A model generated the notes under the pieces. The model ran no database searches and was not told the DNA's origin. It saw only the letters and a program-made list of their open reading frames with translations. The translations under genes were made by a program, and so were the position numbers. 64,000 bases of DNA from Flavobacterium sp. Leaf82. Lineage in GTDB: Bacteria > Bacteroidota > Bacteroidia > Flavobacteriales > Flavobacteriaceae. The number at the start of each line of letters is the position of its first letter. The stretch's first letter is position 1. Location: NCBI RefSeq assembly GCF_001422725.1, contig NZ_LMMA01000012.1, positions 62,001 through 126,000 on the forward strand, read 5' to 3'. Positions 1 through 64,000 of this stretch are shown here, piece after piece.

Positions 1-2
1 TT

Positions 3-968
3 AAAAACTTTGAAACTGATACAGTTCAGATCAAAAATCAAATGTCATTCAAGCAAATCGCAGATTTGTTAGACATGCCACAATCTCAAATACAACTTTT
101 AAATCCTTCGTATAAATTAAACGTAGTACCTTTTTATCAAAACGAACCACATTATTTGCGTTTGCCAAAAGATAAAATCGCCACTTTTGTTTCAAACGAA
201 GATAAAATTTATGACTACGTAGCGTATCAGTCCCTAAATAAAACAATGCCCGCAAAATTGGCTTTGAAAGTAACGCCAAAAGCAAAAGCAAAACTGGAGA
301 AAATAATTGAGCCAACAGATACTGATGTTAAGTGGTATAGAGTTCAAAAAGGAGATAACTTAGGAACCATTGCAGCTAAATATAATGTGACTATTCCTGA
401 ATTAAAAAAATGGAATAATCTTAAATCAAATGCAGTTGCGTTAGGAAGAAATCTAAAACTGAAAACAGATTACGATCCGGTTACTAAAAGCTTTAAAGAG
501 TTAAAAACTAATGCTGTTGAGAAAAGATCAGAAGAAGCAATTGCTGCCGCAGATGATAAAGATAAAAACAATACACAATCTAAAGAATATGTTGTGGCAG
601 CAGGAGATAATTTAGGAAGCATTGCTAAAAAATTCGGTACGACTATTGCGGAGTTAAAAGAACTAAATAGTTTAACTTCAAATAATATTGGTTTAGGCAA
701 AACATTGGTAGTTTCTAAAGCAACACCTGAAATTATTGATGAAAATGCCGTAAACACTGCAATTGCTTCAAATTCTTCGATTGATTCATTCAAGAAAAAA
801 GCAACTTCAGCCAAAGATCTTGGAGAAGACTATTACGTTAAAAAAGGAGATTCGTTGTATAGTATTTCAAAAAAATATCCGGGAGTTACAATTTCAGATA
901 TTAAAAAATGGAATAATATAAAAGACGGAGAAATTAAACCCGGAATGAAACTTAAAATAAACGGATAG
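3..968 (+). CDS. mltD: LysM-repeat C-terminal part of a MltD-like lytic murein transglycosylase (5' end outside the window)
   Basis: The reading frame is open to the left edge of the window, so the ATG at 42 is probably internal and the catalytic transglycosylase domain lies outside. The visible part has three LysM modules, each starting like YRVQKGDNLGTIAAKYNV, at roughly residues 100-140, 185-225 and 265-308 counted from the ATG. They are joined by Lys/Ala-rich linkers. LysM modules bind peptidoglycan glycan chains. The stretch before the first LysM (LNPSYKLNVVPF, then HYLRLPKDK) resembles the linker of flavobacterial MltD proteins, which cleave murein in the periplasm. The MltD assignment is inference because no catalytic Glu is visible. 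A DUF4837 lipoprotein gene follows 47 bases downstream. Confidence 0.75.
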   Translation, partial: KNFETDTVQIKNQMSFKQIADLLDMPQSQIQLLNPSYKLNVVPFYQNEPHYLRLPKDKIATFVSNEDKIYDYVAYQSLNKTMPAKLALKVTPKAKAKLEKIIEPTDTDVKWYRVQKGDNLGTIAAKYNVTIPELKKWNNLKSNAVALGRNLKLKTDYDPVTKSFKELKTNAVEKRSEEAIAAADDKDKNNTQSKEYVVAAGDNLGSIAKKFGTTIAELKELNSLTSNNIGLGKTLVVSKATPEIIDENAVNTAIASNSSIDSFKKKATSAKDLGEDYYVKKGDSLYSISKKYPGVTISDIKKWNNIKDGEIKPGMKLKING

Positions 969-1015
969 TAAAAAAATCTTACATAAATTTGGGTTTTATT
1001 TCATAAATTAAGAAA

Positions 1016-1984
1016 ATGAATAAAACCCATTTTTTATTGCTGCTAATTCCATTTGCACTCATTTCGTGTTTCAAAAATGAAAAGCAGTCCCAGCCTGTAT
1101 CCGGAAAAACCAATTCGATCTCTATTATCATAGACGATCAGTTGTGGTATGGTGAAGTAGGTGACAGCATCCGTAATAAATTTGCCTCACCGGTTTTGGG
1201 TCTTACCCAGGAAGAACCGTTATTTACCATAAATCAATATCCCGCTCGTCTGCTTGAAGGTTTCGTTACAGACAGCCGCAGTATAATTGTAGTCAAAAAA
1301 GCAGTTGCAGACAAATTCGAAATCAATCACAGTAGAGCATTACCCCATAATACATTTCGTATTTACGGCAAATCTGTAGATGATATTATTTGCAGCATCG
1401 AACTCAACTCCTCACAAATTATTAAGATCATTCGGGATGCCGAAATAAAAAAAATCCAGGAAGACAACAGCAAATCACTTCTAAACCCTGCTGTTATAAA
1501 AAACAAATTTCATATCGATTTGCAAATTCCAACAGGTTATGAATACATGTTGCACAAAAAGAATTTCATTTGGTTAAAGAAAGATATAATCAGTGGCAAC
1601 ACAAGCTTACTCATCTATCAGATACCTTTGCGCAGTTTTAAAAAAGGCTCAAATGTAATAAGCAATATCATCAGGATGCGCGATTCCGTTGGCAGTTACA
1701 TCAAAGGACGCGAACCCAATACAAGAATGATTACAGGGGAAGCTTATGCACCTTATTTTTCTTCGACAACTTTAGACGGCAAAAACGCTTATGAAACCAA
1801 AGGAACCTGGGAACTTAAGAATGATTTTATGTCCGGGCCTTTTATCAATTATGCAATTGTAGACGAAATGTACAATAGGATTTTAGTTATAGAAGGATTC
1901 TGTTATTCGCCCTCAAATCAGGAACGTGATTTAATGTTTGATCTGGAAGCAATTATAAAATCTGTCAAAATAGATAAACGATAA
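1016..1984 (+). CDS. DUF4837 family lipoprotein
   Basis: A 322-residue protein with a lipoprotein signal peptide: hydrophobic MNKTHFLLLLIPFALISC with a lipobox ending at Cys18. It is therefore probably anchored to a membrane facing the periplasm or exposed outside. The mature part (SIIIDDQLWYGEVGDSIR near residue 36, then QEEPLFTINQYP) matches the Bacteroidetes family DUF4837 as I remember it. No biochemical function is known to me. It follows the LysM protein by 47 bases on the same strand, so the two may be co-transcribed. A TAnnTTTG-like element at 2022-2029 lies after it and probably serves the next gene. Confidence 0.8.
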   Translation: MNKTHFLLLLIPFALISCFKNEKQSQPVSGKTNSISIIIDDQLWYGEVGDSIRNKFASPVLGLTQEEPLFTINQYPARLLEGFVTDSRSIIVVKKAVADKFEINHSRALPHNTFRIYGKSVDDIICSIELNSSQIIKIIRDAEIKKIQEDNSKSLLNPAVIKNKFHIDLQIPTGYEYMLHKKNFIWLKKDIISGNTSLLIYQIPLRSFKKGSNVISNIIRMRDSVGSYIKGREPNTRMITGEAYAPYFSSTTLDGKNAYETKGTWELKNDFMSGPFINYAIVDEMYNRILVIEGFCYSPSNQERDLMFDLEAIIKSVKIDKR

Positions 1985-2058
1985 CAATCAAAACCGAAAA
2001 CAATTAACTAATATTTTTTCTTATTTTTGTTTTGTAACAAACATTAAAACAAAGACTT

Positions 2059-2700
2059 ATGAAAAATTTAATCACAGTATTAGTAATGTTACTGCTGTTT
2101 TTTGTTTCCTGTAAAAAAGAAGTAAAAACAGAAGTTGGAACCGTAAATGCTAAAGACAGCATTATAACAACAGAACCAATTGCCGAAGAACCTGTAGATT
2201 CAGCAACAGAAATGAAAGCCTGGCAAGATTATGCTAAACCGGGCGAACCCCACAAACTAATGACAGATGAAGTAGGAACCTGGAATTGCGATATGACTTT
2301 CTGGTACGAACCAAATGGTAAACCTGAAAAATCAAGTTCTGTAGCAAATGTCAAAATGATTCTTGGAGGGCGTTATCAGGAAACCAATTATCAGGGAAAA
2401 ATAATGGGACAGCCATTTGAAGGAAAAAGTACCCTTGCTTACAACAACTCCAGCAAAGAATATACAACAACTTTTATCGACAACATGGGTACAGGAATGA
2501 TGGTGGCAATGGGTAAATATGATGATAAAACAAAAAGTATGGAACTAAAAGGAGAAGTCGTAAATCCTGTAAATCAGAAAAAGACACCTTTCAGGGAAAT
2601 CTATACAATTGTAGATCCACAAACTCGTAAAATGGAAATGTTTGATGTGAAAAATGGAAATGAATATAAAAGTATGGAAATTATCATGAAGAAAAAATAA
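2059..2700 (+). CDS. DUF1579 family lipoprotein
   Basis: A 213-residue exported protein. The N-terminus MKNLITVLVMLLLFFVSC is a lipoprotein signal with Cys18 as the likely lipidated residue, followed by a Lys/Glu/Thr-rich linker to about residue 55. The globular part (GTWNCDMTFWYEPNGKP near 74, then GGRYQETNYQG and an EIYTIVDP segment) fits DUF1579, a family of unknown function with a lipocalin-like look. A possible -7 element TATTTTTG sits at 2022-2029 and a hairpin terminator follows at 2723-2756, so it is probably a single-gene transcript. Start is the ATG just before the signal peptide. Confidence 0.8.
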   Translation: MKNLITVLVMLLLFFVSCKKEVKTEVGTVNAKDSIITTEPIAEEPVDSATEMKAWQDYAKPGEPHKLMTDEVGTWNCDMTFWYEPNGKPEKSSSVANVKMILGGRYQETNYQGKIMGQPFEGKSTLAYNNSSKEYTTTFIDNMGTGMMVAMGKYDDKTKSMELKGEVVNPVNQKKTPFREIYTIVDPQTRKMEMFDVKNGNEYKSMEIIMKKK

Positions 2701-2722
2701 GCTTTTATTCAATCAAAAGTAT

Positions 2723-2756
2723 AAATCCTGATTGCAGTTTGTAGTCAGGATTTTTA
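2723..2756 (+). terminator. Rho-independent terminator after the DUF1579 gene
   Basis: Inverted repeat AAATCCTGA / TCAGGATTT with a 13-base loop, followed by a T-rich run. It ends the DUF1579 transcript, and the promoter of the next gene overlaps it. Confidence 0.8.
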
Positions 2757-2771
2757 TTTAATGTAATTTTG
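2739..2771 (+). promoter_or_regulatory. Bacteroidetes-type promoter for the ElaA-like gene
   Basis: TTG at 2739-2741 and TAATTTTG at 2764-2771, separated by 22 bases, fit the -33 TTG / -7 TAnnTTTG pattern of Bacteroidetes. The elements overlap the preceding terminator hairpin. The gene starts at 2805. Confidence 0.5.
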
Positions 2772-2804
2772 CTTAGCGTTATTAAAATTGAAATAGAATA
2801 CATA

Positions 2805-3251
2805 ATGGAATTAAAGTGGAAAATAAAGCCTTTTGAGGCATTAACGGTTCATGAGTTATATGATTTACTAAAAGTAAGAAGTGAAATCTTTGTAGTAGAG
2901 CAAAATTGCGTTTATCTGGACCTTGACGGAAAAGACAAGAAAGCATTACACCTAATTGGTCAATATGACGACAAAATTGTAGCCTATGCGCGTTTATTCG
3001 ATGCCGGAATTAGTTTCGACAATGCCTCAATTGGCAGAGTAGTGGTAGATGCAAATTATCGCGACAAAAAATGGGGACACGATTTAATGCGAGAAGCCAT
3101 TGCAGGAATAAAATCAAATTTCGATAAAGACAAAATAACTATCGGAGCACAATTGTACCTAAAGAAATTTTATGAAAGTCACGGATTTGTACAATCCAGC
3201 GAAATGTATCTTGAAGATGATATTCCGCATATTGAGATGATCAGAGAATAA
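2805..3251 (+). CDS. ElaA-like GNAT family N-acetyltransferase
   Basis: A 148-residue GNAT protein from the ATG at 2805. A longer reading from a TTG at 2769 is unlikely because that TTG overlaps the -7 element. The N-terminus WKIKPFEALTVHELYDLLKVRSEIFVVEQ is split by the ElaA signature RSEIFVVEQNCVYLDLDG. The acetyl-CoA binding region IGRVVVDANYRDKKWG, around residues 87-103, follows. Family members transfer acetyl groups from acetyl-CoA to amines; the substrate of ElaA proteins is not established. It stands alone between a terminator and a gap before the convergent OmpA-domain gene. Confidence 0.85.
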   Translation: MELKWKIKPFEALTVHELYDLLKVRSEIFVVEQNCVYLDLDGKDKKALHLIGQYDDKIVAYARLFDAGISFDNASIGRVVVDANYRDKKWGHDLMREAIAGIKSNFDKDKITIGAQLYLKKFYESHGFVQSSEMYLEDDIPHIEMIRE

Positions 3252-3422
3252 TATTTATTAAATTCTAAAATCAGCTAATCTTGATTTAAACATATTGTGT
3301 ATTTAGAATCACACTAATGCAACATTATTGCAATATATAAATCTATTTAAATATTTAATTATAACTAATTTAAATACAAACGTGTAGTAGTTTTTCTTAG
3401 AGTTTTACTTTAAGTCAGAAAG

Positions 3423-4226
3423 CTATAATTTGGTAATTAAAAATTCGACGCGGCGATCAAGGGCATCACCTTTTCCTAACGGAAATTTATTGCCGCAGCC
3501 GCGATAAGTCATTCGGTTTTTAGAAATTTTTTTGGAACTCAGATAATTAAAAACGGTCTTTGCGCGGTTCCACGAAAGTTTCCTTTCTTTAGTATCCTTA
3601 TCAATTCCGTCGCTGTAAATTTTGGGAGTACAACAAACATGACCCCTAATTTCGAAACGCACGTTCTTTTTATTTTCTAAAATAACTACGACTTTATCCA
3701 GTTCTTTTTTAGAAAGCGAAGTCAGTTTTGAACTTCCAAGATTAAAGAGAATGTTTTCTAAGAAAATTTTATCACCTACTTTAATTTTATCGCTAAACGA
3801 ATCATGAATTCCTTTCCCGAGGTTGTTTTTCTTAAAAATGATCAAATCAACCCTGCGGTTTCTGGAACGCGTTTCATGCAAGTTTTCTACAGTATCTGTT
3901 TTAAGTAAAATACGTCCTTTGCCTTCAAGAATTATGATAGTACTATTATCAAATCCGGCTGAGGCTAATAGATTCTGGATAGTCCTGGCGCGATTATTTG
4001 ATAATTGAAAATTATATTCATCATTTCCCCGATCATCACAATACCCATAAATTTGTATTGACGCTACTTTTGAAGTGTCGAGATCTTTAATAAAACAGTT
4101 TACAACTTCGGTTGCTTTTCGTGTAAGATCGAATCTGTCAAATTCGAAATAAATGGTTTCAATGGTTTTTTGCTGCGCCGATAAATTGTAAATTAAAAAC
4201 AGAAATAAGGCTCTACAAATGTTCAT
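3423..4226 (-). CDS. Exported protein with two OmpA-like peptidoglycan-binding domains
   Basis: A 267-residue protein with a signal peptide (MNICRALFLFLIYNLSAQ) and no visible beta-barrel or lipobox Cys. It consists almost entirely of two OmpA C-terminal-like domains. Domain 1 spans about 25-130 (YFEFDRFDLT, ASIQIYGYCDDRGNDEYN, ETRSRNRRVDLII). Domain 2 spans about 155-267 (ILFNLGSSKLT, FEIRGHVCC, DALDRRVEFLI). The Asp and Arg that contact diaminopimelate in this fold (NxxLSxxRA and RRV motifs) are recognisable in domain 1 and partly in domain 2. It probably bridges murein and another periplasmic partner. It lies 2 bases downstream of the S41 protease gene, apparently in one operon. Confidence 0.8.
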   Translation of the reverse strand: MNICRALFLFLIYNLSAQQKTIETIYFEFDRFDLTRKATEVVNCFIKDLDTSKVASIQIYGYCDDRGNDEYNFQLSNNRARTIQNLLASAGFDNSTIIILEGKGRILLKTDTVENLHETRSRNRRVDLIIFKKNNLGKGIHDSFSDKIKVGDKIFLENILFNLGSSKLTSLSKKELDKVVVILENKKNVRFEIRGHVCCTPKIYSDGIDKDTKERKLSWNRAKTVFNYLSSKKISKNRMTYRGCGNKFPLGKGDALDRRVEFLITKL

Positions 4227-4228
4227 TT

Positions 4229-5866
4229 TTACATCTTTAAAATCGTTTTATATTCAGTTTGATTATTTAAAACACTTACCGCCTTCTTAATCTCTGAATT
4301 GTTTCTAATATAATATTGATATAATCCCTCCTGATATTGATATCTTTTAATCAGTTCTTCCTGAATCAGGTTTCTAATTTCTTTTTGGTTCTTGTCCAGC
4401 AAAGTTGTTTTACTTTTTTCAAGGGCAGCCAATAATTGTTGGTATTCCGGAGCTATTGTTTCATCGATTTTTTCATTTTTGGCAGCAGCCAGAGTATTTT
4501 TCAAAGCCACTTCGGTTTCCGTATCAAAACTAATTTTATTTGCTTTTAAGTATTGTTTAAAACTCACGTAATCAGCATCTGAAACCGTTGGTATTTTATC
4601 TCCAAGATTTGGATTCTTATAATAATAGGTAGTTGCGTAATCAAAGATTCCGTCATTTTTTAATAACGCAGTCGTAATCGGACTCATTTTAGCTTCGTCT
4701 AATTCAATATCCGGCAAAACGCCGCCACCATCATAAACCGTTCTTCCTTTTCTGGTTTTAAAAGCATTAAAGTTTTTAGCTTCGGTTTTTTGAGCCACGC
4801 CATTTTTATCTTTATGCGCATAATCCAAAGCCTGAATACAACGACCGGAAGGCGTATAATAACGTGAAATTGTTACTTTTAGCTGAGTTCCGTAAGTCAG
4901 ATCAACAGAACGCTGCACTAAACCTTTTCCAAAACTACGACTTCCCAAAACTACCGCACGATCTAAATCCTGTAAAGCTCCCGAAACAATTTCAGAGGCA
5001 GAAGCACTTCGTCCGTTTACCAAAATCGCCAACGGAATTTGAGTATCAATAGGTTCTTTTGTTGTTTTATAGGTGTTATTATGTTTTTCGATTCTTGATT
5101 TTGTCGTTACAATAACTTCATTTTTAGGAACAAACAAGTTACATATATCAATTGCTTCATTTAGCAAGCCACCCGGATTTCCTCTTAAATCAAGCACAAT
5201 TTGCGTAGCGCCATCAGCTTTTAGTTTTTCAAGAGCGTCTTTTACTTCATTTGAAGCTTTACGGCTAAAATGTGCCAGAACGATATAACCCGTTTTATCA
5301 TCTATCTTTCCATAGAACGGAACTGATTTAATATCAACTTCATCCAAAACCAATTCAGTAGTAAACGTTTTTCCCTGACGCAGGTATTTAATCTGAATTT
5401 TAGTATTCTTAGTTCCTTTTAACAATTGCGAAGCGTCATCTTTAAAATCAGCAATCAAAACATCACCAATCTGGATAATTTCGTCGCCTGCTTTTAATCC
5501 CGCTTTGTCAGCAGGATAATTTTTATAAGGTTCACGAACAATTAAGCGATCTTTTTTTCTGGAGATCAAAGCGCCAATTCCCGTATATTCTCCCGTATTG
5601 TTGATCTTGAAATTTACAACATCCTGTTCGTTAAAATAAACCGTATAAGGATCTAAACTTCCCAACATGCTTTTAATCGCTTTATCCATCAAGTCACCAG
5701 GATTGGTTTCGTCGACATAATTCGTATTAACGGCTTTGAATAATGTGGTGAAGATTTCGATTTGCTTGGCAATTTCAAAAAAGTCGTCTTTGAAACTGGT
5801 TCCAATAAATAAAAATCCTGCCGCAACAGTTGGTATGATGAATTTCTTTTTGAAATAAGGATACAT
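4229..5866 (-). CDS. S41 family C-terminal processing peptidase with PDZ domain
   Basis: A 545-residue serine protease of the CtpA/Prc family, which trims or degrades periplasmic proteins from their C-termini. An N-terminal hydrophobic segment at residues 9-25 anchors or exports it. A PDZ domain (YTGIGALISRKKDRLIV, KAGDEIIQIGD) lies at about 93-165 and the S41 core at about 185-370. The catalytic Ser sits in NGRSASASEIVSGAL (near residue 285) and the paired Lys in SFGKGLVQ, both intact. The alpha-helical C-terminal tail of roughly 150 residues is usual for Bacteroidetes versions. It lies between the DUF4349 lipoprotein and the OmpA-domain gene with 2-base gaps. Confidence 0.93.
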   Translation of the reverse strand: MYPYFKKKFIIPTVAAGFLFIGTSFKDDFFEIAKQIEIFTTLFKAVNTNYVDETNPGDLMDKAIKSMLGSLDPYTVYFNEQDVVNFKINNTGEYTGIGALISRKKDRLIVREPYKNYPADKAGLKAGDEIIQIGDVLIADFKDDASQLLKGTKNTKIQIKYLRQGKTFTTELVLDEVDIKSVPFYGKIDDKTGYIVLAHFSRKASNEVKDALEKLKADGATQIVLDLRGNPGGLLNEAIDICNLFVPKNEVIVTTKSRIEKHNNTYKTTKEPIDTQIPLAILVNGRSASASEIVSGALQDLDRAVVLGSRSFGKGLVQRSVDLTYGTQLKVTISRYYTPSGRCIQALDYAHKDKNGVAQKTEAKNFNAFKTRKGRTVYDGGGVLPDIELDEAKMSPITTALLKNDGIFDYATTYYYKNPNLGDKIPTVSDADYVSFKQYLKANKISFDTETEVALKNTLAAAKNEKIDETIAPEYQQLLAALEKSKTTLLDKNQKEIRNLIQEELIKRYQYQEGLYQYYIRNNSEIKKAVSVLNNQTEYKTILKM

Positions 5867-5868
5867 GA

Positions 5869-6687
5869 TTATAGTTTTTTTCTTTTAAATCTTTTTCTAA
5901 TAAAATAGGCGAATACGCAAAATAGTATAATAAATGGCCAAAGGCTAATGATCGATATTAAAAATTCTGAAAGACTAAAAAATCCCGATTGAATGGCAGT
6001 CCAGATTTTTGATCCGTACGAAGTTTTAACCCCTTCTTTTTGAGCAATGGTTTTGTAGAATTCGATGGTAACAGTACTTTCTGATACACGACTTTCCAAG
6101 TATTTCAGCTGTCCTTCTTTAGCTTCAATTTCTTCGCGAATGGCTGAAATCTGTTTTTCAATTTCCAGAATCTCGCTAATTTTTGTCGCTTTTTGTAATA
6201 TTTCTAAGTAACGGGCTTCGAGTTTACGTTTGTTATTTAATCTTGTGGTTAGGTCAATATATCGTTCGGTTACATTTTGAGCCGAAATGTCTTTTCTTTC
6301 AAAATAAGAAACACCTTTTGAAACAGAATTTATAAAAGCATCAAAATTCTCACTTGGAACACGAATGGTTAGATTTCTATAAATGTTGTTATAATCTTTT
6401 CCTTCAGAATCATTTTCAATCGTAGCTTTATTTGTAGCAATTGCAGTTTGAATTTGCTTAAAAGTTTCTTCTAAATCATTAGTTTCAAATCGAAGAGAAG
6501 CTTCTTTGATAATTTTTTGCGAAATTTGAGGAGAAGCTGGCTCAGCTTGTGCATCAGAACTGGTAGCAGATTCGTTTTTTGCAGTAAGTTTAATGGCACT
6601 AACTGCCATATCAGCCATTGGCTCTTCGTTTTTACCACAACCCGTAAAGCTAAAAAGAACAAAGAATAAAATGGAAATATATTTCAT
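5869..6687 (-). CDS. DUF4349 family lipoprotein with C-terminal membrane helix
   Basis: A 272-residue protein. The lipobox in MKYISILFFVLFSFTGC puts Cys17 as the lipidated residue. A low-complexity linker leads to a DUF4349 region (residues 58-225: IIKEASLRFETNDLEETF, NLTIRVPSENFDAF) whose second half is a long coiled coil with heptad-like Leu/Ile. A hydrophobic helix at about 243-263 (ISLWPFIILFCVFAYFIR) is followed by an RKRFKRKK tail, which suggests a membrane segment with the tail in the cytoplasm. Function is unknown. It sits between rnpA and the S41 protease, 2 bases before the latter. Confidence 0.83.
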   Translation of the reverse strand: MKYISILFFVLFSFTGCGKNEEPMADMAVSAIKLTAKNESATSSDAQAEPASPQISQKIIKEASLRFETNDLEETFKQIQTAIATNKATIENDSEGKDYNNIYRNLTIRVPSENFDAFINSVSKGVSYFERKDISAQNVTERYIDLTTRLNNKRKLEARYLEILQKATKISEILEIEKQISAIREEIEAKEGQLKYLESRVSESTVTIEFYKTIAQKEGVKTSYGSKIWTAIQSGFFSLSEFLISIISLWPFIILFCVFAYFIRKRFKRKKL

Positions 6688-6768
6688 ATCTATTTCAAAT
6701 TAAATCTAAAACTACAATTTTTTTATAAGCGTTGGTCTAATTTGATAAATAAAGTTATAATTGAAAGA

Positions 6769-7173
6769 TTACAACTCCGTTTTATTTTCAGAATCAATAG
6801 GTTTGTTTACCTGCAAAAGGAATTTCTCAAACAACTGAATTGTTTTGGTATTGATTTCTTCATATGATAATTTGTCTTTCGTCTGATAAAAAAACATCAA
6901 AGAATACGGTTCCTGGATATTGTCTAAAAGCAAATGTTTGTTCAAACGATACGTTTCTCTCAAAACGCGTTTGAAATAATTACGATCAACCGCTTTTTTA
7001 AAGTATTTTTTAGAGACAGAAACGCCCATTTTTATTTTTTCATCTGCATCAACTTCCGCTTGACGGTAAACCAAACGCAATGGATATTTAGAAACCGATT
7101 TTCCTTCAGAAAACAGTAAACCAATTGTCGTTTTGCTCTTTAAGCGTTCATTTTTGGGGTAAGTGAAGTTCAT
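6769..7173 (-). CDS. rnpA: Ribonuclease P protein component
   Basis: A 134-residue basic protein that helps the RNase P RNA mature the 5' ends of tRNAs. The family signature appears as VDRNYFKRVLRETYR (the RNR-type motif) around residues 62-77. The N-terminal part (NERLKSKTTIGLLFSEGKS) and the GVSVSKKYFKKAVDRN strand-helix are typical. It is not preceded here by rpmH, which is common in flavobacteria. A possible -7 element, TACCTTTG on the minus strand, lies at 7205-7212. The next gene downstream is the DUF4349 lipoprotein, 81 bases away. Confidence 0.95.
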   Translation of the reverse strand: MNFTYPKNERLKSKTTIGLLFSEGKSVSKYPLRLVYRQAEVDADEKIKMGVSVSKKYFKKAVDRNYFKRVLRETYRLNKHLLLDNIQEPYSLMFFYQTKDKLSYEEINTKTIQLFEKFLLQVNKPIDSENKTEL

Positions 7174-7298
7174 TTAATTCAGAAAAAATTTGCAATTTTA
7201 TAGGCAAAGGTACAATTAAACCAGAAAAACGGTTATTGTTTTCAATTTTTATAAGGCTAAAAATTTATTTATTACTTTTGGGCATTAATTTTTTAAGC

Positions 7299-8039
7299 AT
7301 GCAAAAAATAATTTCCTATCCAATATCTGCTATATACTATATCATTTTTAGTTTGTGTTTGCTTGTATTTCATCCAATACAATGGATTTGCCTAAATGTT
7401 TTTGGCTATCAGGCTCATAAAAAAAGTGTCGATTATTTAAATTTTTGCCTTTTAAGATGCACAAATCTTGTAGGAACAACTTATAAAATCGAAAACAGAG
7501 AAACCATTCCAACCGGAGTTCCAATTATTTTTGTTTCAAATCACCAAAGTATGTACGATATTATCGCAATGATTTGGTATTTTAGACGTTTTCATTGTAA
7601 ATTTGTAAGTAAGAAGGAGTTAGGTAGCGGAATTCCGAGTGTATCTTATAATTTACGCCACGGAGGATCAGTGCTAATTGACCGTAAAGACCCAAAACAA
7701 GCCATTCCTGCAATCAAAGGATTGTCTGAATATATTGAGAAATACAATAGATCTGCTGTTATTTTTCCTGAAGGAACGCGTAGCAAAACAGGAAAACCGA
7801 AAGAATTCGCTCAAAATGGTTTAAAAATTCTATGTAAATATGCACCTTCTGCGTATATAGTACCAGTGAGTATCAACAATTCATGGAAAATGGTAAAATA
7901 TGGTTTTTTTCCTGTAGGTTTAGGAAATCGCCTTACCTTTACAGCACATAAGGCTTTGGCAGTAAAAGACTATAACTTTGCTGATTTAATGGCGATGACA
8001 GAGAAAGCAGTTGTAGAAGGAGTAAACGAGTATAAATAG
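7299..8039 (+). CDS. plsC: 1-acyl-sn-glycerol-3-phosphate acyltransferase
   Basis: A 246-residue membrane-associated acyltransferase that makes phosphatidic acid from lysophosphatidic acid. The chosen ATG at 7299 (MQKIISYPISAIYYII) replaces an upstream TTG at 7236. A TACTTTTG element at 7273-7280 supports transcription starting between them. An N-terminal membrane helix spans about 7-30. The four acyltransferase blocks are visible: SNHQSMYD (NHxxxxD type, near residue 85), a VLIDRKD block, FPEGTRSKTG (near 155) and a VPVSI block. It is divergent from rnpA and followed 51 bases later by the acyl-ACP desaturase, so both lipid genes may be co-expressed. Confidence 0.92.
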   Translation: MQKIISYPISAIYYIIFSLCLLVFHPIQWICLNVFGYQAHKKSVDYLNFCLLRCTNLVGTTYKIENRETIPTGVPIIFVSNHQSMYDIIAMIWYFRRFHCKFVSKKELGSGIPSVSYNLRHGGSVLIDRKDPKQAIPAIKGLSEYIEKYNRSAVIFPEGTRSKTGKPKEFAQNGLKILCKYAPSAYIVPVSINNSWKMVKYGFFPVGLGNRLTFTAHKALAVKDYNFADLMAMTEKAVVEGVNEYK

Positions 8040-8090
8040 ATTTTTGATTCAGAATAATCTGAAATGAAAATCCCAAATCTAAAATAAGTA

Positions 8091-9083
8091 ATGTCTATAA
8101 AAAACATTAGATTAGAAGTAATGCAGTTTTTGGAAAAAAACGTGGATAGCTTCGTTGAACAGTATTTAATTCCAGTGGAAAAAATTTGGCAGCCGTCAGA
8201 CTTTTTGCCTAATTCTGAAGGAGAAAATTTCTTTGAGGAGGTAAAAGAGTTACGTGAAATTGCTAAAGAATTACCATATGATTTCTGGGTAACACTTGTA
8301 GGTGACACAATCACTGAGGAAGCTTTGCCAACTTATGAATCATGGTTAATGGATGTAGAAGGTATAAATCAGGTAGAAAATGGTGGAAATGGCTGGTCTA
8401 AATGGATCAGACAATGGACAGGAGAAGAGAACCGCCACGGTGATTTACTAAATAAATACTTGTATTTGTCCGGTCGTGTGAACATGCGTGAAATCGAAAT
8501 GACAACACAGCACTTAATCAACGACGGTTTTGATATTGGAACTGGATCTGACCCATACAAAAACTTTGTATACACCAGTTTCCAGGAATTAGCAACTTAT
8601 GTTTCGCACAATAGAGTAGCCCAAATGGCGAAAAAATTTGGAGATAACAAGTTGTCTAAAATGTGTAAAATGATTGCTGGTGACGAAATGCGTCATCACC
8701 ACGCATATAGCGAGTTTGTTACTCGTATTTTTGCAGTAGATCCAAGCGAAATGATGTTGGCGTTTCAATACATGATGAAACAAAAAATCGTTATGCCGGC
8801 ACACTTTTTAAGAGAATCTGGTCAAAAGATCAGTTCTGCTTTCGAACAATTCTCTGATTCTGCTCAACGTATTGGAGTTTACACCGCAAACGATTATGTA
8901 GATATCATGCAAAAATTAATCGATAAATGGGAAATTGATAAGATTTCTAATTTAACAGATGAAGCTGAAAAAGCACGTGATTACTTAATGAAATTACCAT
9001 CTCGTATGGCAAGAATCTCAGAAAGATTAGTGATTCCGCAAGAATCACATATCTTTAAATGGGTTGAACCAGCGAGACTTTAA
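8091..9083 (+). CDS. Acyl-[acyl-carrier-protein] desaturase
   Basis: A 330-residue soluble di-iron desaturase of the plant stearoyl-ACP delta-9 type, which puts a double bond into acyl-ACP chains. The two iron-binding motifs are intact: EENRHGDLL near residue 112 and DEMRHHHAY near 203, with additional ligand Glu residues at EEVKELRE and in the FQELATYVSHNR helix. Length matches the family. It follows the PlsC-like acyltransferase by 51 bases, which fits membrane fluidity control. A terminator follows at 9163-9206. Bacterial members of this family are mostly in Actinobacteria and Bacteroidetes. Confidence 0.92.
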   Translation: MSIKNIRLEVMQFLEKNVDSFVEQYLIPVEKIWQPSDFLPNSEGENFFEEVKELREIAKELPYDFWVTLVGDTITEEALPTYESWLMDVEGINQVENGGNGWSKWIRQWTGEENRHGDLLNKYLYLSGRVNMREIEMTTQHLINDGFDIGTGSDPYKNFVYTSFQELATYVSHNRVAQMAKKFGDNKLSKMCKMIAGDEMRHHHAYSEFVTRIFAVDPSEMMLAFQYMMKQKIVMPAHFLRESGQKISSAFEQFSDSAQRIGVYTANDYVDIMQKLIDKWEIDKISNLTDEAEKARDYLMKLPSRMARISERLVIPQESHIFKWVEPARL

Positions 9084-9162
9084 ATATTTTAGAGTTCTGA
9101 TTTTAGAGTTTAGATTGTTCTGAAACTTGAATTTTAGATTTTAAATTGATATTGAAAATATT

Positions 9163-9206
9163 GTTGATTGTTGAGGTTTGTAAAACTTTAACAATCAACT
9201 TTTTTT
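9163..9206 (+). terminator. Terminator after the desaturase gene
   Basis: Arms GTTGATTGTT (9163-9172) and AACAATCAAC (9190-9199), followed by seven or more T residues. Confidence 0.75.
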
Positions 9207-9310
9207 ATTCTATAAAGATTTCCAGAAAATAGAAATTAAAAAATAAACTGTGTAAACCCATGCAATCCGCAAAATCCGCGGGCCATAACACACAGACAAT
9301 AAATATAATT

Positions 9311-9964
9311 ATGAGTAATACCGACCTTATAAACAAAACAATTGCCTTTGTAAAAGAAAAACTAAATGATGCCGAAGGCGGACACGATTGGTTTCATATT
9401 GAGCGTGTATATAAAAATGCCTTATTAATTGCAAAAGATACAGATTGTGATCTCACAGTTGTTCAATTAGGCGCTTTGCTTCACGATATTGCAGATAGTA
9501 AATTTCATAACGGAGATGAAACCATAGGGCCTAAAACAGCGCGTTTGTTTTTAGAATCAGAAAGTGTATCAGAAGAGATTATTCAACATGTTGTTAATAT
9601 CATCGAAAACATCTCGTATAAAGGCGGAAATTTCGAAAAGAAGTTCACCTCTGTAGAATTGGACATCGTGCAAGATGCGGATCGTTTAGACGCGATAGGA
9701 GCAATTGGAGTAGCAAGAGCGTTCAATTACGGAGGATTTAAAAACAGAACGCTTTATAATCCCGAAATTACGCCGGTAACCAATATGACCAAAGAAGAGT
9801 ACAAAAAGAATAATGCACCAACGATAAATCATTTTTACGAAAAGCTTTTACTCTTAAAAGATAAAATGAATACCGAAACCGGAAAACAAATCGCTGCAGA
9901 AAGACATAAGTTTATGGAAACTTTTCTGGCTCAGTTTTATGCAGAGTGGGAGGGAGTTAAGTAG
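9311..9964 (+). CDS. HD-domain phosphohydrolase
   Basis: A 217-residue HD-superfamily protein from the ATG at 9311 (MSNTDLINKTIAFVKEKL). An upstream ATG at 9260 would add a non-conserved leader. Metal ligands of the HD domain are visible: HDWFHIERV near residue 27, LGALLHDIADSKFH near 57, then EKKFTSVELDIVQDADRLDAIGAIG split by the second Asp pair. The layout resembles E. coli YedJ, a hydrolase of uncertain substrate. The gene ends directly in a repeat of CAGTCTCAG units and a hairpin terminator at 10014-10047. Confidence 0.87.
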   Translation: MSNTDLINKTIAFVKEKLNDAEGGHDWFHIERVYKNALLIAKDTDCDLTVVQLGALLHDIADSKFHNGDETIGPKTARLFLESESVSEEIIQHVVNIIENISYKGGNFEKKFTSVELDIVQDADRLDAIGAIGVARAFNYGGFKNRTLYNPEITPVTNMTKEEYKKNNAPTINHFYEKLLLLKDKMNTETGKQIAAERHKFMETFLAQFYAEWEGVK

Positions 9965-10010
9965 TTTTCAGTCTCAGTTTTCAGTCTCAGTCTCAGTCTG
10001 AGTTTTCAGT
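9964..10010. repeat. CAGTCTCAG/TTTTCAGT intergenic repeat, copy 1
   Basis: Runs of TTTTCAGT and CTCAGTCTCAG units fill the space right after the HD gene stop. The same units recur at 31768-31833 and 39894-39966, where the two orientations face each other. Confidence 0.7.
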
Positions 10011-10013
10011 AAT

Positions 10014-10047
10014 AAAAAATGGCTTCATATTGAAGCCATTTTTTTAT
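10014..10047. terminator. Bidirectional terminator
   Basis: Perfect hairpin AAAAAATGGCTTCA-TAT-TGAAGCCATTTTTTT. The A-run on one side and T-run on the other let it end both the HD gene and the convergent feo transcript. Confidence 0.85.
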
Positions 10048-10090
10048 GTTTTATAATGTTATCTCTAAAATAAAAAGCTGTTTTGCTTTG

Positions 10091-10114
10091 TCAGGCTGAG
10101 CGAAGTCGAAGCCC
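10091..10114. repeat. GGCTGAGCGAAGTCGAAG intergenic repeat, single arm
   Basis: The 18-mer GGCTGAGCGAAGTCGAAG is present here once. At 42964-43027 it occurs as two facing arms. Text such as ACCTCAGAACCTTAG follows at 10125-10150, which recurs near 42370 and 53380. Confidence 0.7.
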
Positions 10115-10161
10115 TTCTAAAACCTCAGAACCTTAGTTCCTTAGCAACTTAGAATCTTTCC

Positions 10162-10284
10162 TTATGAACACCCACAATTACCGTCACCGCAATCTTTTTT
10201 CTTTTTAGGTTTCCAAAGGAATTTTCTAACCAAAAAACCAACGGCAATAAATAATATGACAAAGGCAATAATTTCTTGTACCAT
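10162..10284 (-). CDS. FeoB-associated Cys-rich membrane protein (40 residues)
   Basis: A small gene of 40 codons that I translated by hand. It starts MVQEIIAFVILFIAVGFLVR and ends KDCGDGNCGCS. One membrane helix (residues 4-20) is followed by a basic stretch (KFLWKPKKKK) and a Cys-rich tail with Cys at 32, 37 and 39. This matches the small Cys-rich proteins found next to feoB, thought to take part in ferrous iron transport or metal sensing at the membrane. The ATG is 6 bases after the feoB stop on the same strand, so it is the last gene of a feoA-feoB-small protein operon. Confidence 0.88.
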   Translation of the reverse strand: MVQEIIAFVILFIAVGFLVRKFLWKPKKKKDCGDGNCGCS

Positions 10285-10290
10285 GATTGT

Positions 10291-12390
10291 TTATTTTAAA
10301 AGTTGATACGCAAAAAGCGCTACAAAATAAGCAAGGCCACTCATTAGGAAAAGCTGTATTGCAGGCCATTTCCATGAATTGGTTTCTTTTTTTGTAATAG
10401 CAAGTGTACTCGCACATTGCATTGCAAAAGCATAAAATAATAATAGAGAAATTCCAGAAGCAAAATTAAAGATCTTCTTACCCGTTTCCGGATTGATTTC
10501 TTCCTGCATTTTACTTTTTATAGTCGCCTCGTTATCACTGCTTCCTACACTGTAAATAGTCGCAAGAGTTCCTACGAAAACTTCACGTGCAGCAAATGAA
10601 CTGATAATTGCAATACCTATTTTCCAGTCGTAACCTAACGGCGAAATTGCAGGTTCGATAGCTTTACCCATAATCCCAATATAAGAATTCTCTAATTTTT
10701 GAGAAGCTACTTCATTTTCGAATGTTGTTTCGTCCAGAGGAGTATCTACAAATCTTTCTTTTACGATAGTTTCTGCGTCATTAAAATCTTTTCCCGGACC
10801 ATATGAAGCTAAAAACCATAAAATGACTGATATTGCTAAGATAATTTTACCCGCTCCAACAACGAAAGCTTTTGTTTTTTCGACAACATTAATCGCAACG
10901 TTCTTGAAAAGAGGTAATTTATAACTTGGCATTTCGACAACGAAATACGTTTTAGCACTTATTTTTAATATTTTATTTAAGATATAAGCCGATAGAATTG
11001 CAGTTCCAAAACCTAATAAATACAGCAACATCAAAGCCAAACCCTGTACATTTAGAAATCCAAATAGACGTTCTTCCGGAATAACCAATGAAATTATAAT
11101 CGTATAAACCGGTAATCTTGCAGAACAAGTCGTGAACGGAGTTACTAAGATCGTAATAAGGCGTTCTTTCCAGTTTTCGATATTTCTGGTTGCCATAATT
11201 GCCGGAATTGCACACGCAGTTCCTGAAATTAAAGGCACGACACTTTTTCCGGAAAGTCCAAACTTACGCATGATTTTATCCATCAGGAATACAACACGAC
11301 TCATATAACCGCTTTCTTCCAGAATGGAGATGAACAAAAATAGAAAGGCAATTTGCGGAATAAAAATAATTACTCCACCAATTCCCGGCACAATTCCCTG
11401 CGAAAGTAAATCAGTAAGAATTCCGCTTGGTAATTCCTGAGCAACCCAACTGCTTAAAGATGCAAAAGTGCTGTCGATAAAATCCATTGGAATAGTTGAC
11501 CAGCTGAAAATCGATTGGAAAATCAAAAATAATATCGCCAAGAAAATTACGTAACCCCAAACTTTATGAGTTAAAACACGATCGAGCTTAGCTCTAAAAT
11601 CTTTTGCCATTGTGGCATCAACTTTTAAACCTTCTTTAAGAACATCGTTTATAAATTGATAACGTTTTATAGTTTCTTTTTGCTGTAAACGCTTTAGTTC
11701 TGAATGTGATTTGGTAAAAGTGCTTCTGATTTCATTTCGATCTAAATTCAAAAAATTGACATCTTGTGTAATCACCAACCATAATTTGTACAATAATTGG
11801 TTAGGAAAAGCATGTTGTAATTTTTTAAAATATTCTTCATCAATAACCGATGAATTCAAACACGGTTCATGCGGAATCGTTTTATAAGAAACAATTAATT
11901 CTTTTAACGCATCAATTCCCAAACCTTTTCTAGAACTTACTAAAGCAATTTTCGTTTTTAGTTTTTCTTCTAAATACGGAATATCTAAAGTTATTCCTTT
12001 GCTTTCCATGCGATCTGACATATTAATGACTAAAATCGTCGGAATTTCAAGGTCTTTTATTTGAGTGTAAATCAGCAGATTTCGTTTCAGGTTTTCAACA
12101 TCTGTAACCACAACTGCAACATCAGGATATAATTTGTCGTTTTTATTCAGCAAAAGCTCAATCACCACACTTTCGTCCATAGAACTTGCGTTCAAACTAT
12201 AAGTCCCGGGTAAATCCAGAATATTGGCTTTGATATTGTGCGGTAATTTACAGAACCCTATTTTTTTCTCAACCGTAATTCCGGGATAATTCCCCACTTG
12301 TTGATTTAATCCTGTAAGTTGATTAAAAACAGAAGTTTTTCCTGTATTTGGATTTCCAATAAGGGCAACATTGATATTTTGAATGCTCAT
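10291..12390 (-). CDS. feoB: Ferrous iron transport protein B
   Basis: A 699-residue Fe(II) transporter. The N-terminal G domain shows G1 GNPNTGKTS (residue 12 on), G3 DLPGTY (near 59) and G4 NMSD (near 124). A helical GDP-dissociation-inhibitor-like region follows to about 265. The membrane core has about eight or more helices with the FeoB Cys motif GTACAIPAIMATR near residue 390 and a second gate-like segment TTCSARLPVY near 425. Length is standard. Its start codon ATG overlaps the feoA stop by one base, which indicates tight translational coupling. Confidence 0.96.
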   Translation of the reverse strand: MSIQNINVALIGNPNTGKTSVFNQLTGLNQQVGNYPGITVEKKIGFCKLPHNIKANILDLPGTYSLNASSMDESVVIELLLNKNDKLYPDVAVVVTDVENLKRNLLIYTQIKDLEIPTILVINMSDRMESKGITLDIPYLEEKLKTKIALVSSRKGLGIDALKELIVSYKTIPHEPCLNSSVIDEEYFKKLQHAFPNQLLYKLWLVITQDVNFLNLDRNEIRSTFTKSHSELKRLQQKETIKRYQFINDVLKEGLKVDATMAKDFRAKLDRVLTHKVWGYVIFLAILFLIFQSIFSWSTIPMDFIDSTFASLSSWVAQELPSGILTDLLSQGIVPGIGGVIIFIPQIAFLFLFISILEESGYMSRVVFLMDKIMRKFGLSGKSVVPLISGTACAIPAIMATRNIENWKERLITILVTPFTTCSARLPVYTIIISLVIPEERLFGFLNVQGLALMLLYLLGFGTAILSAYILNKILKISAKTYFVVEMPSYKLPLFKNVAINVVEKTKAFVVGAGKIILAISVILWFLASYGPGKDFNDAETIVKERFVDTPLDETTFENEVASQKLENSYIGIMGKAIEPAISPLGYDWKIGIAIISSFAAREVFVGTLATIYSVGSSDNEATIKSKMQEEINPETGKKIFNFASGISLLLFYAFAMQCASTLAITKKETNSWKWPAIQLFLMSGLAYFVALFAYQLLK

Positions 12391-12629
12391 TATAAGTTGG
12401 TTTTGATAAGTTCAACTTCAATTTCACGAGCAGTTTCTACACGAATGGCAACATGCGAACCATTAATGTCCAAATATAATGGATCTCCAAAAGGAGCAAT
12501 CTGTAGCAATTCGACTAAGTTACCCGGCAAACAACCCATTTCTAATAATTTTAGAGGAATAAGATCGATATCAAAATCTTTGATAATGGCTTTCTCGCCT
12601 TTTTTTAGAGTATGGATAGTATTTTGCAA
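12390..12629 (-). CDS. feoA: Ferrous iron transport protein A
   Basis: A 79-residue SH3-like cytoplasmic protein that assists FeoB. The sequence shows the expected LKLLEMGCLPGNLVEL turn near residue 29 and the DPLYLDINGSHVAIR strand near 50-65. The stop overlaps the feoB start by one base. The promoter on the minus strand is visible upstream (12656-12684), with a tandem TTTAGATTG repeat between it and the gene that may bind a metal-dependent regulator. A Fur-type palindrome is not evident. Confidence 0.93.
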   Translation of the reverse strand: MQNTIHTLKKGEKAIIKDFDIDLIPLKLLEMGCLPGNLVELLQIAPFGDPLYLDINGSHVAIRVETAREIEVELIKTNL

Positions 12630-12636
12630 AGCTTAT

Positions 12637-12656
12637 TTAGATTGAATTTAGATTGC
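12637..12656. promoter_or_regulatory. Tandem TTTAGATTG repeat in the feoA leader
   Basis: Read on the + strand, ATTTAGATTG and then ATTTAGATTG again follow each other with one intervening base pair or less. The copies sit between the -7 element and the feoA start. The half-site TTTAGA resembles the arms of the palindromes near mntH and the TonB receptor, but here it is a direct repeat. Role is inferred only. Confidence 0.3.
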
Positions 12657-12684
12657 AAAAGTAGGCAATTATTCTTTATTTCAA
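12656..12684 (-). promoter_or_regulatory. Promoter of feoA-feoB
   Basis: On the minus strand, TTG at 12684-12682 and TACTTTTG at 12663-12656 are 18 bases apart. This is a good match to the Bacteroidetes -33/-7 pattern. Translation starts at 12629. Confidence 0.55.
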
Positions 12685-12733
12685 GGCATTTAACACTTTT
12701 GTAAATGCTAAATGTTTCTAAAAATAAGGGATT

Positions 12734-13399
12734 TTACTCCTGACACAAGAAATTGATGTCTTCTAAAAGGCGTTTGATTTCCTCTTTATTTGTTCCGTCA
12801 TAAAAACCGCGAACACGACGCTTTTGATCTACCAAAACAAAATTCTCAGTATGTACCATATCATACAATTGATCCGGACGACCAAGTTTAACCGCCAGAT
12901 AAGATTTTCTGGCCATCGTATAAATTTCTTTTTTGTCTCCGGTAACTAAATTCCATTTACTGTCTACAATACCATATTTTATGGCATATGCTTTTAGAAC
13001 CGGAATACTGTCGACCTCAGGAAAAACGGTGTGCGAAAGTAACATTACCTTCGGATTATTTAAAACTGCTTTTTGAACTTCGGTTAAATTAGTGCTCATT
13101 TTTGGACAAATAGATCCGCAAGTCGTAAAGAAAAAATCGGCAACATAAATTTTACCTTCATAATTCTTTTGAGTAATCGTATCTCCGTTTTGATTTACAA
13201 ATTTAAAATCAGCAATTGTGTGGTATTTGCTTTTATATTGAATTGTACTATCGACCAATTCAGGATTTACATCAGCAGGATTGTAAATTGGTAATGTTTT
13301 TTGTGGCTTTAAAGCCGAATAAAATAAGGATATAGTTACAGCCGAAAATACAATAAGAACAATAAAGAATTTACGGTATTTGTATAGAAACGATTTCAT
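12734..13399 (-). CDS. SCO1/SenC family copper-binding protein
   Basis: A 221-residue membrane-anchored thioredoxin-fold protein that delivers copper to the CuA site of cytochrome oxidase, or acts as a thiol reductant there. The chosen ATG at 13399 gives MKSFLYKYRKFFIVLIVFSA, a single N-terminal helix; a longer start at 13432 is less likely. The copper ligands are present: CGSICPKM (CxxxC type) near residue 95 and the later His in MVHTENFVLVDQ near 183. It follows feoA by about 100 bases, with no clear shared promoter. Confidence 0.9.
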   Translation of the reverse strand: MKSFLYKYRKFFIVLIVFSAVTISLFYSALKPQKTLPIYNPADVNPELVDSTIQYKSKYHTIADFKFVNQNGDTITQKNYEGKIYVADFFFTTCGSICPKMSTNLTEVQKAVLNNPKVMLLSHTVFPEVDSIPVLKAYAIKYGIVDSKWNLVTGDKKEIYTMARKSYLAVKLGRPDQLYDMVHTENFVLVDQKRRVRGFYDGTNKEEIKRLLEDINFLCQE

Positions 13400-13481
13400 A
13401 AAAACAATTTCGTGCAAAAGTACAAAAAGCACTTTTTAAAAAGCTAATTGGGTTTGGTTTTTAACAATGCAACCGAGTAAG

Positions 13482-13610
13482 AAAGGTTTTTGCCACAAAT
13501 TTCACAAATTTTCACTAATGTAAATCGCGTTAATTTTTTGAACTTACTCATAAATTTCAATAAAAAGTTAATTCGTGAAAATTTGTGAAATTTGTGGCAA
13601 AAAAACCTTT
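13482..13610. repeat. Long inverted repeat of the TTTGTGGCAAAAA family, copy 1
   Basis: The left arm at 13482-13515 (AAAGGTTTTTGCCACAAATT and on) and the right arm at 13575-13610 are near-perfect reverse complements of about 34 bases, differing mainly by two extra A residues. The loop is about 60 bases and contains AATCGCGTTAATTTTT-like text. A looser second copy is at 50131-50200. It fills the whole gap between the SCO gene and the exporter gene. Confidence 0.85.
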
Positions 13611-14528
13611 TTATCTTTTTCGAATAGATTTATTAACCAGATACAATCCCACTAAAGTTACAACAGCGCCAATAACAATTGCCTGTGTTAACACTTCGCC
13701 AAAAATAAAAGAGCCTAAGATCATCGCCACAATTGGATTGATGTAAACATAAATACTGCTTATTTCTGTTGGAAGATTTTGAAGGGAATATATAAAAGCA
13801 ATAAAAGTTAGGACAGAACCAATAATTACCAAATACCCAATTGACCACCACGAAGCCAAAGGTATTTCGCTTAGCGGAATATTAATTCCTGAAGCTTCTG
13901 TGATTCCAAATAATAATACACTCGAAATCAGCATTTGCAATCCTAAACTAAAATACGGATTAAAGTTTGCGGCTTGCTTTTTAGTTTCTAATATTCCAAA
14001 TGCCCAAGTAATTGTAGAAGCAGTCATTAAAATAATTCCGAATTGAAATTCAGGTTTTAGAAAGTCAGCGATATAATCAATGAAAATAATACAAATACCT
14101 CCAAAACTAATAAGCATTCCGAGTAAAGCCATTTTTGCAATTTTCTTACCATTAAAAAAGTTGATAATGATAATCCAAATAGGAAAAAGTGCACTAATAA
14201 TCGCTCCCAAACCACTGCTCATATATTTTACGCCCCAAGTACTTAATCCGTTACTCAAAGCAAAATTTAAAATACTCAAAACAATAATCGTACGCCATTG
14301 TTTGCCTTTTGGCCAAGGTTCTTTTTTTAGGATAAAATAGCCCACATACAGAACTCCGCCCAAAAGCTGACGAATATTTGCCAATTGCAAACCGGGCATA
14401 TGTCTAACACCTTCTTTAGATGCTAACCATGTAGTTCCCCAAAAAAAACTTACCCAGCAAAGTGCCAAAATAGGTAATCCTATGGCATTAATTTTTCCTG
14501 AAACCGCACTCTGAATTTTTGTTCTCAC
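13611..14528 (-). CDS. EamA/DMT family transporter
   Basis: A 305-residue integral membrane protein with about ten predicted helices in two EamA repeats (residues 15-150 and 165-300). Typical features are WVSFFWGTTWLASKEGV near the first helix, ISALFPIWIIIINFF, and PIVAMILGSFIFGE in the second repeat, which ends with the positively charged NKSIRKR. Members export metabolites, amino acids or drugs; the substrate cannot be told from sequence. The stop codon lies directly against the long inverted repeat at 13482-13610. Confidence 0.87.
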   Translation of the reverse strand: MRTKIQSAVSGKINAIGLPILALCWVSFFWGTTWLASKEGVRHMPGLQLANIRQLLGGVLYVGYFILKKEPWPKGKQWRTIIVLSILNFALSNGLSTWGVKYMSSGLGAIISALFPIWIIIINFFNGKKIAKMALLGMLISFGGICIIFIDYIADFLKPEFQFGIILMTASTITWAFGILETKKQAANFNPYFSLGLQMLISSVLLFGITEASGINIPLSEIPLASWWSIGYLVIIGSVLTFIAFIYSLQNLPTEISSIYVYINPIVAMILGSFIFGEVLTQAIVIGAVVTLVGLYLVNKSIRKR

Positions 14529-14732
14529 TTTTATTTAAATTCTTTGTAACAAATATTCCAAAAACAATTCTAATATCAAGTTATAAACCGGTATTAAATA
14601 CATGAAAATATTCGATGATATCTATTAATGATGTTAGGATAAAACGCTTTATTGCGATTATTTCAAAAATTTTAACATAGCGTTTCAAATATTAGGAATA
14701 CGTTTGTATAAAGACCACAAAATTAAATATAA

Positions 14733-16793
14733 ATGAAAAAACAAATTTGCAGACCTTTATTCTGCGCCTTTTTTGTAACCGTTTCATTGACGGCTGTTAA
14801 AGCTCAAAATGCAACTTCAAAAGAACCGGGTATTAACGTTTCATACATGAATACCAAAATTAGTCCGAGTCAGGATTTTTTTAAATATGTAAACGGAACG
14901 TGGCTTGATCAGACTGAAATTCCAAGTGATCGTACAACATGGGGAAGTTTTAATGAACTGATCAAGAAAACAGATAAAGATGCAATGTCTATCCTTAAGG
15001 AAGCATCAAAAAATCCAAAATATAAATCAGATACAGATCAGGGAAAAGCAATTAACTTATTCTCTACGATTTTAGATACTGTTGGCAGAAATAAAGCAGG
15101 CATAAAACCTTTAGAACCTTATTTTAAAAAAATTGATGCAATCAAAAATGTTGCAGATCTTCAAAAATATTTAGTTGAAATGGAGCCGGAAGGTGGTTCT
15201 GGTTTTTTTGGAATTTACATTGGTGCTGATGAAAAAAACAGTTCTAAAAACTCGGTTAGTCTTGGCGTAAGCCGATTGGGATTACCGGATAAAGATTATT
15301 ACACATCTGATGATAAGGATTCTAAGGAAAAACGTGCAAAATACCAACTTCATGTTGCAAAAATGATGCAGTTTACAGGAGAATCTGCAGAGAAAGCAAA
15401 TAAAAGTGCTGCTGAGATTTTAGCTTTAGAAACAGAATTGTCTAAACCAAGATTAAATCGTGTTGAAAGCAGAGACAGCCGTTTGCAATATAACCCAATG
15501 ACAATTGCCCAACTTCAAAAATTAACACCTGCTATTAAGTGGGATGCTTATTTTACAAATCTTGGTTTGGCAAAATTAGATACCGTAGTGGTTATGGAAC
15601 CTAAGTACATGAAGGCTTTGCAAACTGTTTTTACAGAAAACAAAGTAGCACAATGGAAAGAATATCTAAAATGGGATTTGCTAAACACAGTTTCTACAAC
15701 ATTGTCAACAGATATTGAAACTGCAAGTTTTGATTTTTACAGCAAAACATTAAGAGGTGCAATCAAACAATTGCCACGCGAAGAAAAAGCATTACAAGTT
15801 GTAAACAACACTATTGGTGAAGCACTTGGTAAATTATATGTAGAAAAAGTATTTCCTGCCGAAGCAAAAACAAAAGCAGTCGATATGATTCATAATGTTA
15901 TTTTGGCGTACCAAAATCGTATTAATAATTTGACCTGGATGTCTGCAGCTACAAAGGTAAAAGCGATTGAAAAATTAAATAAAATCACAATAAAAGTTGG
16001 TTATCCTGATAAATGGAAAGATTATTCGGCACTTGAAATTAAAAGTGTTGCTGATGGAGGAAGTTACTTCGGAAATGAACGCAATCTTTCTAAATGGAAT
16101 TTCAAAAAAGGAATTGAAAAACTAAACAAACCGGTTGATAAAACAGAGTGGGGAATGTCGCCACAAACTGTAAATGCGTATTACAATCCATCGTATAACG
16201 AAATTGTATTTCCGGCGGCAATTTTACAACCTCCGTTTTACAATTACCAAGCTGATGAAGCTGTAAATTATGGTGGTATTGGAGCTGTTATTGGTCATGA
16301 AATTTCTCATGGTTTTGATGATTCAGGAGCACGTTATAATGCCGAAGGAAACTTGGTAGACTGGTGGACACCTGAGGATTTAAAACAATTTACTGCGCTT
16401 GGGACTGCTTTGGCAGATCAATATAGTGCTTTAGAGCCATTGCCTGGAATTCATGTAGATGGTAAATTTACGCTTGGTGAAAATATTGGTGATTTAGGTG
16501 GTATTAATGCAGCTTATGATGGTTTGCAATTGTACTTAAAAGCACACGGAAATCCTGGATTAATTGACGGATTTACGCCAGAGCAACGTTTCTTTATTTC
16601 ATGGGCAACCGTTTGGAGAACAAAAACCAGAGATGAAGCACTTAAAAATCAGGTAAAAACAGATCCGCATTCTCCTGGAATGTTCAGAGCTGTTGTGCCA
16701 ATTCAGAATGTTGATGCTTTTTATCAGGCTTTTGGAATCAAAAAAGGAGATAAAATGTACATTGATTCAGATAAAAGAGTAAAAATCTGGTAA
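14733..16793 (+). CDS. M13 family zinc metallopeptidase, first of a tandem pair
   Basis: A 686-residue neprilysin/PepO-like endopeptidase with a signal peptide (residues 1-24, ending TAVKAQ), so it acts in the periplasm or outside. The zinc-binding motif is intact: VIGHEISHGFDD near residue 520 and the third ligand in GENIGDLGG near 585. The substrate-backbone motif NAYYNPSYNEIVFPAAILQ is split around residue 480. It may trim peptides for nutrition or quality control. A paralogue of exactly the same length follows at 17008. A possible -7 element TACGTTTG lies at 14699-14706, and a terminator at 16807-16836 separates the two copies. Confidence 0.94.
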   Translation: MKKQICRPLFCAFFVTVSLTAVKAQNATSKEPGINVSYMNTKISPSQDFFKYVNGTWLDQTEIPSDRTTWGSFNELIKKTDKDAMSILKEASKNPKYKSDTDQGKAINLFSTILDTVGRNKAGIKPLEPYFKKIDAIKNVADLQKYLVEMEPEGGSGFFGIYIGADEKNSSKNSVSLGVSRLGLPDKDYYTSDDKDSKEKRAKYQLHVAKMMQFTGESAEKANKSAAEILALETELSKPRLNRVESRDSRLQYNPMTIAQLQKLTPAIKWDAYFTNLGLAKLDTVVVMEPKYMKALQTVFTENKVAQWKEYLKWDLLNTVSTTLSTDIETASFDFYSKTLRGAIKQLPREEKALQVVNNTIGEALGKLYVEKVFPAEAKTKAVDMIHNVILAYQNRINNLTWMSAATKVKAIEKLNKITIKVGYPDKWKDYSALEIKSVADGGSYFGNERNLSKWNFKKGIEKLNKPVDKTEWGMSPQTVNAYYNPSYNEIVFPAAILQPPFYNYQADEAVNYGGIGAVIGHEISHGFDDSGARYNAEGNLVDWWTPEDLKQFTALGTALADQYSALEPLPGIHVDGKFTLGENIGDLGGINAAYDGLQLYLKAHGNPGLIDGFTPEQRFFISWATVWRTKTRDEALKNQVKTDPHSPGMFRAVVPIQNVDAFYQAFGIKKGDKMYIDSDKRVKIW

Positions 16794-16806
16794 TATATAA
16801 AACTAT

Positions 16807-16836
16807 AAAACGACGCTTTTTTTGAGCGTCGTTTTT
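16807..16836 (+). terminator. Terminator between the two M13 peptidase genes
   Basis: Hairpin AAAACGACGCT / AGCGTCGTTTTT with a short T-rich loop. It implies that the two copies are transcribed separately, at least in part. Confidence 0.85.
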
Positions 16837-17007
16837 AGTTTGTGTGATTAACAAGAAAATGCAGCAATTACCTTATTGTTAGGTGATTTTTAATCAAATT
16901 CTGTTATTGTTTGGTGCCGATTCTTCAATCAATTATTTGCCAAATTTAACATGGAGTTTGAAATAATTGCAATATGTTTGTGTATATACTAAAAACTATA
17001 AATAAAA

Positions 17008-19068
17008 ATGATTAAACAACTACGAAAACCTATGTTTTGTGTTGTTTCTGCAATGATTACTATTACTGCAGTAAACGCCCAAGATGCAAAAAAGAAAGAA
17101 CCGGGTATCAATCTTTCTAACATGGATACAAAAGTTAGTCCGGGACAGGATTTTTTCCGTTATGTAAATGGAGCCTGGCTGGATAAAACTGAAATTCCAA
17201 GTGATAGAAATTCATGGGGAAGTTTCAACGAACTACGTCAGAAGACCGATAATGATGCACTTGCAATCTTAAAAGAAGCTTCAAAAGATCCTAAGTATAA
17301 ATCGAGTACAGATCAGGGTAAAGCAATTGCTTTATTCAACACGATTATGGATACGGTTGGTCGTAATAAAAATGGGATAAAACCACTTCAGCCTTACTTA
17401 AAGAAAATCGATGCGATTAAAAACGTAACCGATTTACAAAATTTCTTTATCGAAATGCAGCCTCAGGGTGGAATTGGTTTTTTTGGTGTCTATGTTTCAG
17501 CTGATGCAAAAAACAGTAATAAAAACTCTGTTAGCCTTGTGCCTGGAAGTTTAGGATTATCTGATAAAGATTACTACAACGCAGATGATAAAGATTCTAA
17601 GGAAAAACGTGAAAAATATGAAGTACACGTTGCAAGAATGATGCAATATATTGGAGAATCTCCTGCTAAAGCAAAAGAAAATGCGAAACAAATCCTGGCT
17701 TTAGAAGTTGAATTGTCTTCGCCAAGATTAGACCGTGTTGAGAGAAGAGACCGTAGAAAACAATATAATCCAACTGCTGTTGCTGATTTAAAAAAGAATA
17801 CACCTTCTATTCAATGGGAGAAATATTTTACCGGAATCGGAATGTCAAAATTAGATACAGTAAACGTAGCGCAACCGCGTTATATGATTGCTTTAGAAAA
17901 AACATTGACAGAAAAGAAAGTAGAAGCGTGGAAAGAGTACCTAAAATGGACTTTATTAAACAGAACAGCTTCGACTTTAAGTACTGATATTGAAAATGCT
18001 AATTTCGATTTCTACGGAAAAACGTTAACAGGAGCTTTAAAGCAACGTCCGCGTGAAGAAGTAGCACTTCAGGTAATCAACGGAGCAACAGGTGAAGCTT
18101 TAGGAAAACTTTATGTAGAGAAATTATTTCCTGCTGAAGCAAAAACGAAAGCTAAAGACATGATCAACAATGTAATGTTAGCTTATGAAAACAGGATTAA
18201 TGCATTGCCTTGGATGTCTAAAGAAACTAAGGTTAAAGCAATTGAGAAATTAAAAAAACTTACCGTAAAAATTGGATATCCGGACAAGTGGAAAGATTAT
18301 TCAGCTTTAGAACTTAAAAATGTTAACGAAGGCGGAACTTATTTTGATAATATGAAAAACATATCAAAATGGTCTTATGCAGAAAACTTAGCTAAATTAG
18401 GCAAACCGGTTGATAAAACAGAATGGGGAATGTCTCCACAAACTGTAAATGCCTATTTTAATCCGTCTTATAACGAGATTGTTTTCCCAGCAGCAATTCT
18501 ACAACCGCCTTTCTATAATTATCAAGCTGACGAAGCAGTTAATTATGGTGGAATTGGAGCTGTAATTGGTCACGAGATTTCTCATGGATTTGATGATTCT
18601 GGCGCACGTTACAACGCTGATGGAAATTTAGTAGATTGGTGGACTCCTGAAGACTTAAAACAATTTACTGCTCTTGGTGGTGAACTTGCTGCACAATACA
18701 GTGCTTTAGAACCGCTTCCTGGAATTCACGTAGATGGTAAATTTACATTAGGTGAAAACATTGGAGATTTAGGAGGAACAAATGCTGCTTACGATGGTTT
18801 GCAATTGTATTTGAAGCAACACGGTAATCCGGGATTAATTGACGGATTTACGCCAGAACAACGTTTCTTTATTTCCTGGGCGACAGTTTGGAGAACTAAA
18901 TCAAGAGACGAGGCTATAAAAAGCCAGGTTAAAACAGATCCGCATTCTCCTGGAATGTACAGAGCTGTTGTGCCAATCCAGAATTTAGATACATTTTATC
19001 AGGCTTTTGGTATTAAGAAAGGTGATAAGATGTATGTAGAACCAGATAAAAGAGTTAAAATCTGGTAG
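17008..19068 (+). CDS. M13 family zinc metallopeptidase, second of a tandem pair
   Basis: A 686-residue paralogue of the preceding gene with the same domain order and a signal peptide ending TAVNAQ. HEISHGFDD and GENIGDLGG are intact, so both copies should be active. Differences concentrate in the N-terminal half (for example SLVPGSLGLSDKDYYNADD against SLGVSRLGLPDKDYYTSDD), while the zinc-site region is nearly identical. TATGTTTG at 16973-16980 could be its own -7 element. This, with the terminator before and after it, suggests independent expression. Confidence 0.94.
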   Translation: MIKQLRKPMFCVVSAMITITAVNAQDAKKKEPGINLSNMDTKVSPGQDFFRYVNGAWLDKTEIPSDRNSWGSFNELRQKTDNDALAILKEASKDPKYKSSTDQGKAIALFNTIMDTVGRNKNGIKPLQPYLKKIDAIKNVTDLQNFFIEMQPQGGIGFFGVYVSADAKNSNKNSVSLVPGSLGLSDKDYYNADDKDSKEKREKYEVHVARMMQYIGESPAKAKENAKQILALEVELSSPRLDRVERRDRRKQYNPTAVADLKKNTPSIQWEKYFTGIGMSKLDTVNVAQPRYMIALEKTLTEKKVEAWKEYLKWTLLNRTASTLSTDIENANFDFYGKTLTGALKQRPREEVALQVINGATGEALGKLYVEKLFPAEAKTKAKDMINNVMLAYENRINALPWMSKETKVKAIEKLKKLTVKIGYPDKWKDYSALELKNVNEGGTYFDNMKNISKWSYAENLAKLGKPVDKTEWGMSPQTVNAYFNPSYNEIVFPAAILQPPFYNYQADEAVNYGGIGAVIGHEISHGFDDSGARYNADGNLVDWWTPEDLKQFTALGGELAAQYSALEPLPGIHVDGKFTLGENIGDLGGTNAAYDGLQLYLKQHGNPGLIDGFTPEQRFFISWATVWRTKSRDEAIKSQVKTDPHSPGMYRAVVPIQNLDTFYQAFGIKKGDKMYVEPDKRVKIW

Positions 19069-19085
19069 TCTATTCAATTATAAAA

Positions 19086-19120
19086 TAAAAAACGGCGCTA
19101 ATTTTAGCGCCGTTTTTGTT
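19086..19120. terminator. Bidirectional terminator after the M13 pair
   Basis: Perfect hairpin AAAAAACGGCGCTA-ATTT-TAGCGCCGTTTTTG between convergent genes. Confidence 0.88.
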
Positions 19121-19128
19121 TCTGTATC

Positions 19129-19578
19129 TTATTGATTTGCAATGTAAATAGCCACTTCTGCATTTTCAGGGTTTTGAGATTTTTCTCCATAAACCTCAAA
19201 ATCTGCTGTAAAACTTCTTTTTAAATCGGAGTTCCAGATTTCCAGCCATTTATTAAAAATAATTCCTTGGGTTAAGTTTCCTTTTGCAGTAAATTGTTCA
19301 TAATCTGCTGATTCAATTGTTATTCCAATCATGTTTTCAGGCACGAAATCTAAGCTTTCAACCTTACAGCCCAAAATAGTAGTGTAAGGTTTGGTATGAT
19401 CTTTTTCGTAATCCGTATAAATGCAAAATAGATCTTCTGAAACTTTGCCCGGAATCTTATGCTGAATTCCTTCACTCATAAATTTGTTCCAAAGAGCCGG
19501 AATATCTTTTGATGAGGTACCATTTTCGTTTGTAGTTCTTACCGAAATACCAATTACATTGAATTTTTGAATTATCAT
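19129..19578 (-). CDS. GyrI-like / effector-binding domain protein
   Basis: A 149-residue stand-alone effector-binding domain from the ATG at 19578 (MIIQKFNVIGISVRTTNENG). The same fold forms the ligand-binding half of BmrR-like and AraC-like activators. Signature parts are DIPALWNKFMSEG near 26, FCIYTDYEKDHT near 47, and the C-terminal AEVAIYIANQ. No DNA-binding domain is attached. Such stand-alone proteins bind or hydrolyse hydrophobic cations or cyclic compounds; the ligand here is unknown. A 52-residue longer reading from 19617 is less likely because the family starts near the chosen Met. Confidence 0.8.
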   Translation of the reverse strand: MIIQKFNVIGISVRTTNENGTSSKDIPALWNKFMSEGIQHKIPGKVSEDLFCIYTDYEKDHTKPYTTILGCKVESLDFVPENMIGITIESADYEQFTAKGNLTQGIIFNKWLEIWNSDLKRSFTADFEVYGEKSQNPENAEVAIYIANQ

Positions 19579-19653
19579 TTTTGCTTCATTTTTGTTAAGC
19601 TGTAAATGTAAAACCATGCAATGACAACAGTATGTCAGCAGAAATGAAAAATA

Positions 19654-20055
19654 CTACTTTAAATGACTGTAAATATAAGCCTCAATAGCTTTCAATTCTT
19701 CATCAGACATTGCCTGAGTCACAGGAAAATTGGTTTTCATAACCGCAAACTGACTTGGGTCTACAATTGGTTCCGCATTTCCTTTTAAGAAAGTGGTGAT
19801 ATCTCCTTTTTTGTCTTTATAGATTTTCGCAATTTCCTGAATACTTGGACCAATTACTTTTTGATCAGCCTGATGGCAGGAAAAACAGTTTCCTTGTCCT
19901 TCAAAAATTTGTTTCCCTAAAGCTTCCGGAGTTTTGACTTCTGCTGAGTTTCCTTCTGAATAGTTTTCTACAGGTTCCTTAACAGTATTTTCTGTTGCTT
20001 CTTTTTTACAAGAAGCTAAAGCTAAAACGGCAAATAAGAATAATAGTTTTTTCAT
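19654..20055 (-). CDS. Mono-haem c-type cytochrome lipoprotein
   Basis: A 133-residue exported protein. The N-terminus MKKLLFLFAVLALASC is a lipoprotein signal with Cys16. One haem-binding motif, GNCFSCHQ (CxxCH), lies near residue 58. A likely axial Met is in PSQFAVMKTNFPVT near 105. It probably carries electrons at the periplasmic face of a membrane. The next upstream gene (20069) encodes an exported protein of unknown function 13 bases away on the same strand, so they may share a transcript. Confidence 0.88.
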   Translation of the reverse strand: MKKLLFLFAVLALASCKKEATENTVKEPVENYSEGNSAEVKTPEALGKQIFEGQGNCFSCHQADQKVIGPSIQEIAKIYKDKKGDITTFLKGNAEPIVDPSQFAVMKTNFPVTQAMSDEELKAIEAYIYSHLK

Positions 20056-20068
20056 TATAGATTTAATT

Positions 20069-20986
20069 TTATTTCATTGCTTCAAACTTATAGCCATTAT
20101 AAAGAAGTTTGGCTACAATTTGTTTAGAAAGAAAATCTTTGTCTTCATTACCATAAAACGAAAGATTAATTTTCTCGGTATCAGTAAGAGTTCCTCTTAA
20201 ATTATAGTATTTGTTATCCCAGGTAATTATTTCATCCTTGATATTTTTATTGGTATTTGGGTTTTGATATCCTGTTTTTGTAGCATACCAGGCACCCAAT
20301 ACCTTAACTCGGTTTTGGGCTCTGCTATTATTGTCTTTCTCAGAATATAGGGAGTTTACAGTATAAACCAGACTAGGAGGGAAATTAGGCATAAAAGTTA
20401 TATTGCTTTTTTTAACTTCTCCTATTACAACATAATCCATAACAAGCTGACCATCTTTAAGAACTTCCTGTTTTTGAAGGATATTTCCATTCTCCACTTT
20501 TATTCTCAAGGCAAGCATTGCATCATTTTCTGCTTTTAACTGGTCAATTGTTTTCTGGTTTGCATCATCAAAGACTTTTGTAATGTTAGTAGGTGTTCCG
20601 TTAATGAATTCTAAAACGCCTTTTTCATCTAAACCGGATGCACTTATGAATTTGTATTTTTCATTGCAAACACTGGCTACAATCGCTTTTTGAAAGCTCA
20701 AACCCTGATCTGTACCATAATCAACAATTTCATTTGTTTTATTGTTGCTTAAATCAGTAAGAAGAGACCAATAAACCGTTGAACCATCAAGTAGGGTATT
20801 AGCCTTTCTTTCGATAGAAAAAATAGGTCTGTTGTCTAAGGAAAGTATTTTATACGATAATTTTTCTTTGTCTAAAATCGCAACTTCAGTTCCGTCGATA
20901 CTGATTTTATCTTTTTTAATTTTAATATCCTGACCAATTGCTGTTACAGAAACGATCATGGCAAGTCCAAGTAATACTTTTTTCAT
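20069..20986 (-). CDS. Exported protein of unknown function
   Basis: A 305-residue protein that I do not assign to a family. It starts with a clear signal peptide (MKKVLLGLAMIVSVTAIGQ), then a mainly beta-looking region (IKIKKDKISIDGTEVAILDK), a central helix around KTIDQLKAENDAMLALRIKVENG (written here in parts: KTIDQLKAEND, MLALRIKVENG), and a C-terminal part YNLRGTLTDTEKINLSFYGN. No lipobox, no repeats and no catalytic motif are evident. It lies between hemB and the cytochrome gene with a 13-base gap to the latter. A role in the envelope is inferred only from the signal peptide. Confidence 0.75.
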   Translation of the reverse strand: MKKVLLGLAMIVSVTAIGQDIKIKKDKISIDGTEVAILDKEKLSYKILSLDNRPIFSIERKANTLLDGSTVYWSLLTDLSNNKTNEIVDYGTDQGLSFQKAIVASVCNEKYKFISASGLDEKGVLEFINGTPTNITKVFDDANQKTIDQLKAENDAMLALRIKVENGNILQKQEVLKDGQLVMDYVVIGEVKKSNITFMPNFPPSLVYTVNSLYSEKDNNSRAQNRVKVLGAWYATKTGYQNPNTNKNIKDEIITWDNKYYNLRGTLTDTEKINLSFYGNEDKDFLSKQIVAKLLYNGYKFEAMK

Positions 20987-21023
20987 AAGTTATATTTTCG
21001 GCTAAAGTAGCTTTTATTTTATA

Positions 21024-22016
21024 TTACTTGTTTAAAAGAATCGCAGCTTCTTTTGCAAAATAAGTAGAGATAATACTGGCGCCTGCACGCTTAATGCAAT
21101 AAAGTTGCTCTATCATAATTTTGTCGTGATCTAACCAACCTCTTTCTGCTGCGGCCTTTACCATCGCGTACTCACCAGATACTTGGTATACCGCAACCGG
21201 TACATGAACGGTGTCTTTTATCTCACGAACGATGTCTAAATATGCAATTCCCGGTTTTACCATAACGATATCTGCACCTTCTTCAACGTCTAATAATGCC
21301 TCACGAATTCCTTCAATTCTGTTGGCATAATCCATTTGATAAGTCTTTTTATCTTTAGGAATATTTTGAGAATCTACCGGAGCAGAATCCAAAGCATCAC
21401 GAAACGGTCCGTAAAATGCCGAAGCATATTTTGCACTGTAACTCATGATTCCTACATTATGATGTCCGTTTTCTTCTAGTGCTTTTCTAATCGCTAAAAC
21501 ACGTCCATCCATCATATCACTAGGCGCGACAAAATCAGCTCCGGCTTCAGCATGACTTAAACTCATTCTGGTTAAAGCATCAACAGTAGCGTCATTTATC
21601 AATTGACCATTTTCGATAATTCCGTCATGACCATAAATCGAATATGGATCTAAAGCCACATCCGGCATAACAATCATTTCCGGAACAGCATCTTTGATCG
21701 CACGAATCGTTTGTTGCATCAAACCATCTTTATTCCAGGCTTCAACACCTTTATTATCTTTTAAGTTATCGCTTACTTTTACATAAATATTCACCGCTTT
21801 GATTCCTAAATTCCAGGCTTCCTTTACTTCTTTAATCGTATTGTCTAATGAATGACGGTAAATTCCCGGCATTGACGGAATAGCAACTTTTACGTCTTTT
21901 CCTTCGGCAACAAACATTGGAAGCATAAAGTCTTGTGGACTCAAACTTGTTTCACGAACTAAAGAACGAATAGATTCATTGGTTCTTAAACGGCGGTTTC
22001 TCTGTAATGGGAACAT
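21024..22016 (-). CDS. hemB: Porphobilinogen synthase (5-aminolevulinate dehydratase)
   Basis: A 330-residue enzyme that condenses two 5-aminolevulinates to porphobilinogen. The two active-site lysines sit in MSYSAKYASAFYGPFRDA (near residue 200) and IVMVKPGIAYLDIV (near 255). The metal region DVALDPYSIYGHDG (near 120) lacks the Cys triplet of zinc enzymes (Asp-rich type), which suggests a magnesium-dependent form. The end EQLYCIKRAGASIISTYFA is typical. It is the only haem gene set apart from the main hem region at 29-40 kb. A possible -7 element on the minus strand (TAACTTTG) lies at 22148-22155. Confidence 0.96.
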   Translation of the reverse strand: MFPLQRNRRLRTNESIRSLVRETSLSPQDFMLPMFVAEGKDVKVAIPSMPGIYRHSLDNTIKEVKEAWNLGIKAVNIYVKVSDNLKDNKGVEAWNKDGLMQQTIRAIKDAVPEMIVMPDVALDPYSIYGHDGIIENGQLINDATVDALTRMSLSHAEAGADFVAPSDMMDGRVLAIRKALEENGHHNVGIMSYSAKYASAFYGPFRDALDSAPVDSQNIPKDKKTYQMDYANRIEGIREALLDVEEGADIVMVKPGIAYLDIVREIKDTVHVPVAVYQVSGEYAMVKAAAERGWLDHDKIMIEQLYCIKRAGASIISTYFAKEAAILLNK

Positions 22017-22318
22017 ATAATTTTAGATTTAGATTTTTTAGATCTCAGTTTTTAACCTGATTTACTTTAAAGCAGCTTGATTCCTGATTCTAAAAGTGCA
22101 GTTATTTTTTATTTTTTGAAGATTATAATGCTTTTTGAGAAGCAGTGCAAAGTTAAAGAAAAATCAACAGAATAAGGAGATTAGCCTACCTTAGAATCCG
22201 TTAATATTATCTAAAATTTTGCTCTTTTTTTGTTTGCGTTTAATTCTTAAAACCCGGAAATAGAAGTTGTTTATTACGATGCTATGGTTTTTAAAAATTT
22301 TCCCATTAAATTTGTCTG
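22017..22318. other. 302-base divergent intergenic region between hemB and an exported-protein gene
   Basis: It holds a possible hemB -7 element (22155-22148, minus strand) and TAAATTTG at 22307-22314, only 4 bases before the ATG at 22319, which would give an almost leaderless message. Near 22020-22045 there is TTTAGATTTAGATTTTTTAG, a repetitive run also common elsewhere in the window. I see no small gene or structured RNA. Confidence 0.5.
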
Positions 22319-22951
22319 ATGAAGAAATTTCTCGCTTTATGCTGTTGTTTACTGCTAACAAGTTGTTTTGAAATAACAGAAAGAATCAAACATCACGACG
22401 ATCAAAGTGGCGAGTACACATTGATGGTTAATTTTTCGAAATCCTGGTTTAAAACAAAATCGGCAATGTGGCTCGAAGAAGTCGATGGCGTAAAAATCCC
22501 GAACGAACAGGAAATCATCAAAAAATTGGAGGATTTTAAAACAAAAGCTTCTAAAATTGACGGAATTACAAACGTAACTACCAAAACTGATTTTGAAAAT
22601 TATGTTTTCATTATCAAACTCAATTATGCAAATGTAAAAGCGCTTAATGCTGTTGTAAATACAATAAACAATCAAAGCGATCAAATTCACTTTGTCAGTA
22701 GCGCCAAGAACTTCGAAAGAATTGCTTCATATCCAATTCCTGAAAAACTGATAAAAGATCCTAAGAAAAAACAAGATCTTGAAGCAGCCAATATTATTGC
22801 CATTTATACATTTGATAAAGATGTTCAGGCAGTGCAAAATCCAAATAGTAAAATTTCCCAAAACAAAAAGACCGTATTTTTAAAGCAAAGTATGTACAGC
22901 GTGCTTAAAAAATCGGCATTAATGAACAATACAATCCAATTAACTCCCTGA
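22319..22951 (+). CDS. Lipoprotein of unknown function
   Basis: A 210-residue protein starting MKKFLALCCCLLLTSC, a lipoprotein signal with several Cys and a lipobox at Cys16. The mature part is mixed alpha/beta (GEYTLMVNFSKSWFKTKS, then a Lys-rich helix and NYVFIIKLNYANVKAL). No family is recognised. It is 3 bases upstream of the 593-residue exported protein gene and must be co-transcribed with it. The pair probably works together in the envelope; this is inferred from spacing only. Confidence 0.72.
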   Translation: MKKFLALCCCLLLTSCFEITERIKHHDDQSGEYTLMVNFSKSWFKTKSAMWLEEVDGVKIPNEQEIIKKLEDFKTKASKIDGITNVTTKTDFENYVFIIKLNYANVKALNAVVNTINNQSDQIHFVSSAKNFERIASYPIPEKLIKDPKKKQDLEAANIIAIYTFDKDVQAVQNPNSKISQNKKTVFLKQSMYSVLKKSALMNNTIQLTP

Positions 22952-22954
22952 TTT

Positions 22955-24736
22955 ATGAAGCAGTTTTATACGCTCTTTTTATTATTCGCCCTGCATTTGA
23001 CTTTTGGTCAAGCCAATAAAAAACAATACGATTATTTCGTTCAATTTAATGGAAACCAGCTTTCTAAAAAAGTAAACCTTGTAGATATACTCAATCATCC
23101 GCTTATTGCCAAATACAAGGATGGTCCTGATTTAGCCCAATATGCAGCTCTTTTTCAAATAGATCAAAAAGCATCTATTCACGGAAATTTCACAGATAGT
23201 ATTCAATATTACCAGGTTACGATTCCTATAAAAAGTAAAGAAGCCGTTAAGCAATTTCTAATAGAGCAACGCACCATTAATAAAAATACAGATTCTGTTG
23301 AGGTACCGGTAATAAAGGATCTTGGGAAATATTTGCTTTTTTCTCCAAGCAACCAAAAGAAATCATTTGCATGGAATGATAATTACTTGGTTATTTTAGA
23401 ATTTACTAAAAAATATAAATCAAACATTCTTCATGAGACAAAACAAGATTCAATTTCAATCGAAGAACCTTATGAAGAAACGACAACAAACGAGACAAAC
23501 GCAACAACAGAAAATGATGATACTGAAGTAGTAGAAGAGTATGCAGGAATATCGAATGAAGAATATGAAAAAGCAGAAGCAGATTTTAATTTTTTGCAGG
23601 CAGAACAACAAAACCTTTTTATCAAATCGTTATTCGAAAATGGTTTTACACCACCAAATTCAGATAAGATAAATGCCGGTGCTGATATTTCGTCATGGTT
23701 AAACTACAGTTCAGTAATGTCTACTTTAAGTTCTACATATGGTGCTTTGTCACAGTTTACCAGTTATAACAAGTTTTTGCCGGTACAAAATAGTTTTGGA
23801 AATTTTGTAAAAGGTATTAACCTTGATTTTTATTTTGATAACGATAATGCACGTATTGAAGAAGTTATTGAATATGCTGAACCAATGGCAGTAGTCGTAG
23901 AGAAAATGACGAATAGAAAGATTAATAAAAACATCTTTAATTATTTTCCGGATGAAAAGCCATTAGCATATATGTCTTATCATATCAATAGTAAAGCAAT
24001 ACTTGAAAACTTTCCGTCCTTAACTGCTGAATTATTTCAAAATCCAAAACTTCGTAAAGAGGACATAACTATTGTAACGGATTTAATTTCGACAATAATA
24101 GATGAAGAAGCTACTGCAACACTTTTTGATGGTGATTTGAGTATGTTTTTATACAACATGAAGGAAGTTGAAGTAACAACGAAATCGTACGGATATGATG
24201 AAAATTATGAAGAAAAAGTAACAGAACAAAAGATTAAGAAAAACATTCCGTTATTCTCTGCTGTTTTTACCTCTACGCATCCCACTTTTGGTGATAAACT
24301 AATTCAGTTAGGTGTTCGTAAACAATTTTTAGAGCCAAAAGGAGATTATTATCAAATACTGGGAACAGAAGATTATGGTACTATTTTTATCAAAAAAGAT
24401 AAAGATGTAGTAATTATAACCAATACGCAGGATTATTTTAATACAGGAAAGGGAACTTTTTCTAAAGAAGCAAAAAAAGCATTAAAGAAGAACTACATCT
24501 CCGGAAAAGTAAATATTGCCGGATTGACAAATGTTTATGCTAATACAGATGAAGCCAACGAAACTAAAGCTGCTAAAATCAAAAGAGTTGCAGAACAATT
24601 TACGGATATTACCCTTGAATCTCCTAAAAAGCTAATCGATAACAAATTGATTTTCGAATGTAAACTAAATGCTGCAAAATCTGATAAAAACATCATTTTA
24701 CAAACGTTAGATTTGGCTCAAGAGTTAAGCAAATAG
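22955..24736 (+). CDS. Large exported protein of unknown function
   Basis: A 593-residue protein with a signal peptide (MKQFYTLFLLFALHLTFGQ). Visible features are a Thr/Glu/Asn-rich acidic linker at about 165-200 (EEPYEETTTNETNATTEND), a central part around SSWLNYSSVMSTLSSTYG, and a C-terminal half with VTDLISTIIDEEATATLF and IFIKKDKDVVIITNTQDYF. It has a loose resemblance to Bacteroidetes DUF4836-type lipoproteins, but it lacks a lipobox, so I leave it unassigned. It shares an operon with the small lipoprotein 3 bases upstream and ends at a strong bidirectional terminator. Confidence 0.72.
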   Translation: MKQFYTLFLLFALHLTFGQANKKQYDYFVQFNGNQLSKKVNLVDILNHPLIAKYKDGPDLAQYAALFQIDQKASIHGNFTDSIQYYQVTIPIKSKEAVKQFLIEQRTINKNTDSVEVPVIKDLGKYLLFSPSNQKKSFAWNDNYLVILEFTKKYKSNILHETKQDSISIEEPYEETTTNETNATTENDDTEVVEEYAGISNEEYEKAEADFNFLQAEQQNLFIKSLFENGFTPPNSDKINAGADISSWLNYSSVMSTLSSTYGALSQFTSYNKFLPVQNSFGNFVKGINLDFYFDNDNARIEEVIEYAEPMAVVVEKMTNRKINKNIFNYFPDEKPLAYMSYHINSKAILENFPSLTAELFQNPKLRKEDITIVTDLISTIIDEEATATLFDGDLSMFLYNMKEVEVTTKSYGYDENYEEKVTEQKIKKNIPLFSAVFTSTHPTFGDKLIQLGVRKQFLEPKGDYYQILGTEDYGTIFIKKDKDVVIITNTQDYFNTGKGTFSKEAKKALKKNYISGKVNIAGLTNVYANTDEANETKAAKIKRVAEQFTDITLESPKKLIDNKLIFECKLNAAKSDKNIILQTLDLAQELSK

Positions 24737-24754
24737 TTGTAATATCATAAAACC

Positions 24755-24791
24755 AAAAATCCCCGGAAATTTATTTTCCGGGGATTTTTTT
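24755..24791. terminator. Bidirectional terminator
   Basis: Perfect hairpin with arms AAAAATCCCCGGAAA and TTTTCCGGGGATTTTTT between convergent genes (593-residue protein and aldolase). Confidence 0.88.
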
Positions 24792-24809
24792 ATAGAATTC
24801 AGTATCATT

Positions 24810-25712
24810 TTATGTAATAGAAGCCGTGTAAATTTCTTTAATGGTCTTGCTTAATTTAGTATTAAAATCATCATCAGATTGTCCCGCAGTAAGTCCTTCA
24901 GATAATGCTCTTGAGAAACTGGCGATTAATCCGTGGTTTTGCGAAAGCTTAAGATTCGCTTCGTCTTGTGCATATCCTCCTGACAATGCCACAACACGCA
25001 CAACATGTGGGTCTGACATAAGTTCTTTGTAAAAGTCATTCACAGTTGGAATCGATAATTTCAGCATTACTTTCACATCTTTATCAAGTAAATTAAGCTG
25101 TTTCTTGATTTCGTCTCTCAGTATTTCTTCTGATTTTTCTTTATCAGCACTATAAATATCAACCTCAGGCTCAATAATTGGTATAAGTCCTTTTTCGAAG
25201 ATCTGTAAACCTACAGCAAATTGCTGTTCTACTACTTCCTGAATTCCTGTTATATTAGCTTCTTTAATCACAGAACGCATCTTAGTCCCAAACACATTTC
25301 GTTCTACAGCACGTGATAGTAATTTATCTAAATTAGAAATAGGTTTCATAAGCTGTACGCCATTTGCAAGATCAGCAAGTCCTTTGTCTACCTTTAAAAA
25401 AGGAACTATCTTTTTTTTCTCCCACAAATAATCAGCAGTCCATTGTTCGTCGATTTTACGATCCATTGTATTTTCAAACAATATAGCACCCAGAATATAC
25501 TCGCTGTCAAAGGCAGTACTTTTAATAATGCGGGTTCTCATTTGATGTACAAGCGTGTACATTTCTTCATCATTTGAGAAACTGCTTTCCAGAACTCCAT
25601 ATTGTGCTAATGCTTTTGGCGTGCTTCCTCCACTTTGATCTAATGCAGCAATAAATCCTTTTCCGGAATGCATACGATGTAATTGTGCGATGTATCTTTC
25701 TCTATTTTTCAT
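24810..25712 (-). CDS. fda: Class I fructose-bisphosphate aldolase
   Basis: A 300-residue Schiff-base aldolase of the bacterial/eukaryotic-like class I type, which cleaves fructose 1,6-bisphosphate to glyceraldehyde 3-phosphate and dihydroxyacetone phosphate. Key parts: [17 protein letters not shown] (residue 19 on), the strand [17 protein letters not shown] (residue 175 on), the Schiff-base Lys in [11 protein letters not shown] (near 208) and [16 protein letters not shown] (near 238). Length fits the family. It lies between a terminator and an outer-membrane-like gene 40 bases upstream on the same strand. Confidence 0.9.
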
Positions 25713-25752
25713 ATTATTATATTTTAGATTTTTAGAATGAAAATTATGAATA

Positions 25753-26691
25753 TCACAAACCTATTTTCTGATTTACTTTATCATAAACTTCTTTTACTTT
25801 TTTAGGAGGATCAAATCGGTAACCTGCAGAAAGTTTTAAAGTGGCAATATTATCATTCAGTCGCGGATTGACATTTTCGTCCTGAGCAAAACTTACGGTA
25901 TTGATGCTTGCAAAAGCAAAGAAGCGGTCATTATTGTAGGCTAGTTTTAAATTAAAATCGGCTTGATATAGAGCAGATGAATCTCCATCGATATCATTAA
26001 TTCCAACTCCTAAAGCAATTCCGGTACCAATTAAAACCCTGTCACTAATTACAAAATTATAGAAATAGGATGGTGCCAAAGTAAATACATAAATATCTCC
26101 GGGCGTTGCATCAGGAGTATTTAAGTCGATATTGGTATAGTAAAACGAGAAAGTTGGAATAAAACTTCCGGAACTCTTAGTTTGCCATTCGTTTTGACTT
26201 ACCAATGTTTTAAAAGAGAATTTATTATTAAAAACGTAAGCCGTCGATCCGCCAATTTTTGTCGTACGCATATTTGGCAGTTGTGCTATTATATTTTCAT
26301 CGCTGATGTAAAATCCTTTTTGATTGATGAAAGTAAACGACTGCATCCATTTTTTGTAGTAAAAACGGGTATTGAAATTAAAATTTTTGGAATGAGAATC
26401 TCCCTTGTTCTGGCTTAGAAATTTTGGAGCAAAACCAATAGAAACATCAATGATTTTATAATTCAGATTAAAACCAATCTGTTCTCTTCTATTCGGTATA
26501 AGATTAACAAATGTTTCCGAATCCTGAGTGCCTGAAGCAATCTGAAAACTATTTGAAGTATCTAAATAATAAATACTGCCAGTAATTTTATCATTATAAG
26601 ATTTAAAATAGGGATTTTGCAGTGAATCGTTTTGAGCAAAACACCCAAAAATGCTGGCAAAAAACGCTATGTAAATCAGTTTGGAGTTCAT
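25753..26691 (-). CDS. DUF4421-like outer membrane protein
   Basis: A 312-residue protein with a signal peptide ending in CFAQ. The rest alternates polar and hydrophobic residues with many aromatic strand ends ([52 protein letters not shown]), as in an outer-membrane beta-barrel of about 10-12 strands. The motif [21 protein letters not shown] near residue 67 (written in parts: [21 protein letters not shown]) fits the Bacteroidetes family DUF4421 as I recall it. Function is unknown. It follows the AT-rich DUF4065 island downstream of hemF. Confidence 0.65.
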
Positions 26692-26741
26692 GTTGTATTA
26701 TATATCTTGGAAAAATGGAATTTTTTAAGATATGCACTTAG

Positions 26742-28628
26742 TTAATTATATAATTTAAAAAGGATTATAATAGTAATTATTAATAAAGGGATTATTAAAA
26801 AAGAAATGATTCTAATTGTCATCAATTCACCTCTTTCAACTTTATTAGAAACAAATACTTTTAACATTAACATGAAAGATACTAGTGCAATAAACATTAT
26901 AATAAAAGTAAATAATTTATTTTCAAAAGTGGTTTCAGAATTTGAGGTGTAGGCACCTTGAAAAAGTAGAGCTATAATTGCTGAAAAAATACCAAGCAAT
27001 TCAATGTTTTTCTTAGTGTTATTTTCTAAAACTTGTTCTTGAATTGATACCTTACTCTCAAGTTTTTCAAATAATATTGAGAAATTACTTAAGCTTTTAA
27101 TTTCATTTTTAAAGTTTTCATTTTTACTTTCAAGTCCATCAATTTCTTTTAATAGAGATTCGTAATCCAAAGGTAAAGAAAATGTAGATGGTGAAAACAC
27201 GTTTAAATATTTATCCTCGGAAATTTTGTAAGTTAAAATACATTCTTCGAAAGGTAATTGATATGCATAGAAAAAATGATTTCGACACCAGTTTAAAGTC
27301 GTTTTGTATTTCTTTATAATTTCTTCGAGACTATTATTTGCAATTTCTAATTTTTCAATCAATTCTTTTTTTAAAGTATCTCCTTTTCTTAGTTCCTTAT
27401 TAATATGTTTAATGTACTCAATTGTGAATTCGGCTAATTTCTTATATGGAAAGAAATTTTCTATAACAGATTCTGATTGAATTTTTTTAATCTTTTCTTT
27501 TTCTTTCTCTAGAAATTCGTTGAAATTAAACTCTACAGATATTTTTTCTTTCTCTTTTTCTACTGAACATGAAAGGGTACAATTTTGGATGTAATTTTCC
27601 GATATTTTTTTGGAATATTTATTAAAAATAATATTTTGAATTACTATATTATCTAGTTTTATATCTTCTAAATCTTTAATTTTTTTATCAAAATCCTTGG
27701 CAATTTTTATTAATCGATGTCTATCCCAATATGTTTCATTAGAATTGCTAAAAGATTTTAATTTCCGAGCATAAACATCATTTTCTTCAGAAAGATAATG
27801 TATTTGTGAATAATCATCCCATTTATCATATTGTTGTGAAATATAGAGATGAGTTTCTAGTAAAAATGAATTTTCAATACCAGAAGCAACATAATATTGA
27901 TTTTCTGAATTTAATTCTTGGTTTTTTCTAATTATTAATTTTCTAATTAAAAAGGTAGTTTTATCTATTAATATGTCTAAAATAAATTTTATGTTGTCAT
28001 CTGGAAAAGGAAATCTACCTAAGCACTGTTTGAAAGAGATATTTAAATTTAAAAGGGATTCTAAGTTTTCTTCATTATTTCTTAAAGTAAATTCTTTTCT
28101 GCTTAAAGTTAAATTTTCTAAAAAAATAGTGCTTAAAATTAATTCAAAATTCTTCTTTTCAAATTTTAAATCTTCAATAATGTTATGAGATCTATCAGAC
28201 AAATTGAATACTAATATTTTGTCTAATTTTAGTATTATACCATCAATAAAGTCCTTGTTTTTTGAATATTCTTCTAGACACTGCTTAAATGAATATAAAA
28301 ATTTTGTGTTTGATAAATATTCAGTATATCTTCCTTCTACTGTGGTGTTTGCAATAAATGAAAGGTCTGGAAATTGAAAAAAAGTATCTACTAAACTTAT
28401 TAATTTATTAATTTCAATTGAAAATTTTTCATTTAAATATTCACCTTCTAAAACAGAGTAGTTTAGATGGGTGAAAATTTCAAGTAGAAATTCTTCCTCT
28501 TTTGTTTTTAGTACCTCACCAAAGGCGTCAAATTTATTACTAGAATCTGGTATTTGATCGTAAATATCTTTTACTAAAGTGTTTTTAGACTGAGTAATTT
28601 TAGAAGTTATGTTAGAAATCCATTTCAT
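26742..28628 (-). CDS. Large helical protein with three C-terminal membrane helices, partner of the DUF4065 gene
   Basis: A 628-residue protein with no family that I recognise. The first 480 residues look almost wholly alpha-helical and Lys/Glu/Asn-rich, with no nuclease, kinase, NTPase or nucleotidyltransferase motif visible. A coiled coil (about 490-536, LESKNENFKNEIKSL and following) leads to three hydrophobic helices at about 543-560 (LLGIFSAIIALLF), 572-592 (FTFIIMFIALVSFMLML) and 606-626 (IISFLIIPLLIITIIILF). This layout is that of a cytoplasmic sensor joined to a membrane effector. It starts 3 bases after the DUF4065 stop, so the two are translationally coupled. The region is more AT-rich than its neighbours: three successive 60-base lines from 27541 contain 17, 7 and 12 G+C. 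Toxin role is inference. Confidence 0.6.
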   Translation of the reverse strand: MKWISNITSKITQSKNTLVKDIYDQIPDSSNKFDAFGEVLKTKEEEFLLEIFTHLNYSVLEGEYLNEKFSIEINKLISLVDTFFQFPDLSFIANTTVEGRYTEYLSNTKFLYSFKQCLEEYSKNKDFIDGIILKLDKILVFNLSDRSHNIIEDLKFEKKNFELILSTIFLENLTLSRKEFTLRNNEENLESLLNLNISFKQCLGRFPFPDDNIKFILDILIDKTTFLIRKLIIRKNQELNSENQYYVASGIENSFLLETHLYISQQYDKWDDYSQIHYLSEENDVYARKLKSFSNSNETYWDRHRLIKIAKDFDKKIKDLEDIKLDNIVIQNIIFNKYSKKISENYIQNCTLSCSVEKEKEKISVEFNFNEFLEKEKEKIKKIQSESVIENFFPYKKLAEFTIEYIKHINKELRKGDTLKKELIEKLEIANNSLEEIIKKYKTTLNWCRNHFFYAYQLPFEECILTYKISEDKYLNVFSPSTFSLPLDYESLLKEIDGLESKNENFKNEIKSLSNFSILFEKLESKVSIQEQVLENNTKKNIELLGIFSAIIALLFQGAYTSNSETTFENKLFTFIIMFIALVSFMLMLKVFVSNKVERGELMTIRIISFLIIPLLIITIIILFKLYN

Positions 28629-28631
28629 GAA

Positions 28632-29186
28632 TTAAGAAATGTAATTTAAATTGACAATTTTTTTATCTTTTTTGATTTCCTCATTTGGCATTAATTCAGA
28701 ATAACTTTGTTTAGATTTGGCAACATTATAATATTTTTTCCAGCTATTCCATTTGTGAGTTAATTCAACTAAAGATCCTGCACCTGCAGTAATTAAATTA
28801 GGCTCTAATTCCTCTAATTTTTCAATGGATTTTAAGATTTTTTCTTTTAATATCGGATTTATTTCAGGTGAAATTGCTCCAGTGGTAAATATTATTTTTT
28901 CATTAGAAATAGTAAATAAACCATCAAAATTGCCTCTGTGCGATTTATAAAAGTCGTAAACGTTTGTTTCGACTGGTCCATATGGCATCGCATGAAATGT
29001 ATTTTGATCTAGTAAATGAGGTTGGTTTTCACTATTGATAGTTACTACAAAAAAATGTAATTTGATGATTTTTAAAATAGTAAAATCGTTGAAGTCATTA
29101 AATAAATCGACTGAAACATCGTTTTTCTTGATGTACCAATTCCTTAATTCAAAAACGATATTTTTAAAAATATTAATTGTTTCCAT
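28632..29186 (-). CDS. DUF4065 (Panacea/SocA-like) domain protein, candidate antitoxin
   Basis: A 184-residue cytoplasmic protein. The domain features are TILKIIKLHFFVVTINSE (residues 31-48, the place where family members have LQKLLYYA-like helices), FHAMPYGPVETNVYDFY (residues 65-81; the YGPV turn is the family signature) and LVELTHKWNSWKKYY near residue 143, which matches the LT-H-x(4)-W block. Panacea-domain proteins are antitoxins of very diverse toxins, and SocA is a ClpXP proteolytic adaptor and antitoxin. It is the first gene of a two-gene unit, 36 bases after the hemF stop on the same strand. No own promoter is obvious. Confidence 0.78.
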   Translation of the reverse strand: METINIFKNIVFELRNWYIKKNDVSVDLFNDFNDFTILKIIKLHFFVVTINSENQPHLLDQNTFHAMPYGPVETNVYDFYKSHRGNFDGLFTISNEKIIFTTGAISPEINPILKEKILKSIEKLEELEPNLITAGAGSLVELTHKWNSWKKYYNVAKSKQSYSELMPNEEIKKDKKIVNLNYIS

Positions 29187-29222
29187 TTATCCTTTTTTCT
29201 TGCTTTTTGTAAATATAATTAA

Positions 29223-30125
29223 TCAAATCCATTCCCTAGGATTTTCAAGTGTTAAAATAACCGTCTCTTCTTCACTTCCAGCTTCTGCATGATGATCATA
29301 AACCCATTGCACATGCGGAGGTAAGCTCATTAAAATACTCTCAATTCTTCCGTTGGTTTTTAAACCGAATAATGTTCCTTTGTCATGAACCAGATTAAAT
29401 TCAACATAACGACCACGACGGATTTCCTGCCATGTTCTGTTTTCCGGAGTATATTCCAGATTTTTTCTTCTTTCTACTATTGGAACATAGGCTTCAAGGA
29501 AACTGTTTCCAGCTTCGGTTACGAAATTGTACCAATCGTCCATTGACATTTGCTCATTTGCTTTGCAATAATCAAAGAATAAACCACCAATTCCGCGGGC
29601 TTCGTTTCTATGTGCATTCCAGAAATATGCGTCGCATTGTTTTTTATATTTTGGATAAAATTCTGGGTTGTGTTTATCGCAAGCCGTTTTACACGTTTGA
29701 TGAAAGTGTTTTGCATCTTCCTCAAACAAATAATAAGGCGTTAAATCCTGTCCGCCGCCAAACCATTGTTCGATTACTTTTCCAGATTCATCATACATTT
29801 CAAAATATCGCCAATTAGCGTGGACAGTAGGAACCATAGGGTTTTTTGGATGTAAAACCAAACTTAATCCGCAGGCAAAGAAATCAGCTTCACCAACACC
29901 AAACATCTTTTGCATCGCTTCCGGTAATTTTCCGTGAACGGCTGAAATGTTTACACCGCCTTTTTCGAAAACATTTCCGTTTTCAATAACACGTGTTCTT
30001 CCGCCACCGCCTTCCGGACGTTTCCAAAGATCTTCGCGGAATTTTGTAGTTCCGTCAACAGCTTCTAATCCGGAACAAATCTGATCTTGTAATTTTTGTA
30101 TGTATGCGTAAAATTTATCTTTCAT
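29223..30125 (-). CDS. hemF: Oxygen-dependent coproporphyrinogen III oxidase
   Basis: A 300-residue enzyme that oxidatively decarboxylates coproporphyrinogen III to protoporphyrinogen IX with O2. Family blocks are intact: WKRPEGGGGRTRVIENG (residue 34 on), NPMVPTVHANWRYFE (near 93), WFGGGQDLTPYYLFEED (near 119), and RGIGGLFFDYC and RRGRYVEFNLVHDKGTLFGL further on. It implies aerobic haem synthesis. Its first 11 bases overlap the end of the GNAT gene upstream. The AT-rich DUF4065 pair follows 36 bases later. Confidence 0.96.
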   Translation of the reverse strand: MKDKFYAYIQKLQDQICSGLEAVDGTTKFREDLWKRPEGGGGRTRVIENGNVFEKGGVNISAVHGKLPEAMQKMFGVGEADFFACGLSLVLHPKNPMVPTVHANWRYFEMYDESGKVIEQWFGGGQDLTPYYLFEEDAKHFHQTCKTACDKHNPEFYPKYKKQCDAYFWNAHRNEARGIGGLFFDYCKANEQMSMDDWYNFVTEAGNSFLEAYVPIVERRKNLEYTPENRTWQEIRRGRYVEFNLVHDKGTLFGLKTNGRIESILMSLPPHVQWVYDHHAEAGSEEETVILTLENPREWI

Positions 30126-30666
30126 CGTTATTATATTCTGATTTAAGCAATCCTAAGTAAACAGTGTTTTGCAATTCGCCGTCACCGTTTCTAAATTCGT
30201 CTCGTAAAATTCCTTCTTGTTTAAAATTATGTTTCAATGCAATTCTTTGGCTTGCCAAATTAATTTCTGAGGTACATATAAAAACCTTGTTTAGCATTAA
30301 TTTATTAAAGCAAAAATCAAGTGCATGAGAAACCATTTTTGACGTGATTCCTTTTCCTTGATAATCTTGATCAATAAAATAACCTAATTCGCATTTAGAA
30401 ATGCGATAATCAATAGTTTTAACACACAAATAACCAATTAAAGTATTAGTATTTATATCTCTGGCATAAAAGTAATAGCCTTCTTTATTTTTCTCTTTCT
30501 CAAGACTGACTTTTAAAAAAATCTGCGTTTTATTTAGAGAATCAGAATTGGCCAGTGTAACTGGAAAAGTTTTTTCAATATGTTTTTTGTTCTTTTCGAT
30601 GAGGTTGTAAAACTCTTCCGGAAGAATGTTGTCAATTGTTTCTATTTTCCAATCTGTAAAACTCAT
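30115..30666 (-). CDS. RimJ/RimL-type GNAT acetyltransferase
   Basis: A 183-residue GNAT protein of the family that acetylates ribosomal protein N-termini or small molecules. The acetyl-CoA binding segment DQDYQGKGITSKMVSHAL (Q/RxxGxG/A type) lies near residue 100, then INLASQRIALKHNFKQEGIL (N-x-x-S-x-x-x-A-x-K-x-x-F-x-x-E-G) near 138. These are all typical of RimL. It overlaps hemF by 11 bases and follows a small unknown gene by 2 bases, so it is embedded in the hem operon. Its substrate is unknown and a direct haem role is not implied. Confidence 0.87.
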   Translation of the reverse strand: MSFTDWKIETIDNILPEEFYNLIEKNKKHIEKTFPVTLANSDSLNKTQIFLKVSLEKEKNKEGYYFYARDINTNTLIGYLCVKTIDYRISKCELGYFIDQDYQGKGITSKMVSHALDFCFNKLMLNKVFICTSEINLASQRIALKHNFKQEGILRDEFRNGDGELQNTVYLGLLKSEYNNDER

Positions 30667-30668
30667 CT

Positions 30669-31046
30669 CTATTTGTTTTTAGCCGCAGCAATTTTAGCAT
30701 TTATTCCAAAAGAAAAAACCTTGCTTTCCTGCTGGATATATTGATAAATAGCTAACGCTTTATCTTCAAATTTATAATTTTCTGCTTTGGGAAAATCGAT
30801 TAAGAAATCAGCAAATTGTTCCAGCTGATTCCAATCGAATTGATTGTGGATTAATAATGCGATTAACTCTTCATTATTATAATCAACTATAATTTGAATG
30901 TTTAAACCGAGTTCCTGAAGTTGATTTTCAATTTCAAATTTTTCATCGTCATTCAACATTTTAGGCACAAAATCAAGAGAGCGCAATGTTTTCAGGACAT
31001 TGTCAATTCTGATGCTTTCGTTGTCTCGTAATCCTTTGTTGAGCAT
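30669..31046 (-). CDS. Small protein of unknown function in the hem operon
   Basis: A 125-residue, acidic, helical protein (MLNKGLRDNESIRIDNVLKT in the first 20 residues, then LQELGLNIQIIVDYNNEELIA and NWNQLEQFADFL-like text, with FSFGINAKIAAAKNK at the end). No signal peptide, Cys or known motif. It lies 2 bases before the GNAT gene and 3 bases after the membrane protein gene, so it belongs to the same transcript. I recognise no family. Confidence 0.7.
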   Translation of the reverse strand: MLNKGLRDNESIRIDNVLKTLRSLDFVPKMLNDDEKFEIENQLQELGLNIQIIVDYNNEELIALLIHNQFDWNQLEQFADFLIDFPKAENYKFEDKALAIYQYIQQESKVFSFGINAKIAAAKNK

Positions 31047-31049
31047 GAT

Positions 31050-31748
31050 TTATTGTTTTTTACCAGATTTAAATTTCTGATTATTGATCGTTTGGCTAAA
31101 GATTAATTTACCTTCTTGTGCGGTATAGGTATTAGTTCTTCCAAAGTTTTTAATCGTTCGGTAAATAAAATACAAAACCGGCAATGAGTAATATATAAAT
31201 CCCATACATATTGGAACATATGGTTTGTCGATGAATAATCCGCTTGATTTTACTGTGTCAAAATAATGGGATTTTTCTAAAAATTCATCCGTTAATCCAA
31301 ACTTCGGAATTATACCATTTGCAAAACATACTGCAAAAATTAAAAAGAAATAAAACATTGCTTTAGCAACCGATTTTCCTATTTGTAATGCGCGAATTTC
31401 AGGACTCACATCCGAAAAAGCAAAACGCATTCTGTTTAAAACGGTTAACAAATAAATGTATAAAATATTTGTATTGATTACAGAATGATGAAATGCCAAT
31501 GCAAACAATCCGTACATGGGAAAAAACACAAACAGCGATAGCTTTTTAGGCATAACCGCCATAAAAACTCCTGAATGTACCATGATAAACTCAAAAGCCA
31601 TTAAAATAGCCAAATCATTTATCAAACTTACATTGTGTTCTTCGGGATGTAACCACACCATCAAAAATACAGTCGCATAGTACGCCTGAAAACCATATTC
31701 GATAAAAGAAAATGGAGAATTTCTGGTGAAGTTTATGTTTGCAAACAT
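31050..31748 (-). CDS. Integral membrane protein of unknown function in the hem operon
   Basis: A 232-residue protein with about six hydrophobic segments: near residues 20-35 (AYYATVFLMVWL), 43-62, 68-90 (LFVFFPMYGLFALAFHH), 93-105, 128-148 (AMFYFFLIFAVCFANGI) and 175-195 (VPICMGFIYYSLPVLYFIY). The termini are charged. A His-containing helix pair (VHSGVFMAV, AFHHSVI) could bind haem or metal, but this is speculation. It follows hemE with about 90 bases between, which hold a CAGTCTCAG repeat, and precedes two small genes by a few bases. Confidence 0.72.
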   Translation of the reverse strand: MFANINFTRNSPFSFIEYGFQAYYATVFLMVWLHPEEHNVSLINDLAILMAFEFIMVHSGVFMAVMPKKLSLFVFFPMYGLFALAFHHSVINTNILYIYLLTVLNRMRFAFSDVSPEIRALQIGKSVAKAMFYFFLIFAVCFANGIIPKFGLTDEFLEKSHYFDTVKSSGLFIDKPYVPICMGFIYYSLPVLYFIYRTIKNFGRTNTYTAQEGKLIFSQTINNQKFKSGKKQ

Positions 31749-31767
31749 CTAGGATATGGTTTTTTAA

Positions 31768-31833
31768 GTTTTCAGTCCCAGTTGCAGTTTTCAGTCTGAT
31801 TTTAAGCTGAAAACTGCGACTAAAAATTGAATA
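31768..31833. repeat. CAGTCTCAG/TTTTCAGT repeat, copy 2, with facing arms
   Basis: TTTTCAGTCCCAGTTGCAG and TTTTCAGTCTGATTTTAAG on one side, then CTGAAAACTGCGACTAAAA on the other. It forms an inverted repeat downstream of hemE, similar to 9964-10010 and 39894-39966. Confidence 0.7.
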
Positions 31834-31839
31834 CTATGT

Positions 31840-32865
31840 TTAGTTCCCGTATTCCTTAACCGCGTCAATAAACGCTTTTGCATGGTCTACAGGAATATTT
31901 GGTAAAATTCCGTGACCTAAATTTACAATATATTTATCTTTTCCGAACTCATCGATCATTTCGTGAACCATTTTTTTGATGGTTGGAATTGGAGAAAGCA
32001 ATCTTGACGGATCGAAATTTCCTTGTAAAGTAATGTTTCCACCAGACAAATAACGAGCATTTCTAGCCGAACAAGTCCAGTCTACACCAAGTGCCGAAGC
32101 TCTACTTTTACCCATTTCGCCAAGAGCGAACCAACATCCTTTTCCGAAAACAATAACCGGAGCGTGATCAGCTAAAGCTTCAACGATTTGGTTGATGTAT
32201 TTCCATGAAAATTCCTGATAATCAACAGGAGAAAGCATTCCTCCCCAAGAATCAAAAATCTGAACGGCATCAACACCCGCTTTTACTTTTTCTTTTAAGT
32301 ATAAAATAGTAGTGTCTGTAATTTTTTGTAATAATGTATGTGCTGCAGCAGGGTTTGAGAAACAGAATCCTTTTGCAGTATCAAAACTTTTAGAACCTTT
32401 TCCTTCAACAGCATAACAGAAAATTGTCCAGGGCGAACCAGCGAAACCAATTAATGGCACTTCGTCGTTCAACATTTCTTTAGTCAATTTAATAGCATCC
32501 ATTACATAACCTAAACTTTCCTGAATGTCCGGAACGTAAACTCTGTGAACATCTGCCAATGAACGAATTGGATTTGGTAAAAACGGACCAAAATTTTCTT
32601 TCATTAAAACTTCGATTCCCATTGCTTGCGGAACAACCAGGATATCCGAAAATAAAATTGCGGCATCCGGAGCAATTCTACGAATAGGCTGAACAGTAAT
32701 TTCAGCAGCCAATTCAGGGGTTTGACAACGGGTGAAGAAATCATATTTATCACGCAAAGCGATAAATTCCGGTAAATATCTTCCGGCTTGACGCATCATC
32801 CATACTGGCGGACGTTGAACAGTTTCTCCTTTTAATGCTTTTAAAAATAGGTCGTTTTTTAACAT
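31840..32865 (-). CDS. hemE: Uroporphyrinogen decarboxylase
   Basis: A 341-residue cytosolic enzyme that removes four carboxyl groups from uroporphyrinogen III to give coproporphyrinogen III. Signatures are [16 protein letters not shown] (residue 20 on), the substrate-side [14 protein letters not shown] (near 70), [16 protein letters not shown] (near 147) and [18 protein letters not shown] near the end. Length and motifs are standard. It follows hemD with about 110 bases that contain a GCTTTAAGC repeat. No promoter of its own was identified. Confidence 0.97.
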
Positions 32866-32872
32866 TGTTTTA

Positions 32873-32990
32873 TTGCTTTAGGCTTTAAGCTTTAGGCTTT
32901 AAGCGGTGTTTGTTTTTTTTCTTGCTGCTTTAGGCTTTGAGCTTTAAGCTGTGTTGGTTTTTTGCTTACGGCTTATAGCCTAAAGCTTAT
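32873..32990. repeat. GCTTTAGGCTTTAAGC repeat, copy 1
   Basis: Several units of GCTTTAGGCTTTAAGCTTTAGG type lead towards the reverse form GGCTTATAGCCTAAAGCTTAT. The region lies between hemE and hemD and reaches into the last codons of hemD. The opposite orientation recurs at 38149-38181 before hemH. Confidence 0.75.
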
Positions 32991-33654
32991 TGCTATATTC
33001 AACAATTACATCTTCGATTACGTCTTCAACTGTAGGCTGATCTGCAATGATGATGTTTTTGGTAATTTTATCTAAAGCTTCTGCGGTGGTTTCTCCTATA
33101 CAAAAGCACTTTTCTTTCTTAATTGTATTGTCTTTTAAATAACTTTCAACGCCAGAAGGACTAAAAAATAAAATTCCGTCCGCTGTAGTTTTTATCTTCT
33201 GCGGAACTAATGATGTATCATAAACCTGAATTTCATTCAATTTGACATCAGCATCTTTTAATGCTTTTGGTAACGTTTCTCTACGAAGGTTTCCGCTAAA
33301 AAAAGTATAGCTTTCGTTACGGTAAATCAAAGTAATGATTTCGGCTAAATCTGCAGCATAACCCGTGTAAGCCACAACATTAAAACCATTTTCAGATAAT
33401 AGAATTTTGGTTTTTAAACCTACACAAAATACATTTTTGCTTTTTAGTTTTTCTGATTCAGGATTCGATAAAACGCTATGAACCGCATTCTGACTCGTAA
33501 AAATTAGATTTTCGTTGAGGTCTTTTAGTTCGAAAGGTTTGTTTTGAGTTTGAATAAAATCAGCTTCGATAACTTCAATATTGGCTTTTACCAATGCTTG
33601 TTTTTGTTCGCCCGACAGCTTTTTTGTAGATAATATTTGAATTGATTTACTCAT
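32980..33654 (-). CDS. hemD: Uroporphyrinogen-III synthase
   Basis: A 224-residue two-domain enzyme that cyclises hydroxymethylbilane with inversion of ring D to uroporphyrinogen III. The family is weakly conserved. Recognisable parts are LIFTSQNAVHSVLSNPESE near residue 52, FCVGLKTKILLSENGFNVVAY (near 78, split in two parts FCVGLKTKILLS and ENGFNVVAY) and GILFFSPSGVESYLKDN near 165, then CFCIGETTAEAL near 187. It overlaps the hemC stop by one base, which fits a coupled hemC-hemD pair. Confidence 0.92.
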   Translation of the reverse strand: MSKSIQILSTKKLSGEQKQALVKANIEVIEADFIQTQNKPFELKDLNENLIFTSQNAVHSVLSNPESEKLKSKNVFCVGLKTKILLSENGFNVVAYTGYAADLAEIITLIYRNESYTFFSGNLRRETLPKALKDADVKLNEIQVYDTSLVPQKIKTTADGILFFSPSGVESYLKDNTIKKEKCFCIGETTAEALDKITKNIIIADQPTVEDVIEDVIVEYSNKL

Positions 33655-34577
33655 TATTTTTTTAAAGATTCTTTAATAGATGCCATCAATTCAGTTCCGC
33701 CATTGTTCAGGATTTCCTGAGCTGCGAAGAAACCTAGTTTTTTCCATTCTGAAATATCAACTGTTTTGTCGATTTCCAATTTTTGTTTTCCATCAATAGA
33801 AAGTAAAACCCCTTGAAAGTGCAAAGTATCTTCGTCTTCATTATAATTTACTAACGCTCCAATTGGTGCTGTACAACCACCTTCAAGTGTTCTTAGAAAT
33901 TGACGCTCTATATAGGTACAAATTTCAGTTTCGATATGATTCAATTGAGAAAGCGCATCCAGCGTATAATTGTCATTTTCCATTGCCACAACAAGCATTG
34001 CACCTTGAGCCGGTGCAGGAATCATCCAATCAAGATCGATATAATTTCCGGGTTTCAGGTTAATGCGCTCCAAACCTGCAGCGGCAAAAACAGCTCCGTC
34101 CCAATTATTGTCTTCCAGTTTTTGCATACGAGTGTTTACGTTTCCGCGTAAATCAACTACTGTATGATTAGGATATTTGTTGAACCATTGTGCCTGACGT
34201 CTTAAACTTCCGGTTGCAATCGTACTTGGATTTGCAAAATCAGGATTGCCTTTATGAACTAGAATGTCTAAAACATTGGCTCTTTCTAAAACTGCTGCCT
34301 GAACAATACCTTTTGGTAAAGCAGTTGGAACGTCTTTCATAGAATGAACCGCAATATCGATACTACCATTGATCATAGCAATGTCTAAAGTTTTAGTGAA
34401 AATTCCAGTGATTCCAAGTTCGTACAGCGGTTTGTCAAGAATAATATCGCCTGTAGATTTTACCGCAACAATCTCGGTTTTATAACCTAAGTCGTTTAGT
34501 TTTTTTTCGACAGTATGTGCTTGCCAAAGTGCTAATTCGCTATCGCGAGTTCCAATTCTGATTGTTTTTTCAGCCAT
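33654..34577 (-). CDS. hemC: Hydroxymethylbilane synthase
   Basis: A 307-residue porphobilinogen deaminase that links four porphobilinogens. Signatures are IRIGTRDSELALWQAH (residue 6 on), the substrate arginines and SMKDVPTALPKG near 85, GSLRRQAQWFNKYPNH near 125, RGNVNTRMQKLEDN near 143 and the dipyrromethane cofactor Cys in EGGCTAPIGA (near 235). Length is standard. It is separated from hemA upstream by a GxxExxY gene and repeats. Its stop overlaps hemD by one base. Confidence 0.97.
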   Translation of the reverse strand: MAEKTIRIGTRDSELALWQAHTVEKKLNDLGYKTEIVAVKSTGDIILDKPLYELGITGIFTKTLDIAMINGSIDIAVHSMKDVPTALPKGIVQAAVLERANVLDILVHKGNPDFANPSTIATGSLRRQAQWFNKYPNHTVVDLRGNVNTRMQKLEDNNWDGAVFAAAGLERINLKPGNYIDLDWMIPAPAQGAMLVVAMENDNYTLDALSQLNHIETEICTYIERQFLRTLEGGCTAPIGALVNYNEDEDTLHFQGVLLSIDGKQKLEIDKTVDISEWKKLGFFAAQEILNNGGTELMASIKESLKK

Positions 34578-34610
34578 TATTTATATTTAAAACCAAGGTT
34601 TTTGTTTTTT

Positions 34611-34690
34611 TTACCATTAAGATATTAAGTTTATTAAGGAAATACGAATAAGCGCAAAGCTTAATTTTTCTTAATCTCTTAATGGTTCAA
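34611..34690. repeat. Inverted repeat ACCATTAAG...CTTAATGGT, left of the GxxExxY gene
   Basis: The left arm ACCATTAAGATATTAAG and the right arm CTTAATCTCTTAATGGT with GCGCAAAGCTTAATTTTTC before it form a stem. Related text appears twice at 35190-35288 on the other side of the GxxExxY gene. Confidence 0.75.
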
Positions 34691-34698
34691 TTTTTTTC

Positions 34699-35103
34699 TC
34701 AATCTTGCAATCTTGAAAAGAACTCATTCACCAGCGGTTTCATTGATTTTGTAATATTTAAAGTATTGAAATTAATTAATAAACCCTGAGGTCTTTGTAG
34801 CAATTTCATGTACGTTAGTAATTGTGCTTCGTGAATTGGTAAAAGATTTTCTATTGCTTTTAATTCTACAACAACACAATCATTCACAAGTAAATCAATT
34901 CTTAAATCAGATTCTAATTCAAGATCGTAATAATCTATTTTAACAACTAGTTGTTGTTTAACGTAATATCCATTTTGTTCTAATTCGTATTTGAGGCATT
35001 GTTCATATATGCTTTCTAAAAGTCCAGGCCCTAATGCTTTGTGCACTTTTATGGCAAAACCCGTAATTTCATAAGCTAATTGTGTAACCTCTTTTTTTGT
35101 CAT
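34699..35103 (-). CDS. GxxExxY family protein
   Basis: A 134-residue protein from the ATG at 35103 (MTKKEVTQLAYEITGFAIKV). The naming motif is intact in ALGPGLLESIYEQCLKYEL (G-L-L-E-S-I-Y). A PD-(D/E)xK-like pattern follows: DLRIDLLVNDCVVVELKAI near residue 75, which suggests a small nuclease-like fold, with function unknown. It sits between hemA and hemC, which would otherwise be adjacent, and is bracketed by related TTAATATCTTAATGG repeats. GxxExxY genes are often scattered in many copies, so this looks like an inserted cassette. Confidence 0.85.
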   Translation of the reverse strand: MTKKEVTQLAYEITGFAIKVHKALGPGLLESIYEQCLKYELEQNGYYVKQQLVVKIDYYDLELESDLRIDLLVNDCVVVELKAIENLLPIHEAQLLTYMKLLQRPQGLLINFNTLNITKSMKPLVNEFFSRLQD

Positions 35104-35189
35104 AGAACTTTTTATTCTTTTAATTAAGGTTGTCTTGTTTAGCACAATGCTTAATTTATCTTAATTATAATGATTTCCTTTTATTAATT

Positions 35190-35288
35190 TTTAACCACAA
35201 AGCTTAACTTTCTTAATATCTTAATGGTAAAATATTTTGTCATGTTTTAGCCGCAAAGCTTAATTGTCTTAATATCTTAATGGTAAAA
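35190..35288. repeat. Two direct copies of the CAAAGCTTAA...CTTAATGGTAAAA repeat
   Basis: Copy A spans 35190-35231 and copy B 35248-35288. Both run CCACAAAGCTTAAC or CCGCAAAGCTTAAT and then TCTTAATATCTTAATGGTAAAA, differing at few positions. They lie between hemA and the GxxExxY gene and match the repeat at 34611-34690. Confidence 0.8.
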
Positions 35289-35290
35289 AA

Positions 35291-36541
35291 CTAAGATGCT
35301 TTTATCTTAAAGACTTTTTCAATCCATTCGATGCTTTCATCAACCATGGTGTCGTCGTCTTTTAAATGATTTGCGAAATGTGTAGTGATTTTCTGGATGA
35401 TTCTGTTACTGATAATTTCAGCTTGGGCTTCATTAAAATCTGCAATTTTTCTGCTTTGAAAATCTAATTCTGAAACTTTAATAGCATTCAGTTTTTCTTT
35501 TAAAGCATTTATTGTTGGAGCAAATTTTCTTCCTTTTGTCCAGGTAACGAATTCCTCTTTTACTTCTTCGATAATAGCTTCGGCAGCAGGAATATGTAAT
35601 TTTCTGTTTTCAAGAGTTTCATCTGTCAATTGTGATAAATAATCCATATGAATCAACGTTACGCCTTCTAATTCCTCTACATTTTCATGAACGTTTTTAG
35701 GAATCGATAAATCTAAAATCAATAAAGGTTTCTTTAGATTTAAAATGGCTTTGTCAACTGTTGGGTTTTGAGCGCCTGTAGCAACAACCACAACATCAGC
35801 TTTTTGAAGTTCCAAGTGTAACTCTGAATAATCTTTAACAATCAGATTAAGTTTTCCTGCCAATTTCTCGGCTTTGTCTTTCGTTCTGTTTATTAAAGTA
35901 ATGTGTTCATTTTTGGTATGTTTTACAAGATTCTCGCAAGTATTTCTTCCGATTTTTCCTGTTCCAAAAAGTAAAATATTTTTATTACCAATATCTTCTA
36001 CATTTTTAATAATGTATTGTACTGATGCAAAAGAAACAGATGTTGCGCCTGAACTAATTTCTGTTTCGTTTTTGATTTTTTTGCTCGCCTGAATTACGGC
36101 GTTTACCAGTCTTTCTAAGAAAGCATTTGCTAAACCCATTGATTTTGAATGTGCAAAACAGGTTTTTATTTGTGATATAATCTCAAAATCACCTAAGATC
36201 TGACTGTCTAAACCAGTTCCTACGCGAAACATATGACTAATGGCTTCTTGATTTTTGTAGACAAAACCAACTTTCTGAAAAGCATCGACAGAACCGTTGC
36301 TGTTATCACAAATTAGTTTTATTAATTGAAATGGATGTTCTGCAAAACCATAGATCTCGGTTCTGTTGCAAGTCGAAGTGACAATTAAACTTTCTATTCC
36401 TTCTTCTTTAGCCTGTTCCAGCAAACGCGTTTTTGCAATTGCATCCAAACTAAATTTACCTCTTACCTCAGCATCGGCTTTTTTATAACTCAGACCAACT
36501 GAGTAAAAATAAAGATGTTTAGGTACGTTATTGTTTTCCAT
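35291..36541 (-). CDS. hemA: Glutamyl-tRNA reductase
   Basis: A 416-residue enzyme from the ATG at 36541 (MENNNVPKHLYFYSVGLSYK). It reduces glutamyl-tRNA to glutamate-1-semialdehyde, the first committed step of the C5 haem pathway. The catalytic Cys lies in LIVTSTCNRTEIYGFAEH near residue 55. Then come FRVGTGLDSQILGDFEIISQIK (near 105; written in parts FRVGTGLDSQILG and DFEIISQIK), the NADPH-binding GTGKIGRNTCENL near 195 and the C-terminal dimerisation helix region. A divergent AraC-type regulator gene starts 228 bases away, and palindromes in between could control both. Confidence 0.96.
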   Translation of the reverse strand: MENNNVPKHLYFYSVGLSYKKADAEVRGKFSLDAIAKTRLLEQAKEEGIESLIVTSTCNRTEIYGFAEHPFQLIKLICDNSNGSVDAFQKVGFVYKNQEAISHMFRVGTGLDSQILGDFEIISQIKTCFAHSKSMGLANAFLERLVNAVIQASKKIKNETEISSGATSVSFASVQYIIKNVEDIGNKNILLFGTGKIGRNTCENLVKHTKNEHITLINRTKDKAEKLAGKLNLIVKDYSELHLELQKADVVVVATGAQNPTVDKAILNLKKPLLILDLSIPKNVHENVEELEGVTLIHMDYLSQLTDETLENRKLHIPAAEAIIEEVKEEFVTWTKGRKFAPTINALKEKLNAIKVSELDFQSRKIADFNEAQAEIISNRIIQKITTHFANHLKDDDTMVDESIEWIEKVFKIKAS

Positions 36542-36705
36542 AAATTCACTTTCATAAAAGTGCAACAAAATTATCACTATAGTCTTTATAAAAGTAACGC
36601 TGAAAGTACTTTTTGTATCGCTGCGTGATTTTTTGTTTCTAAACAGCTGTTTTTATGCAAAAAGAAGTATTTTTGTAGCAAAATCAACTTGTTAGAAATG
36701 TTTTG

Positions 36706-36722
36706 TTTAGAGTGATTCTAAA
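36706..36722. promoter_or_regulatory. Palindrome TTTAGA-N5-TCTAAA between hemA and the AraC gene
   Basis: A perfect inverted repeat, TTTAGA-GTGAT-TCTAAA. Further TTCTAAA text follows at 36750-36757. A TATTTTTG element at 36668-36675 could be the promoter of the AraC gene. An operator for the divergent regulator is plausible but unproven. Confidence 0.35.
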
Positions 36723-36768
36723 TAAGATATTGCAATTGTCTAGATTTTTGTTCTAAAAAAATATCGCT

Positions 36769-37641
36769 ATGAGTTCTCAGGAAATTATTAAAATTGAAGA
36801 CGACTTTACGCTAATTCGTTTTCAAAATGACAGTTCAGAACCCTTTTTCGGACAACACGAAGTTGGTAGTGGCTTGATACAGTTTCATTTCGGAATAAAA
36901 GGCAATGCCAAGTTCTTGTTCAATCAGGGCAGTTATGCTTTAGATTTGAAAGAAGAAAAATCGTTGCTTTTGTACAATCCGCAGAAAGAATTACCATTGA
37001 ATTTAGAGTTGGCTCCAAATTCGTGGGTAATCTCTGTAATTGTATCCATCAAGAAATTTCACGCGTTGTTTTCTGCAGAAGCAGACTATATTACTTTTTT
37101 AAGTCCTGATAATAAAGACAAAAAGTATTATAACGAAGGAAATATTAGTCCGTCGATGGCGATTGTTTTGAGTCAACTGTTTCATTATAACTTACATCCG
37201 TCGATAAAAAATCTTTATTATAAAGGAAAAGGATACGAATTGCTGAGTTTATATTTCAACAGAACCGAAGATCCAAATGCAGAACAATGTCCGTTTTTGA
37301 TTGATGAAGATAACGTTCTAAAAATTAGAAAAGCCAAAGAAATCATTATCGCGAATATGGCTGAACCTCCGGGTTTACAGGAATTAGCAGATGAAATTGG
37401 TTTGAATTTGAAGAAACTTAAAATGGGTTTCAAACAAATTTACGGTGACACAGTTTACGGTTTTCTATTTGATTACAAAATGGATTTCGCCCGAAAATTA
37501 TTAGACAGCGGATCTTATAATGTAAATGAAGTAGGATTGAAAATTGGTTACAGCACTGGAAGCCACTTTATAGCAGCCTTCAAGAAAAAGTTTGCGACAA
37601 CTCCGAAGAAATATTTGATGTCGATTAATACGAATGTGTAA
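36769..37641 (+). CDS. AraC family transcriptional regulator
   Basis: A 290-residue regulator. The C-terminal AraC/XylS DNA-binding domain occupies about 190-288: PPGLQELADEIGLNLKKLKMG for the first helix-turn-helix (written in parts PPGLQELADEIGL and NLKKLKMG), then YNVNEVGLKIGYSTGSHFIAAFKKKFATTPKKY for the second, split at IGYSTG. The N-terminal 180 residues (FFGQHEVGSGLIQFHFGIKG) probably bind a ligand, unknown here. It is divergent from hemA and upstream of hemH, which makes a role in haem or iron control likely; that is inference. A 125-residue unknown gene follows 30 bases later. Confidence 0.9.
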   Translation: MSSQEIIKIEDDFTLIRFQNDSSEPFFGQHEVGSGLIQFHFGIKGNAKFLFNQGSYALDLKEEKSLLLYNPQKELPLNLELAPNSWVISVIVSIKKFHALFSAEADYITFLSPDNKDKKYYNEGNISPSMAIVLSQLFHYNLHPSIKNLYYKGKGYELLSLYFNRTEDPNAEQCPFLIDEDNVLKIRKAKEIIIANMAEPPGLQELADEIGLNLKKLKMGFKQIYGDTVYGFLFDYKMDFARKLLDSGSYNVNEVGLKIGYSTGSHFIAAFKKKFATTPKKYLMSINTNV

Positions 37642-37671
37642 CTCAATTATTTAAATGTACCCAATAAAATA

Positions 37672-38049
37672 ATGGAAACTGAAATATTAGGTGATCACCA
37701 AGAATACGTGCAAGAAAAATTTGAAGATGTATTAGTGCGTTATAATCGATTTGGTAAAGATATTTATAATGTAATTAAAAAGGAATTGCCTGACGTTTTC
37801 AAATATTTGAAATACTATAAAGCAACAAAAAGTACTGAAAAATGTGTTTTTGGTGCTCAACTTGAAGATAGTTATGCGATTTATAATGACGGAAATATCC
37901 TATTTTCTATTCAATTAGAACCTGAGTGCGAAGTAATCTGTTTAAATAATTGGAAAACTCAAATTGAAATTGGAGATTGGGATAACAACGATTATTATAA
38001 ACAATCTATTGAATTTATAAGAACAGAATTTCTGCGTGAAAAATTCTAA
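37672..38049 (+). CDS. Small protein of unknown function next to the AraC gene
   Basis: A 125-residue acidic protein (METEILGDHQEYVQEKFEDV at the start, SIQLEPECEVICLNNWKTQ near 80). It has no signal peptide and no known motif. It lies 30 bases after the AraC gene on the same strand and may be co-transcribed. The gap to hemH (143 bases) contains a GCTTTAAGC-type repeat. I do not recognise a family. Confidence 0.68.
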   Translation: METEILGDHQEYVQEKFEDVLVRYNRFGKDIYNVIKKELPDVFKYLKYYKATKSTEKCVFGAQLEDSYAIYNDGNILFSIQLEPECEVICLNNWKTQIEIGDWDNNDYYKQSIEFIRTEFLREKF

Positions 38050-38148
38050 CAAATCAATTTTATATATCAGAACATAAATAAAAAATAACATTTATCATAT
38101 TTCTAAAAAGCAGCAAAACCTACTTTTGAAGAAAATTTAAAAAACAAA

Positions 38149-38181
38149 TGCTTAAAGCCTAAAGCTTAAAGCCTAAAGCAA
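38149..38181. repeat. GCTTAAAGCCTAAAGC repeat, copy 2
   Basis: Units of GCTTAAAGCCTAAAGC in tandem just before hemH. They are the reverse orientation of the run at 32873-32990 near hemE/hemD. Confidence 0.75.
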
Positions 38182-38192
38182 GAAAAAATATA

Positions 38193-39206
38193 ATGAAAGG
38201 CGTATTATTAGTAAACTTAGGATCTCCGGAAAGTCCAACACCAAAAGATGTAAAACCATACTTAGACGAATTTTTAATGGATAAATACGTGATCGATGTT
38301 CCGTATTTATTGAGAGCTTTATTGGTTCGTGGTATTATTTTACGAAAAAGACCAGAAGAATCAGCACATGCTTACGCAAAAATTTGGTGGGATGAAGGTT
38401 CTCCGTTAGTAGTGCTTTCTGAAAGAATGCAGAAAAAAGTACAGCCTTTGGTAAATGTTCCGGTTTCGCTTGCAATGCGTTACGGAAGCATGACTATCGA
38501 AAAAGGGCTTCAGGAATTACATGATAGAGGAGTTACAGAAGTATTGCTTTTTCCATTATATCCGCAATACGCAATGGCTTCGACTTTGACTATTTTAGTA
38601 AAAGCAGAAGAAATTCGTAAAAAGAAATTTCCTCAAATGACTTTTACCGATGTTCCTGCGTTTTACAACAAACCGGATTATATCAAGAATTTGGCAGATT
38701 CCATTCAGAAACATTTAGTTGGTTTTGATTACGATCATTTATTATTTTCATACCACGGAATCCCGGAACGTCACATTCGCAAAACCGATGTAACAAAATC
38801 ACATTGTAAAATTGATGGTTCTTGTTGTAATACACCATCGCCGGCACATGATTTCTGTTACCGTCACCAATGTTATGAAACGACAAAACAAGTGGTGAAA
38901 TTATTAGGACTTCCTGAAGATAAATACAGTCTGACTTTTCAGTCACGTTTAGCAGGAGACAAATGGTTAGAGCCTTATACTGATGTTGAAATCGACAAAA
39001 TGCCAGGAAAAGGAATCAAAAATCTTGCGGTTGTTACGCCTGCATTTGTATCTGATTGTTTAGAAACACTGGAAGAAATTGCAATGCGTGCCAAAGAAGA
39101 CTTCGAGAAAAACGGAGGCGGGAATTTCTTAGCAATTCCGTGTTTGAATGATGATGACGAATGGTGCGAAACAGTTGGAAATTGGATTAACGATTGGGCT
39201 AAATAG
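38193..39206 (+). CDS. hemH: Ferrochelatase
   Basis: A 337-residue enzyme that inserts Fe(II) into protoporphyrin IX (or coproporphyrin in some lineages). Family blocks are VLLVNLGSPESPTPKDV (residue 4 on), AMRYGSMTIEKGLQEL near 92, and FSYHGIPERHIRKTDVT near 185 with the catalytic His. FQSRLAGDKWLEPYTD (near 251) and AVVTPAFVSDCLETLEEI near 278 follow. A Cys-rich insertion around CKIDGSCCNTPSPAHDFC (residues 206-225) is notable and may hold a metal or cluster. It lies upstream of hemJ with about 140 bases that contain a repeat. Confidence 0.96.
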   Translation: MKGVLLVNLGSPESPTPKDVKPYLDEFLMDKYVIDVPYLLRALLVRGIILRKRPEESAHAYAKIWWDEGSPLVVLSERMQKKVQPLVNVPVSLAMRYGSMTIEKGLQELHDRGVTEVLLFPLYPQYAMASTLTILVKAEEIRKKKFPQMTFTDVPAFYNKPDYIKNLADSIQKHLVGFDYDHLLFSYHGIPERHIRKTDVTKSHCKIDGSCCNTPSPAHDFCYRHQCYETTKQVVKLLGLPEDKYSLTFQSRLAGDKWLEPYTDVEIDKMPGKGIKNLAVVTPAFVSDCLETLEEIAMRAKEDFEKNGGGNFLAIPCLNDDDEWCETVGNWINDWAK

Positions 39207-39268
39207 AAAATAGAACAAAGAGTAAAGAAAAAAGACTTTATAGTGGACGCATATTGTGACCAATAATA

Positions 39269-39341
39269 TTTGTTTTAAGTTTAAGGTTTCAAGTTATAAT
39301 CAACTTTAAAAAAAACCTTAAACTTAAAACTTGAAACAAAT
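39269..39341. repeat. Inverted repeat TTTAAGGTTT...AAACCTTAAA between hemH and hemJ
   Basis: The left arm GTTTTAAGTTTAAGGTTTCA and the right arm AAACCTTAAACTTAAAACTT face each other around a short AT-rich loop. It is another member of the mirror-arm repeats seen throughout the window. Confidence 0.7.
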
Positions 39342-39346
39342 AATAA

Positions 39347-39895
39347 ATGGAATATTATAACTATCTAAAATCACTGCATCTTATTTTTGTAATAACCTGG
39401 TTTGCGGGATTGTTTTATATTGTGCGCTTATTTGTGTACCAAATAGAAGCCAACGAAAAACCTTCACCTGAAAAGGAAATTCTACAAGCACAATACAAAA
39501 TAATGACATACCGTTTGTGGTATATTATTACTTGGCCGTCAGCAATTTTGGCGAGTATTTTTGCTTTTTGGATGTTGCTTTTTACAGACTTAGGACAAGC
39601 CTGGCTAAAAATGCCCTGGATGCATGTGAAATTGTGTTTTGTTTTCTTATTGTATTTGTATCATGCAAAATGTCATCAAATATTTAAGCAGTTACAAAAT
39701 GATGAAGTAAAATATACTAACAATTTTATGCGTTTATGGAATGAAGGTGCAACCATTATACTTTTTGCCGTGGTTTTTTTAGTAGTTTTAAAAAGTGCCA
39801 TCAACTGGATTTTCGGCGTAATCGGAATCTTTTTATTCTCGATCATCATTATGTTGGGTTTCCGATTTTATAAACGAATAAGAGAAAGAAAATAG
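39347..39895 (+). CDS. hemJ: Protoporphyrinogen IX oxidase of the HemJ/CopD type
   Basis: A 182-residue membrane protein with about five helices. The HemJ signature is in the first helix: LKSLHLIFVITWFAGLFYIVR, written in parts LKSLHLIFVI and TWFAGLFYIVR, including the conserved His11. It also has a later IMTYRLWYIITWPSAILA block and PWMHVKLCFVFLL near 105. HemJ oxidises protoporphyrinogen IX and binds b-type haem in organisms that lack HemG or HemY. Location right after hemH supports this over a copper-resistance CopD role. It ends in a CAGTCTCAG repeat before the histidine kinase gene. Confidence 0.88.
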   Translation: MEYYNYLKSLHLIFVITWFAGLFYIVRLFVYQIEANEKPSPEKEILQAQYKIMTYRLWYIITWPSAILASIFAFWMLLFTDLGQAWLKMPWMHVKLCFVFLLYLYHAKCHQIFKQLQNDEVKYTNNFMRLWNEGATIILFAVVFLVVLKSAINWIFGVIGIFLFSIIIMLGFRFYKRIRERK

Positions 39896-39966
39896 TTTTC
39901 AGTTGCAGTCTCAGTTTTCAGTTTATGCTGAGACTGAGACTGAATACTGAGACTGAATACTAAAAA
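39894..39966. repeat. CAGTCTCAG/CTGAGACTG repeat, copy 3, with facing arms
   Basis: AGTTTTCAGTTGCAGTCTCAG on one side (written as AGTTTTCAGTTG and CAGTCTCAG) and CTGAGACTGAGACTGAATAC on the other, in tandem. It fills the space between hemJ and the kinase gene. Confidence 0.75.
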
Positions 39967-39969
39967 ACT

Positions 39970-41442
39970 ATGTTTAACAACTTCAAAATGTCGATGCTTT
40001 CATTGCGTGTTAGGATTTTCCTTTCGATGATTGTATTGATTGTTGTGGCATCATTTTTATTAGCTTCCATTTCGATTATTCAGTTTAAGAATGAAGCAAA
40101 AGAATACCATCAGGAACGCCTTGAACGAAAAGAAAATGCAGTAAAAGAACATATCAATTATGTTTTATCGACTACAACTTATCCTTTAAAAACCGGAAAT
40201 CTCGATCTTATCTTTAAAGATAAAATTCACGAGTTAGCGCAGATTCACAAAATCGAAATCAATATTTACAGCCTTGACGGGAAATTACTTAAATCCTCAA
40301 AAGAATCCTTTGCCGTAGATAAAGTAGCACCGCCAATTCCGGAATATATTTTGAAACTGGTTCGTTCTTCTATCGAAAAACGATTTGTAGATATTAAAAC
40401 CATCGACGGAGTCAAAAATCGATCTTCATACAGTTTAATCAAAGACGAAAAATTCAAACCGCTTGGAATCCTAAATCTTCCTTACTTAGAAGACGATGGT
40501 TATTATGACAACGAATTAAATACTTTCCTGATTCGTTTAAGTCAGGTGTATTCGTTTATGTTGGTTGTAGCTTTTGCTTTAGCATATTTTCTTTCGACTT
40601 ATATTACAAAATCACTAAAAACCATTTCAGATCGTTTAGAAGAAACCAATCTGGATCAGAAAAACGAGAAAATCGTATTAGAAGCCAATAGCAAAGAAGT
40701 CAACTTCCTGATAAAAGCCTATAACGGAATGGTCGACAAATTAGAGACAAGCGCCATAAAACTAGCACAAAGCGAGCGTGAAGAAGCGTGGCGCGAAATG
40801 GCAAAACAAGTCGCGCACGAAATTAAAAATCCGCTTACGCCGATGAGGTTAACCGTGCAGAGTTTTCAACGTAAGTTCGATCCAACGGCTCCGGATGTAA
40901 AGCAAAAATTAAACGATTACTCCGAAACTTTAATTCAGCAAATAGACACCATGACCGCGGTGGCATCGGCATTTTCGAATTTTGCTTCTATGCCGGCGCA
41001 GCAAAACGAAACCTTAAATGTGGTTGAAGTGGTCGAATTAGCATTAGATATTTTCAACGAAGATTATATTGTTTTCGAAAGCGAAGAAGAGGAAATCATT
41101 TCAAAAATGGATCGAACCCAATTGATTCGTGTGATTACCAATCTGGTTAAAAATGCAACGCAGGCAATTCCGGAAAGCCAGTTTCATAAATCTATTGTTG
41201 TTACGGTAAAACGTATAAACAATAATGTTGAAATTGCGGTAAGAGACAACGGAATCGGGATTCAGAAACTGGACACAGGTCGAATCTTTGAACCAAAATT
41301 TACCACCAAAACAAGTGGAATGGGACTTGGACTCGGAATTATAAAAAACATTATCGAAAATTACAAAGGAACAATTATCTTTGAATCAACATACGGAAAA
41401 GGAACCACATTTAGGGTTTCTTTACCCATAACAAACTCATAA
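39970..41442 (+). CDS. Membrane sensor histidine kinase (NtrY-like layout)
   Basis: A 490-residue kinase. Two membrane helices (about 12-32 and 190-212) enclose a periplasmic sensing region of about 155 residues. A HAMP-like linker (STYITKSLKTISDRLEETN) follows. The phosphoacceptor box AKQVAHEIKNPLTPMRLTVQ is at about 278, with His at the start of HEIKNP. ATPase boxes follow: NLVKNATQAIPE (N box near 397), RDNGIGIQ (G1) and GLGLGIIKNII (G2). The HEIKNPLTPMRL form is typical of NtrY-like kinases. No response regulator gene is adjacent, so it looks orphan here. The crotonase gene follows by 10 bases. Confidence 0.93.
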   Translation: MFNNFKMSMLSLRVRIFLSMIVLIVVASFLLASISIIQFKNEAKEYHQERLERKENAVKEHINYVLSTTTYPLKTGNLDLIFKDKIHELAQIHKIEINIYSLDGKLLKSSKESFAVDKVAPPIPEYILKLVRSSIEKRFVDIKTIDGVKNRSSYSLIKDEKFKPLGILNLPYLEDDGYYDNELNTFLIRLSQVYSFMLVVAFALAYFLSTYITKSLKTISDRLEETNLDQKNEKIVLEANSKEVNFLIKAYNGMVDKLETSAIKLAQSEREEAWREMAKQVAHEIKNPLTPMRLTVQSFQRKFDPTAPDVKQKLNDYSETLIQQIDTMTAVASAFSNFASMPAQQNETLNVVEVVELALDIFNEDYIVFESEEEEIISKMDRTQLIRVITNLVKNATQAIPESQFHKSIVVTVKRINNNVEIAVRDNGIGIQKLDTGRIFEPKFTTKTSGMGLGLGIIKNIIENYKGTIIFESTYGKGTTFRVSLPITNS

Positions 41443-41452
41443 ACTAACCGTC

Positions 41453-42235
41453 ATGAACTACGAAAATCTTTTAATCTCGATTGAAGAAAAAATTGCGACC
41501 GTAACCATTAATAGACCTACAAAGTTAAATGCCTTAAACAAAGCGACTATCAGCGACTTGAGTAAAGCCTTTAAACTATTAGGTAAAAACGATGATGTTC
41601 GTGTAATTATAGTAACAGGATTTGGTGAAAAAGCATTTGTAGCCGGAGCTGATATCTCAGAATTTGCCAATTATACGATTGTCGAAGGCGCTCAATTAGC
41701 AGCCGAAGGACAAGAAACATTATTCGATTATATAGAGAATCTAAAGAAACCTGTAATTGCAGCCGTTAATGGTTTTGCTCTTGGTGGTGGATTAGAACTT
41801 GCAATGGCGTGTCATTTTAGAGTAGCATCAGACAATGCAAAGATGGGATTGCCGGAAGTAACTTTAGGATTAATTCCGGGTTATGGAGGAACACAGCGTT
41901 TACCACAATTAGTAGGTAAAGGCCGCGCAATGGAAATGATTATGACCGCAGCAATGATTTCTGCAGAAGAAGCCCAACAATATGGTTTAGTAAATCATGT
42001 GGTTTCGCAAGCAGAACTTTTGTCTTTTACAAATGTTATTGCTCAAAAAATCATCAAAAATGCTCCTTTTGCAATTGGTAAAGCCATAAAAGCAATCAAT
42101 GCCAATTATACAGATGGGAAAAATGGTTTTGATACCGAAATAAAATCATTCGGAAAATGTTTCGGAACCCAGGATTTTAAAGAAGGAACAACAGCATTCT
42201 TAGAAAAAAGAAAAGCTGAATTTACAGGAAAGTAA
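41453..42235 (+). CDS. Enoyl-CoA hydratase/isomerase family protein
   Basis: A 260-residue crotonase-fold enzyme. The oxyanion hole is built by AFVAGADISEF near residue 65 and VNGFALGGGLELAMACHFR near 108. The two catalytic Glu of true hydratases are present, in GGLELAMAC and LPEVTLGLIPGYGGTQRL (near 138), so hydration of trans-2-enoyl-CoA is likely. The substrate chain length is unknown. It lies 10 bases after the histidine kinase gene, which suggests co-transcription. A mirror-arm repeat follows at 42242-42350. Confidence 0.92.
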   Translation: MNYENLLISIEEKIATVTINRPTKLNALNKATISDLSKAFKLLGKNDDVRVIIVTGFGEKAFVAGADISEFANYTIVEGAQLAAEGQETLFDYIENLKKPVIAAVNGFALGGGLELAMACHFRVASDNAKMGLPEVTLGLIPGYGGTQRLPQLVGKGRAMEMIMTAAMISAEEAQQYGLVNHVVSQAELLSFTNVIAQKIIKNAPFAIGKAIKAINANYTDGKNGFDTEIKSFGKCFGTQDFKEGTTAFLEKRKAEFTGK

Positions 42236-42241
42236 TTTTTT

Positions 42242-42350
42242 ATAACCGCAATCCAGATAGCTATCGAGAGCTAAGATTTACGCTAGGTTCGCAAAGTTTT
42301 TAATTTCCTTGTGTCCTTTGCGAAAAACTTTGCGAACTTTGCGGTTAAAT
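42242..42350. repeat. Inverted repeat of the AACCGCAA...GTTCGCAAAGTTTTT family
   Basis: ATAACCGCAATCC and GGTTCGCAAAGTTTTTAA lead to AAAAACTTTGCGAACTTTGC and GCGGTTAAAT. The long arms are near-complementary. It lies after the crotonase gene. AACTTAGAACCTTAGCATC text follows at 42371-42390, a motif also seen at 10125-10150 and 53570-53600. Confidence 0.75.
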
Positions 42351-42414
42351 ATAATAGACAAAGGTTTTAAAAACTTAGAACCTTAGCATCTCAAAACCTA
42401 GAACCTTAAAAAAA

Positions 42415-42813
42415 ATGTACGAACCAATATTCGCTCTTTTTTGCGAACGCGTTAAAGAAAGCATCAAAGCCGGAACTTTTGCCAAACTTACTTTAGCAAA
42501 AACCATCGGTGATACCGAGATCAAAAACATCTACTTCCGTTTGGCGATAAACGAAGACAATACCTATTCCATAGCTTTAACAACACGTTATAAAACCGAA
42601 GAAATCGAAAGTACGCATACTTTAGACGAAGCTTTAATGGTATTAGGAACCTACATCAAAAATCCGTTTTTGACCGCTTTATTGTTTACCACAGATAATG
42701 ATGTGACATTTAAAGTAAATAAAAAGAACGCAGGAAGTATCATCGAGCAAGAACCAACATTCAAGAACGCTTCGCCTGTAATGTTGGAAATGATAGAGAA
42801 GGGAATCGTTTAA
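42415..42813 (+). CDS. Small cytoplasmic protein of unknown function
   Basis: A 132-residue protein without signal peptide (MYEPIFALFCERVKESIKAG, then KLTLAKTIGDTEIKNIYFRL in two halves, and MLEMIEKGIV at the end). The middle has beta-like alternation (YSIALTTRYKTEEIESTHTL). I recognise no family. It stands between an inverted repeat and the structured element at 42833-42913, which starts 20 bases after its stop. It appears to be a single-gene transcript. Confidence 0.68.
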   Translation: MYEPIFALFCERVKESIKAGTFAKLTLAKTIGDTEIKNIYFRLAINEDNTYSIALTTRYKTEEIESTHTLDEALMVLGTYIKNPFLTALLFTTDNDVTFKVNKKNAGSIIEQEPTFKNASPVMLEMIEKGIV

Positions 42814-42832
42814 ATAACTTTTATTGGATTTA

Positions 42833-42913
42833 GGAGCTAATCCCGCTATCCGCTATATCTTTACTTGCCTAAAGAAGGCAAGCAAAGGATGTCGCTACTA
42901 TCGGGGCTAAAAA
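42833..42913 (+). ncRNA. Candidate structured element, copy 1 (GGAGCTAATCCCG...CGGGGCTAAAAA)
   Basis: An 81-base element. Outer pairs AGC with GCT and CCCG with CGGG; middle pair ATCTTT with AAAGGAT; and a terminal hairpin TTGCC-TAAAGAA-GGCAA. A second copy at 53441-53520 has the same plan, with CCAG/CTGG in place of CCCG/CGGG and a different terminal stem. The paired changes support an RNA structure. Both copies follow a gene on the same strand. It could be a 3'-end RNA element or a mobile palindromic repeat. Confidence 0.45.
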
Positions 42914-42963
42914 CTGACTTTGATGAAACTTTTTGCATCATAAAGTATAATGCCTCGTTTGTC

Positions 42964-43027
42964 AGGCTGAGCGAAGTCGAAGCCCCGCAAAGTGATTCAG
43001 CAAACTGGACTTCGACTTCGCTCAGTC
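42964..43027. repeat. GGCTGAGCGAAGTCGAAG inverted repeat
   Basis: Arms GGCTGAGCGAAGTCGAAG (42964-42981) and CTTCGACTTCGCTCAGTC (43010-43027) are complementary over 18 bases but for one position. A single arm is at 10091-10114. Confidence 0.8.
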
Positions 43028-43091
43028 TAACAAAAAAATAAAAATCTTTGTAAACACTTCGCAATTCTTAGCGAATTTACGTTAAATGACT

Positions 43092-43745
43092 CTAAACCAG
43101 CTTCACAAACAAATTCGAAGCGATCTTATTAGAAATTGATAATTCACGACCATCAATTTTAATCTTTACAGATAAATCGAAAGATTCCTTAGATAAAAGT
43201 TCGATTTGAGAACCTAAAGCAATTCCTTGTTTGTCCAGATATTGTAAAAATTCTGATGAAGTATCTTTTACACCCACGCAAATTCCGGTTTGGTTTTCAG
43301 TTAATTCAGAAAGTAAGTGTTTCTCGATCTTAACAATTCTTCCGTTGGCATCCGGAATCGGGTCGCCATGCGGATCTTCGGTAGGATTTCCCAGAAAATC
43401 ATCCAAACGATTAATCAATTGTTCTGATTTGATGTGTTCCAGTTGTTCTGCAATATCGTGGACTTCATCCCAGGAGAAATTTAGTTTTTCAACAAGGAAA
43501 ACTTCCCATAAACGATGTTTTCTGACGATCATTTTAGCCGCAAGTTTTCCGTTTTCGGTCAAAGATACGCCCTGATACTTTTTATAATTTACTAAATCTT
43601 TCTCAGAAAGCTTTTTAAGCATATCCGTAACCGATGAAGCTTTGGTCTCCATCATTTCGGCAATAGCATTCGTGCTGACTTCGGCATCATTTGAAGCCGT
43701 AAGATGATAGATCGATTTAAGATAATTTTCTTCTGAAAAAGTCAT
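43092..43745 (-). CDS. DtxR/MntR family metal-dependent regulator
   Basis: A 217-residue repressor-type protein. The N-terminal winged helix (residues 1-65: LKSIYHLTASNDAEVSTNAIAEMM in parts, then VTDMLKKLSEKDLVNY) is followed by the metal-binding and dimerisation domain (about 72-140, with RKHRLWEVFLVEKL and VHDIAEQLEHIKSEQL, whose His and Glu are the usual ligands). A C-terminal SH3/FeoA-like domain starts at about 150. The length with an SH3 domain is closer to IdeR/DtxR than to the short MntR. It lies 90 bases downstream of the Nramp-UspA gene, so manganese or iron control of that transporter is the likely task. Confidence 0.9.
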   Translation of the reverse strand: MTFSEENYLKSIYHLTASNDAEVSTNAIAEMMETKASSVTDMLKKLSEKDLVNYKKYQGVSLTENGKLAAKMIVRKHRLWEVFLVEKLNFSWDEVHDIAEQLEHIKSEQLINRLDDFLGNPTEDPHGDPIPDANGRIVKIEKHLLSELTENQTGICVGVKDTSSEFLQYLDKQGIALGSQIELLSKESFDLSVKIKIDGRELSISNKIASNLFVKLV

Positions 43746-43764
43746 TTCTTTTATTTTTTGAGGG

Positions 43765-43835
43765 GCAAAGGTTCAGAGGCACAAAGGTTCAAAGGTTTTA
43801 AATCTTTGTGCCTTTGTTGCTCTGTCACTTTGAGC
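43765..43835. repeat. Mirror-arm repeat GAGGCACAAAG...CTTTGTGCCTTTG between the Nramp and regulator genes
   Basis: GGTTCAGAGGCACAAAGGTTC faces CTTTGTGCCTTTGTTGCTCTG (each read in parts). It forms a hairpin in the 90-base space that could weaken read-through from the transporter to the regulator gene. Confidence 0.65.
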
Positions 43836-45707
43836 CTATCTTTTAACAATTAACAAAGGTATTGAAATTTTATGTCTCAATTTATCTACGGTTGTACCAA
43901 ATAAAATATCTTTTAATCCAGTGTGGCCGTGGGTTCCCATAACCAGAATGTCAAAATTTCCCTGATTGATAATCTTCGGAATCACGGCGTTAGGTTTTCC
44001 AAAACCAAGTTCAGTTTCTATCCTGAAGCCTTTCTGCGAAAGCATCTCTTTATATTCTAATAATAATTTTTCGTCGATAGTCGTTTCGTGATCGTCAACG
44101 TGAACTCCGTACATTAATGCGCCAACAGTTTCTACAATGTGAATTAAGGTATATTGCGCATCGATTCCGCCCAATTCAAAGGCATTGTTTAGTGCAGCTT
44201 CATCGGCTTTAGAAAAATCGACTGAAATCGCTATGTTTTTCTTGCCGTAACTTTCTTTTGGTGTATAAACTAATTTTAAATGATGAGGTGAATGGTTTTC
44301 GATATTCGATTTTGCTCTTGCGATAAAAGGTTTTGCAATGATATATAACAGCAAAGCAAGAAATCCAAAAGCCAGAGGAACAACTGTTAGCCAAAGGATT
44401 GTTGGGTGACTGGAGTTTTCAAGCCATGAAGTGATTTCATCATAAACCAGTTTTGCATTTAATGAAACGATGATCAAAGCAATAATCCAGGCGGCAACCT
44501 GAGTTGTTTTAGAAATATGAAATCCTTTCATCTTGGTTTTGTCGCTTACAAAGTGAATTAGCGGAATAATGGCAAACCCCAATTGTAAACTCAAAATTAC
44601 CTGACTCAGGATTAAAAGTTTTCCTGTTACGCTTTCTCCATAAATCAAAATCACGATTACTGCCGGAACAATGGCAATTAAACGCGTAATAATTCGGCGA
44701 ACCCAAGGCTGAATTCTTAAATTCAAATATCCTTCCATTACGATTTGTCCGGCTAAAGTTCCGGTTACGGTAGAACTTTGTCCTGCCGCGATCAAAGCAA
44801 CGGCAAATAAAACAGGCGCCCATTTTGTCCCCAATAAAGGTTCCAGAAATTGATGTGCATCCTGAATTTCCGCAACTTCAAACATTCCGTTTTTATAAAA
44901 TGTGGCTGCAGCCAAGATCAAAATGGCGGCGTTTACAAAAAAAGCAAGGTTTAGGGCTATTGTAGAATCTATAAAGTTATATTTCAATGCTTGTTTGATT
45001 CCGGCTGGAGTTCTGTCAAATTTTCTGGTTTGAACTAAAGAGGAATGCAAATATAAGTTGTGCGGCATTACAGTCGCACCAATAATACCAATGGCGATAT
45101 ATAAGGCAGCAGAATTAGGCATTGACGGAATAAGTCCGTAAAGCACTTTGTCCAGTTCCGGTTCTGCAAAGATCATTTCGAAAATAAAAGAAAATCCAAT
45201 AATCGCTACCAAAACAATTATAAAGGCTTCCATTTTTCGAATTCCTTTATTAATTAGGAAAAGCAATAAGAAAGTATCTAAGACAGTAATCAAAACCCCT
45301 TCGATAAGCGGAATGTCAAAAAGAAGATTAATCCCGATTGCCATTCCCAGAACTTCGGCAAGATCACAGGCGGCAATTGCAATTTCGGCAAGAAAGTAGA
45401 GAATATAGTTGATGAACTTGGAGTAAGTTTCTCTTGAAGCTTGCGCTAAATCACGTTGGGTTACAATACCCAGACGTGCACTTAAGCTTTGCAATAACAA
45501 AGCCATTAAATTACTCATTAATAAAACCCAAAGCAAAGAATATCCAAACTGACTACCGCCAGCAATATCTGTTGCCCAGTTTCCCGGATCCATATATCCT
45601 ACACTTACTAAATATGCCGGACCTAAAAAGGCTAATATTTTTCTGAATCCTGTTTTTTTATGCTCTGTTGCAACCGATTGATGAACTTCTTCTAAAGATT
45701 TACCCAT
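43836..45707 (-). CDS. mntH: Nramp family Mn(II)/Fe(II) transporter fused to a UspA domain
   Basis: A 623-residue fusion. Residues 1-460 are an Nramp transporter with 11-12 helices. The metal-binding DPGN in SVGYMDPGNWATDIAGG (near 38) and MPHNLYLHSS in helix 6 (near 215) are intact, so proton-coupled Mn(II) or Fe(II) uptake is expected. Residues 478-623 form a UspA-type nucleotide-binding domain (NIAISVDFSKADEAALNNA, and VMGTHGHTGLKDILFGTT with the G-x2-G-x9-G(S/T) ATP motif). An ATP-sensing role is inferred. A promoter and a TTTTAG-N6-CTAAAA palindrome lie upstream. The DtxR-type regulator follows. Confidence 0.93.
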   Translation of the reverse strand: MGKSLEEVHQSVATEHKKTGFRKILAFLGPAYLVSVGYMDPGNWATDIAGGSQFGYSLLWVLLMSNLMALLLQSLSARLGIVTQRDLAQASRETYSKFINYILYFLAEIAIAACDLAEVLGMAIGINLLFDIPLIEGVLITVLDTFLLLFLINKGIRKMEAFIIVLVAIIGFSFIFEMIFAEPELDKVLYGLIPSMPNSAALYIAIGIIGATVMPHNLYLHSSLVQTRKFDRTPAGIKQALKYNFIDSTIALNLAFFVNAAILILAAATFYKNGMFEVAEIQDAHQFLEPLLGTKWAPVLFAVALIAAGQSSTVTGTLAGQIVMEGYLNLRIQPWVRRIITRLIAIVPAVIVILIYGESVTGKLLILSQVILSLQLGFAIIPLIHFVSDKTKMKGFHISKTTQVAAWIIALIIVSLNAKLVYDEITSWLENSSHPTILWLTVVPLAFGFLALLLYIIAKPFIARAKSNIENHSPHHLKLVYTPKESYGKKNIAISVDFSKADEAALNNAFELGGIDAQYTLIHIVETVGALMYGVHVDDHETTIDEKLLLEYKEMLSQKGFRIETELGFGKPNAVIPKIINQGNFDILVMGTHGHTGLKDILFGTTVDKLRHKISIPLLIVKR

Positions 45708-45726
45708 TGTAAAAATGTTGTTTGAA

Positions 45727-45756
45727 CAAATATAAGTATAAATTATATTAGCACAA
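45727..45756 (-). promoter_or_regulatory. Promoter of the Nramp-UspA gene
   Basis: On the minus strand, TTG (45756-45754) and TATATTTG (45734-45727) are 19 bases apart, which fits the Bacteroidetes consensus well. The start codon is at 45707. Confidence 0.6.
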
Positions 45757-45762
45757 CAATTT

Positions 45763-45780
45763 TTTTAGGCGAGTCTAAAA
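45763..45780. promoter_or_regulatory. Palindrome TTTTAG-N6-CTAAAA upstream of the Nramp gene (candidate DtxR/MntR-type operator)
   Basis: TTTTAG-GCGAGT-CTAAAA. It begins 6 bases upstream of the -33 element. The same 18-base format recurs at 47812-47829, on the -7 element of the TonB receptor gene. The nearby DtxR-type protein is the natural candidate to bind it. Confidence 0.5.
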
Positions 45781-45781
45781 G

Positions 45782-46174
45782 TTAAATGTTAGAATTTAAA
45801 CAATTTGGACACAATCCTGACAATGTAAAGTTTATGTCATTTACTTTATAATTGTGCGGAATGATATAACTCGGCTTTACATTTTCAAGACATGTTATCT
45901 CTAAACATTTTTCACAACTAAAATGAGCATGGTTATGAATGTGCACACGTTGGGCGTGATGATGGCATTTTGCATACTTTACAGTTCCGTCAAGATTTAC
46001 AATTTTATGTATGATATCATCATTTACCAATCGGTCTAATATTCTGTAGATCGTAACACGATCGCATAAATCTCCCGTTTGTTTTTGAATTTCGGTATGA
46101 GAGAGCGCGGTTTTAGATTTCTCAAAAATCTCTAAAACGGCTGTCTTTGCTGCTGTATTTCTTGTTGTTTTCAT
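45782..46174 (-). CDS. Fur family transcriptional regulator
   Basis: A 130-residue metal-responsive repressor. The winged-helix part is residues 1-75 (LSHTEIQKQTGDLCDRVTIY in its middle, RILDRLVNDDIIHKI next). A His-rich stretch HHHAQRVHIHNHAHF near 75-93 and two CxxC pairs (SCEKCLEIT near 95 and GLCPNCLN near 121) give the regulatory and structural metal sites. The arrangement fits Zur or PerR-like members; I cannot tell which metal. It is divergent from merC, with GCAACAAnnTTGC boxes in between (46199-46211 and 46234-46248). Those are likely its operators. Confidence 0.9.
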   Translation of the reverse strand: MKTTRNTAAKTAVLEIFEKSKTALSHTEIQKQTGDLCDRVTIYRILDRLVNDDIIHKIVNLDGTVKYAKCHHHAQRVHIHNHAHFSCEKCLEITCLENVKPSYIIPHNYKVNDINFTLSGLCPNCLNSNI

Positions 46175-46198
46175 TTTAATGTATTAAAAAATATTATC

Positions 46199-46211
46199 GC
46201 AACAATGTTGC
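46199..46211. promoter_or_regulatory. Fur-family box 1 (GCAACAATGTTGC)
   Basis: A perfect 5-3-5 inverted repeat, GCAAC-AAT-GTTGC. It lies 24 bases upstream of the Fur-family start and contains the TTG of the merC promoter (46208-46210). Confidence 0.6.
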
Positions 46212-46235
46212 AATTAAAATAATCTTGTATATTTG
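46208..46235 (+). promoter_or_regulatory. merC promoter
   Basis: TTG at 46208-46210 and TATATTTG at 46228-46235 with a 17-base gap. Each element is overlapped by one of the two Fur-family boxes, as expected for a repressed promoter. Confidence 0.55.
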
Positions 46236-46248
46236 CAACAAAATTGCA
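46234..46248. promoter_or_regulatory. Fur-family box 2 (TGCAACAAAATTGCA)
   Basis: Inverted repeat TGCAA-CAAAA-TTGCA. Its inner 13 bases, GCAACAAAATTGC, share the plan GCAACAAnnTTGC with box 1. It overlaps the end of the -7 element. Confidence 0.6.
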
Positions 46249-46267
46249 TTAAGCAAAAGTACTGAAA

Positions 46268-46621
46268 ATGAAGAAAACAAGCACACCCTTTTACGATATT
46301 TTAGGAATTTCGAGCGCGACTATTTGTTTAGTTCATTGTTTGGTTTTTCCGCTTCTTACGATTCTGCCTTTGGGTATAAGTCACAATCCATTCGTCGATT
46401 TGTTATTTGCGACGATCGGACTTTTTGCAATTGTAAAGATAATTAAGAAATCAAATCTTTTGGTTTCCTCTATTCTGATTATTTCAATGGCATTAATATG
46501 GATTAGTGTTTTAAGCGAGATTGTTCTTGATATTCATCTCGACCTAATTTTTATTGGTGGAATAGGAATGATCATTGGACATTTAATTAATTACAAATTA
46601 CATAAAAACAGCAATCATTAA
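46268..46621 (+). CDS. MerC domain-containing membrane protein
   Basis: A 117-residue protein with about four helices. The MerC-type Cys/His pair is in the first helix: ISSATICLVHCLVFPLL near residue 15-31. Mercury-resistance MerC carries Hg(II) inward, but in Bacteroidetes MerC-domain proteins often lie under Fur/Zur-type control without other mer genes, so zinc or another thiophilic metal is possible. No merA, merR or merP is nearby. It is driven by the promoter at 46208-46235 and followed 10 bases later by the flavoprotein gene. Confidence 0.85.
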   Translation: MKKTSTPFYDILGISSATICLVHCLVFPLLTILPLGISHNPFVDLLFATIGLFAIVKIIKKSNLLVSSILIISMALIWISVLSEIVLDIHLDLIFIGGIGMIIGHLINYKLHKNSNH

Positions 46622-46631
46622 ATATAAAGTT

Positions 46632-47546
46632 ATGATACAAGAAACAGATTTTGAAGTAATTATTGTTGGAGGAAATTATAGCGGACTTTCGGCTGCCATG
46701 AGTTTGGGACGATCGCTGCGAAAAGTTTTAGTGATTGATAGCGGTTTGCCTTGCAACAGACAAACGCCGCATTCGCATAATTTTATAACGCATGATGGTG
46801 AAAAGCCAGCTGTTATTTCGGCGAAAGCCAAAACGCAAGTAGACTTTTATAATACGGTTCAGTTTTATAACGGTCTTGCAATAAGCGCCATGAAAACTGA
46901 AAACGGCTTTGAAATCAAAACCGAATCAGGAAAAATCTTTACGTCCAGAAAATTATTATTTGCAACCGGTGTAAAAGATTTACTTCCGGAAATTCCTGGT
47001 TTTGCTGAGTGTTGGGGAATTTCGATTCTACATTGTCCGTATTGCCATGGTTATGAAGTAAAAAAAGAGAAAACGGCTATTATCGCAAATGGTGATATAG
47101 GTTTTGAATTTGCAAAAATGATATTGAACTGGACGAAAGATTTAAGATTATTAACCAACGGAAAATCGACTTTAACATTAGAACAAAGCCAAATTCTTAG
47201 AAAACATAATGTAGAAATTATCGAAGATGAAATAAAAGCTGTTGAGCATGAAAATGGAACTATTAAGAATCTTGTCTTCACCAATGAATCAAAAATATCC
47301 TTGAAAGCTATTTATTTCAAAGCCCCTTTTAAGCAACATTGTCCTTTGCCGGAATTTTTAGGCTGCGATTTGACAGAACAAGGTTTGTTGAAAGTAGATG
47401 CTTTTCAAAAAACTACAATTCCCGGGATTTTTGCCAGTGGCGATTGCCATATTCAGGCAAGATCTGTTGCTATGGCAGTTTCTTCTGGATCTTTTGCCGG
47501 AGCAATGATGAATAAACAATTGATAGATGAAGAGTTTAAGATTTAA
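46632..47546 (+). CDS. Thioredoxin-reductase-like NAD(P)/FAD oxidoreductase
   Basis: A 304-residue flavoprotein. The FAD motif VIIVGGNYSGLSAAMSLGRS lies at about residue 9, then LFATGVKDLLPEIPGF near 110. A CxxC pair is present as LHCPYCHGYEV near 137, not the CATC of true thioredoxin reductases. The NAD(P)-binding part TAIIANGDIGFEFAK near 152 has a poor glycine motif. The final FAD block GIFASGDCHIQARSVAMAVSSG is at about 272 (written in parts GIFASGDCH and IQARSVAMAVSSG). Such proteins oxidise or reduce small thiol compounds. It is co-transcribed with merC (10-base gap). Confidence 0.87.
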   Translation: MIQETDFEVIIVGGNYSGLSAAMSLGRSLRKVLVIDSGLPCNRQTPHSHNFITHDGEKPAVISAKAKTQVDFYNTVQFYNGLAISAMKTENGFEIKTESGKIFTSRKLLFATGVKDLLPEIPGFAECWGISILHCPYCHGYEVKKEKTAIIANGDIGFEFAKMILNWTKDLRLLTNGKSTLTLEQSQILRKHNVEIIEDEIKAVEHENGTIKNLVFTNESKISLKAIYFKAPFKQHCPLPEFLGCDLTEQGLLKVDAFQKTTIPGIFASGDCHIQARSVAMAVSSGSFAGAMMNKQLIDEEFKI

Positions 47547-47612
47547 ACATATTAGCTTTTATAGACTTTTCTGTATCACTTCTTGCTTCAGCTAAGGAAA
47601 TACTATTGAATT

Positions 47613-47663
47613 AAAAAAGGGCTTTAGCAAAATCTTATAGGTTTGCCTAAAGCCCTTTTTTAG
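47613..47663 (+). terminator. Terminator after the flavoprotein gene
   Basis: Arms AAAAAAGGGCTTTAG and CTAAAGCCCTTTTTT with an AT-rich loop. It isolates the merC-flavoprotein operon from the TonB receptor gene. Confidence 0.85.
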
Positions 47664-47811
47664 TTTTTGTTGATATTTTCATTACTTAAAACTGAACGCT
47701 ATCAAAAACGGGATGACTTTGACTTATCTTTTTAAAAATAGAAATATAACATATTGAATTGATTAGAGTTATAAATTTCTAAATTTAAAATCAATATTTA
47801 TCAAATTTAAT

Positions 47812-47829
47812 TTTTAGATTTGTCTAAAA
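47812..47829. promoter_or_regulatory. Palindrome TTTTAG-N6-CTAAAA on the promoter of the TonB receptor gene
   Basis: TTTTAG-ATTTGT-CTAAAA (7-base perfect arms TTTTAGA/TCTAAAA). It overlaps the likely -7 element TAGATTTG (47815-47822), 14 bases before the ATG. It matches the format of the site at 45763-45780. Confidence 0.55.
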
Positions 47830-47843
47830 TTAATTTTACAACA

Positions 47844-50105
47844 ATGAAAAAACTATTTTTGATATTGCTTTTGTTTGGTTTACAAATTTCGTTTGCGCAA
47901 GAAACTACTTCTGTATCAGGTTTTATATCTGGAGAAGGTCATAAATTGCAATTAGTAAATGTTCATTTATTAGGAACAAAACATAAAACAGTTTCAGATA
48001 GTTTAGGCCATTATACGTTAGAAAATGTCGATATTGGAAATTATACTATTCAGGTTTCTCAAATGGGTTTTCAGACTTTAAAGAAGAAAATAGAAGTTAT
48101 TAAAGATTCTATTCAATCTTATGATTTTGAATTGACCGATAACGAAAATCAGCTGAATGAAGTTGTAGTTTCCGGAACTCTTAAAGCAGTCAAACGTTTA
48201 GAAAGCGCTGTTCCGGTTGAGGTTTATTCGCCTGTTTTCTTTAAAAGAAATCCAACTCCCAGTATTTATGAAGCACTTCAGAATATAAACGGAGTTCGTC
48301 CGCAGTTAAATTGTGGCGTTTGCAATACAGGAGATATTCATATAAATGGGCTTGAAGGTCCTTATACTTTGGTTTTAATTGACGGAATGCCAATTGTGAG
48401 CAGCCTTTCAACAGTTTATGGATTATCCGGAATTCCCAATTCATTAGTTGAGCGTATTGAAATTGTAAAAGGTCCGGCATCTTCTCTTTACGGAAGTGAA
48501 GCGGTTGGCGGTTTAATTAACATTATTACCAAAAATCCAACAAACGCACCTTTGTTTTCTGCAGATGTTTTTACGACATCATACCTAGAAACGAATGTTG
48601 ATTTGGGAATGAAATTTAGTCCGACTAAAAAATCAACAACGCTTTTAGGAATCAATTACTTCGATTACAATGAGGTTGTAGATAAAGATAAGGATGGATT
48701 TACTGATGTCACACTTTCTCAAAGGATTTCGGTTTTTAATAAGTGGAATTTTCAAAGAGAAGATAATCGCTTATTTACGATTGCAGCACGTGGAATGTAT
48801 GAAGATCGCTGGGGCGGAGATGTTCGTTGGGAGAAAAAATACCGTGGCGGCGACGAAATTTACGGCGAAAGTATTTATACTAAAAGAGGGGAATTAATAG
48901 GAAGTTATCAATTGCCTTTTGAAGAAAAACTGATGCTTTCGTTCTCTGGAAATGTGCATTATCAGGACAGCCGTTACGGGACAACGTCATATATTGCCAA
49001 TCAAAAGATAGGTTTCCTGCAATTGACCTGGGATAAAAAAATTGGTCGAAATGATTTTCTTGCCGGTATTGCGAATCGATATTCGTATTATGACGATAAT
49101 ACAACTGCCACAAAGGAAGCAGAGAGTACTTGGTTACCGGGAATTTTTGTTCAGGACGAAATTACACTTTCTCCTAAAAGTCAGGTTTTGCTGGGAATGC
49201 GTTACGATTATAATTCTATTCATGGTTCAATTTATACGCCAAGAGTAGCGTATCGATGGAAAACGAATGAAAATACAATTTTTCGTTTCAACGCCGGAAC
49301 CGGATTTCGTGTTGTGAATTTATTTACCGAAGATCACGCTGCACTTACAGGTTCGAGAGATGTTGTACTGAAAAGCAATTTGAAACCGGAACAGTCCATA
49401 AATGCGAATTTGAATTACATTCAGAAAATAAACTTTACTAACGGAATTTTTATAGGCATCGAAACAACGGCTTTTTATACCCGTTTTAGCAATAAGATCA
49501 TATCAGATTATGAAACTGATCCAAATAAAATTATATATGACAATATTAATGGTTACGCAATTAGTCAGGGAATAAGCACGAATGTTGATGTCAATTTTCC
49601 AACGGGATTAAAAATGATTCTTGGAGCTACTGTTTTAGATAATAAAAATGTCGAAAACGGAATTTCAGAAACTCCTTTTTTAACGGAGAATTTTACTGCA
49701 ACCTGGAGCATTTCGTATAAAATAGATTCCTTAAATTTATTACTAGATTATACCGGAAATGTTTACAGCCCAATGAAGTTGCCTTTGTTGAGCGATCTGG
49801 ATCCAAGAAGTCCAAAATCGCCTTGGTATAGTATTCAGAATATTCAGTTTACGTATTTTGGATGGAAGAATTTTGAACTTTATGGAGGAATAAAAAACCT
49901 ATTGAACTTTACGCCAAAACAAAACAATCCGTTTTTGATTTCAAGAACAAATGATCCTTTTGATAAAAATGTGCAATATGATTCAGCTGGAAAAGTATTG
50001 GTGACACCTGATAATCCGTATGGTTTGACATTTGATACAACTTATGTTTATGGACAAAACCAGACTATTCGCGGTTTTTTTGGGTTGCGATATACTTTGA
50101 GATAA
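47844..50105 (+). CDS. TonB-dependent outer-membrane receptor with CxxC in the plug
   Basis: A 753-residue receptor from the ATG at 47844 (MKKLFLILLLFGLQISFAQE). The signal peptide is followed by a carboxypeptidase-regulatory-like domain (about 22-105), then the plug (about 118-235) and a beta-barrel. The plug has PQLNCGVCNTGDIHINGLEG near residue 150, with a CGVC pair at the place where substrate meets the plug, and IERIEIVKGPASSLYGSEAVGG, split here at KGPASS. The CxxC suggests a thiophilic or redox metal, or a metal chelate. The palindrome on its promoter links it to the Nramp gene, so manganese or iron uptake is plausible. A thioredoxin-fold gene follows. Confidence 0.88.
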   Translation: MKKLFLILLLFGLQISFAQETTSVSGFISGEGHKLQLVNVHLLGTKHKTVSDSLGHYTLENVDIGNYTIQVSQMGFQTLKKKIEVIKDSIQSYDFELTDNENQLNEVVVSGTLKAVKRLESAVPVEVYSPVFFKRNPTPSIYEALQNINGVRPQLNCGVCNTGDIHINGLEGPYTLVLIDGMPIVSSLSTVYGLSGIPNSLVERIEIVKGPASSLYGSEAVGGLINIITKNPTNAPLFSADVFTTSYLETNVDLGMKFSPTKKSTTLLGINYFDYNEVVDKDKDGFTDVTLSQRISVFNKWNFQREDNRLFTIAARGMYEDRWGGDVRWEKKYRGGDEIYGESIYTKRGELIGSYQLPFEEKLMLSFSGNVHYQDSRYGTTSYIANQKIGFLQLTWDKKIGRNDFLAGIANRYSYYDDNTTATKEAESTWLPGIFVQDEITLSPKSQVLLGMRYDYNSIHGSIYTPRVAYRWKTNENTIFRFNAGTGFRVVNLFTEDHAALTGSRDVVLKSNLKPEQSINANLNYIQKINFTNGIFIGIETTAFYTRFSNKIISDYETDPNKIIYDNINGYAISQGISTNVDVNFPTGLKMILGATVLDNKNVENGISETPFLTENFTATWSISYKIDSLNLLLDYTGNVYSPMKLPLLSDLDPRSPKSPWYSIQNIQFTYFGWKNFELYGGIKNLLNFTPKQNNPFLISRTNDPFDKNVQYDSAGKVLVTPDNPYGLTFDTTYVYGQNQTIRGFFGLRYTLR

Positions 50106-50130
50106 AGTTTAATGTCACAAATTAAAATGA

Positions 50131-50200
50131 TTTTTTTGCCACGAATTGCACTAATTTACGCTAATTAAATTCGTGATAATTTGTGAAATTTGTGGCAAAT
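50131..50200. repeat. TTTTTGCCACGAATT...TTTGTGGCAAA inverted repeat, copy 2
   Basis: The left arm TTTTTTTGCCACGAATTGCA faces the right arm TTTGTGAAATTTGTGGCAAA. It is related to 13482-13610 but shorter, with more mismatches. Confidence 0.7.
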
Positions 50201-50275
50201 TTTTCTCGTTTTTTTTTAAAATCATTTTAATCTGTGAATCCCAATAGTTATCGGGAGTGGCAAAAAAAAGCACAA

Positions 50276-50740
50276 ATGAAAAAGCTAATTTTACTTATAA
50301 TCTTCTTCGGATTTACTTCAACAGGATTTTGCCAGTTAAAAAGCAGATCTTTTGAAGAAGTTGATAGTTTACAGCAAATTCAAAAGAAAAAAATAGTCGT
50401 TTTCATTCACACAAATTGGTGTCAGTTTTGCCTGAGAATGAAGCAAACGACTTTCAAAAATCAGGAAATTATCGAAAAACTGAATTCTGATTTTTATTTT
50501 ATCGATTTAAATGCTGAGGAAAAACGAGATATTACTTTCGATAATCATATTTTTAAATACCAGCCTTCAGGTAATAATGTTGGAGTTCATGAACTGGCTT
50601 TGCAATTAGGAACGATGAACAATCAAATCGTATATCCGGTTTTGTGTGTTTTGAATGAAAAAAGGGAAATTATCTTACAATATAATAACTATCTTAATCC
50701 AAGGGATTTTAAACTTCTTTTAGAAAAACTAAAGGAATAA
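50276..50740 (+). CDS. Exported thioredoxin-fold protein
   Basis: A 154-residue protein from the ATG at 50276 (MKKLILLIIFFGFTSTGFCQ is the signal peptide). The active site CxxC is in HTNWCQFCLRMKQTTF near residue 48, and a cis-Pro position follows in VYPVLCVLNEKR near 126. The FIDLNAEEKRDITF segment matches SoxW/DsbD-gamma-like thioredoxin-like proteins, so it probably reduces periplasmic disulphides. It lies 170 bases after the TonB receptor gene, and the CGVC pair of that receptor would be a possible client. The lycopene cyclase gene follows by 17 bases. Confidence 0.85.
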   Translation: MKKLILLIIFFGFTSTGFCQLKSRSFEEVDSLQQIQKKKIVVFIHTNWCQFCLRMKQTTFKNQEIIEKLNSDFYFIDLNAEEKRDITFDNHIFKYQPSGNNVGVHELALQLGTMNNQIVYPVLCVLNEKREIILQYNNYLNPRDFKLLLEKLKE

Positions 50741-50757
50741 AATTCATATTTTTGAGA

Positions 50758-51924
50758 ATGAATTCTTCGCAAATCAAGCACTTTAATTACATCTTTACCG
50801 GAACAGGTTTATCTGCCTTGATGACCGTTTATAAAATGGTATTGTCTGGAAAATTCTCCAACAAATCAATTTTGTTGCTGGATCAGGATTCGAAAAAGAT
50901 AAATGATCGAACCTGGTGTTTTTGGGCAGAAGAGCAAACATTATGGAATTCGATTATCTCTAAAAAATGGGATTTTGCTTTGTTTGCCAATGAAGATTTC
51001 AAACGTGATTTAGATCTGAAACCGTATCAATACAATCAAATTCGAGGATTGGATTTTTATAATTTTGTTTTTGATGAACTTTCAAAACATTCAAATGTTA
51101 CTTTTTTAAGTGAAAAAGTAACTGATATCAACGAACTCGAAACCCACGTTTTTGTAGGTACAGAAGCGAACAGATATACTTGCGATTATTTATTCAATAG
51201 TATTTATACCAAAGCTTTTGCCTTGAGCCAAACTAAATATCCGGTTTTGCAACAACATTTTGTGGGTTGGTTTGTAAAAACAGAAGTTGAGGTTTTCAAT
51301 CCGAAGAAAGCGACTTTTATGGATTTTTCGATTGAGCAAAAAGGAAATACGCGCTTTATGTATGTTTTGCCCACTTCTAAAACTCAAGCTTTAGTTGAAT
51401 ATACGTTGTTTTCTGAAAATCTTCTTCCAAAAGAAGAATACGAAAATGAGATTCAAATCTATCTAAAGAATTTAAGAATTGATCAATATGAAATTGTTGA
51501 AAAAGAGCAGGGAAGTATTCCGATGACTTCTTATCCTTTTTGGAAAAAAAACACGAAACGTGTTCTAAATATAGGAACTGCCGGCGGATGGACAAAAGCA
51601 AGTACGGGTTATACTTTTAGAAATTCGGATAAAAAATCTGCGGAATTAGTTAGGTTTCTTCAAAACGATTCTTCGACTCTTACAATGACAGGGTTTCATA
51701 AAAAAAGCCGATTTTGGTTTTATGATTTATTGCTTTTGGATATACTTTATCGTCATAATGAATTGGGAAGTACTATTTTTTCGTCAATGTTCAAAAAAGG
51801 AAATCCTGCTTTGATCTTTAAGTTTCTCGATGAAGAAACCAGTTTAGCTCAGGATCTTCAGGTAATTTTAAAATGCCCTAAAATACCTTTTATCAAAGCA
51901 TTGTTTCGCGTTATTTTTAAATAA
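50758..51924 (+). CDS. crtY: Lycopene cyclase (CrtY type)
   Basis: A 388-residue FAD-dependent cyclase from the ATG at 50758; the TTG at 50752 is not needed. The nucleotide-binding start FNYIFTGTGLSALMTVY and the acid-pair motif DQDSKKINDRTWCFW near 40-56 (with DRTWCFW as CrtY hallmark) are intact, as are QHFVGWFV near 163 and IPMTSYPF near 257 with NIGTAGGWTKASTGYTF (near 275). It cyclises the ends of lycopene to beta-carotene, towards zeaxanthin-like pigments or retinal. No other crt gene is in the window. It is 17 bases after the thioredoxin-fold gene. Confidence 0.92.
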   Translation: MNSSQIKHFNYIFTGTGLSALMTVYKMVLSGKFSNKSILLLDQDSKKINDRTWCFWAEEQTLWNSIISKKWDFALFANEDFKRDLDLKPYQYNQIRGLDFYNFVFDELSKHSNVTFLSEKVTDINELETHVFVGTEANRYTCDYLFNSIYTKAFALSQTKYPVLQQHFVGWFVKTEVEVFNPKKATFMDFSIEQKGNTRFMYVLPTSKTQALVEYTLFSENLLPKEEYENEIQIYLKNLRIDQYEIVEKEQGSIPMTSYPFWKKNTKRVLNIGTAGGWTKASTGYTFRNSDKKSAELVRFLQNDSSTLTMTGFHKKSRFWFYDLLLLDILYRHNELGSTIFSSMFKKGNPALIFKFLDEETSLAQDLQVILKCPKIPFIKALFRVIFK

Positions 51925-52216
51925 AAGCTTTTTTAACTTTTGAAATGCGATACTCTTTATCGTAAAAAATAGTGGATACCCTGAAAACTTTGAATTAATT
52001 GATAAATAGAAATACCAGATGATCCTTATAATGTCTGGGTTTGTTTGAATAAAATGTCTTATTCTCGTGGTTTATAAACTTTTTAAGGCAGTTACAAACA
52101 CGTATTCACATTTAGATTTGCCATCTCTAAAATGATTTTGAATTCACTATCACGTAAAACTTTGATTTTACCGTTTACCGATAGAAAACGAATGAAATAG
52201 AGAAAAATAAATAAAT

Positions 52217-52248
52217 AAAAAACCTGTAAAAACGATACAGGTTTTATA
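52217..52248 (+). terminator. Terminator-like hairpin before the ArsR gene
   Basis: AAAAACCTGTA / TACAGGTTTTA around a short loop, followed by a weak T-run. It could end read-through from the crtY side or act in the ArsR leader. Confidence 0.6.
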
Positions 52249-52254
52249 TAATCG

Positions 52255-52272
52255 TTCATTTACGATAATGAA
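52255..52272. promoter_or_regulatory. Palindrome TTCATT-N6-AATGAA (candidate ArsR operator)
   Basis: TTCATT-TACGAT-AATGAA, a perfect 6-6-6 palindrome 15 bases before the ArsR start. ArsR/SmtB regulators usually bind such sites near their own promoter. Confidence 0.45.
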
Positions 52273-52287
52273 TTAATTGGCAAATTT

Positions 52288-52719
52288 ATGGGGATTACCA
52301 AACATTTACATTTTGATACAGAAACCAAAGCAATAGGAAAAATTTGCAAAGCACTTGGGCATCCTGCAAGAATTCAGATTATGACGCTACTATGGAAGAG
52401 AAATGACAGAACTTGTGGCGAAATTGTTGAATTAATTCCATTAGCACAATCTACAATATCGAAACATTTATTAGAATTAAAAAAAGCAAATCTTGTAAAT
52501 ATAAAGAACGAAGGGAAAAAAATAATTTATTCTATAGAAGTTGGAAATATAGAAATCCTTAAAAAATATCTGAGCAGTTATCTGTCAACTATTGAAATTT
52601 CGGAACAAAATAAGTCAACTGTTTTAACTACCAAACATAAAATAAAGAGTAGATATAGCCATTTGAAACAATATAATTATCAATTTTTGGATAAAAAAAC
52701 AAAACAGGTTGCGCTTTAG
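52288..52719 (+). CDS. ArsR family winged-helix regulator
   Basis: A 143-residue DNA-binding protein. The winged helix is at about 15-95: ICKALGHPARIQIMTLLWKR for the first helices, then CGEIVELIPLAQSTISKHLLEL, split at IPLAQ, as recognition helix, and NEGKKIIYSIE as the wing. The ELCVC-type metal pair is absent; there is one Cys in TCGEI. So it probably senses something other than As/Cd by the classic site. The C-terminal 45 residues are Lys/Ser/Thr-rich. It has a likely own operator upstream. Confidence 0.87.
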   Translation: MGITKHLHFDTETKAIGKICKALGHPARIQIMTLLWKRNDRTCGEIVELIPLAQSTISKHLLELKKANLVNIKNEGKKIIYSIEVGNIEILKKYLSSYLSTIEISEQNKSTVLTTKHKIKSRYSHLKQYNYQFLDKKTKQVAL

Positions 52720-52908
52720 ATCCATTAGAAATATCTAATTAATGTACTGTGTTTTATATCCAGACAGAAGTAGAAATGTTGCTATAAAAAATCTTTAAAA
52801 GCGAGTTCAATTACCGGTATTGCTACAAAGTTTTACTGTATTCAAAATCTACTATTGAACTATAACAAAACTTTATACGTCAAATTAAGTAGTTGCGAGT
52901 AAAGTTTG

Positions 52909-52916
52909 TAACTTTG
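52909..52916 (+). promoter_or_regulatory. -7 element of the bacilliredoxin gene
   Basis: TAACTTTG matches TAnnTTTG. A TTG at 52893-52895 is closer than usual (13 bases), so the -33 part is uncertain. The gene starts at 52950. Confidence 0.4.
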
Positions 52917-52949
52917 CAACTCAAAAGTAAAATTTAAAAATAAAGAAAT

Positions 52950-53360
52950 ATGTATCCAGAAGAAATGGTAAAACCAATGCAAGCTGAATTGACAGTTGCA
53001 GGTTTTCAAGATTTACATAGTGCTGACGCTGTAGATAATGCTATCAAAGCTGAAGGTACCACTTTAGTTGTTGTAAACTCTGTTTGTGGTTGTGCTGCAA
53101 GAAATGCACGTCCGGGAGCAAAAATGAGTTTAGAAGGTGCTAAAAAACCAGATCATTTAATTACAGTTTTTGCAGGTGTAGATAAAGAAGCTGTTGACGC
53201 AGCAAGACAACATATGTTTCCTTTTCCTCCATCATCCCCTTCTATGGCTTTGTTCAAAAACGGAGAATTGGTTCACATGTTAGAGCGTCACCATATCGAA
53301 GGTCGTCCAGCTGAATTAATTGCTGAAAACTTGCAAGATGCATTTAATGAGTTTTGCTAA
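52950..53360 (+). CDS. BrxA/BrxB family bacilliredoxin
   Basis: A 136-residue thioredoxin-fold protein that removes bacillithiol from oxidised proteins. The CGC active site is in VNSVCGCAARNARPGAKMSL (near residue 46-65) and the C-terminal part MFPFPPSSPSMALFKNGELV is typical of the YphP/YqiW family. It implies bacillithiol or an equivalent low-molecular-weight thiol in this organism. This is not the BrxA of BREX phage defence. It is a single-gene unit with a promoter at 52909 and a terminator at 53408-53439. Confidence 0.93.
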   Translation: MYPEEMVKPMQAELTVAGFQDLHSADAVDNAIKAEGTTLVVVNSVCGCAARNARPGAKMSLEGAKKPDHLITVFAGVDKEAVDAARQHMFPFPPSSPSMALFKNGELVHMLERHHIEGRPAELIAENLQDAFNEFC

Positions 53361-53407
53361 TTTTTATGCTGCTGAGGTTCTAAGTAACTAAGGTTCTAAG
53401 TTTATAT

Positions 53408-53439
53408 AAAGACTGTCTATTTAGGCAGTCTTTTTTATT
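53408..53439 (+). terminator. Terminator after the bacilliredoxin gene
   Basis: AAAGACTGTC / GGCAGTCTTTTTT around TATTTA (arms with one mismatch), followed by T residues. The structured element copy 2 begins 2 bases later. Confidence 0.82.
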
Positions 53440-53440
53440 T

Positions 53441-53520
53441 GAAGCTAATCCAGCTGTCCACTATATCTTTTGTGCCGAACCCCGGCACAAAAGGATGCCG
53501 CTACCATCTGGGCTAAAAAT
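53441..53520 (+). ncRNA. Candidate structured element, copy 2 (GAAGCTAATCCAG...CTGGGCTAAAAA)
   Basis: An 80-base element. Outer pairs AGC with GCT and CCAG with CTGG; middle ATCTTT with AAAGGAT; terminal hairpin TTGTGCCG-AACC-CCGGCACAA. Compared with copy 1 (42833-42913), the outer C-G pair has become A-T and the terminal stem is different but still paired. Both sequence halves outside the tip are otherwise well conserved. Confidence 0.45.
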
Positions 53521-53659
53521 CAAATGATCTAAAATGTTTATATCTTATCTTAGAGTTTTAGCGAAACACTTAGAAACTTAGAGTCTTTGCATCTTAGAAC
53601 CTTATTTAGTACCTTTGCACCTCAAAAAATAATTTCTAAACTTAAAAACTGTTTATAGC

Positions 53660-55018
53660 ATGCAACTGTACAACACTTTAAGCGCAGAAGAAAGAGCCAT
53701 CATGATCGATGATGCCGGTAAACAACGACTAACGTTGTCTTTCTATGCGTATGCCAAAATTCAAGATCCCAAAAAATTTCGCGATGATTTATTTGTAGCC
53801 TGGAATACCCTCGATGCTTTAGGCCGAATTTACGTTGCTACTGAAGGAATAAATGCTCAAATGAGTATTCCTGAAGAAAATTTGGAAACTTTTAGAGCAA
53901 CTCTGGAAGTATATGATTTCATGAAAGGCATTCGTTTGAATGAAGCGGTTGAACATGATGATCATTCATTTTTAAAATTAACCATTAAAGTTCGTGATAA
54001 AATCGTTGCTGACGGTTTAAACGACGAAACTTTTGATGTAACTAATATTGGCGTTCACTTGAAAGCCAAAGAATTCAATGAAATTTTAGACGATCCAAAC
54101 ACGATTGTAGTAGATTTTAGAAATCACTACGAAAGTGAAGTAGGACATTTTAAAGGCGCAATTACTCCAGATGTTGAAACTTTTAGAGAGAGTTTGCCAA
54201 TAATCAACGATCAGTTACAAAATCATAAAGAAGATAAAAACCTTGTAATGTATTGTACAGGTGGAATTCGTTGCGAAAAAGCAAGTGCTTATTTTAAACA
54301 TCAGGGTTTTAAAAATGTTTTTCAATTAGAAGGAGGGATCATTAATTACGCCAAACAAATTGAAGCAGAAGGTCTGGAAAGCAAATTCATTGGTAAAAAC
54401 TTTGTATTTGATAATCGTCTTGGCGAAAGAATTACCGAAGATATAATCTCACAATGTCACCAATGCGGAAAACCTTGCGACAATCACACCAATTGCGAAA
54501 ATGACGGATGCCATTTATTATTCATTCAATGTGATGAATGCAAAGCTGCAATGGAAAATTGCTGTTCTACAGAATGTCTTGAAGTTATCCATATGCCTTT
54601 GGTTGATCAGGTAAGATTGAGAACTGGAAAACAAGTTGGAAACAAGGTTTTTAGAAAAGGAAAGTCTGATAGTTTAAAATTCAAACATTCCGGAGAACTA
54701 TCAAATGCTGCTTTAGGCACAGCTGAAAAACCAGTTGATATTCGCCAGAAAATAAAAGTAAAAAAAGTACTTATTGGTAAAGCGGAGCATTATTATGTAA
54801 AAGCACAAGTTGGACTTTTTACTGTTGAAAATCAGGAATTGAATGCTGGTGATAAAATCTTAATTTCCGGACCAACTACAGGTAATCAGGAATTGGTTTT
54901 AGAAAAAATGATCGTCAACGAAGCAGAAGCCATTACTGCTAAAATTGGAGATAGAGTTACTTTTGAAGTACCATTCCGTATTCGTTTGTCAGATAAAATA
55001 TATAAAATTTTAGAATAA
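53660..55018 (+). CDS. trhO: tRNA uridine(34) hydroxylase TrhO with a TrhP-like C-terminal domain
   Basis: A 452-residue rhodanese-type enzyme that makes 5-hydroxyuridine at tRNA wobble position 34 with O2. An N-terminal domain (1-110, LGRIYVATEGINAQMSIPEE) precedes a rhodanese domain (about 125-225) with the catalytic Cys in VMYCTGGIRCEKASAYF near residue 195. A Cys-rich zinc-like part (CHQCGKPCDNHTNCENDGCH, 20 residues near 268, and CDECKAAMENCC) follows. The proteobacterial TrhO ends near 350. Here 85 more residues (368-452) match the end of TrhP next door, 45 of 85 identical by hand count without gaps. Confidence 0.93.
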   Translation: MQLYNTLSAEERAIMIDDAGKQRLTLSFYAYAKIQDPKKFRDDLFVAWNTLDALGRIYVATEGINAQMSIPEENLETFRATLEVYDFMKGIRLNEAVEHDDHSFLKLTIKVRDKIVADGLNDETFDVTNIGVHLKAKEFNEILDDPNTIVVDFRNHYESEVGHFKGAITPDVETFRESLPIINDQLQNHKEDKNLVMYCTGGIRCEKASAYFKHQGFKNVFQLEGGIINYAKQIEAEGLESKFIGKNFVFDNRLGERITEDIISQCHQCGKPCDNHTNCENDGCHLLFIQCDECKAAMENCCSTECLEVIHMPLVDQVRLRTGKQVGNKVFRKGKSDSLKFKHSGELSNAALGTAEKPVDIRQKIKVKKVLIGKAEHYYVKAQVGLFTVENQELNAGDKILISGPTTGNQELVLEKMIVNEAEAITAKIGDRVTFEVPFRIRLSDKIYKILE

Positions 55019-55107
55019 AATTAGTATTTAGTGCAAAACTTTAGCACGTTCAAATACCACATAAAGTTAATTTTTTAGAGAAAAAAATAAGCTTTAAAAT
55101 TAATACA

Positions 55108-56349
55108 ATGACATTAAATAATAAAATTGAACTTATGGCTCCCGCCGGGAGTTTTGAGTCACTTCAGGCTGCGCTCGATAATGGCGCAGATTCTATCTAT
55201 TTTGGCGTAGAACAACTTAATATGCGTGCGCGTTCAACGGTGAATTTTACTATGGATGACTTGCAGGAAATTGCCAATCGTTGCGAAGCTAAAAACGTAC
55301 GAAGCTACCTGACTTTAAATACGATCATTTACGATCACGATTTGTCTGTTGTAAAGACATTGCTGAACAAAGCAAAAGAAACTAACATTACTGCCGTAAT
55401 TGCCTCAGATCAGGCCGTAATTGCAATGGCAAGAACAATTGGTATAGAAATACATATTTCTACGCAATTGAATGTAACGAATATTGAAACCATAAAGTTC
55501 TACAGCCTGTTTGCTGACACAATGGTTTTAAGTAGAGAATTAAGTTTACGTCAGGTAAAAAGTATTACAGATCAAATTGAGAAAGAGCAGATAAAAGGAC
55601 CGAACGGAAATTTAGTAGAAATAGAAATCTTCGGACATGGTGCTTTGTGTATGGCAGTTTCAGGAAAGTGTTATTTGAGTTTACATTCGCATAATTCCTC
55701 TGCAAATCGTGGTGCGTGCAAGCAAAACTGCCGTAAAAAATATACTGTTATCGATCAGGAAACCGGTTTCGAGATCGAACTGGATAACGAATATATGATG
55801 TCGCCAAAAGATTTATGCACACTGGATTTCTTAGATCAGGTTATAGATTCCGGAATTCAGGTACTCAAAATTGAAGGTCGCGGTCGTGCGCCGGAGTATG
55901 TAGCAACGGTTATCAAAACCTATCGCGAAGCAATTGATTCCTATTATGACAAAACATTCTCGAAAGAAAAAGTTTCTGTTTGGATGGAAGCTTTAAATAC
56001 GGTTTACAATCGTGGTTTTTGGTCTGGATATTATTTAGGACAAGAATTAGGTGAATGGAGCGACATTCCGGGATCTGCAGCAACACAAAAAAAGGTTTAT
56101 GTGGGGAAAGGAACGCATTACTTTCCGAAAGCAGAAGTAGGACAATTTAAAATCGAAGCTTACGATATAAAAATTGGAGATAAAATCTTAGTAACCGGAC
56201 CAAGTACAGGAGCTCAGGAAATGGTAATTGAAGATATGTTAGTCAATGATCTGAAATCTGAAAAAGCAACAAAAGGAGATGATTGTACTTTAAAACTTCC
56301 TTTCCGAATCAGAGTGTCGGACAAATTATATAAAATCGTTGAGGCATAA
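55108..56349 (+). CDS. trhP: U32 family tRNA hydroxylation protein TrhP (YegQ)
   Basis: A 413-residue U32-family protein that, with TrhO as alternative, forms 5-hydroxyuridine at tRNA position 34 using prephenate. Features are ELMAPAGSFESLQAALDNGA (residue 8 on), FGVEQLNMRARS near 32, the Fe-S Cys cluster region FGHGALCMAVSGKCYLSLHS near 175 and SANRGACKQNCRKKY near 200, and YMMSPKDLCTLDFLDQVIDS near 230. The C-terminal domain, 328-412 (Peptidase_U32_C-like), is shared with TrhO. It follows trhO by 89 bases, and its stop overlaps the ferredoxin start. Confidence 0.94.
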   Translation: MTLNNKIELMAPAGSFESLQAALDNGADSIYFGVEQLNMRARSTVNFTMDDLQEIANRCEAKNVRSYLTLNTIIYDHDLSVVKTLLNKAKETNITAVIASDQAVIAMARTIGIEIHISTQLNVTNIETIKFYSLFADTMVLSRELSLRQVKSITDQIEKEQIKGPNGNLVEIEIFGHGALCMAVSGKCYLSLHSHNSSANRGACKQNCRKKYTVIDQETGFEIELDNEYMMSPKDLCTLDFLDQVIDSGIQVLKIEGRGRAPEYVATVIKTYREAIDSYYDKTFSKEKVSVWMEALNTVYNRGFWSGYYLGQELGEWSDIPGSAATQKKVYVGKGTHYFPKAEVGQFKIEAYDIKIGDKILVTGPSTGAQEMVIEDMLVNDLKSEKATKGDDCTLKLPFRIRVSDKLYKIVEA

Positions 56350-56579
56350 TGGTTATTGTAACATTACAAAGAGACAAATGTATTGGATGCAATTATTGCG
56401 TAGAAATGGATGCGTTGCACTTTCAAATGTCTAAGAAAGATGGGAAGTCGGTATTGATTCATTCGAAAGAAGCCAAAGGGTTTTTTACTTTAAAATCGAA
56501 TAATCACACTCTTGCTGAAGGTTTTGAACTGGCTGCGAAAGCCTGTCCGGTAAAAATTATAACGGTTAAGGAGACTTAG
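56349..56579 (+). CDS. Small ferredoxin coupled to trhP
   Basis: A 76-residue protein whose start overlaps the trhP stop by one base (ATAATG). It has the first Cys group CIGCNYCVEMD near residue 11-21 (CxxCxxC) and a later Cys in KACPVKIITV near 65, so it resembles a single [4Fe-4S] ferredoxin (four Cys: C-x2-C-x2-C...C-P). It is a natural electron donor for the U32 Fe-S enzyme TrhP, though ho5U formation by TrhP has been tied to prephenate, so the electron role here is inference. A terminator follows at 56584-56626. Confidence 0.88.
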   Translation: MVIVTLQRDKCIGCNYCVEMDALHFQMSKKDGKSVLIHSKEAKGFFTLKSNNHTLAEGFELAAKACPVKIITVKET

Positions 56580-56583
56580 GATT

Positions 56584-56626
56584 AAAACAAACCCTATTTT
56601 GTAATATGCAAAATAGGGTTTGTTTT
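56584..56626. terminator. Terminator after the ferredoxin gene
   Basis: AAAACAAACCCTATTTTG and CAAAATAGGGTTTGTTTT form a perfect long stem around TAATATG. Confidence 0.88.
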
Positions 56627-56646
56627 GTCTTAGAAACTATCTTTTA

Positions 56647-57186
56647 TTAAATGCCTATTTTGGCATCGATATTATGCTTTTCGACATATGCCTTTGCAGC
56701 ATTCATTAATTTTGTAAACTTAGCTTCTATATCGTTTTGAGTTGAGGCATCAAAATCTGCTATTACTTTTTCTATTTGTTCTGGTAAAGCTTTTTCATCC
56801 TTCATTTTGGCAATTGTCAAATAGCCTTCTTTTTCTTTAGCAATTGCATAAGAGAATAAATCTTTTGATGCCTGAAGAAGTTCTCGATTGTCATCATCTT
56901 CCTTTATATCTTTGATGTTTTTCAACTGAGTTTCTAAATTAGCAATATCAAATTTAAAATAATCATAATAGGAAGATGAAATCATCTTTTTTTGGGCTTC
57001 ATCATAAATCTGAGGTTCAGATGCCAGTTTAAAATTAATATCCTTACTGCCAAAACGGGATAATAAATTCGAATTTAGCGCGGCTATTTCAAAAGTTTTT
57101 TCTGGGGAAAGGTTTGTACAAGAGGTGAGAACTAAACTTGCAGCGATTAATACTAATATGATGGAATTATTTAATGTCTTTTTCAT
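56647..57186 (-). CDS. Lipoprotein of unknown function beside the ankyrin genes
   Basis: A 179-residue protein with a lipoprotein signal (SIILVLIAASLVLTSC, Cys23). The mature part is helical and Lys/Glu-rich (NLETQLKNIKDIKEDDDNRE, AIAKEKEGYLTIAKMKDEKA). I recognise no family. It lies 16 bases after the SHOCT-ankyrin gene on the same strand and is the last gene of the ankyrin operon. The ankyrin proteins lack signal peptides, so direct contact is not obvious. Confidence 0.7.
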   Translation of the reverse strand: MKKTLNNSIILVLIAASLVLTSCTNLSPEKTFEIAALNSNLLSRFGSKDINFKLASEPQIYDEAQKKMISSSYYDYFKFDIANLETQLKNIKDIKEDDDNRELLQASKDLFSYAIAKEKEGYLTIAKMKDEKALPEQIEKVIADFDASTQNDIEAKFTKLMNAAKAYVEKHNIDAKIGI

Positions 57187-57202
57187 TTTTTAAGTTTGTT
57201 AT

Positions 57203-58546
57203 TTATCCTTTTAAAATTTTATTTTTCTCAGTGTCAAATTCTTCAGAAGTTAAAATTCCGGCATCCAAAAGTTCTTTTAAATCCAATAATGCCTTTTTCT
57301 TTCCTTCCATAGAATTTCCTGAATCTGCTTTTTGTGGCTCTTCCTTCTGAATTGGTGTTATTACAGTTCCAGATGGCGCATACTTCAAAATCAATTCTGT
57401 AATTTCATTAAAGCCTTTTACATTCGAATAATCAATTGCTTTTTGCTCTTTTACATTTACAATGGATGCGTCTGCTTTGTTATCGAGTAAATACTTGACA
57501 ACATCTTTTTTTCCGTTTGCAGCGCTGTAATGCAAAGGTGTATTCCCGGATTCGTCCTGAATGTTGATATCTGCCCCAGCTTCGATTAGTAATTTTACCA
57601 TACTCAAATTGCCTTTTTTGGTAGCAATATGCAAAAGACTTTCGCCACCATACGTATAAGAACTGTTGAGCGTAAAACTAGATTCGTTAGAAATGTTAGT
57701 AGCACTTATAATCCAATCCAGATAATCATTCATAGAAGAAGTATCGCTGGCTAAAGGTTTGCTATAGTTAACGTCAACTCCATTTTCTAGAAATAAAGAG
57801 ACGATTTCCTTTTGATTATTCGCGCAAGCGTACCAAATAGGAGAGAAGCCGTTATTGTTTGATGTGAATACATCAGCTCCTCTTTCTACTAGAAGCTTAG
57901 CAAGCATTCTGTTGGTTTCATAGCACGCAATCAATAGCGCATTTTCTCCGGAATGATTGACATGATTTATAGCAGCGCCATTGTCTAATAGTAAAGTTAC
58001 AACCGGGATCGATTTGGTGTAACAAGCATGAAGAAGTGGTGTGTTTCCTTGTTTATCTGTGACATTAATATCGGCTCCTTTGTCTAAAAGCAACTGAATA
58101 ATTTCACGATTTAATTTTGTTGAAGCTAGTAAAAGCGGAGTTTCTCCGTTGTTATTGAGTAAATTAACATCAATTCCTGCTTCAAGCAACTTTGTTGCAA
58201 TTTCTGTCTGAGCAGTTTGAACTACTAAATGTAAAAGACTGTTTCCCGATTTATCATTTTTGGTAATTTCAGCGCCATTTTCTAAAAGATATAAAGAGGT
58301 TTGCTTTTGCTTTTGAAGACAAGCAAAAAACAAAGGCGTTTCTCCCTGATGATCTTCATAATTAATATCAGCACCATCTTCGCATAAAATTTTTACAATA
58401 TCAAGATAACCTCTGTGAGCTGCATAGTGAAGGGCAGTTCTTCCTTTTTCATCTGTATATTTTACATCCACTTCCTTGTTTTGAAGCAGTAATTCGGCTA
58501 TTTTTCTGTTGCCGTTTTCACAGGCAATTATAAATGACATTGACAT
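57203..58546 (-). CDS. Ankyrin-repeat protein with C-terminal SHOCT domain
   Basis: A 447-residue protein made of about ten ankyrin repeats (residues 4-400), visible as GRTALHYAAHRGYLDIVKIL, GETPLFFACLQKQ, GNSLLHLVVQ, GETPLLLASTK, GNTPLLHACYTKS and SGNTPLHYSAANGKKDVVKY. A Ser/Asn-rich loop at about 265-300 interrupts the row. The last 35 residues (KALLDLKELLDAGILTSEEF, then DTEKNKILKG) form a SHOCT domain, a short C-terminal oligomerisation module. No signal peptide, so it is probably cytoplasmic and binds other proteins. It is 26 bases after the second ankyrin gene. Confidence 0.88.
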   Translation of the reverse strand: MSMSFIIACENGNRKIAELLLQNKEVDVKYTDEKGRTALHYAAHRGYLDIVKILCEDGADINYEDHQGETPLFFACLQKQKQTSLYLLENGAEITKNDKSGNSLLHLVVQTAQTEIATKLLEAGIDVNLLNNNGETPLLLASTKLNREIIQLLLDKGADINVTDKQGNTPLLHACYTKSIPVVTLLLDNGAAINHVNHSGENALLIACYETNRMLAKLLVERGADVFTSNNNGFSPIWYACANNQKEIVSLFLENGVDVNYSKPLASDTSSMNDYLDWIISATNISNESSFTLNSSYTYGGESLLHIATKKGNLSMVKLLIEAGADINIQDESGNTPLHYSAANGKKDVVKYLLDNKADASIVNVKEQKAIDYSNVKGFNEITELILKYAPSGTVITPIQKEEPQKADSGNSMEGKKKALLDLKELLDAGILTSEEFDTEKNKILKG

Positions 58547-58572
58547 ATAAGTGGTATTTTGTATAATTCAGT

Positions 58573-59751
58573 TTATGATTTCATTAAAAGTTCGACCGTT
58601 TTAATTTTTAGATTATCTCCGGATGCAAGCATTAAAGCGGTTTCATCTTTATCATTGGTAATCGAAATATCTACTCCCTGATCTAAGAGCAGTTTTACTT
58701 TTCGATAGGTTTCTTTTGCCATTTCTGCATCATAATTGACATTATACGCGCAAACTTTATGCAAAATTGTGTTTCCCTGATTGTCTTGTTCATTTACATC
58801 TAAAGAAACATTTTCTAAAACCGATTTTAAAATGTCTGATTTCTTTTCCACAATAAAATCAATCCCCGATTTTGGCTGACCATAATATTGAGCGCAGAAG
58901 TTTACATCGCCACCATCTGATAACAATCTTTCTAAAAAGGTAATATCGCTTGGCGAGCCCGAAACAGAACTGATGAAATGAGTCAATAAAGTGCGTCCGT
59001 CTTTGTTTACAATATTAAAATCAGGTGAAGAAACTGTTGCTAACGCATCGTACATATCAAAAGAAAACTGTTCAGCAACAGCATAATAAAAAGCAGTATT
59101 GTTGAGGTTGTCTGTTTCGTTGGCATCCGCTCCATTTTCGAGCAGGAAGGGAACAAAATCTTTCTTGCTTCTTTTAATAGCACAGATTAACGGAGTTGTA
59201 CCAACGATGTTTTTTTCGTTAATGTCGATACCATTATCCAGAAGAATAGCTATGTATTCTTTTACTTTATCTGTTTCAAGACCATAAGTGTTCAAAATGG
59301 TATAGATGAAATTTTCTCCTGCATTATTTTTATATTGAACATTCGCCCCAAAATCATCAATCAGAGTTTTAATGATTTTTGGAGATGCATTTTTTTCAAG
59401 AAAATAACCAAGTAACGTTTTATCGCTTATTTCATCATTAATATTTTCCGTTTTTGACATCAATTCTTTGAAAAATGCAATCGATTCATCGTCATCTTTT
59501 AATCCGGTTAAAGAATTAAAAATCGATTTGTCAAAACTATCCAATTCATAGATATCGGTTTCAATAAAACCTGCTTTTATTAATTTTTCAATGAAATCAA
59601 TTTCTTTGGCTGTAATAATTTTGGCTGTGATTTGAGAAAAATTGTTTTTAAGATATTGATCGTTAAAAGTTTCGCCATTATTTAGGCATTCTCTGGCCTC
59701 GTCAAATTTTCCCTGGAAAAGGAAATTTTCAATTTGGTTTTGTGTTTGCAT
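58573..59751 (-). CDS. Ankyrin-repeat protein, first gene of the ankyrin operon
   Basis: A 392-residue protein. An N-terminal helical part (1-100, NFLFQGKFDEARECLNNGE) is followed by about seven more or less regular ankyrin repeats (ASPKIIKTLIDDFGANVQYK, GTTPLICAIKRSKKDFVPFL, NTAFYYAVAEQF, NTILHKVCAYN, DETALMLASGD). It has no enzymatic motif and no signal peptide. It belongs to the same transcript as the next ankyrin gene and the lipoprotein gene. Its upstream side faces the broken trhP/ferredoxin copy at 59864-60143. Confidence 0.85.
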   Translation of the reverse strand: MQTQNQIENFLFQGKFDEARECLNNGETFNDQYLKNNFSQITAKIITAKEIDFIEKLIKAGFIETDIYELDSFDKSIFNSLTGLKDDDESIAFFKELMSKTENINDEISDKTLLGYFLEKNASPKIIKTLIDDFGANVQYKNNAGENFIYTILNTYGLETDKVKEYIAILLDNGIDINEKNIVGTTPLICAIKRSKKDFVPFLLENGADANETDNLNNTAFYYAVAEQFSFDMYDALATVSSPDFNIVNKDGRTLLTHFISSVSGSPSDITFLERLLSDGGDVNFCAQYYGQPKSGIDFIVEKKSDILKSVLENVSLDVNEQDNQGNTILHKVCAYNVNYDAEMAKETYRKVKLLLDQGVDISITNDKDETALMLASGDNLKIKTVELLMKS

Positions 59752-59863
59752 TTGAAGTTGTATTTTAAATGAAAATTATGCTTTAATGAAGCCAGATTAA
59801 TAATAATTGACTTCACAAACTATGTTGTAAGATAAAACATAAAATTGAGAAATATATTTCAAG

Positions 59864-60143
59864 ATGAAAATTAAAAAAGATTTATATACATTAGATTTTT
59901 TAGATCAGGTAATAGATTCCGGAGTTCAGGTTTTAAAGATTGAAGGCCACGGTTGTGCCCAACAACGGTTGTCAAAACGTATCTCGAAGTTTCAAATGTC
60001 AAAAAAGGGAAGTCAATTTTACTTCATTAAAAGAGGCAAAAGTTTTTTTTACTTTAAAATCTCCTAATCATATTATTGTAGAAATTTTTGAATTGGAAGC
60101 GAAGGCTTCTCCAGTCAAGATTATTACGATTAAAGATACTTAG
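59864..60143 (+). pseudogene. Decayed chimeric copy of trhP and the ferredoxin gene
   Basis: The first part reads KDLYTLDFLDQVIDSGVQVL and on, as in TrhP KDLCTLDFLDQVIDSGIQVL (23 of 26 residues alike over this stretch plus KIEGHG/KIEGRG). Then comes a shift of reading frame and a stretch matching the ferredoxin end (26 of 36: EAKVFFTLKSPNH, SPVKIITIKDT). The ferredoxin CxxCxxC group is missing and the last Cys has become Ser. Compared with the intact genes, about 490 bases (55931-56420) are deleted at the junction CGAAG/TTTCAAATG. It cannot encode either protein. Confidence 0.88.
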
Positions 60144-60160
60144 AAAAAAGTCTTCTTAAA

Positions 60161-60205
60161 ATACAAGAAAGCCCATTCTAATTTATAGAATGGGTTTTCT
60201 TGTAT
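60161..60205. terminator. Terminator after the broken copy
   Basis: ATACAAGAAAGCCCATTCTA and TAGAATGGGTTTTCTTGTAT form a long stem. It takes the place of the terminator after the intact ferredoxin gene but has a different sequence. It also serves the convergent PorP/SprF gene. Confidence 0.85.
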
Positions 60206-60237
60206 TTAAATATGTTTTAGGATTAATAAAAAGAATT

Positions 60238-61209
60238 TTAATAATGTACAGGACTTTGCGTACAGGAACAATTACTAATTCCTCGAAGAAAATCAAGTCC
60301 AATAGTAACAACATGAGTTCCCGAATTGTAAGCTCCAAGCTGGTTTAATGATGCCTGATAAGAATATCCAAAATAAAAATTATTCTTTTTAAATCCTGCC
60401 ATTGGTCCCATCATTAACGGTTCTAAAAACTGATCGTTTAAGAAACGATAAGAAACTCCAATCCAAAAGTAATCTTCGTAACGATTGTATTGTCTGTACT
60501 TAAAATTCAAATCTGTACTGGAACGTTGGTCACTGGCAAACATTTGGAAATAAACAGAAGGTTCAAATTCAATTCTGTCAGTTGCTCCTTTAAAAGTATA
60601 TCCAGTATACAATTGATAATTACGAAGTAAACTTGGCTCTATACCAGTAAATTGATCTATTTTTTTCTCTAGAATATTGCTAATATTTAAACTCAAAAAG
60701 TATCCTTTATTTCTATATAGTGCTCCTATATCAAAGTTGCTATTGGCTAAATATCTGTCATTTGTAATGCCAGGATCTGGTGCAGGATTTTCATAAGTAG
60801 GTTTGAATTCGTTGATGTCAATTTTAAAATTATTAAAGTTATAGGAGATTCCTAATGATAAATATTGTTTAGAATAATAATCTAAAATCAAGTGATGTGC
60901 AAAAGATATTTTACCTCCCATTTGTTTTGTGTAACCATTGCTGTCGTTATAAAGTGAGATTCCTACTCCGGAGCGGTCCAAAATCCTGAAATCAGCATAT
61001 AAAGATTGATTATCAGGTGCATCTTTAATACCAACCCACTGTGTTAAGCCATTGGCACGTATTCTTAAATTATCACCAATACCTGCATATGTTGGAGATA
61101 TAACAAATGGATTGTCTGCCAGATATTGTGTAAAAACCGGTAAATTTAACTCTTGGCTATAACCTGAGGTTACAGCCATAAGTAGTATTGTTAGGATAAA
61201 TTTTTTCAT
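60238..61209 (-). CDS. PorP/SprF family type IX secretion membrane protein
   Basis: A 323-residue outer-membrane beta-barrel from the ATG at 61209 (MKKFILTILLMAVTSGYSQE is the signal peptide). Family traits are LPVFTQYLADNPFVISPTYAG (in parts LPVFTQYLADNPF and VISPTYAG) near residue 22, RLRANGLTQWVGIKDAP-like RIRANGLTQWVG near 48, and many aromatic strand ends. SprF is needed to export SprB-type adhesins through the type IX system. The adhesin-like gene with type B sorting signal ends 41 bases upstream on the same strand, so cargo and partner sit together. Confidence 0.92.
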   Translation of the reverse strand: MKKFILTILLMAVTSGYSQELNLPVFTQYLADNPFVISPTYAGIGDNLRIRANGLTQWVGIKDAPDNQSLYADFRILDRSGVGISLYNDSNGYTKQMGGKISFAHHLILDYYSKQYLSLGISYNFNNFKIDINEFKPTYENPAPDPGITNDRYLANSNFDIGALYRNKGYFLSLNISNILEKKIDQFTGIEPSLLRNYQLYTGYTFKGATDRIEFEPSVYFQMFASDQRSSTDLNFKYRQYNRYEDYFWIGVSYRFLNDQFLEPLMMGPMAGFKKNNFYFGYSYQASLNQLGAYNSGTHVVTIGLDFLRGISNCSCTQSPVHY

Positions 61210-61250
61210 TGTAATGTAAGTTTTAGACAACGTAATTGTTTTGTTATTTG

Positions 61251-64000
61251 TTATCTGTAAAGGGTGAAATGTCCAACAAACTCTCTATTGTCTTTATTAT
61301 CGTTTAGTTTAAATACATACCAGTAATCACCAGAAGACAATTCTGTTCCATTGTATTTTCCATCCCATTTTTGACCATACTTATAATTACCGATTATACG
61401 ACCATATCGATCAAAAATTGTAAAGGTTAAGTTTTTGTATTGTATGGTGCATCCAGGTCCCCATTCATCATTTATACCGTCTCCGTTTGGAGTGAAGTGA
61501 TTTGGAATACAGACATCTATATATTCAAAATATTTTGAAGAAGTAGTTGTACATCCATTTTTATCTGTTACAGTAACTGTATATATTCCTGATTTGTATA
61601 TGATGAGTTTATTTGTGGTGCTGAAGGATTCATCATTAAATGAATATCTGTATTGCCCATTACCACCAGTTGCAGTTGCTACAATTTCATTCAATTCACC
61701 ATCTACCAGAGTTAGTGCCAATGGTTCGATGTAATCAATAGTAAATATCTTTGTAGACTGAATACAGCCATTTGTATGTCTTGCAGAGATTATGTGGTCT
61801 CCAGAGGCAATATTAGTAAAGATATTTTCAACTTGGTAAGATCCGCCATCAAGAGCATAATCTATATCAGTAAGATTGGTATTACTTGAATCGATGGTAA
61901 CAGTTACAAAATTTGACGTTACATTATTTTTGCAGTTTGAATCAATTTCTACAGTTGGATTTAATACAACTGCCTCAGGAAGAATGACATCAATTTTTGT
62001 CGTACAGCCTGATATATCCTGAATGTAAACAATATGTTTACCTGCGGAGATGTTTTCAAAATCAAATACATTTTGTTCTTGTTGTCCTTGTAAAAAGGCC
62101 CCAGATGCTTTGTCTAAACTATATCTATATGGTTTGCTGCCTCCAGAAATTTCTATACTAAACATGCCATCCTGATCACCTGAACAATATTCGGGCGTAA
62201 TAGGACCAAGGATTTTAGCATCTAAAATATTTGGTTCTGTAATAGTTACAACAATTATTGTGTTACACTTGTTGTTGTCTGTTACAGTAAAAGTATGAGT
62301 GCCTGCACTAAGCCCAGTTTGAGACGGAGTGATATTATAATTACCAGAACCTCCACTTGGTTTGATTACAACGGAACCATTGCTTTCACCTTTACATTTT
62401 ACGTTATTTTGGCTTTGAATTACAGCACTTAATATTTGAGGTTCAGTTATTATTACACTGATTTTCGTTTCGCAATTGTTGCTATCGGTGATAGTAAAAG
62501 TATGGTTGCCGGCATTCAATCCGTTTTGTGCTGGAGTAATTATATATGGTGCAGTTCCTCCACTTGGTTTGATTACAACGGAACCATTGCTTTCACCTTT
62601 ACATTTTACGTTATTTTGACTTTGAATTACAGCACTTAATATTTGAGGTTCAGTTATTATTGCATTGATTTTCGTTTGGCAATTGTTGCTATCGGTGATA
62701 GTAAAAGTATGATTGCCAGCATTCAATCCAGTTTGTGCAGGTGTAATATTATACGGTGCAGTTCCTCCGTTTGGAGTAATTACTACAGATCCGTTATTTT
62801 GTCCTTTACAAGTTACTTCAATTTGACTTTTGATTACAGCACTAAGTTCTTCCGGTTCTGTAATTGTAGCGTCTACTGATGTTTGGCAATTGTTGCTATC
62901 GGTAATAGTAAAAGTATAGTTGCCAGCATTCAATCCAGTTTGTGCCGGCGTAATGATATATGGTGCAGTTCCTCCATTCGGATTAATTACAACAGATCCG
63001 TTACTTTCACCTTTACAAGTTACTTCAATTTGGCTTTCGATTACAGCACTTAGTTCTTCCGGTTCTGTAATTGTAGAGTCAATAGTTGTTTCACAATTGT
63101 TGCTATCTGTGATAGTGAAAGTGTAATTGCCAGCAATTAATTCCGTTTGTGCCGGTGTAATGATATATGGTGCAGTTCCTCCATTTGGAGTAATTTTAAC
63201 AGAACCGTTACTTTCACCTTTACAAGTTACTTCAATTTGACTTTTGATTACAGCACTAAGTTCTTCAGGTTCCGTAATTGTAGCGTCTACTGATGTTTGG
63301 CAATTGTTATTATCGGTGATAGTAAAAGTATAGTTGCCTGCATTCAATCCAGTTTGTGCCGGCGTAATGATATATGGTGCAGTTCCTCCGTTTGGAGTAA
63401 TTACAACAGATCCGTTATTTTTACCTTTACAAGTTACTTCAATTTGACTTTCGATTACGGCACTTAGTTCTTCAGGTTCCGTAATTGTAGCGTATACTGA
63501 TGTTTGGCAATTGTTGCTATCGGTGATAGTAAAAGTATGGTTACCTGCATTCAATCCGGTTTGTGCCGGTGTAATGATATATGGTGCAGTTCCTCCGTTT
63601 GGAATAATTACAACAGAACCGTTATTTTCACCTTTACAAGTTACTTCAATTTGACTTTCAATTACAGCACTTAATAATTCAGGTTCTGTAATTGTAGCAT
63701 TTATTGTTGTTTGACAATTGTTACTATCGGTAATAGTAAAAGTATGGTTGCCAGCATTCAATCCAGTTTGTGCCGGCGTAATGATATATGGTGCAGTTCC
63801 TCCATTCGGAGTAATTACAATAGATCCGTTATTTTTACCTTTACAAGTTACTTCAATTTGGCTTTCGATTACAGCACTTAGTTCTTCGGGTTCCGTAATT
63901 GTAGCGTTTACTGATGTTTCACAATTGTTACTATCGATGATAGTAAAAGTATAATTCCCAACAGTCAGCCCAGTTTGTGGCGGAGTAATTATATATGGCG
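61251..64000 (-). CDS. Adhesin with SprB-like repeats and type B type IX sorting domain (5' end outside the window)
   Basis: The frame is open to the right edge, so at least 915 codons are visible and the N-terminus is missing. The upstream part contains tandem 69-residue units (LNAGNHTFTITDSNNCQT, TITEPEELSAVIESQIEV, TCKGENNGSVVI, NGGTAPYIITPAQTG), typical of SprB repeats with a Cys in each half. The C-terminus (about 90 residues, CIPNHFTPNGDGINDEWGPG, TIFDRYGRII, GQKWDGKYNGTELSSGDYWY, GHFTLYR) is the gliding-associated CHU_C/type B domain for secretion by type IX. It is probably a surface adhesin moved in gliding. The SprF-like partner follows 41 bases later. Confidence 0.93.
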   Translation of the reverse strand, partial: PYIITPPQTGLTVGNYTFTIIDSNNCETSVNATITEPEELSAVIESQIEVTCKGKNNGSIVITPNGGTAPYIITPAQTGLNAGNHTFTITDSNNCQTTINATITEPELLSAVIESQIEVTCKGENNGSVVIIPNGGTAPYIITPAQTGLNAGNHTFTITDSNNCQTSVYATITEPEELSAVIESQIEVTCKGKNNGSVVITPNGGTAPYIITPAQTGLNAGNYTFTITDNNNCQTSVDATITEPEELSAVIKSQIEVTCKGESNGSVKITPNGGTAPYIITPAQTELIAGNYTFTITDSNNCETTIDSTITEPEELSAVIESQIEVTCKGESNGSVVINPNGGTAPYIITPAQTGLNAGNYTFTITDSNNCQTSVDATITEPEELSAVIKSQIEVTCKGQNNGSVVITPNGGTAPYNITPAQTGLNAGNHTFTITDSNNCQTKINAIITEPQILSAVIQSQNNVKCKGESNGSVVIKPSGGTAPYIITPAQNGLNAGNHTFTITDSNNCETKISVIITEPQILSAVIQSQNNVKCKGESNGSVVIKPSGGSGNYNITPSQTGLSAGTHTFTVTDNNKCNTIIVVTITEPNILDAKILGPITPEYCSGDQDGMFSIEISGGSKPYRYSLDKASGAFLQGQQEQNVFDFENISAGKHIVYIQDISGCTTKIDVILPEAVVLNPTVEIDSNCKNNVTSNFVTVTIDSSNTNLTDIDYALDGGSYQVENIFTNIASGDHIISARHTNGCIQSTKIFTIDYIEPLALTLVDGELNEIVATATGGNGQYRYSFNDESFSTTNKLIIYKSGIYTVTVTDKNGCTTTSSKYFEYIDVCIPNHFTPNGDGINDEWGPGCTIQYKNLTFTIFDRYGRIIGNYKYGQKWDGKYNGTELSSGDYWYVFKLNDNKDNREFVGHFTLYR
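62290..64000. repeat. Tandem 207-base repeats inside the adhesin gene
   Basis: The marker GCAGTTCC falls at 62551, 62758, 62965, 63172, 63379, 63586 and 63793, exactly 207 bases apart. A diverged unit is at 62344 and another begins towards 64000. The uniform spacing shows no insertion or deletion between units, while sequence differs by scattered substitutions. Confidence 0.92.

Follow-up and report, generated by a model that had tools for sequence, protein, structure and literature searches.

A dead fragment of trhP and of the small ferredoxin gene beside it (fd) lies at 59876-60143 in a 64,000-nucleotide stretch of the Flavobacterium sp. Leaf82 genome (the window), across a three-gene ankyrin block from the intact copies of both genes. 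We consider it likely that a variable gene slot here had a second haplotype, whose trhP-fd end lost its 5' part and decayed to this remnant, and that the remnant marks a hybrid joint between two haplotypes. A sequence-only reading of the window had instead proposed a duplication of the trhP-fd end, with the ankyrin block now separating original from remnant. The part of that proposal in which a rearrangement placed the block between the two held up, and the remnant proved not to be closest to its own intact gene. The slots of two relatives, [Flexibacter] sp. ATCC 35103 (G244) and F. aquidurense RC62 (G075), are built as in Leaf82, with the ankyrin block and a PorP/adhesin locus together and a remnant at the seam; the three remnants are referred to as R000 (Leaf82), R244 and R075.

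The slot lies between conserved anchors, trhO-trhP-fd on the left and a PSP1-domain gene (PSP1) with gldH on the right. The left flank holds trhO, encoding the oxygen-dependent tRNA U34 hydroxylase (53660-55018, forward strand; NCBIfam NF001133, over the cut-off). The left anchor comprises intact trhP of the U32 family (55108-56349, forward; Pfam PF01136), whose product has TrhP (NF011996) as its nearest NCBIfam model at a score below the cut-off (200.7 of 534 bits), and intact fd (56349-56579, forward; Pfam Fer4_15 / Fer4_13), the start of which overlaps the trhP stop. Just 3' of fd is a terminator-type inverted repeat with perfect 18-nt arms (56584-56626). The ankyrin block is on the reverse strand: gene 3 (56647-57186), found at the same position in many relatives, encodes a 179-aa product that has a lipoprotein-like start by eye and no family match in Pfam or NCBIfam; gene 2 (57203-58546) encodes a 447-aa ankyrin-repeat protein with a SHOCT end (Pfam Ank_2, SHOCT); and gene 1 (58573-59751) encodes a 392-aa ankyrin-repeat protein (Pfam Ank_4 / Ank_2). 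The conserved upstream, promoter-side region of this operon occupies 59752-59879 on the same strand. To the right of the remnant, the second PorP/SprF-type gene, PorP2 (60238-61230, reverse; Pfam PF11751, NCBIfam TIGR03519), belongs to the right-hand haplotype together with a large SprB-repeat adhesin gene with a CHU_C type IX sorting domain (61251-64000, reverse; Pfam SprB, CHU_C), which contains ambiguous bases and extends past the window to about coordinate 68982. The right anchor starts at coordinate 69210, also beyond the window, with PSP1 and gldH (both by Pfam), and its third gene resembles PBP1A by eye. Ambiguous bases in the adhesin repeats (L133:4700-5400) split the reading frame, and the contigs of G174, strain LC2016-12 (G153) and strain 245 (G389) end within the same gene; both probably reflect a limit of assembly rather than a biological break.

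Repeat searches of the window and searches of the whole genome bore out that a stretch of trhP is joined to the 3' portion of fd. Within the window, 59875-59958 matched trhP 55806-55889 at 83% over 84 nt, 59990-60006 matched 56421-56437 at 88% over 17 nt, and 60030-60143 matched fd 56466-56579 at 76% over 114 nt. With 59800-60210 as the query, the Leaf82 genome (37 contigs, 5.67 Mb in all) gave matches at E≤0.001 to fd next door (E 2.3e-22), to trhP next door (E 1.8e-21) and to the reverse strand of the remnant's own terminator, and to no further place. The similarity of the remnant to the neighbouring trhP-fd is far above chance. Another U32 gene elsewhere in the genome had been named as a possible better match; as a source of the remnant it was rejected, there being no such match in the Leaf82 genome at that threshold. 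The fragment had been drawn from 59864, and its left limit needs correction: trhP-like sequence begins at 59875/59876, and what precedes it, with the ATG at 59864, is part of the conserved region upstream of the ankyrin genes.

The trhP remnant proper (59880-59989, forward; about codons 235-275, counterpart 55811-55930) contains a small internal deletion of 10-13 bases that R000, R244 and R075 have in common. It is followed directly by the fd 3' remnant (59990-60143, forward; counterpart 56421-56579), with 490 bases (55931-56420) absent between the two pieces. The 490-base deletion is identical in G244 and Leaf82 and is not found in G075, where the remnant runs from about trhP codon 230 through the whole of fd. 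Because G075 keeps this middle part and has the 10-13 base deletion in common with the others, losing the 490 bases was a secondary event, and decay had probably set in by the time the three lineages parted. The frame shift and the loss of a cluster cysteine that had been read from the sequence were both confirmed: the Leaf82 remnant is broken into two overlapping 67-codon frames, the N-terminal cysteines of fd (CIGCNYC) fall within the deleted part, and the last cysteine is replaced by serine (KASPVK). The G075 frame is broken at several places. Differences between R000 and R244 number 6/90, 7/88 and 6/88 at the three codon positions, nearly equal proportions, and the two sequences therefore drift freely. 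Broken frames and the loss of codon-position bias are what a pseudogene should show, though the frame is open in G244.

That open frame raises the question of whether the fragment is functional, as a small gene or as a regulator. The G244 chimera has 92 codons (L083:6432-6710), with an ATG supplied by ankyrin-side DNA, which speaks for a function; against this, the frame is broken in both Leaf82 and G075, the R000-R244 substitutions are spread about equally over the three codon positions, and the remnant matches no Rfam family at gathering score. We regard a present function as highly improbable, and the G244 frame is perhaps an accidental new open frame created by the seam. A structured RNA in the remnant was likewise rejected for lack of an Rfam match at gathering score; all 16 sub-threshold matches lie on the terminator hairpin. 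This hairpin, an inverted repeat with 25-nt arms that are 92% complementary (60156-60210), also stands downstream of porP, and a stretch weakly similar to it lies between fd and porP in G174. Of the whole remnant, only this terminator may still be of use, for porP.

Leaf82, G244 and G075 all closely resemble the ankyrin-only relative G337 along the upstream region of the ankyrin operon, as far as ...AAAAAAG at 59879, where this similarity stops and trhP-type sequence begins. When the joint in the three remnant genomes was aligned with G337 and with trhP of G174 and G153, the two trhP genes also showed AAAG at the corresponding position, so that the seam (59876-59879) is an overlap of four bases, or five in some trhP alleles, common to the ankyrin-side and the trhP-side sequence. 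This is the form of an illegitimate joint, in which unrelated sequences meet at a short microhomology, with AAAG on both sides. On its own the microhomology is weak evidence because it consists of four bases in AT-rich DNA. A query spanning the joint (59752-59990) found a full-length match in 3 of 398 genomes of the genus, namely Leaf82, G244 and G075. Left of the seam is the ordinary trhP-fd-ankyrin arrangement, and right of it is the ordinary trhP-fd-PorP2-adhesin arrangement without the first part of trhP.

Both parental arrangements exist undisturbed: trhP-fd-ankyrin in G337 and others, and trhP-fd-PorP2-adhesin in G174, G153, G389 and F. araucananum, with Root186 visible as far as PorP only. 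G337 and G339 are collinear with Leaf82 to 59879 and 59881, respectively, and again only from 69210. G342 follows Leaf82 to 56583 and resumes at 69210, with 1.7 kb between fd and the position corresponding to 69210. In G174, G153 and G389, trhP-fd-PorP2-adhesin is on one contig end and adhesin-PSP1 on another, and none of the three has a relative of the ankyrin genes at E≤1e-60. The ankyrin block and the PorP-adhesin locus thus occupy one variable slot; some relatives have nothing in it, and others have the ankyrin block, PorP with the SprB-repeat adhesin, or different genes. Among 80 named loci, 24 had the ankyrin block with PSP1 seen, and 2 more had it with no PSP1 in the sequence covered; 22 had other content, 20 were empty (fd to PSP1 under 300 bp), 5 held PorP2, 2 held ankyrin and PorP2 together (G075 and G244), and 5 were undeterminable. 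The arrangement that had been suggested as a check, trhP-fd followed directly by PorP, was thereby found in 5 of the 80.

A PorP relative was found in each of the 20 genomes searched, in single copy in 13. Leaf82, G244, G075, G174, G153 and G389 have one beside trhP-fd or the remnant. Among Leaf82, G244 and G075, PorP2 diverges much faster than the other PorP that these three carry. Long secreted-looking genes fill the slots of L285, L286, L302 and L310; the L302/L310 pair (about 1040 and 508 aa) has starts that we take to resemble those of a SusC/SusD pair.

The simplest rival to a hybrid joint is that the 3' end of trhP-fd was copied locally, in tandem or by a template switch, that the ankyrin block came to lie between the copies, and that the far copy decayed. 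The collinearity of the remnant pieces with the neighbouring genes is what such a copy would give. On the other hand, the right-hand order of remnant, terminator, PorP2, adhesin and PSP1 is the undisturbed order of other genomes. A local duplicate would be expected to resemble most the intact gene beside it in the same genome. In whole-remnant comparisons the same-genome intact gene was absent from the six nearest sequences in all three genomes. A 41-row tree placed the remnants as a clade (99) outside the intact genes of Leaf82, G244, G075 and G337 (UFBoot 99) and beside G174 (88). When 15 more genes were added (56 rows), the remnants fell outside Leaf82, G244, G075, G337, F. piscis, F. frigidimaris and F. 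bizetiae (98). The sister position of a G174-like donor, supported at 88 with 41 rows, was gone with 56, and F. araucananum, predicted as the closest donor from PorP2 (88%), was not supported by the trhP-fd tree; duplication gains from the fact that the larger tree links the remnant with no particular donor. AU tests did not reject trees with the remnants inside Leaf82+G244+G075 (p 0.118 with 41 rows, 0.186 with 56), as duplication would have it, or inside Leaf82+G244+G075+G337 (p 0.232 and 0.0625), and so statistically still allow a duplication.

Individual sites speak against a copy. Nine sites of fd between 56498 and 56529 are derived in all three intact copies, three of them also in G337, and at these the genus-majority base is kept by R000 at 8/9, R244 at 8/9 and R075 at 6/9. 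R075 has other bases at two of the nine, and at 56524 all remnants carry the base of the intact Leaf82, G244 and G075 copies (the own-clade base). Over the 23 listed sites, R000 has 9 majority bases, 4 own-clade bases, 1 other and 9 gaps; R244 has 10, 4, 0 and 9; and R075 has 11, 6, 3 and 3, the 6 own-clade bases of R075 being a point in favour of duplication. Distances by codon position provide a further measure, since in a copy that was dead from birth third positions are expected to differ about twice as much as the others. R075 differs from the intact G075 gene by 0.641 at third, 0.156 at first and 0.102 at second positions, an excess over an immediately decaying copy of 0.384 (95% CI 0.228-0.57). 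The corresponding values, 0.185 for Leaf82 and 0.153 for G244, have intervals that include zero. The G075 excess indicates that the remnant probably derives from an already diverged, once working trhP-fd. R075 is most similar in mid-trhP to the intact G244 gene (84.4%), perhaps due to gene conversion. Trees, fd 3' sites and third-position excess thus favour an allele, the AU tests admit either history, and from these comparisons the remnant was probably a diverged allele before it decayed; we judge a plain duplication unlikely.

Under the hybrid-joint reading, the ankyrin haplotype (trhP-fd-ankyrin) would have been joined to the PorP-adhesin haplotype (trhP-fd-PorP2-adhesin) in an ancestor of Leaf82, G244 and G075. 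One end would have been made by homologous recombination in a shared anchor, at a crossover not located, and the other by illegitimate joining at the AAAG that we observe, which would have fused the outer upstream end of the ankyrin operon to the interior of the other haplotype's trhP. Homology-facilitated illegitimate recombination (HFIR) or single-crossover integration of a circularised fragment would give the same product. The truncated trhP-fd would not have worked and would have decayed without selection, putatively through the 10-13 base deletion in all three lineages, then the 490-base deletion in Leaf82 and G244, and then single-base losses in Leaf82. Shared anchors are present on both sides of the slot, and exchange between them is observed in other strains (see below).

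Which haplotype was the newcomer is a closer question, and we lean slightly toward entry of the ankyrin-bearing haplotype, displacing the trhP-fd of a PorP-adhesin resident. An ankyrin newcomer fits a similar structure in F. oncorhynchi (see below) and the low dS of the block: between Leaf82 and G244, dS is 0.11-0.13 for the ankyrin block and 0.43 for trhO, 0.64 for trhP, 0.54 for fd, 0.57 for PSP1 and 0.33 for gldH. Elsewhere in these genomes dS is 0.11 for rpoB, 0.21 for gyrB and 0.23 for the other PorP, and the low value of the block may or may not mean recent sharing because rpoB is as low. The opposite direction, with the ankyrin haplotype already resident and PorP2-adhesin arriving by way of the PSP1 anchor with a trhP-fd end attached, would leave the same joint and takes the smaller share of the likelihood that we give it; by itself it is possible and rather doubtful. 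It draws support from the likeness of the Leaf82 intact trhP-fd, ankyrin block and right anchor to G337, which is the sister in the rpoB tree (100), from the remnant branching outside that G337-containing group, and from the patchy distribution of PorP2. It sits less well with F. oncorhynchi, where the module side looks more foreign than the far side, with the block dS below that of its flanks (rpoB being equally low), or with the start of the right anchor, which is unlike that of G174; no donor-like start was seen there. In the rpoB tree the Leaf82/G244/G075 clade has support of 64; gyrB does not recover this clade, and G075 pairs with G337 in the tree of the ankyrin gene.

Exchange within the slot is most easily seen between strains LC2016-12 and 245. 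These are 90.6% identical in gyrB, yet the first 1000 bases of trhP match at 970/1000, followed by 223/241 at the trhP end and 198/231 in fd (131/154 and 67/77), fd not being shared. From just after fd, PorP2, the non-repeat parts of the adhesin and the start of PSP1 are mostly 92-100% identical; trhO is at 84-92% and a deeper stretch on the right at 82-91%. Identity in this recent exchange (L149:15589-18839, L236:279-3395) thus drops in trhO and inside PSP1, with a gap over fd. As judged from these identities, slot content evidently moves between species along with pieces of the anchors.

A second piece of trhP-fd was found in 6 of 117 loci scanned, some genomes being represented twice: two loci each of G075 and G244, and L270 and L281. 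Scoring for shorter, hidden remnants in 65 of 66 loci (L285 was too long) placed only L270 and L281 far above shuffled sequence, with L276 slightly above (29 vs 26, single-base shuffles). The first, in F. oncorhynchi CCUG 59446 (L270:11601-16053), has a four-gene module, one gene of which is DUF6175, and then a truncated trhP' and a whole fd' before PSP1. Its direct repeats are 453 nt long and 98.7% identical, the first 340 bases being the same. The nearest relative in the trhP-fd tree, F. plurextorum, has an empty slot; of the 6 sites at which the two F. oncorhynchi copies differ, the far one agrees with it at 4 and the left one at the other 2, and the intergenic sequence after the far copy matches it as well. 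In the second, LC2016-23 (L281:14816-14919), a 105-nt fd 3' remnant lies between the ankyrin upstream region and PSP1 and is followed by what appears to be its own terminator. Both are independent twins of the structure in the window, with truncation at trhP base 699 in the window, at base 1021 in F. oncorhynchi and inside fd in LC2016-23. The F. oncorhynchi slot holds no ankyrin block; a fragment without the block in relatives had been set down as refuting the duplication proposal, and this twin is one of the points that count against it.

These cases suggest a broader view, which we offer tentatively and think rather unlikely to hold in full, that the 3' end of trhP-fd is a standing docking arm for integrase-free cassettes in Flavobacterium. 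A cassette would arrive with a foreign trhP-fd end and recombine, so that the left side regains a complete trhP-fd and a truncated copy stays behind on the right. As long as the copies remained alike, as with the 340 identical bases of F. oncorhynchi, RecA could excise the cassette, with a clean, empty slot as the result. Once the far copy had decayed, as it has in the window, the cassette would be locked in.

Some integrative elements carry part of their target gene at their end, and a target-gene fragment at the far side of foreign DNA is also what we see. Unlike those elements, the slot yielded no integrase among its genes searched by family (Pfam and NCBIfam, a set without the slot genes of L285, L286, L302 and L310), and the truncation points vary over the three cases, neither of which is expected of a site-specific integrative element. 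A parallel comes from the type VI secretion (T6SS) clusters of Vibrio cholerae, where arrays of orphan immunity genes are described with displacement of modules, proposed to occur by homology-facilitated illegitimate recombination beside a conserved upstream anchor (PMC5361080). There, as in the window, the new module shifts the old unit's 3' end to its far side, where it is left behind, and alleles of the same genome do not cluster; the leftover immunity genes of the Vibrio clusters may stay useful (PMC5361080). The truncated trhP-fd decays instead, and the Flavobacterium slot differs in its cargo as well, which is either the ankyrin operon or the locus of a type IX adhesin. HFIR of linear DNA has one homologous and one illegitimate end, with a microhomology of mostly 3-10 bp (PMC3240628), and the 4-5 bp at the window's joint are in keeping with this. 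It usually deletes host DNA of similar size (PMC3240628), whereas the visible loss here is confined to the first part of one trhP. Single-crossover integration of a circularised fragment is the alternative given in the same source (PMC3240628). Its outcome would be a complete gene at one end and a truncated one at the other, which is what F. oncorhynchi has; against it, no circle was seen, and since differences between the F. oncorhynchi copies are limited to the last 113 bases, a circle model must assume later conversion. The literature searched, with most subscription journals outside its scope, yielded nothing on trhP-fd as an exchange slot and nothing related on HFIR in Flavobacterium; the kind of scar is a known one, and its place at a trhP-fd slot had not been met in that literature.

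From such scars one can read how accessory operons, in this case the ankyrin genes and the type IX adhesin locus, swap at one slot without an evident integrase. With three independent cases, one fresh and two decayed, the process can be tested in culturable Flavobacterium. They also advise caution, in that a gene fragment beside an island is not to be taken as a simple duplication.

A separate observation concerns the left anchor itself. The last 85 residues of the trhO and trhP products match each other at about 50% identity in relatives (window 54761-55015 and 56089-56343), and the neighbouring genes for tRNA U34 hydroxylases, trhO and trhP, seem to have a C-terminal domain in common.
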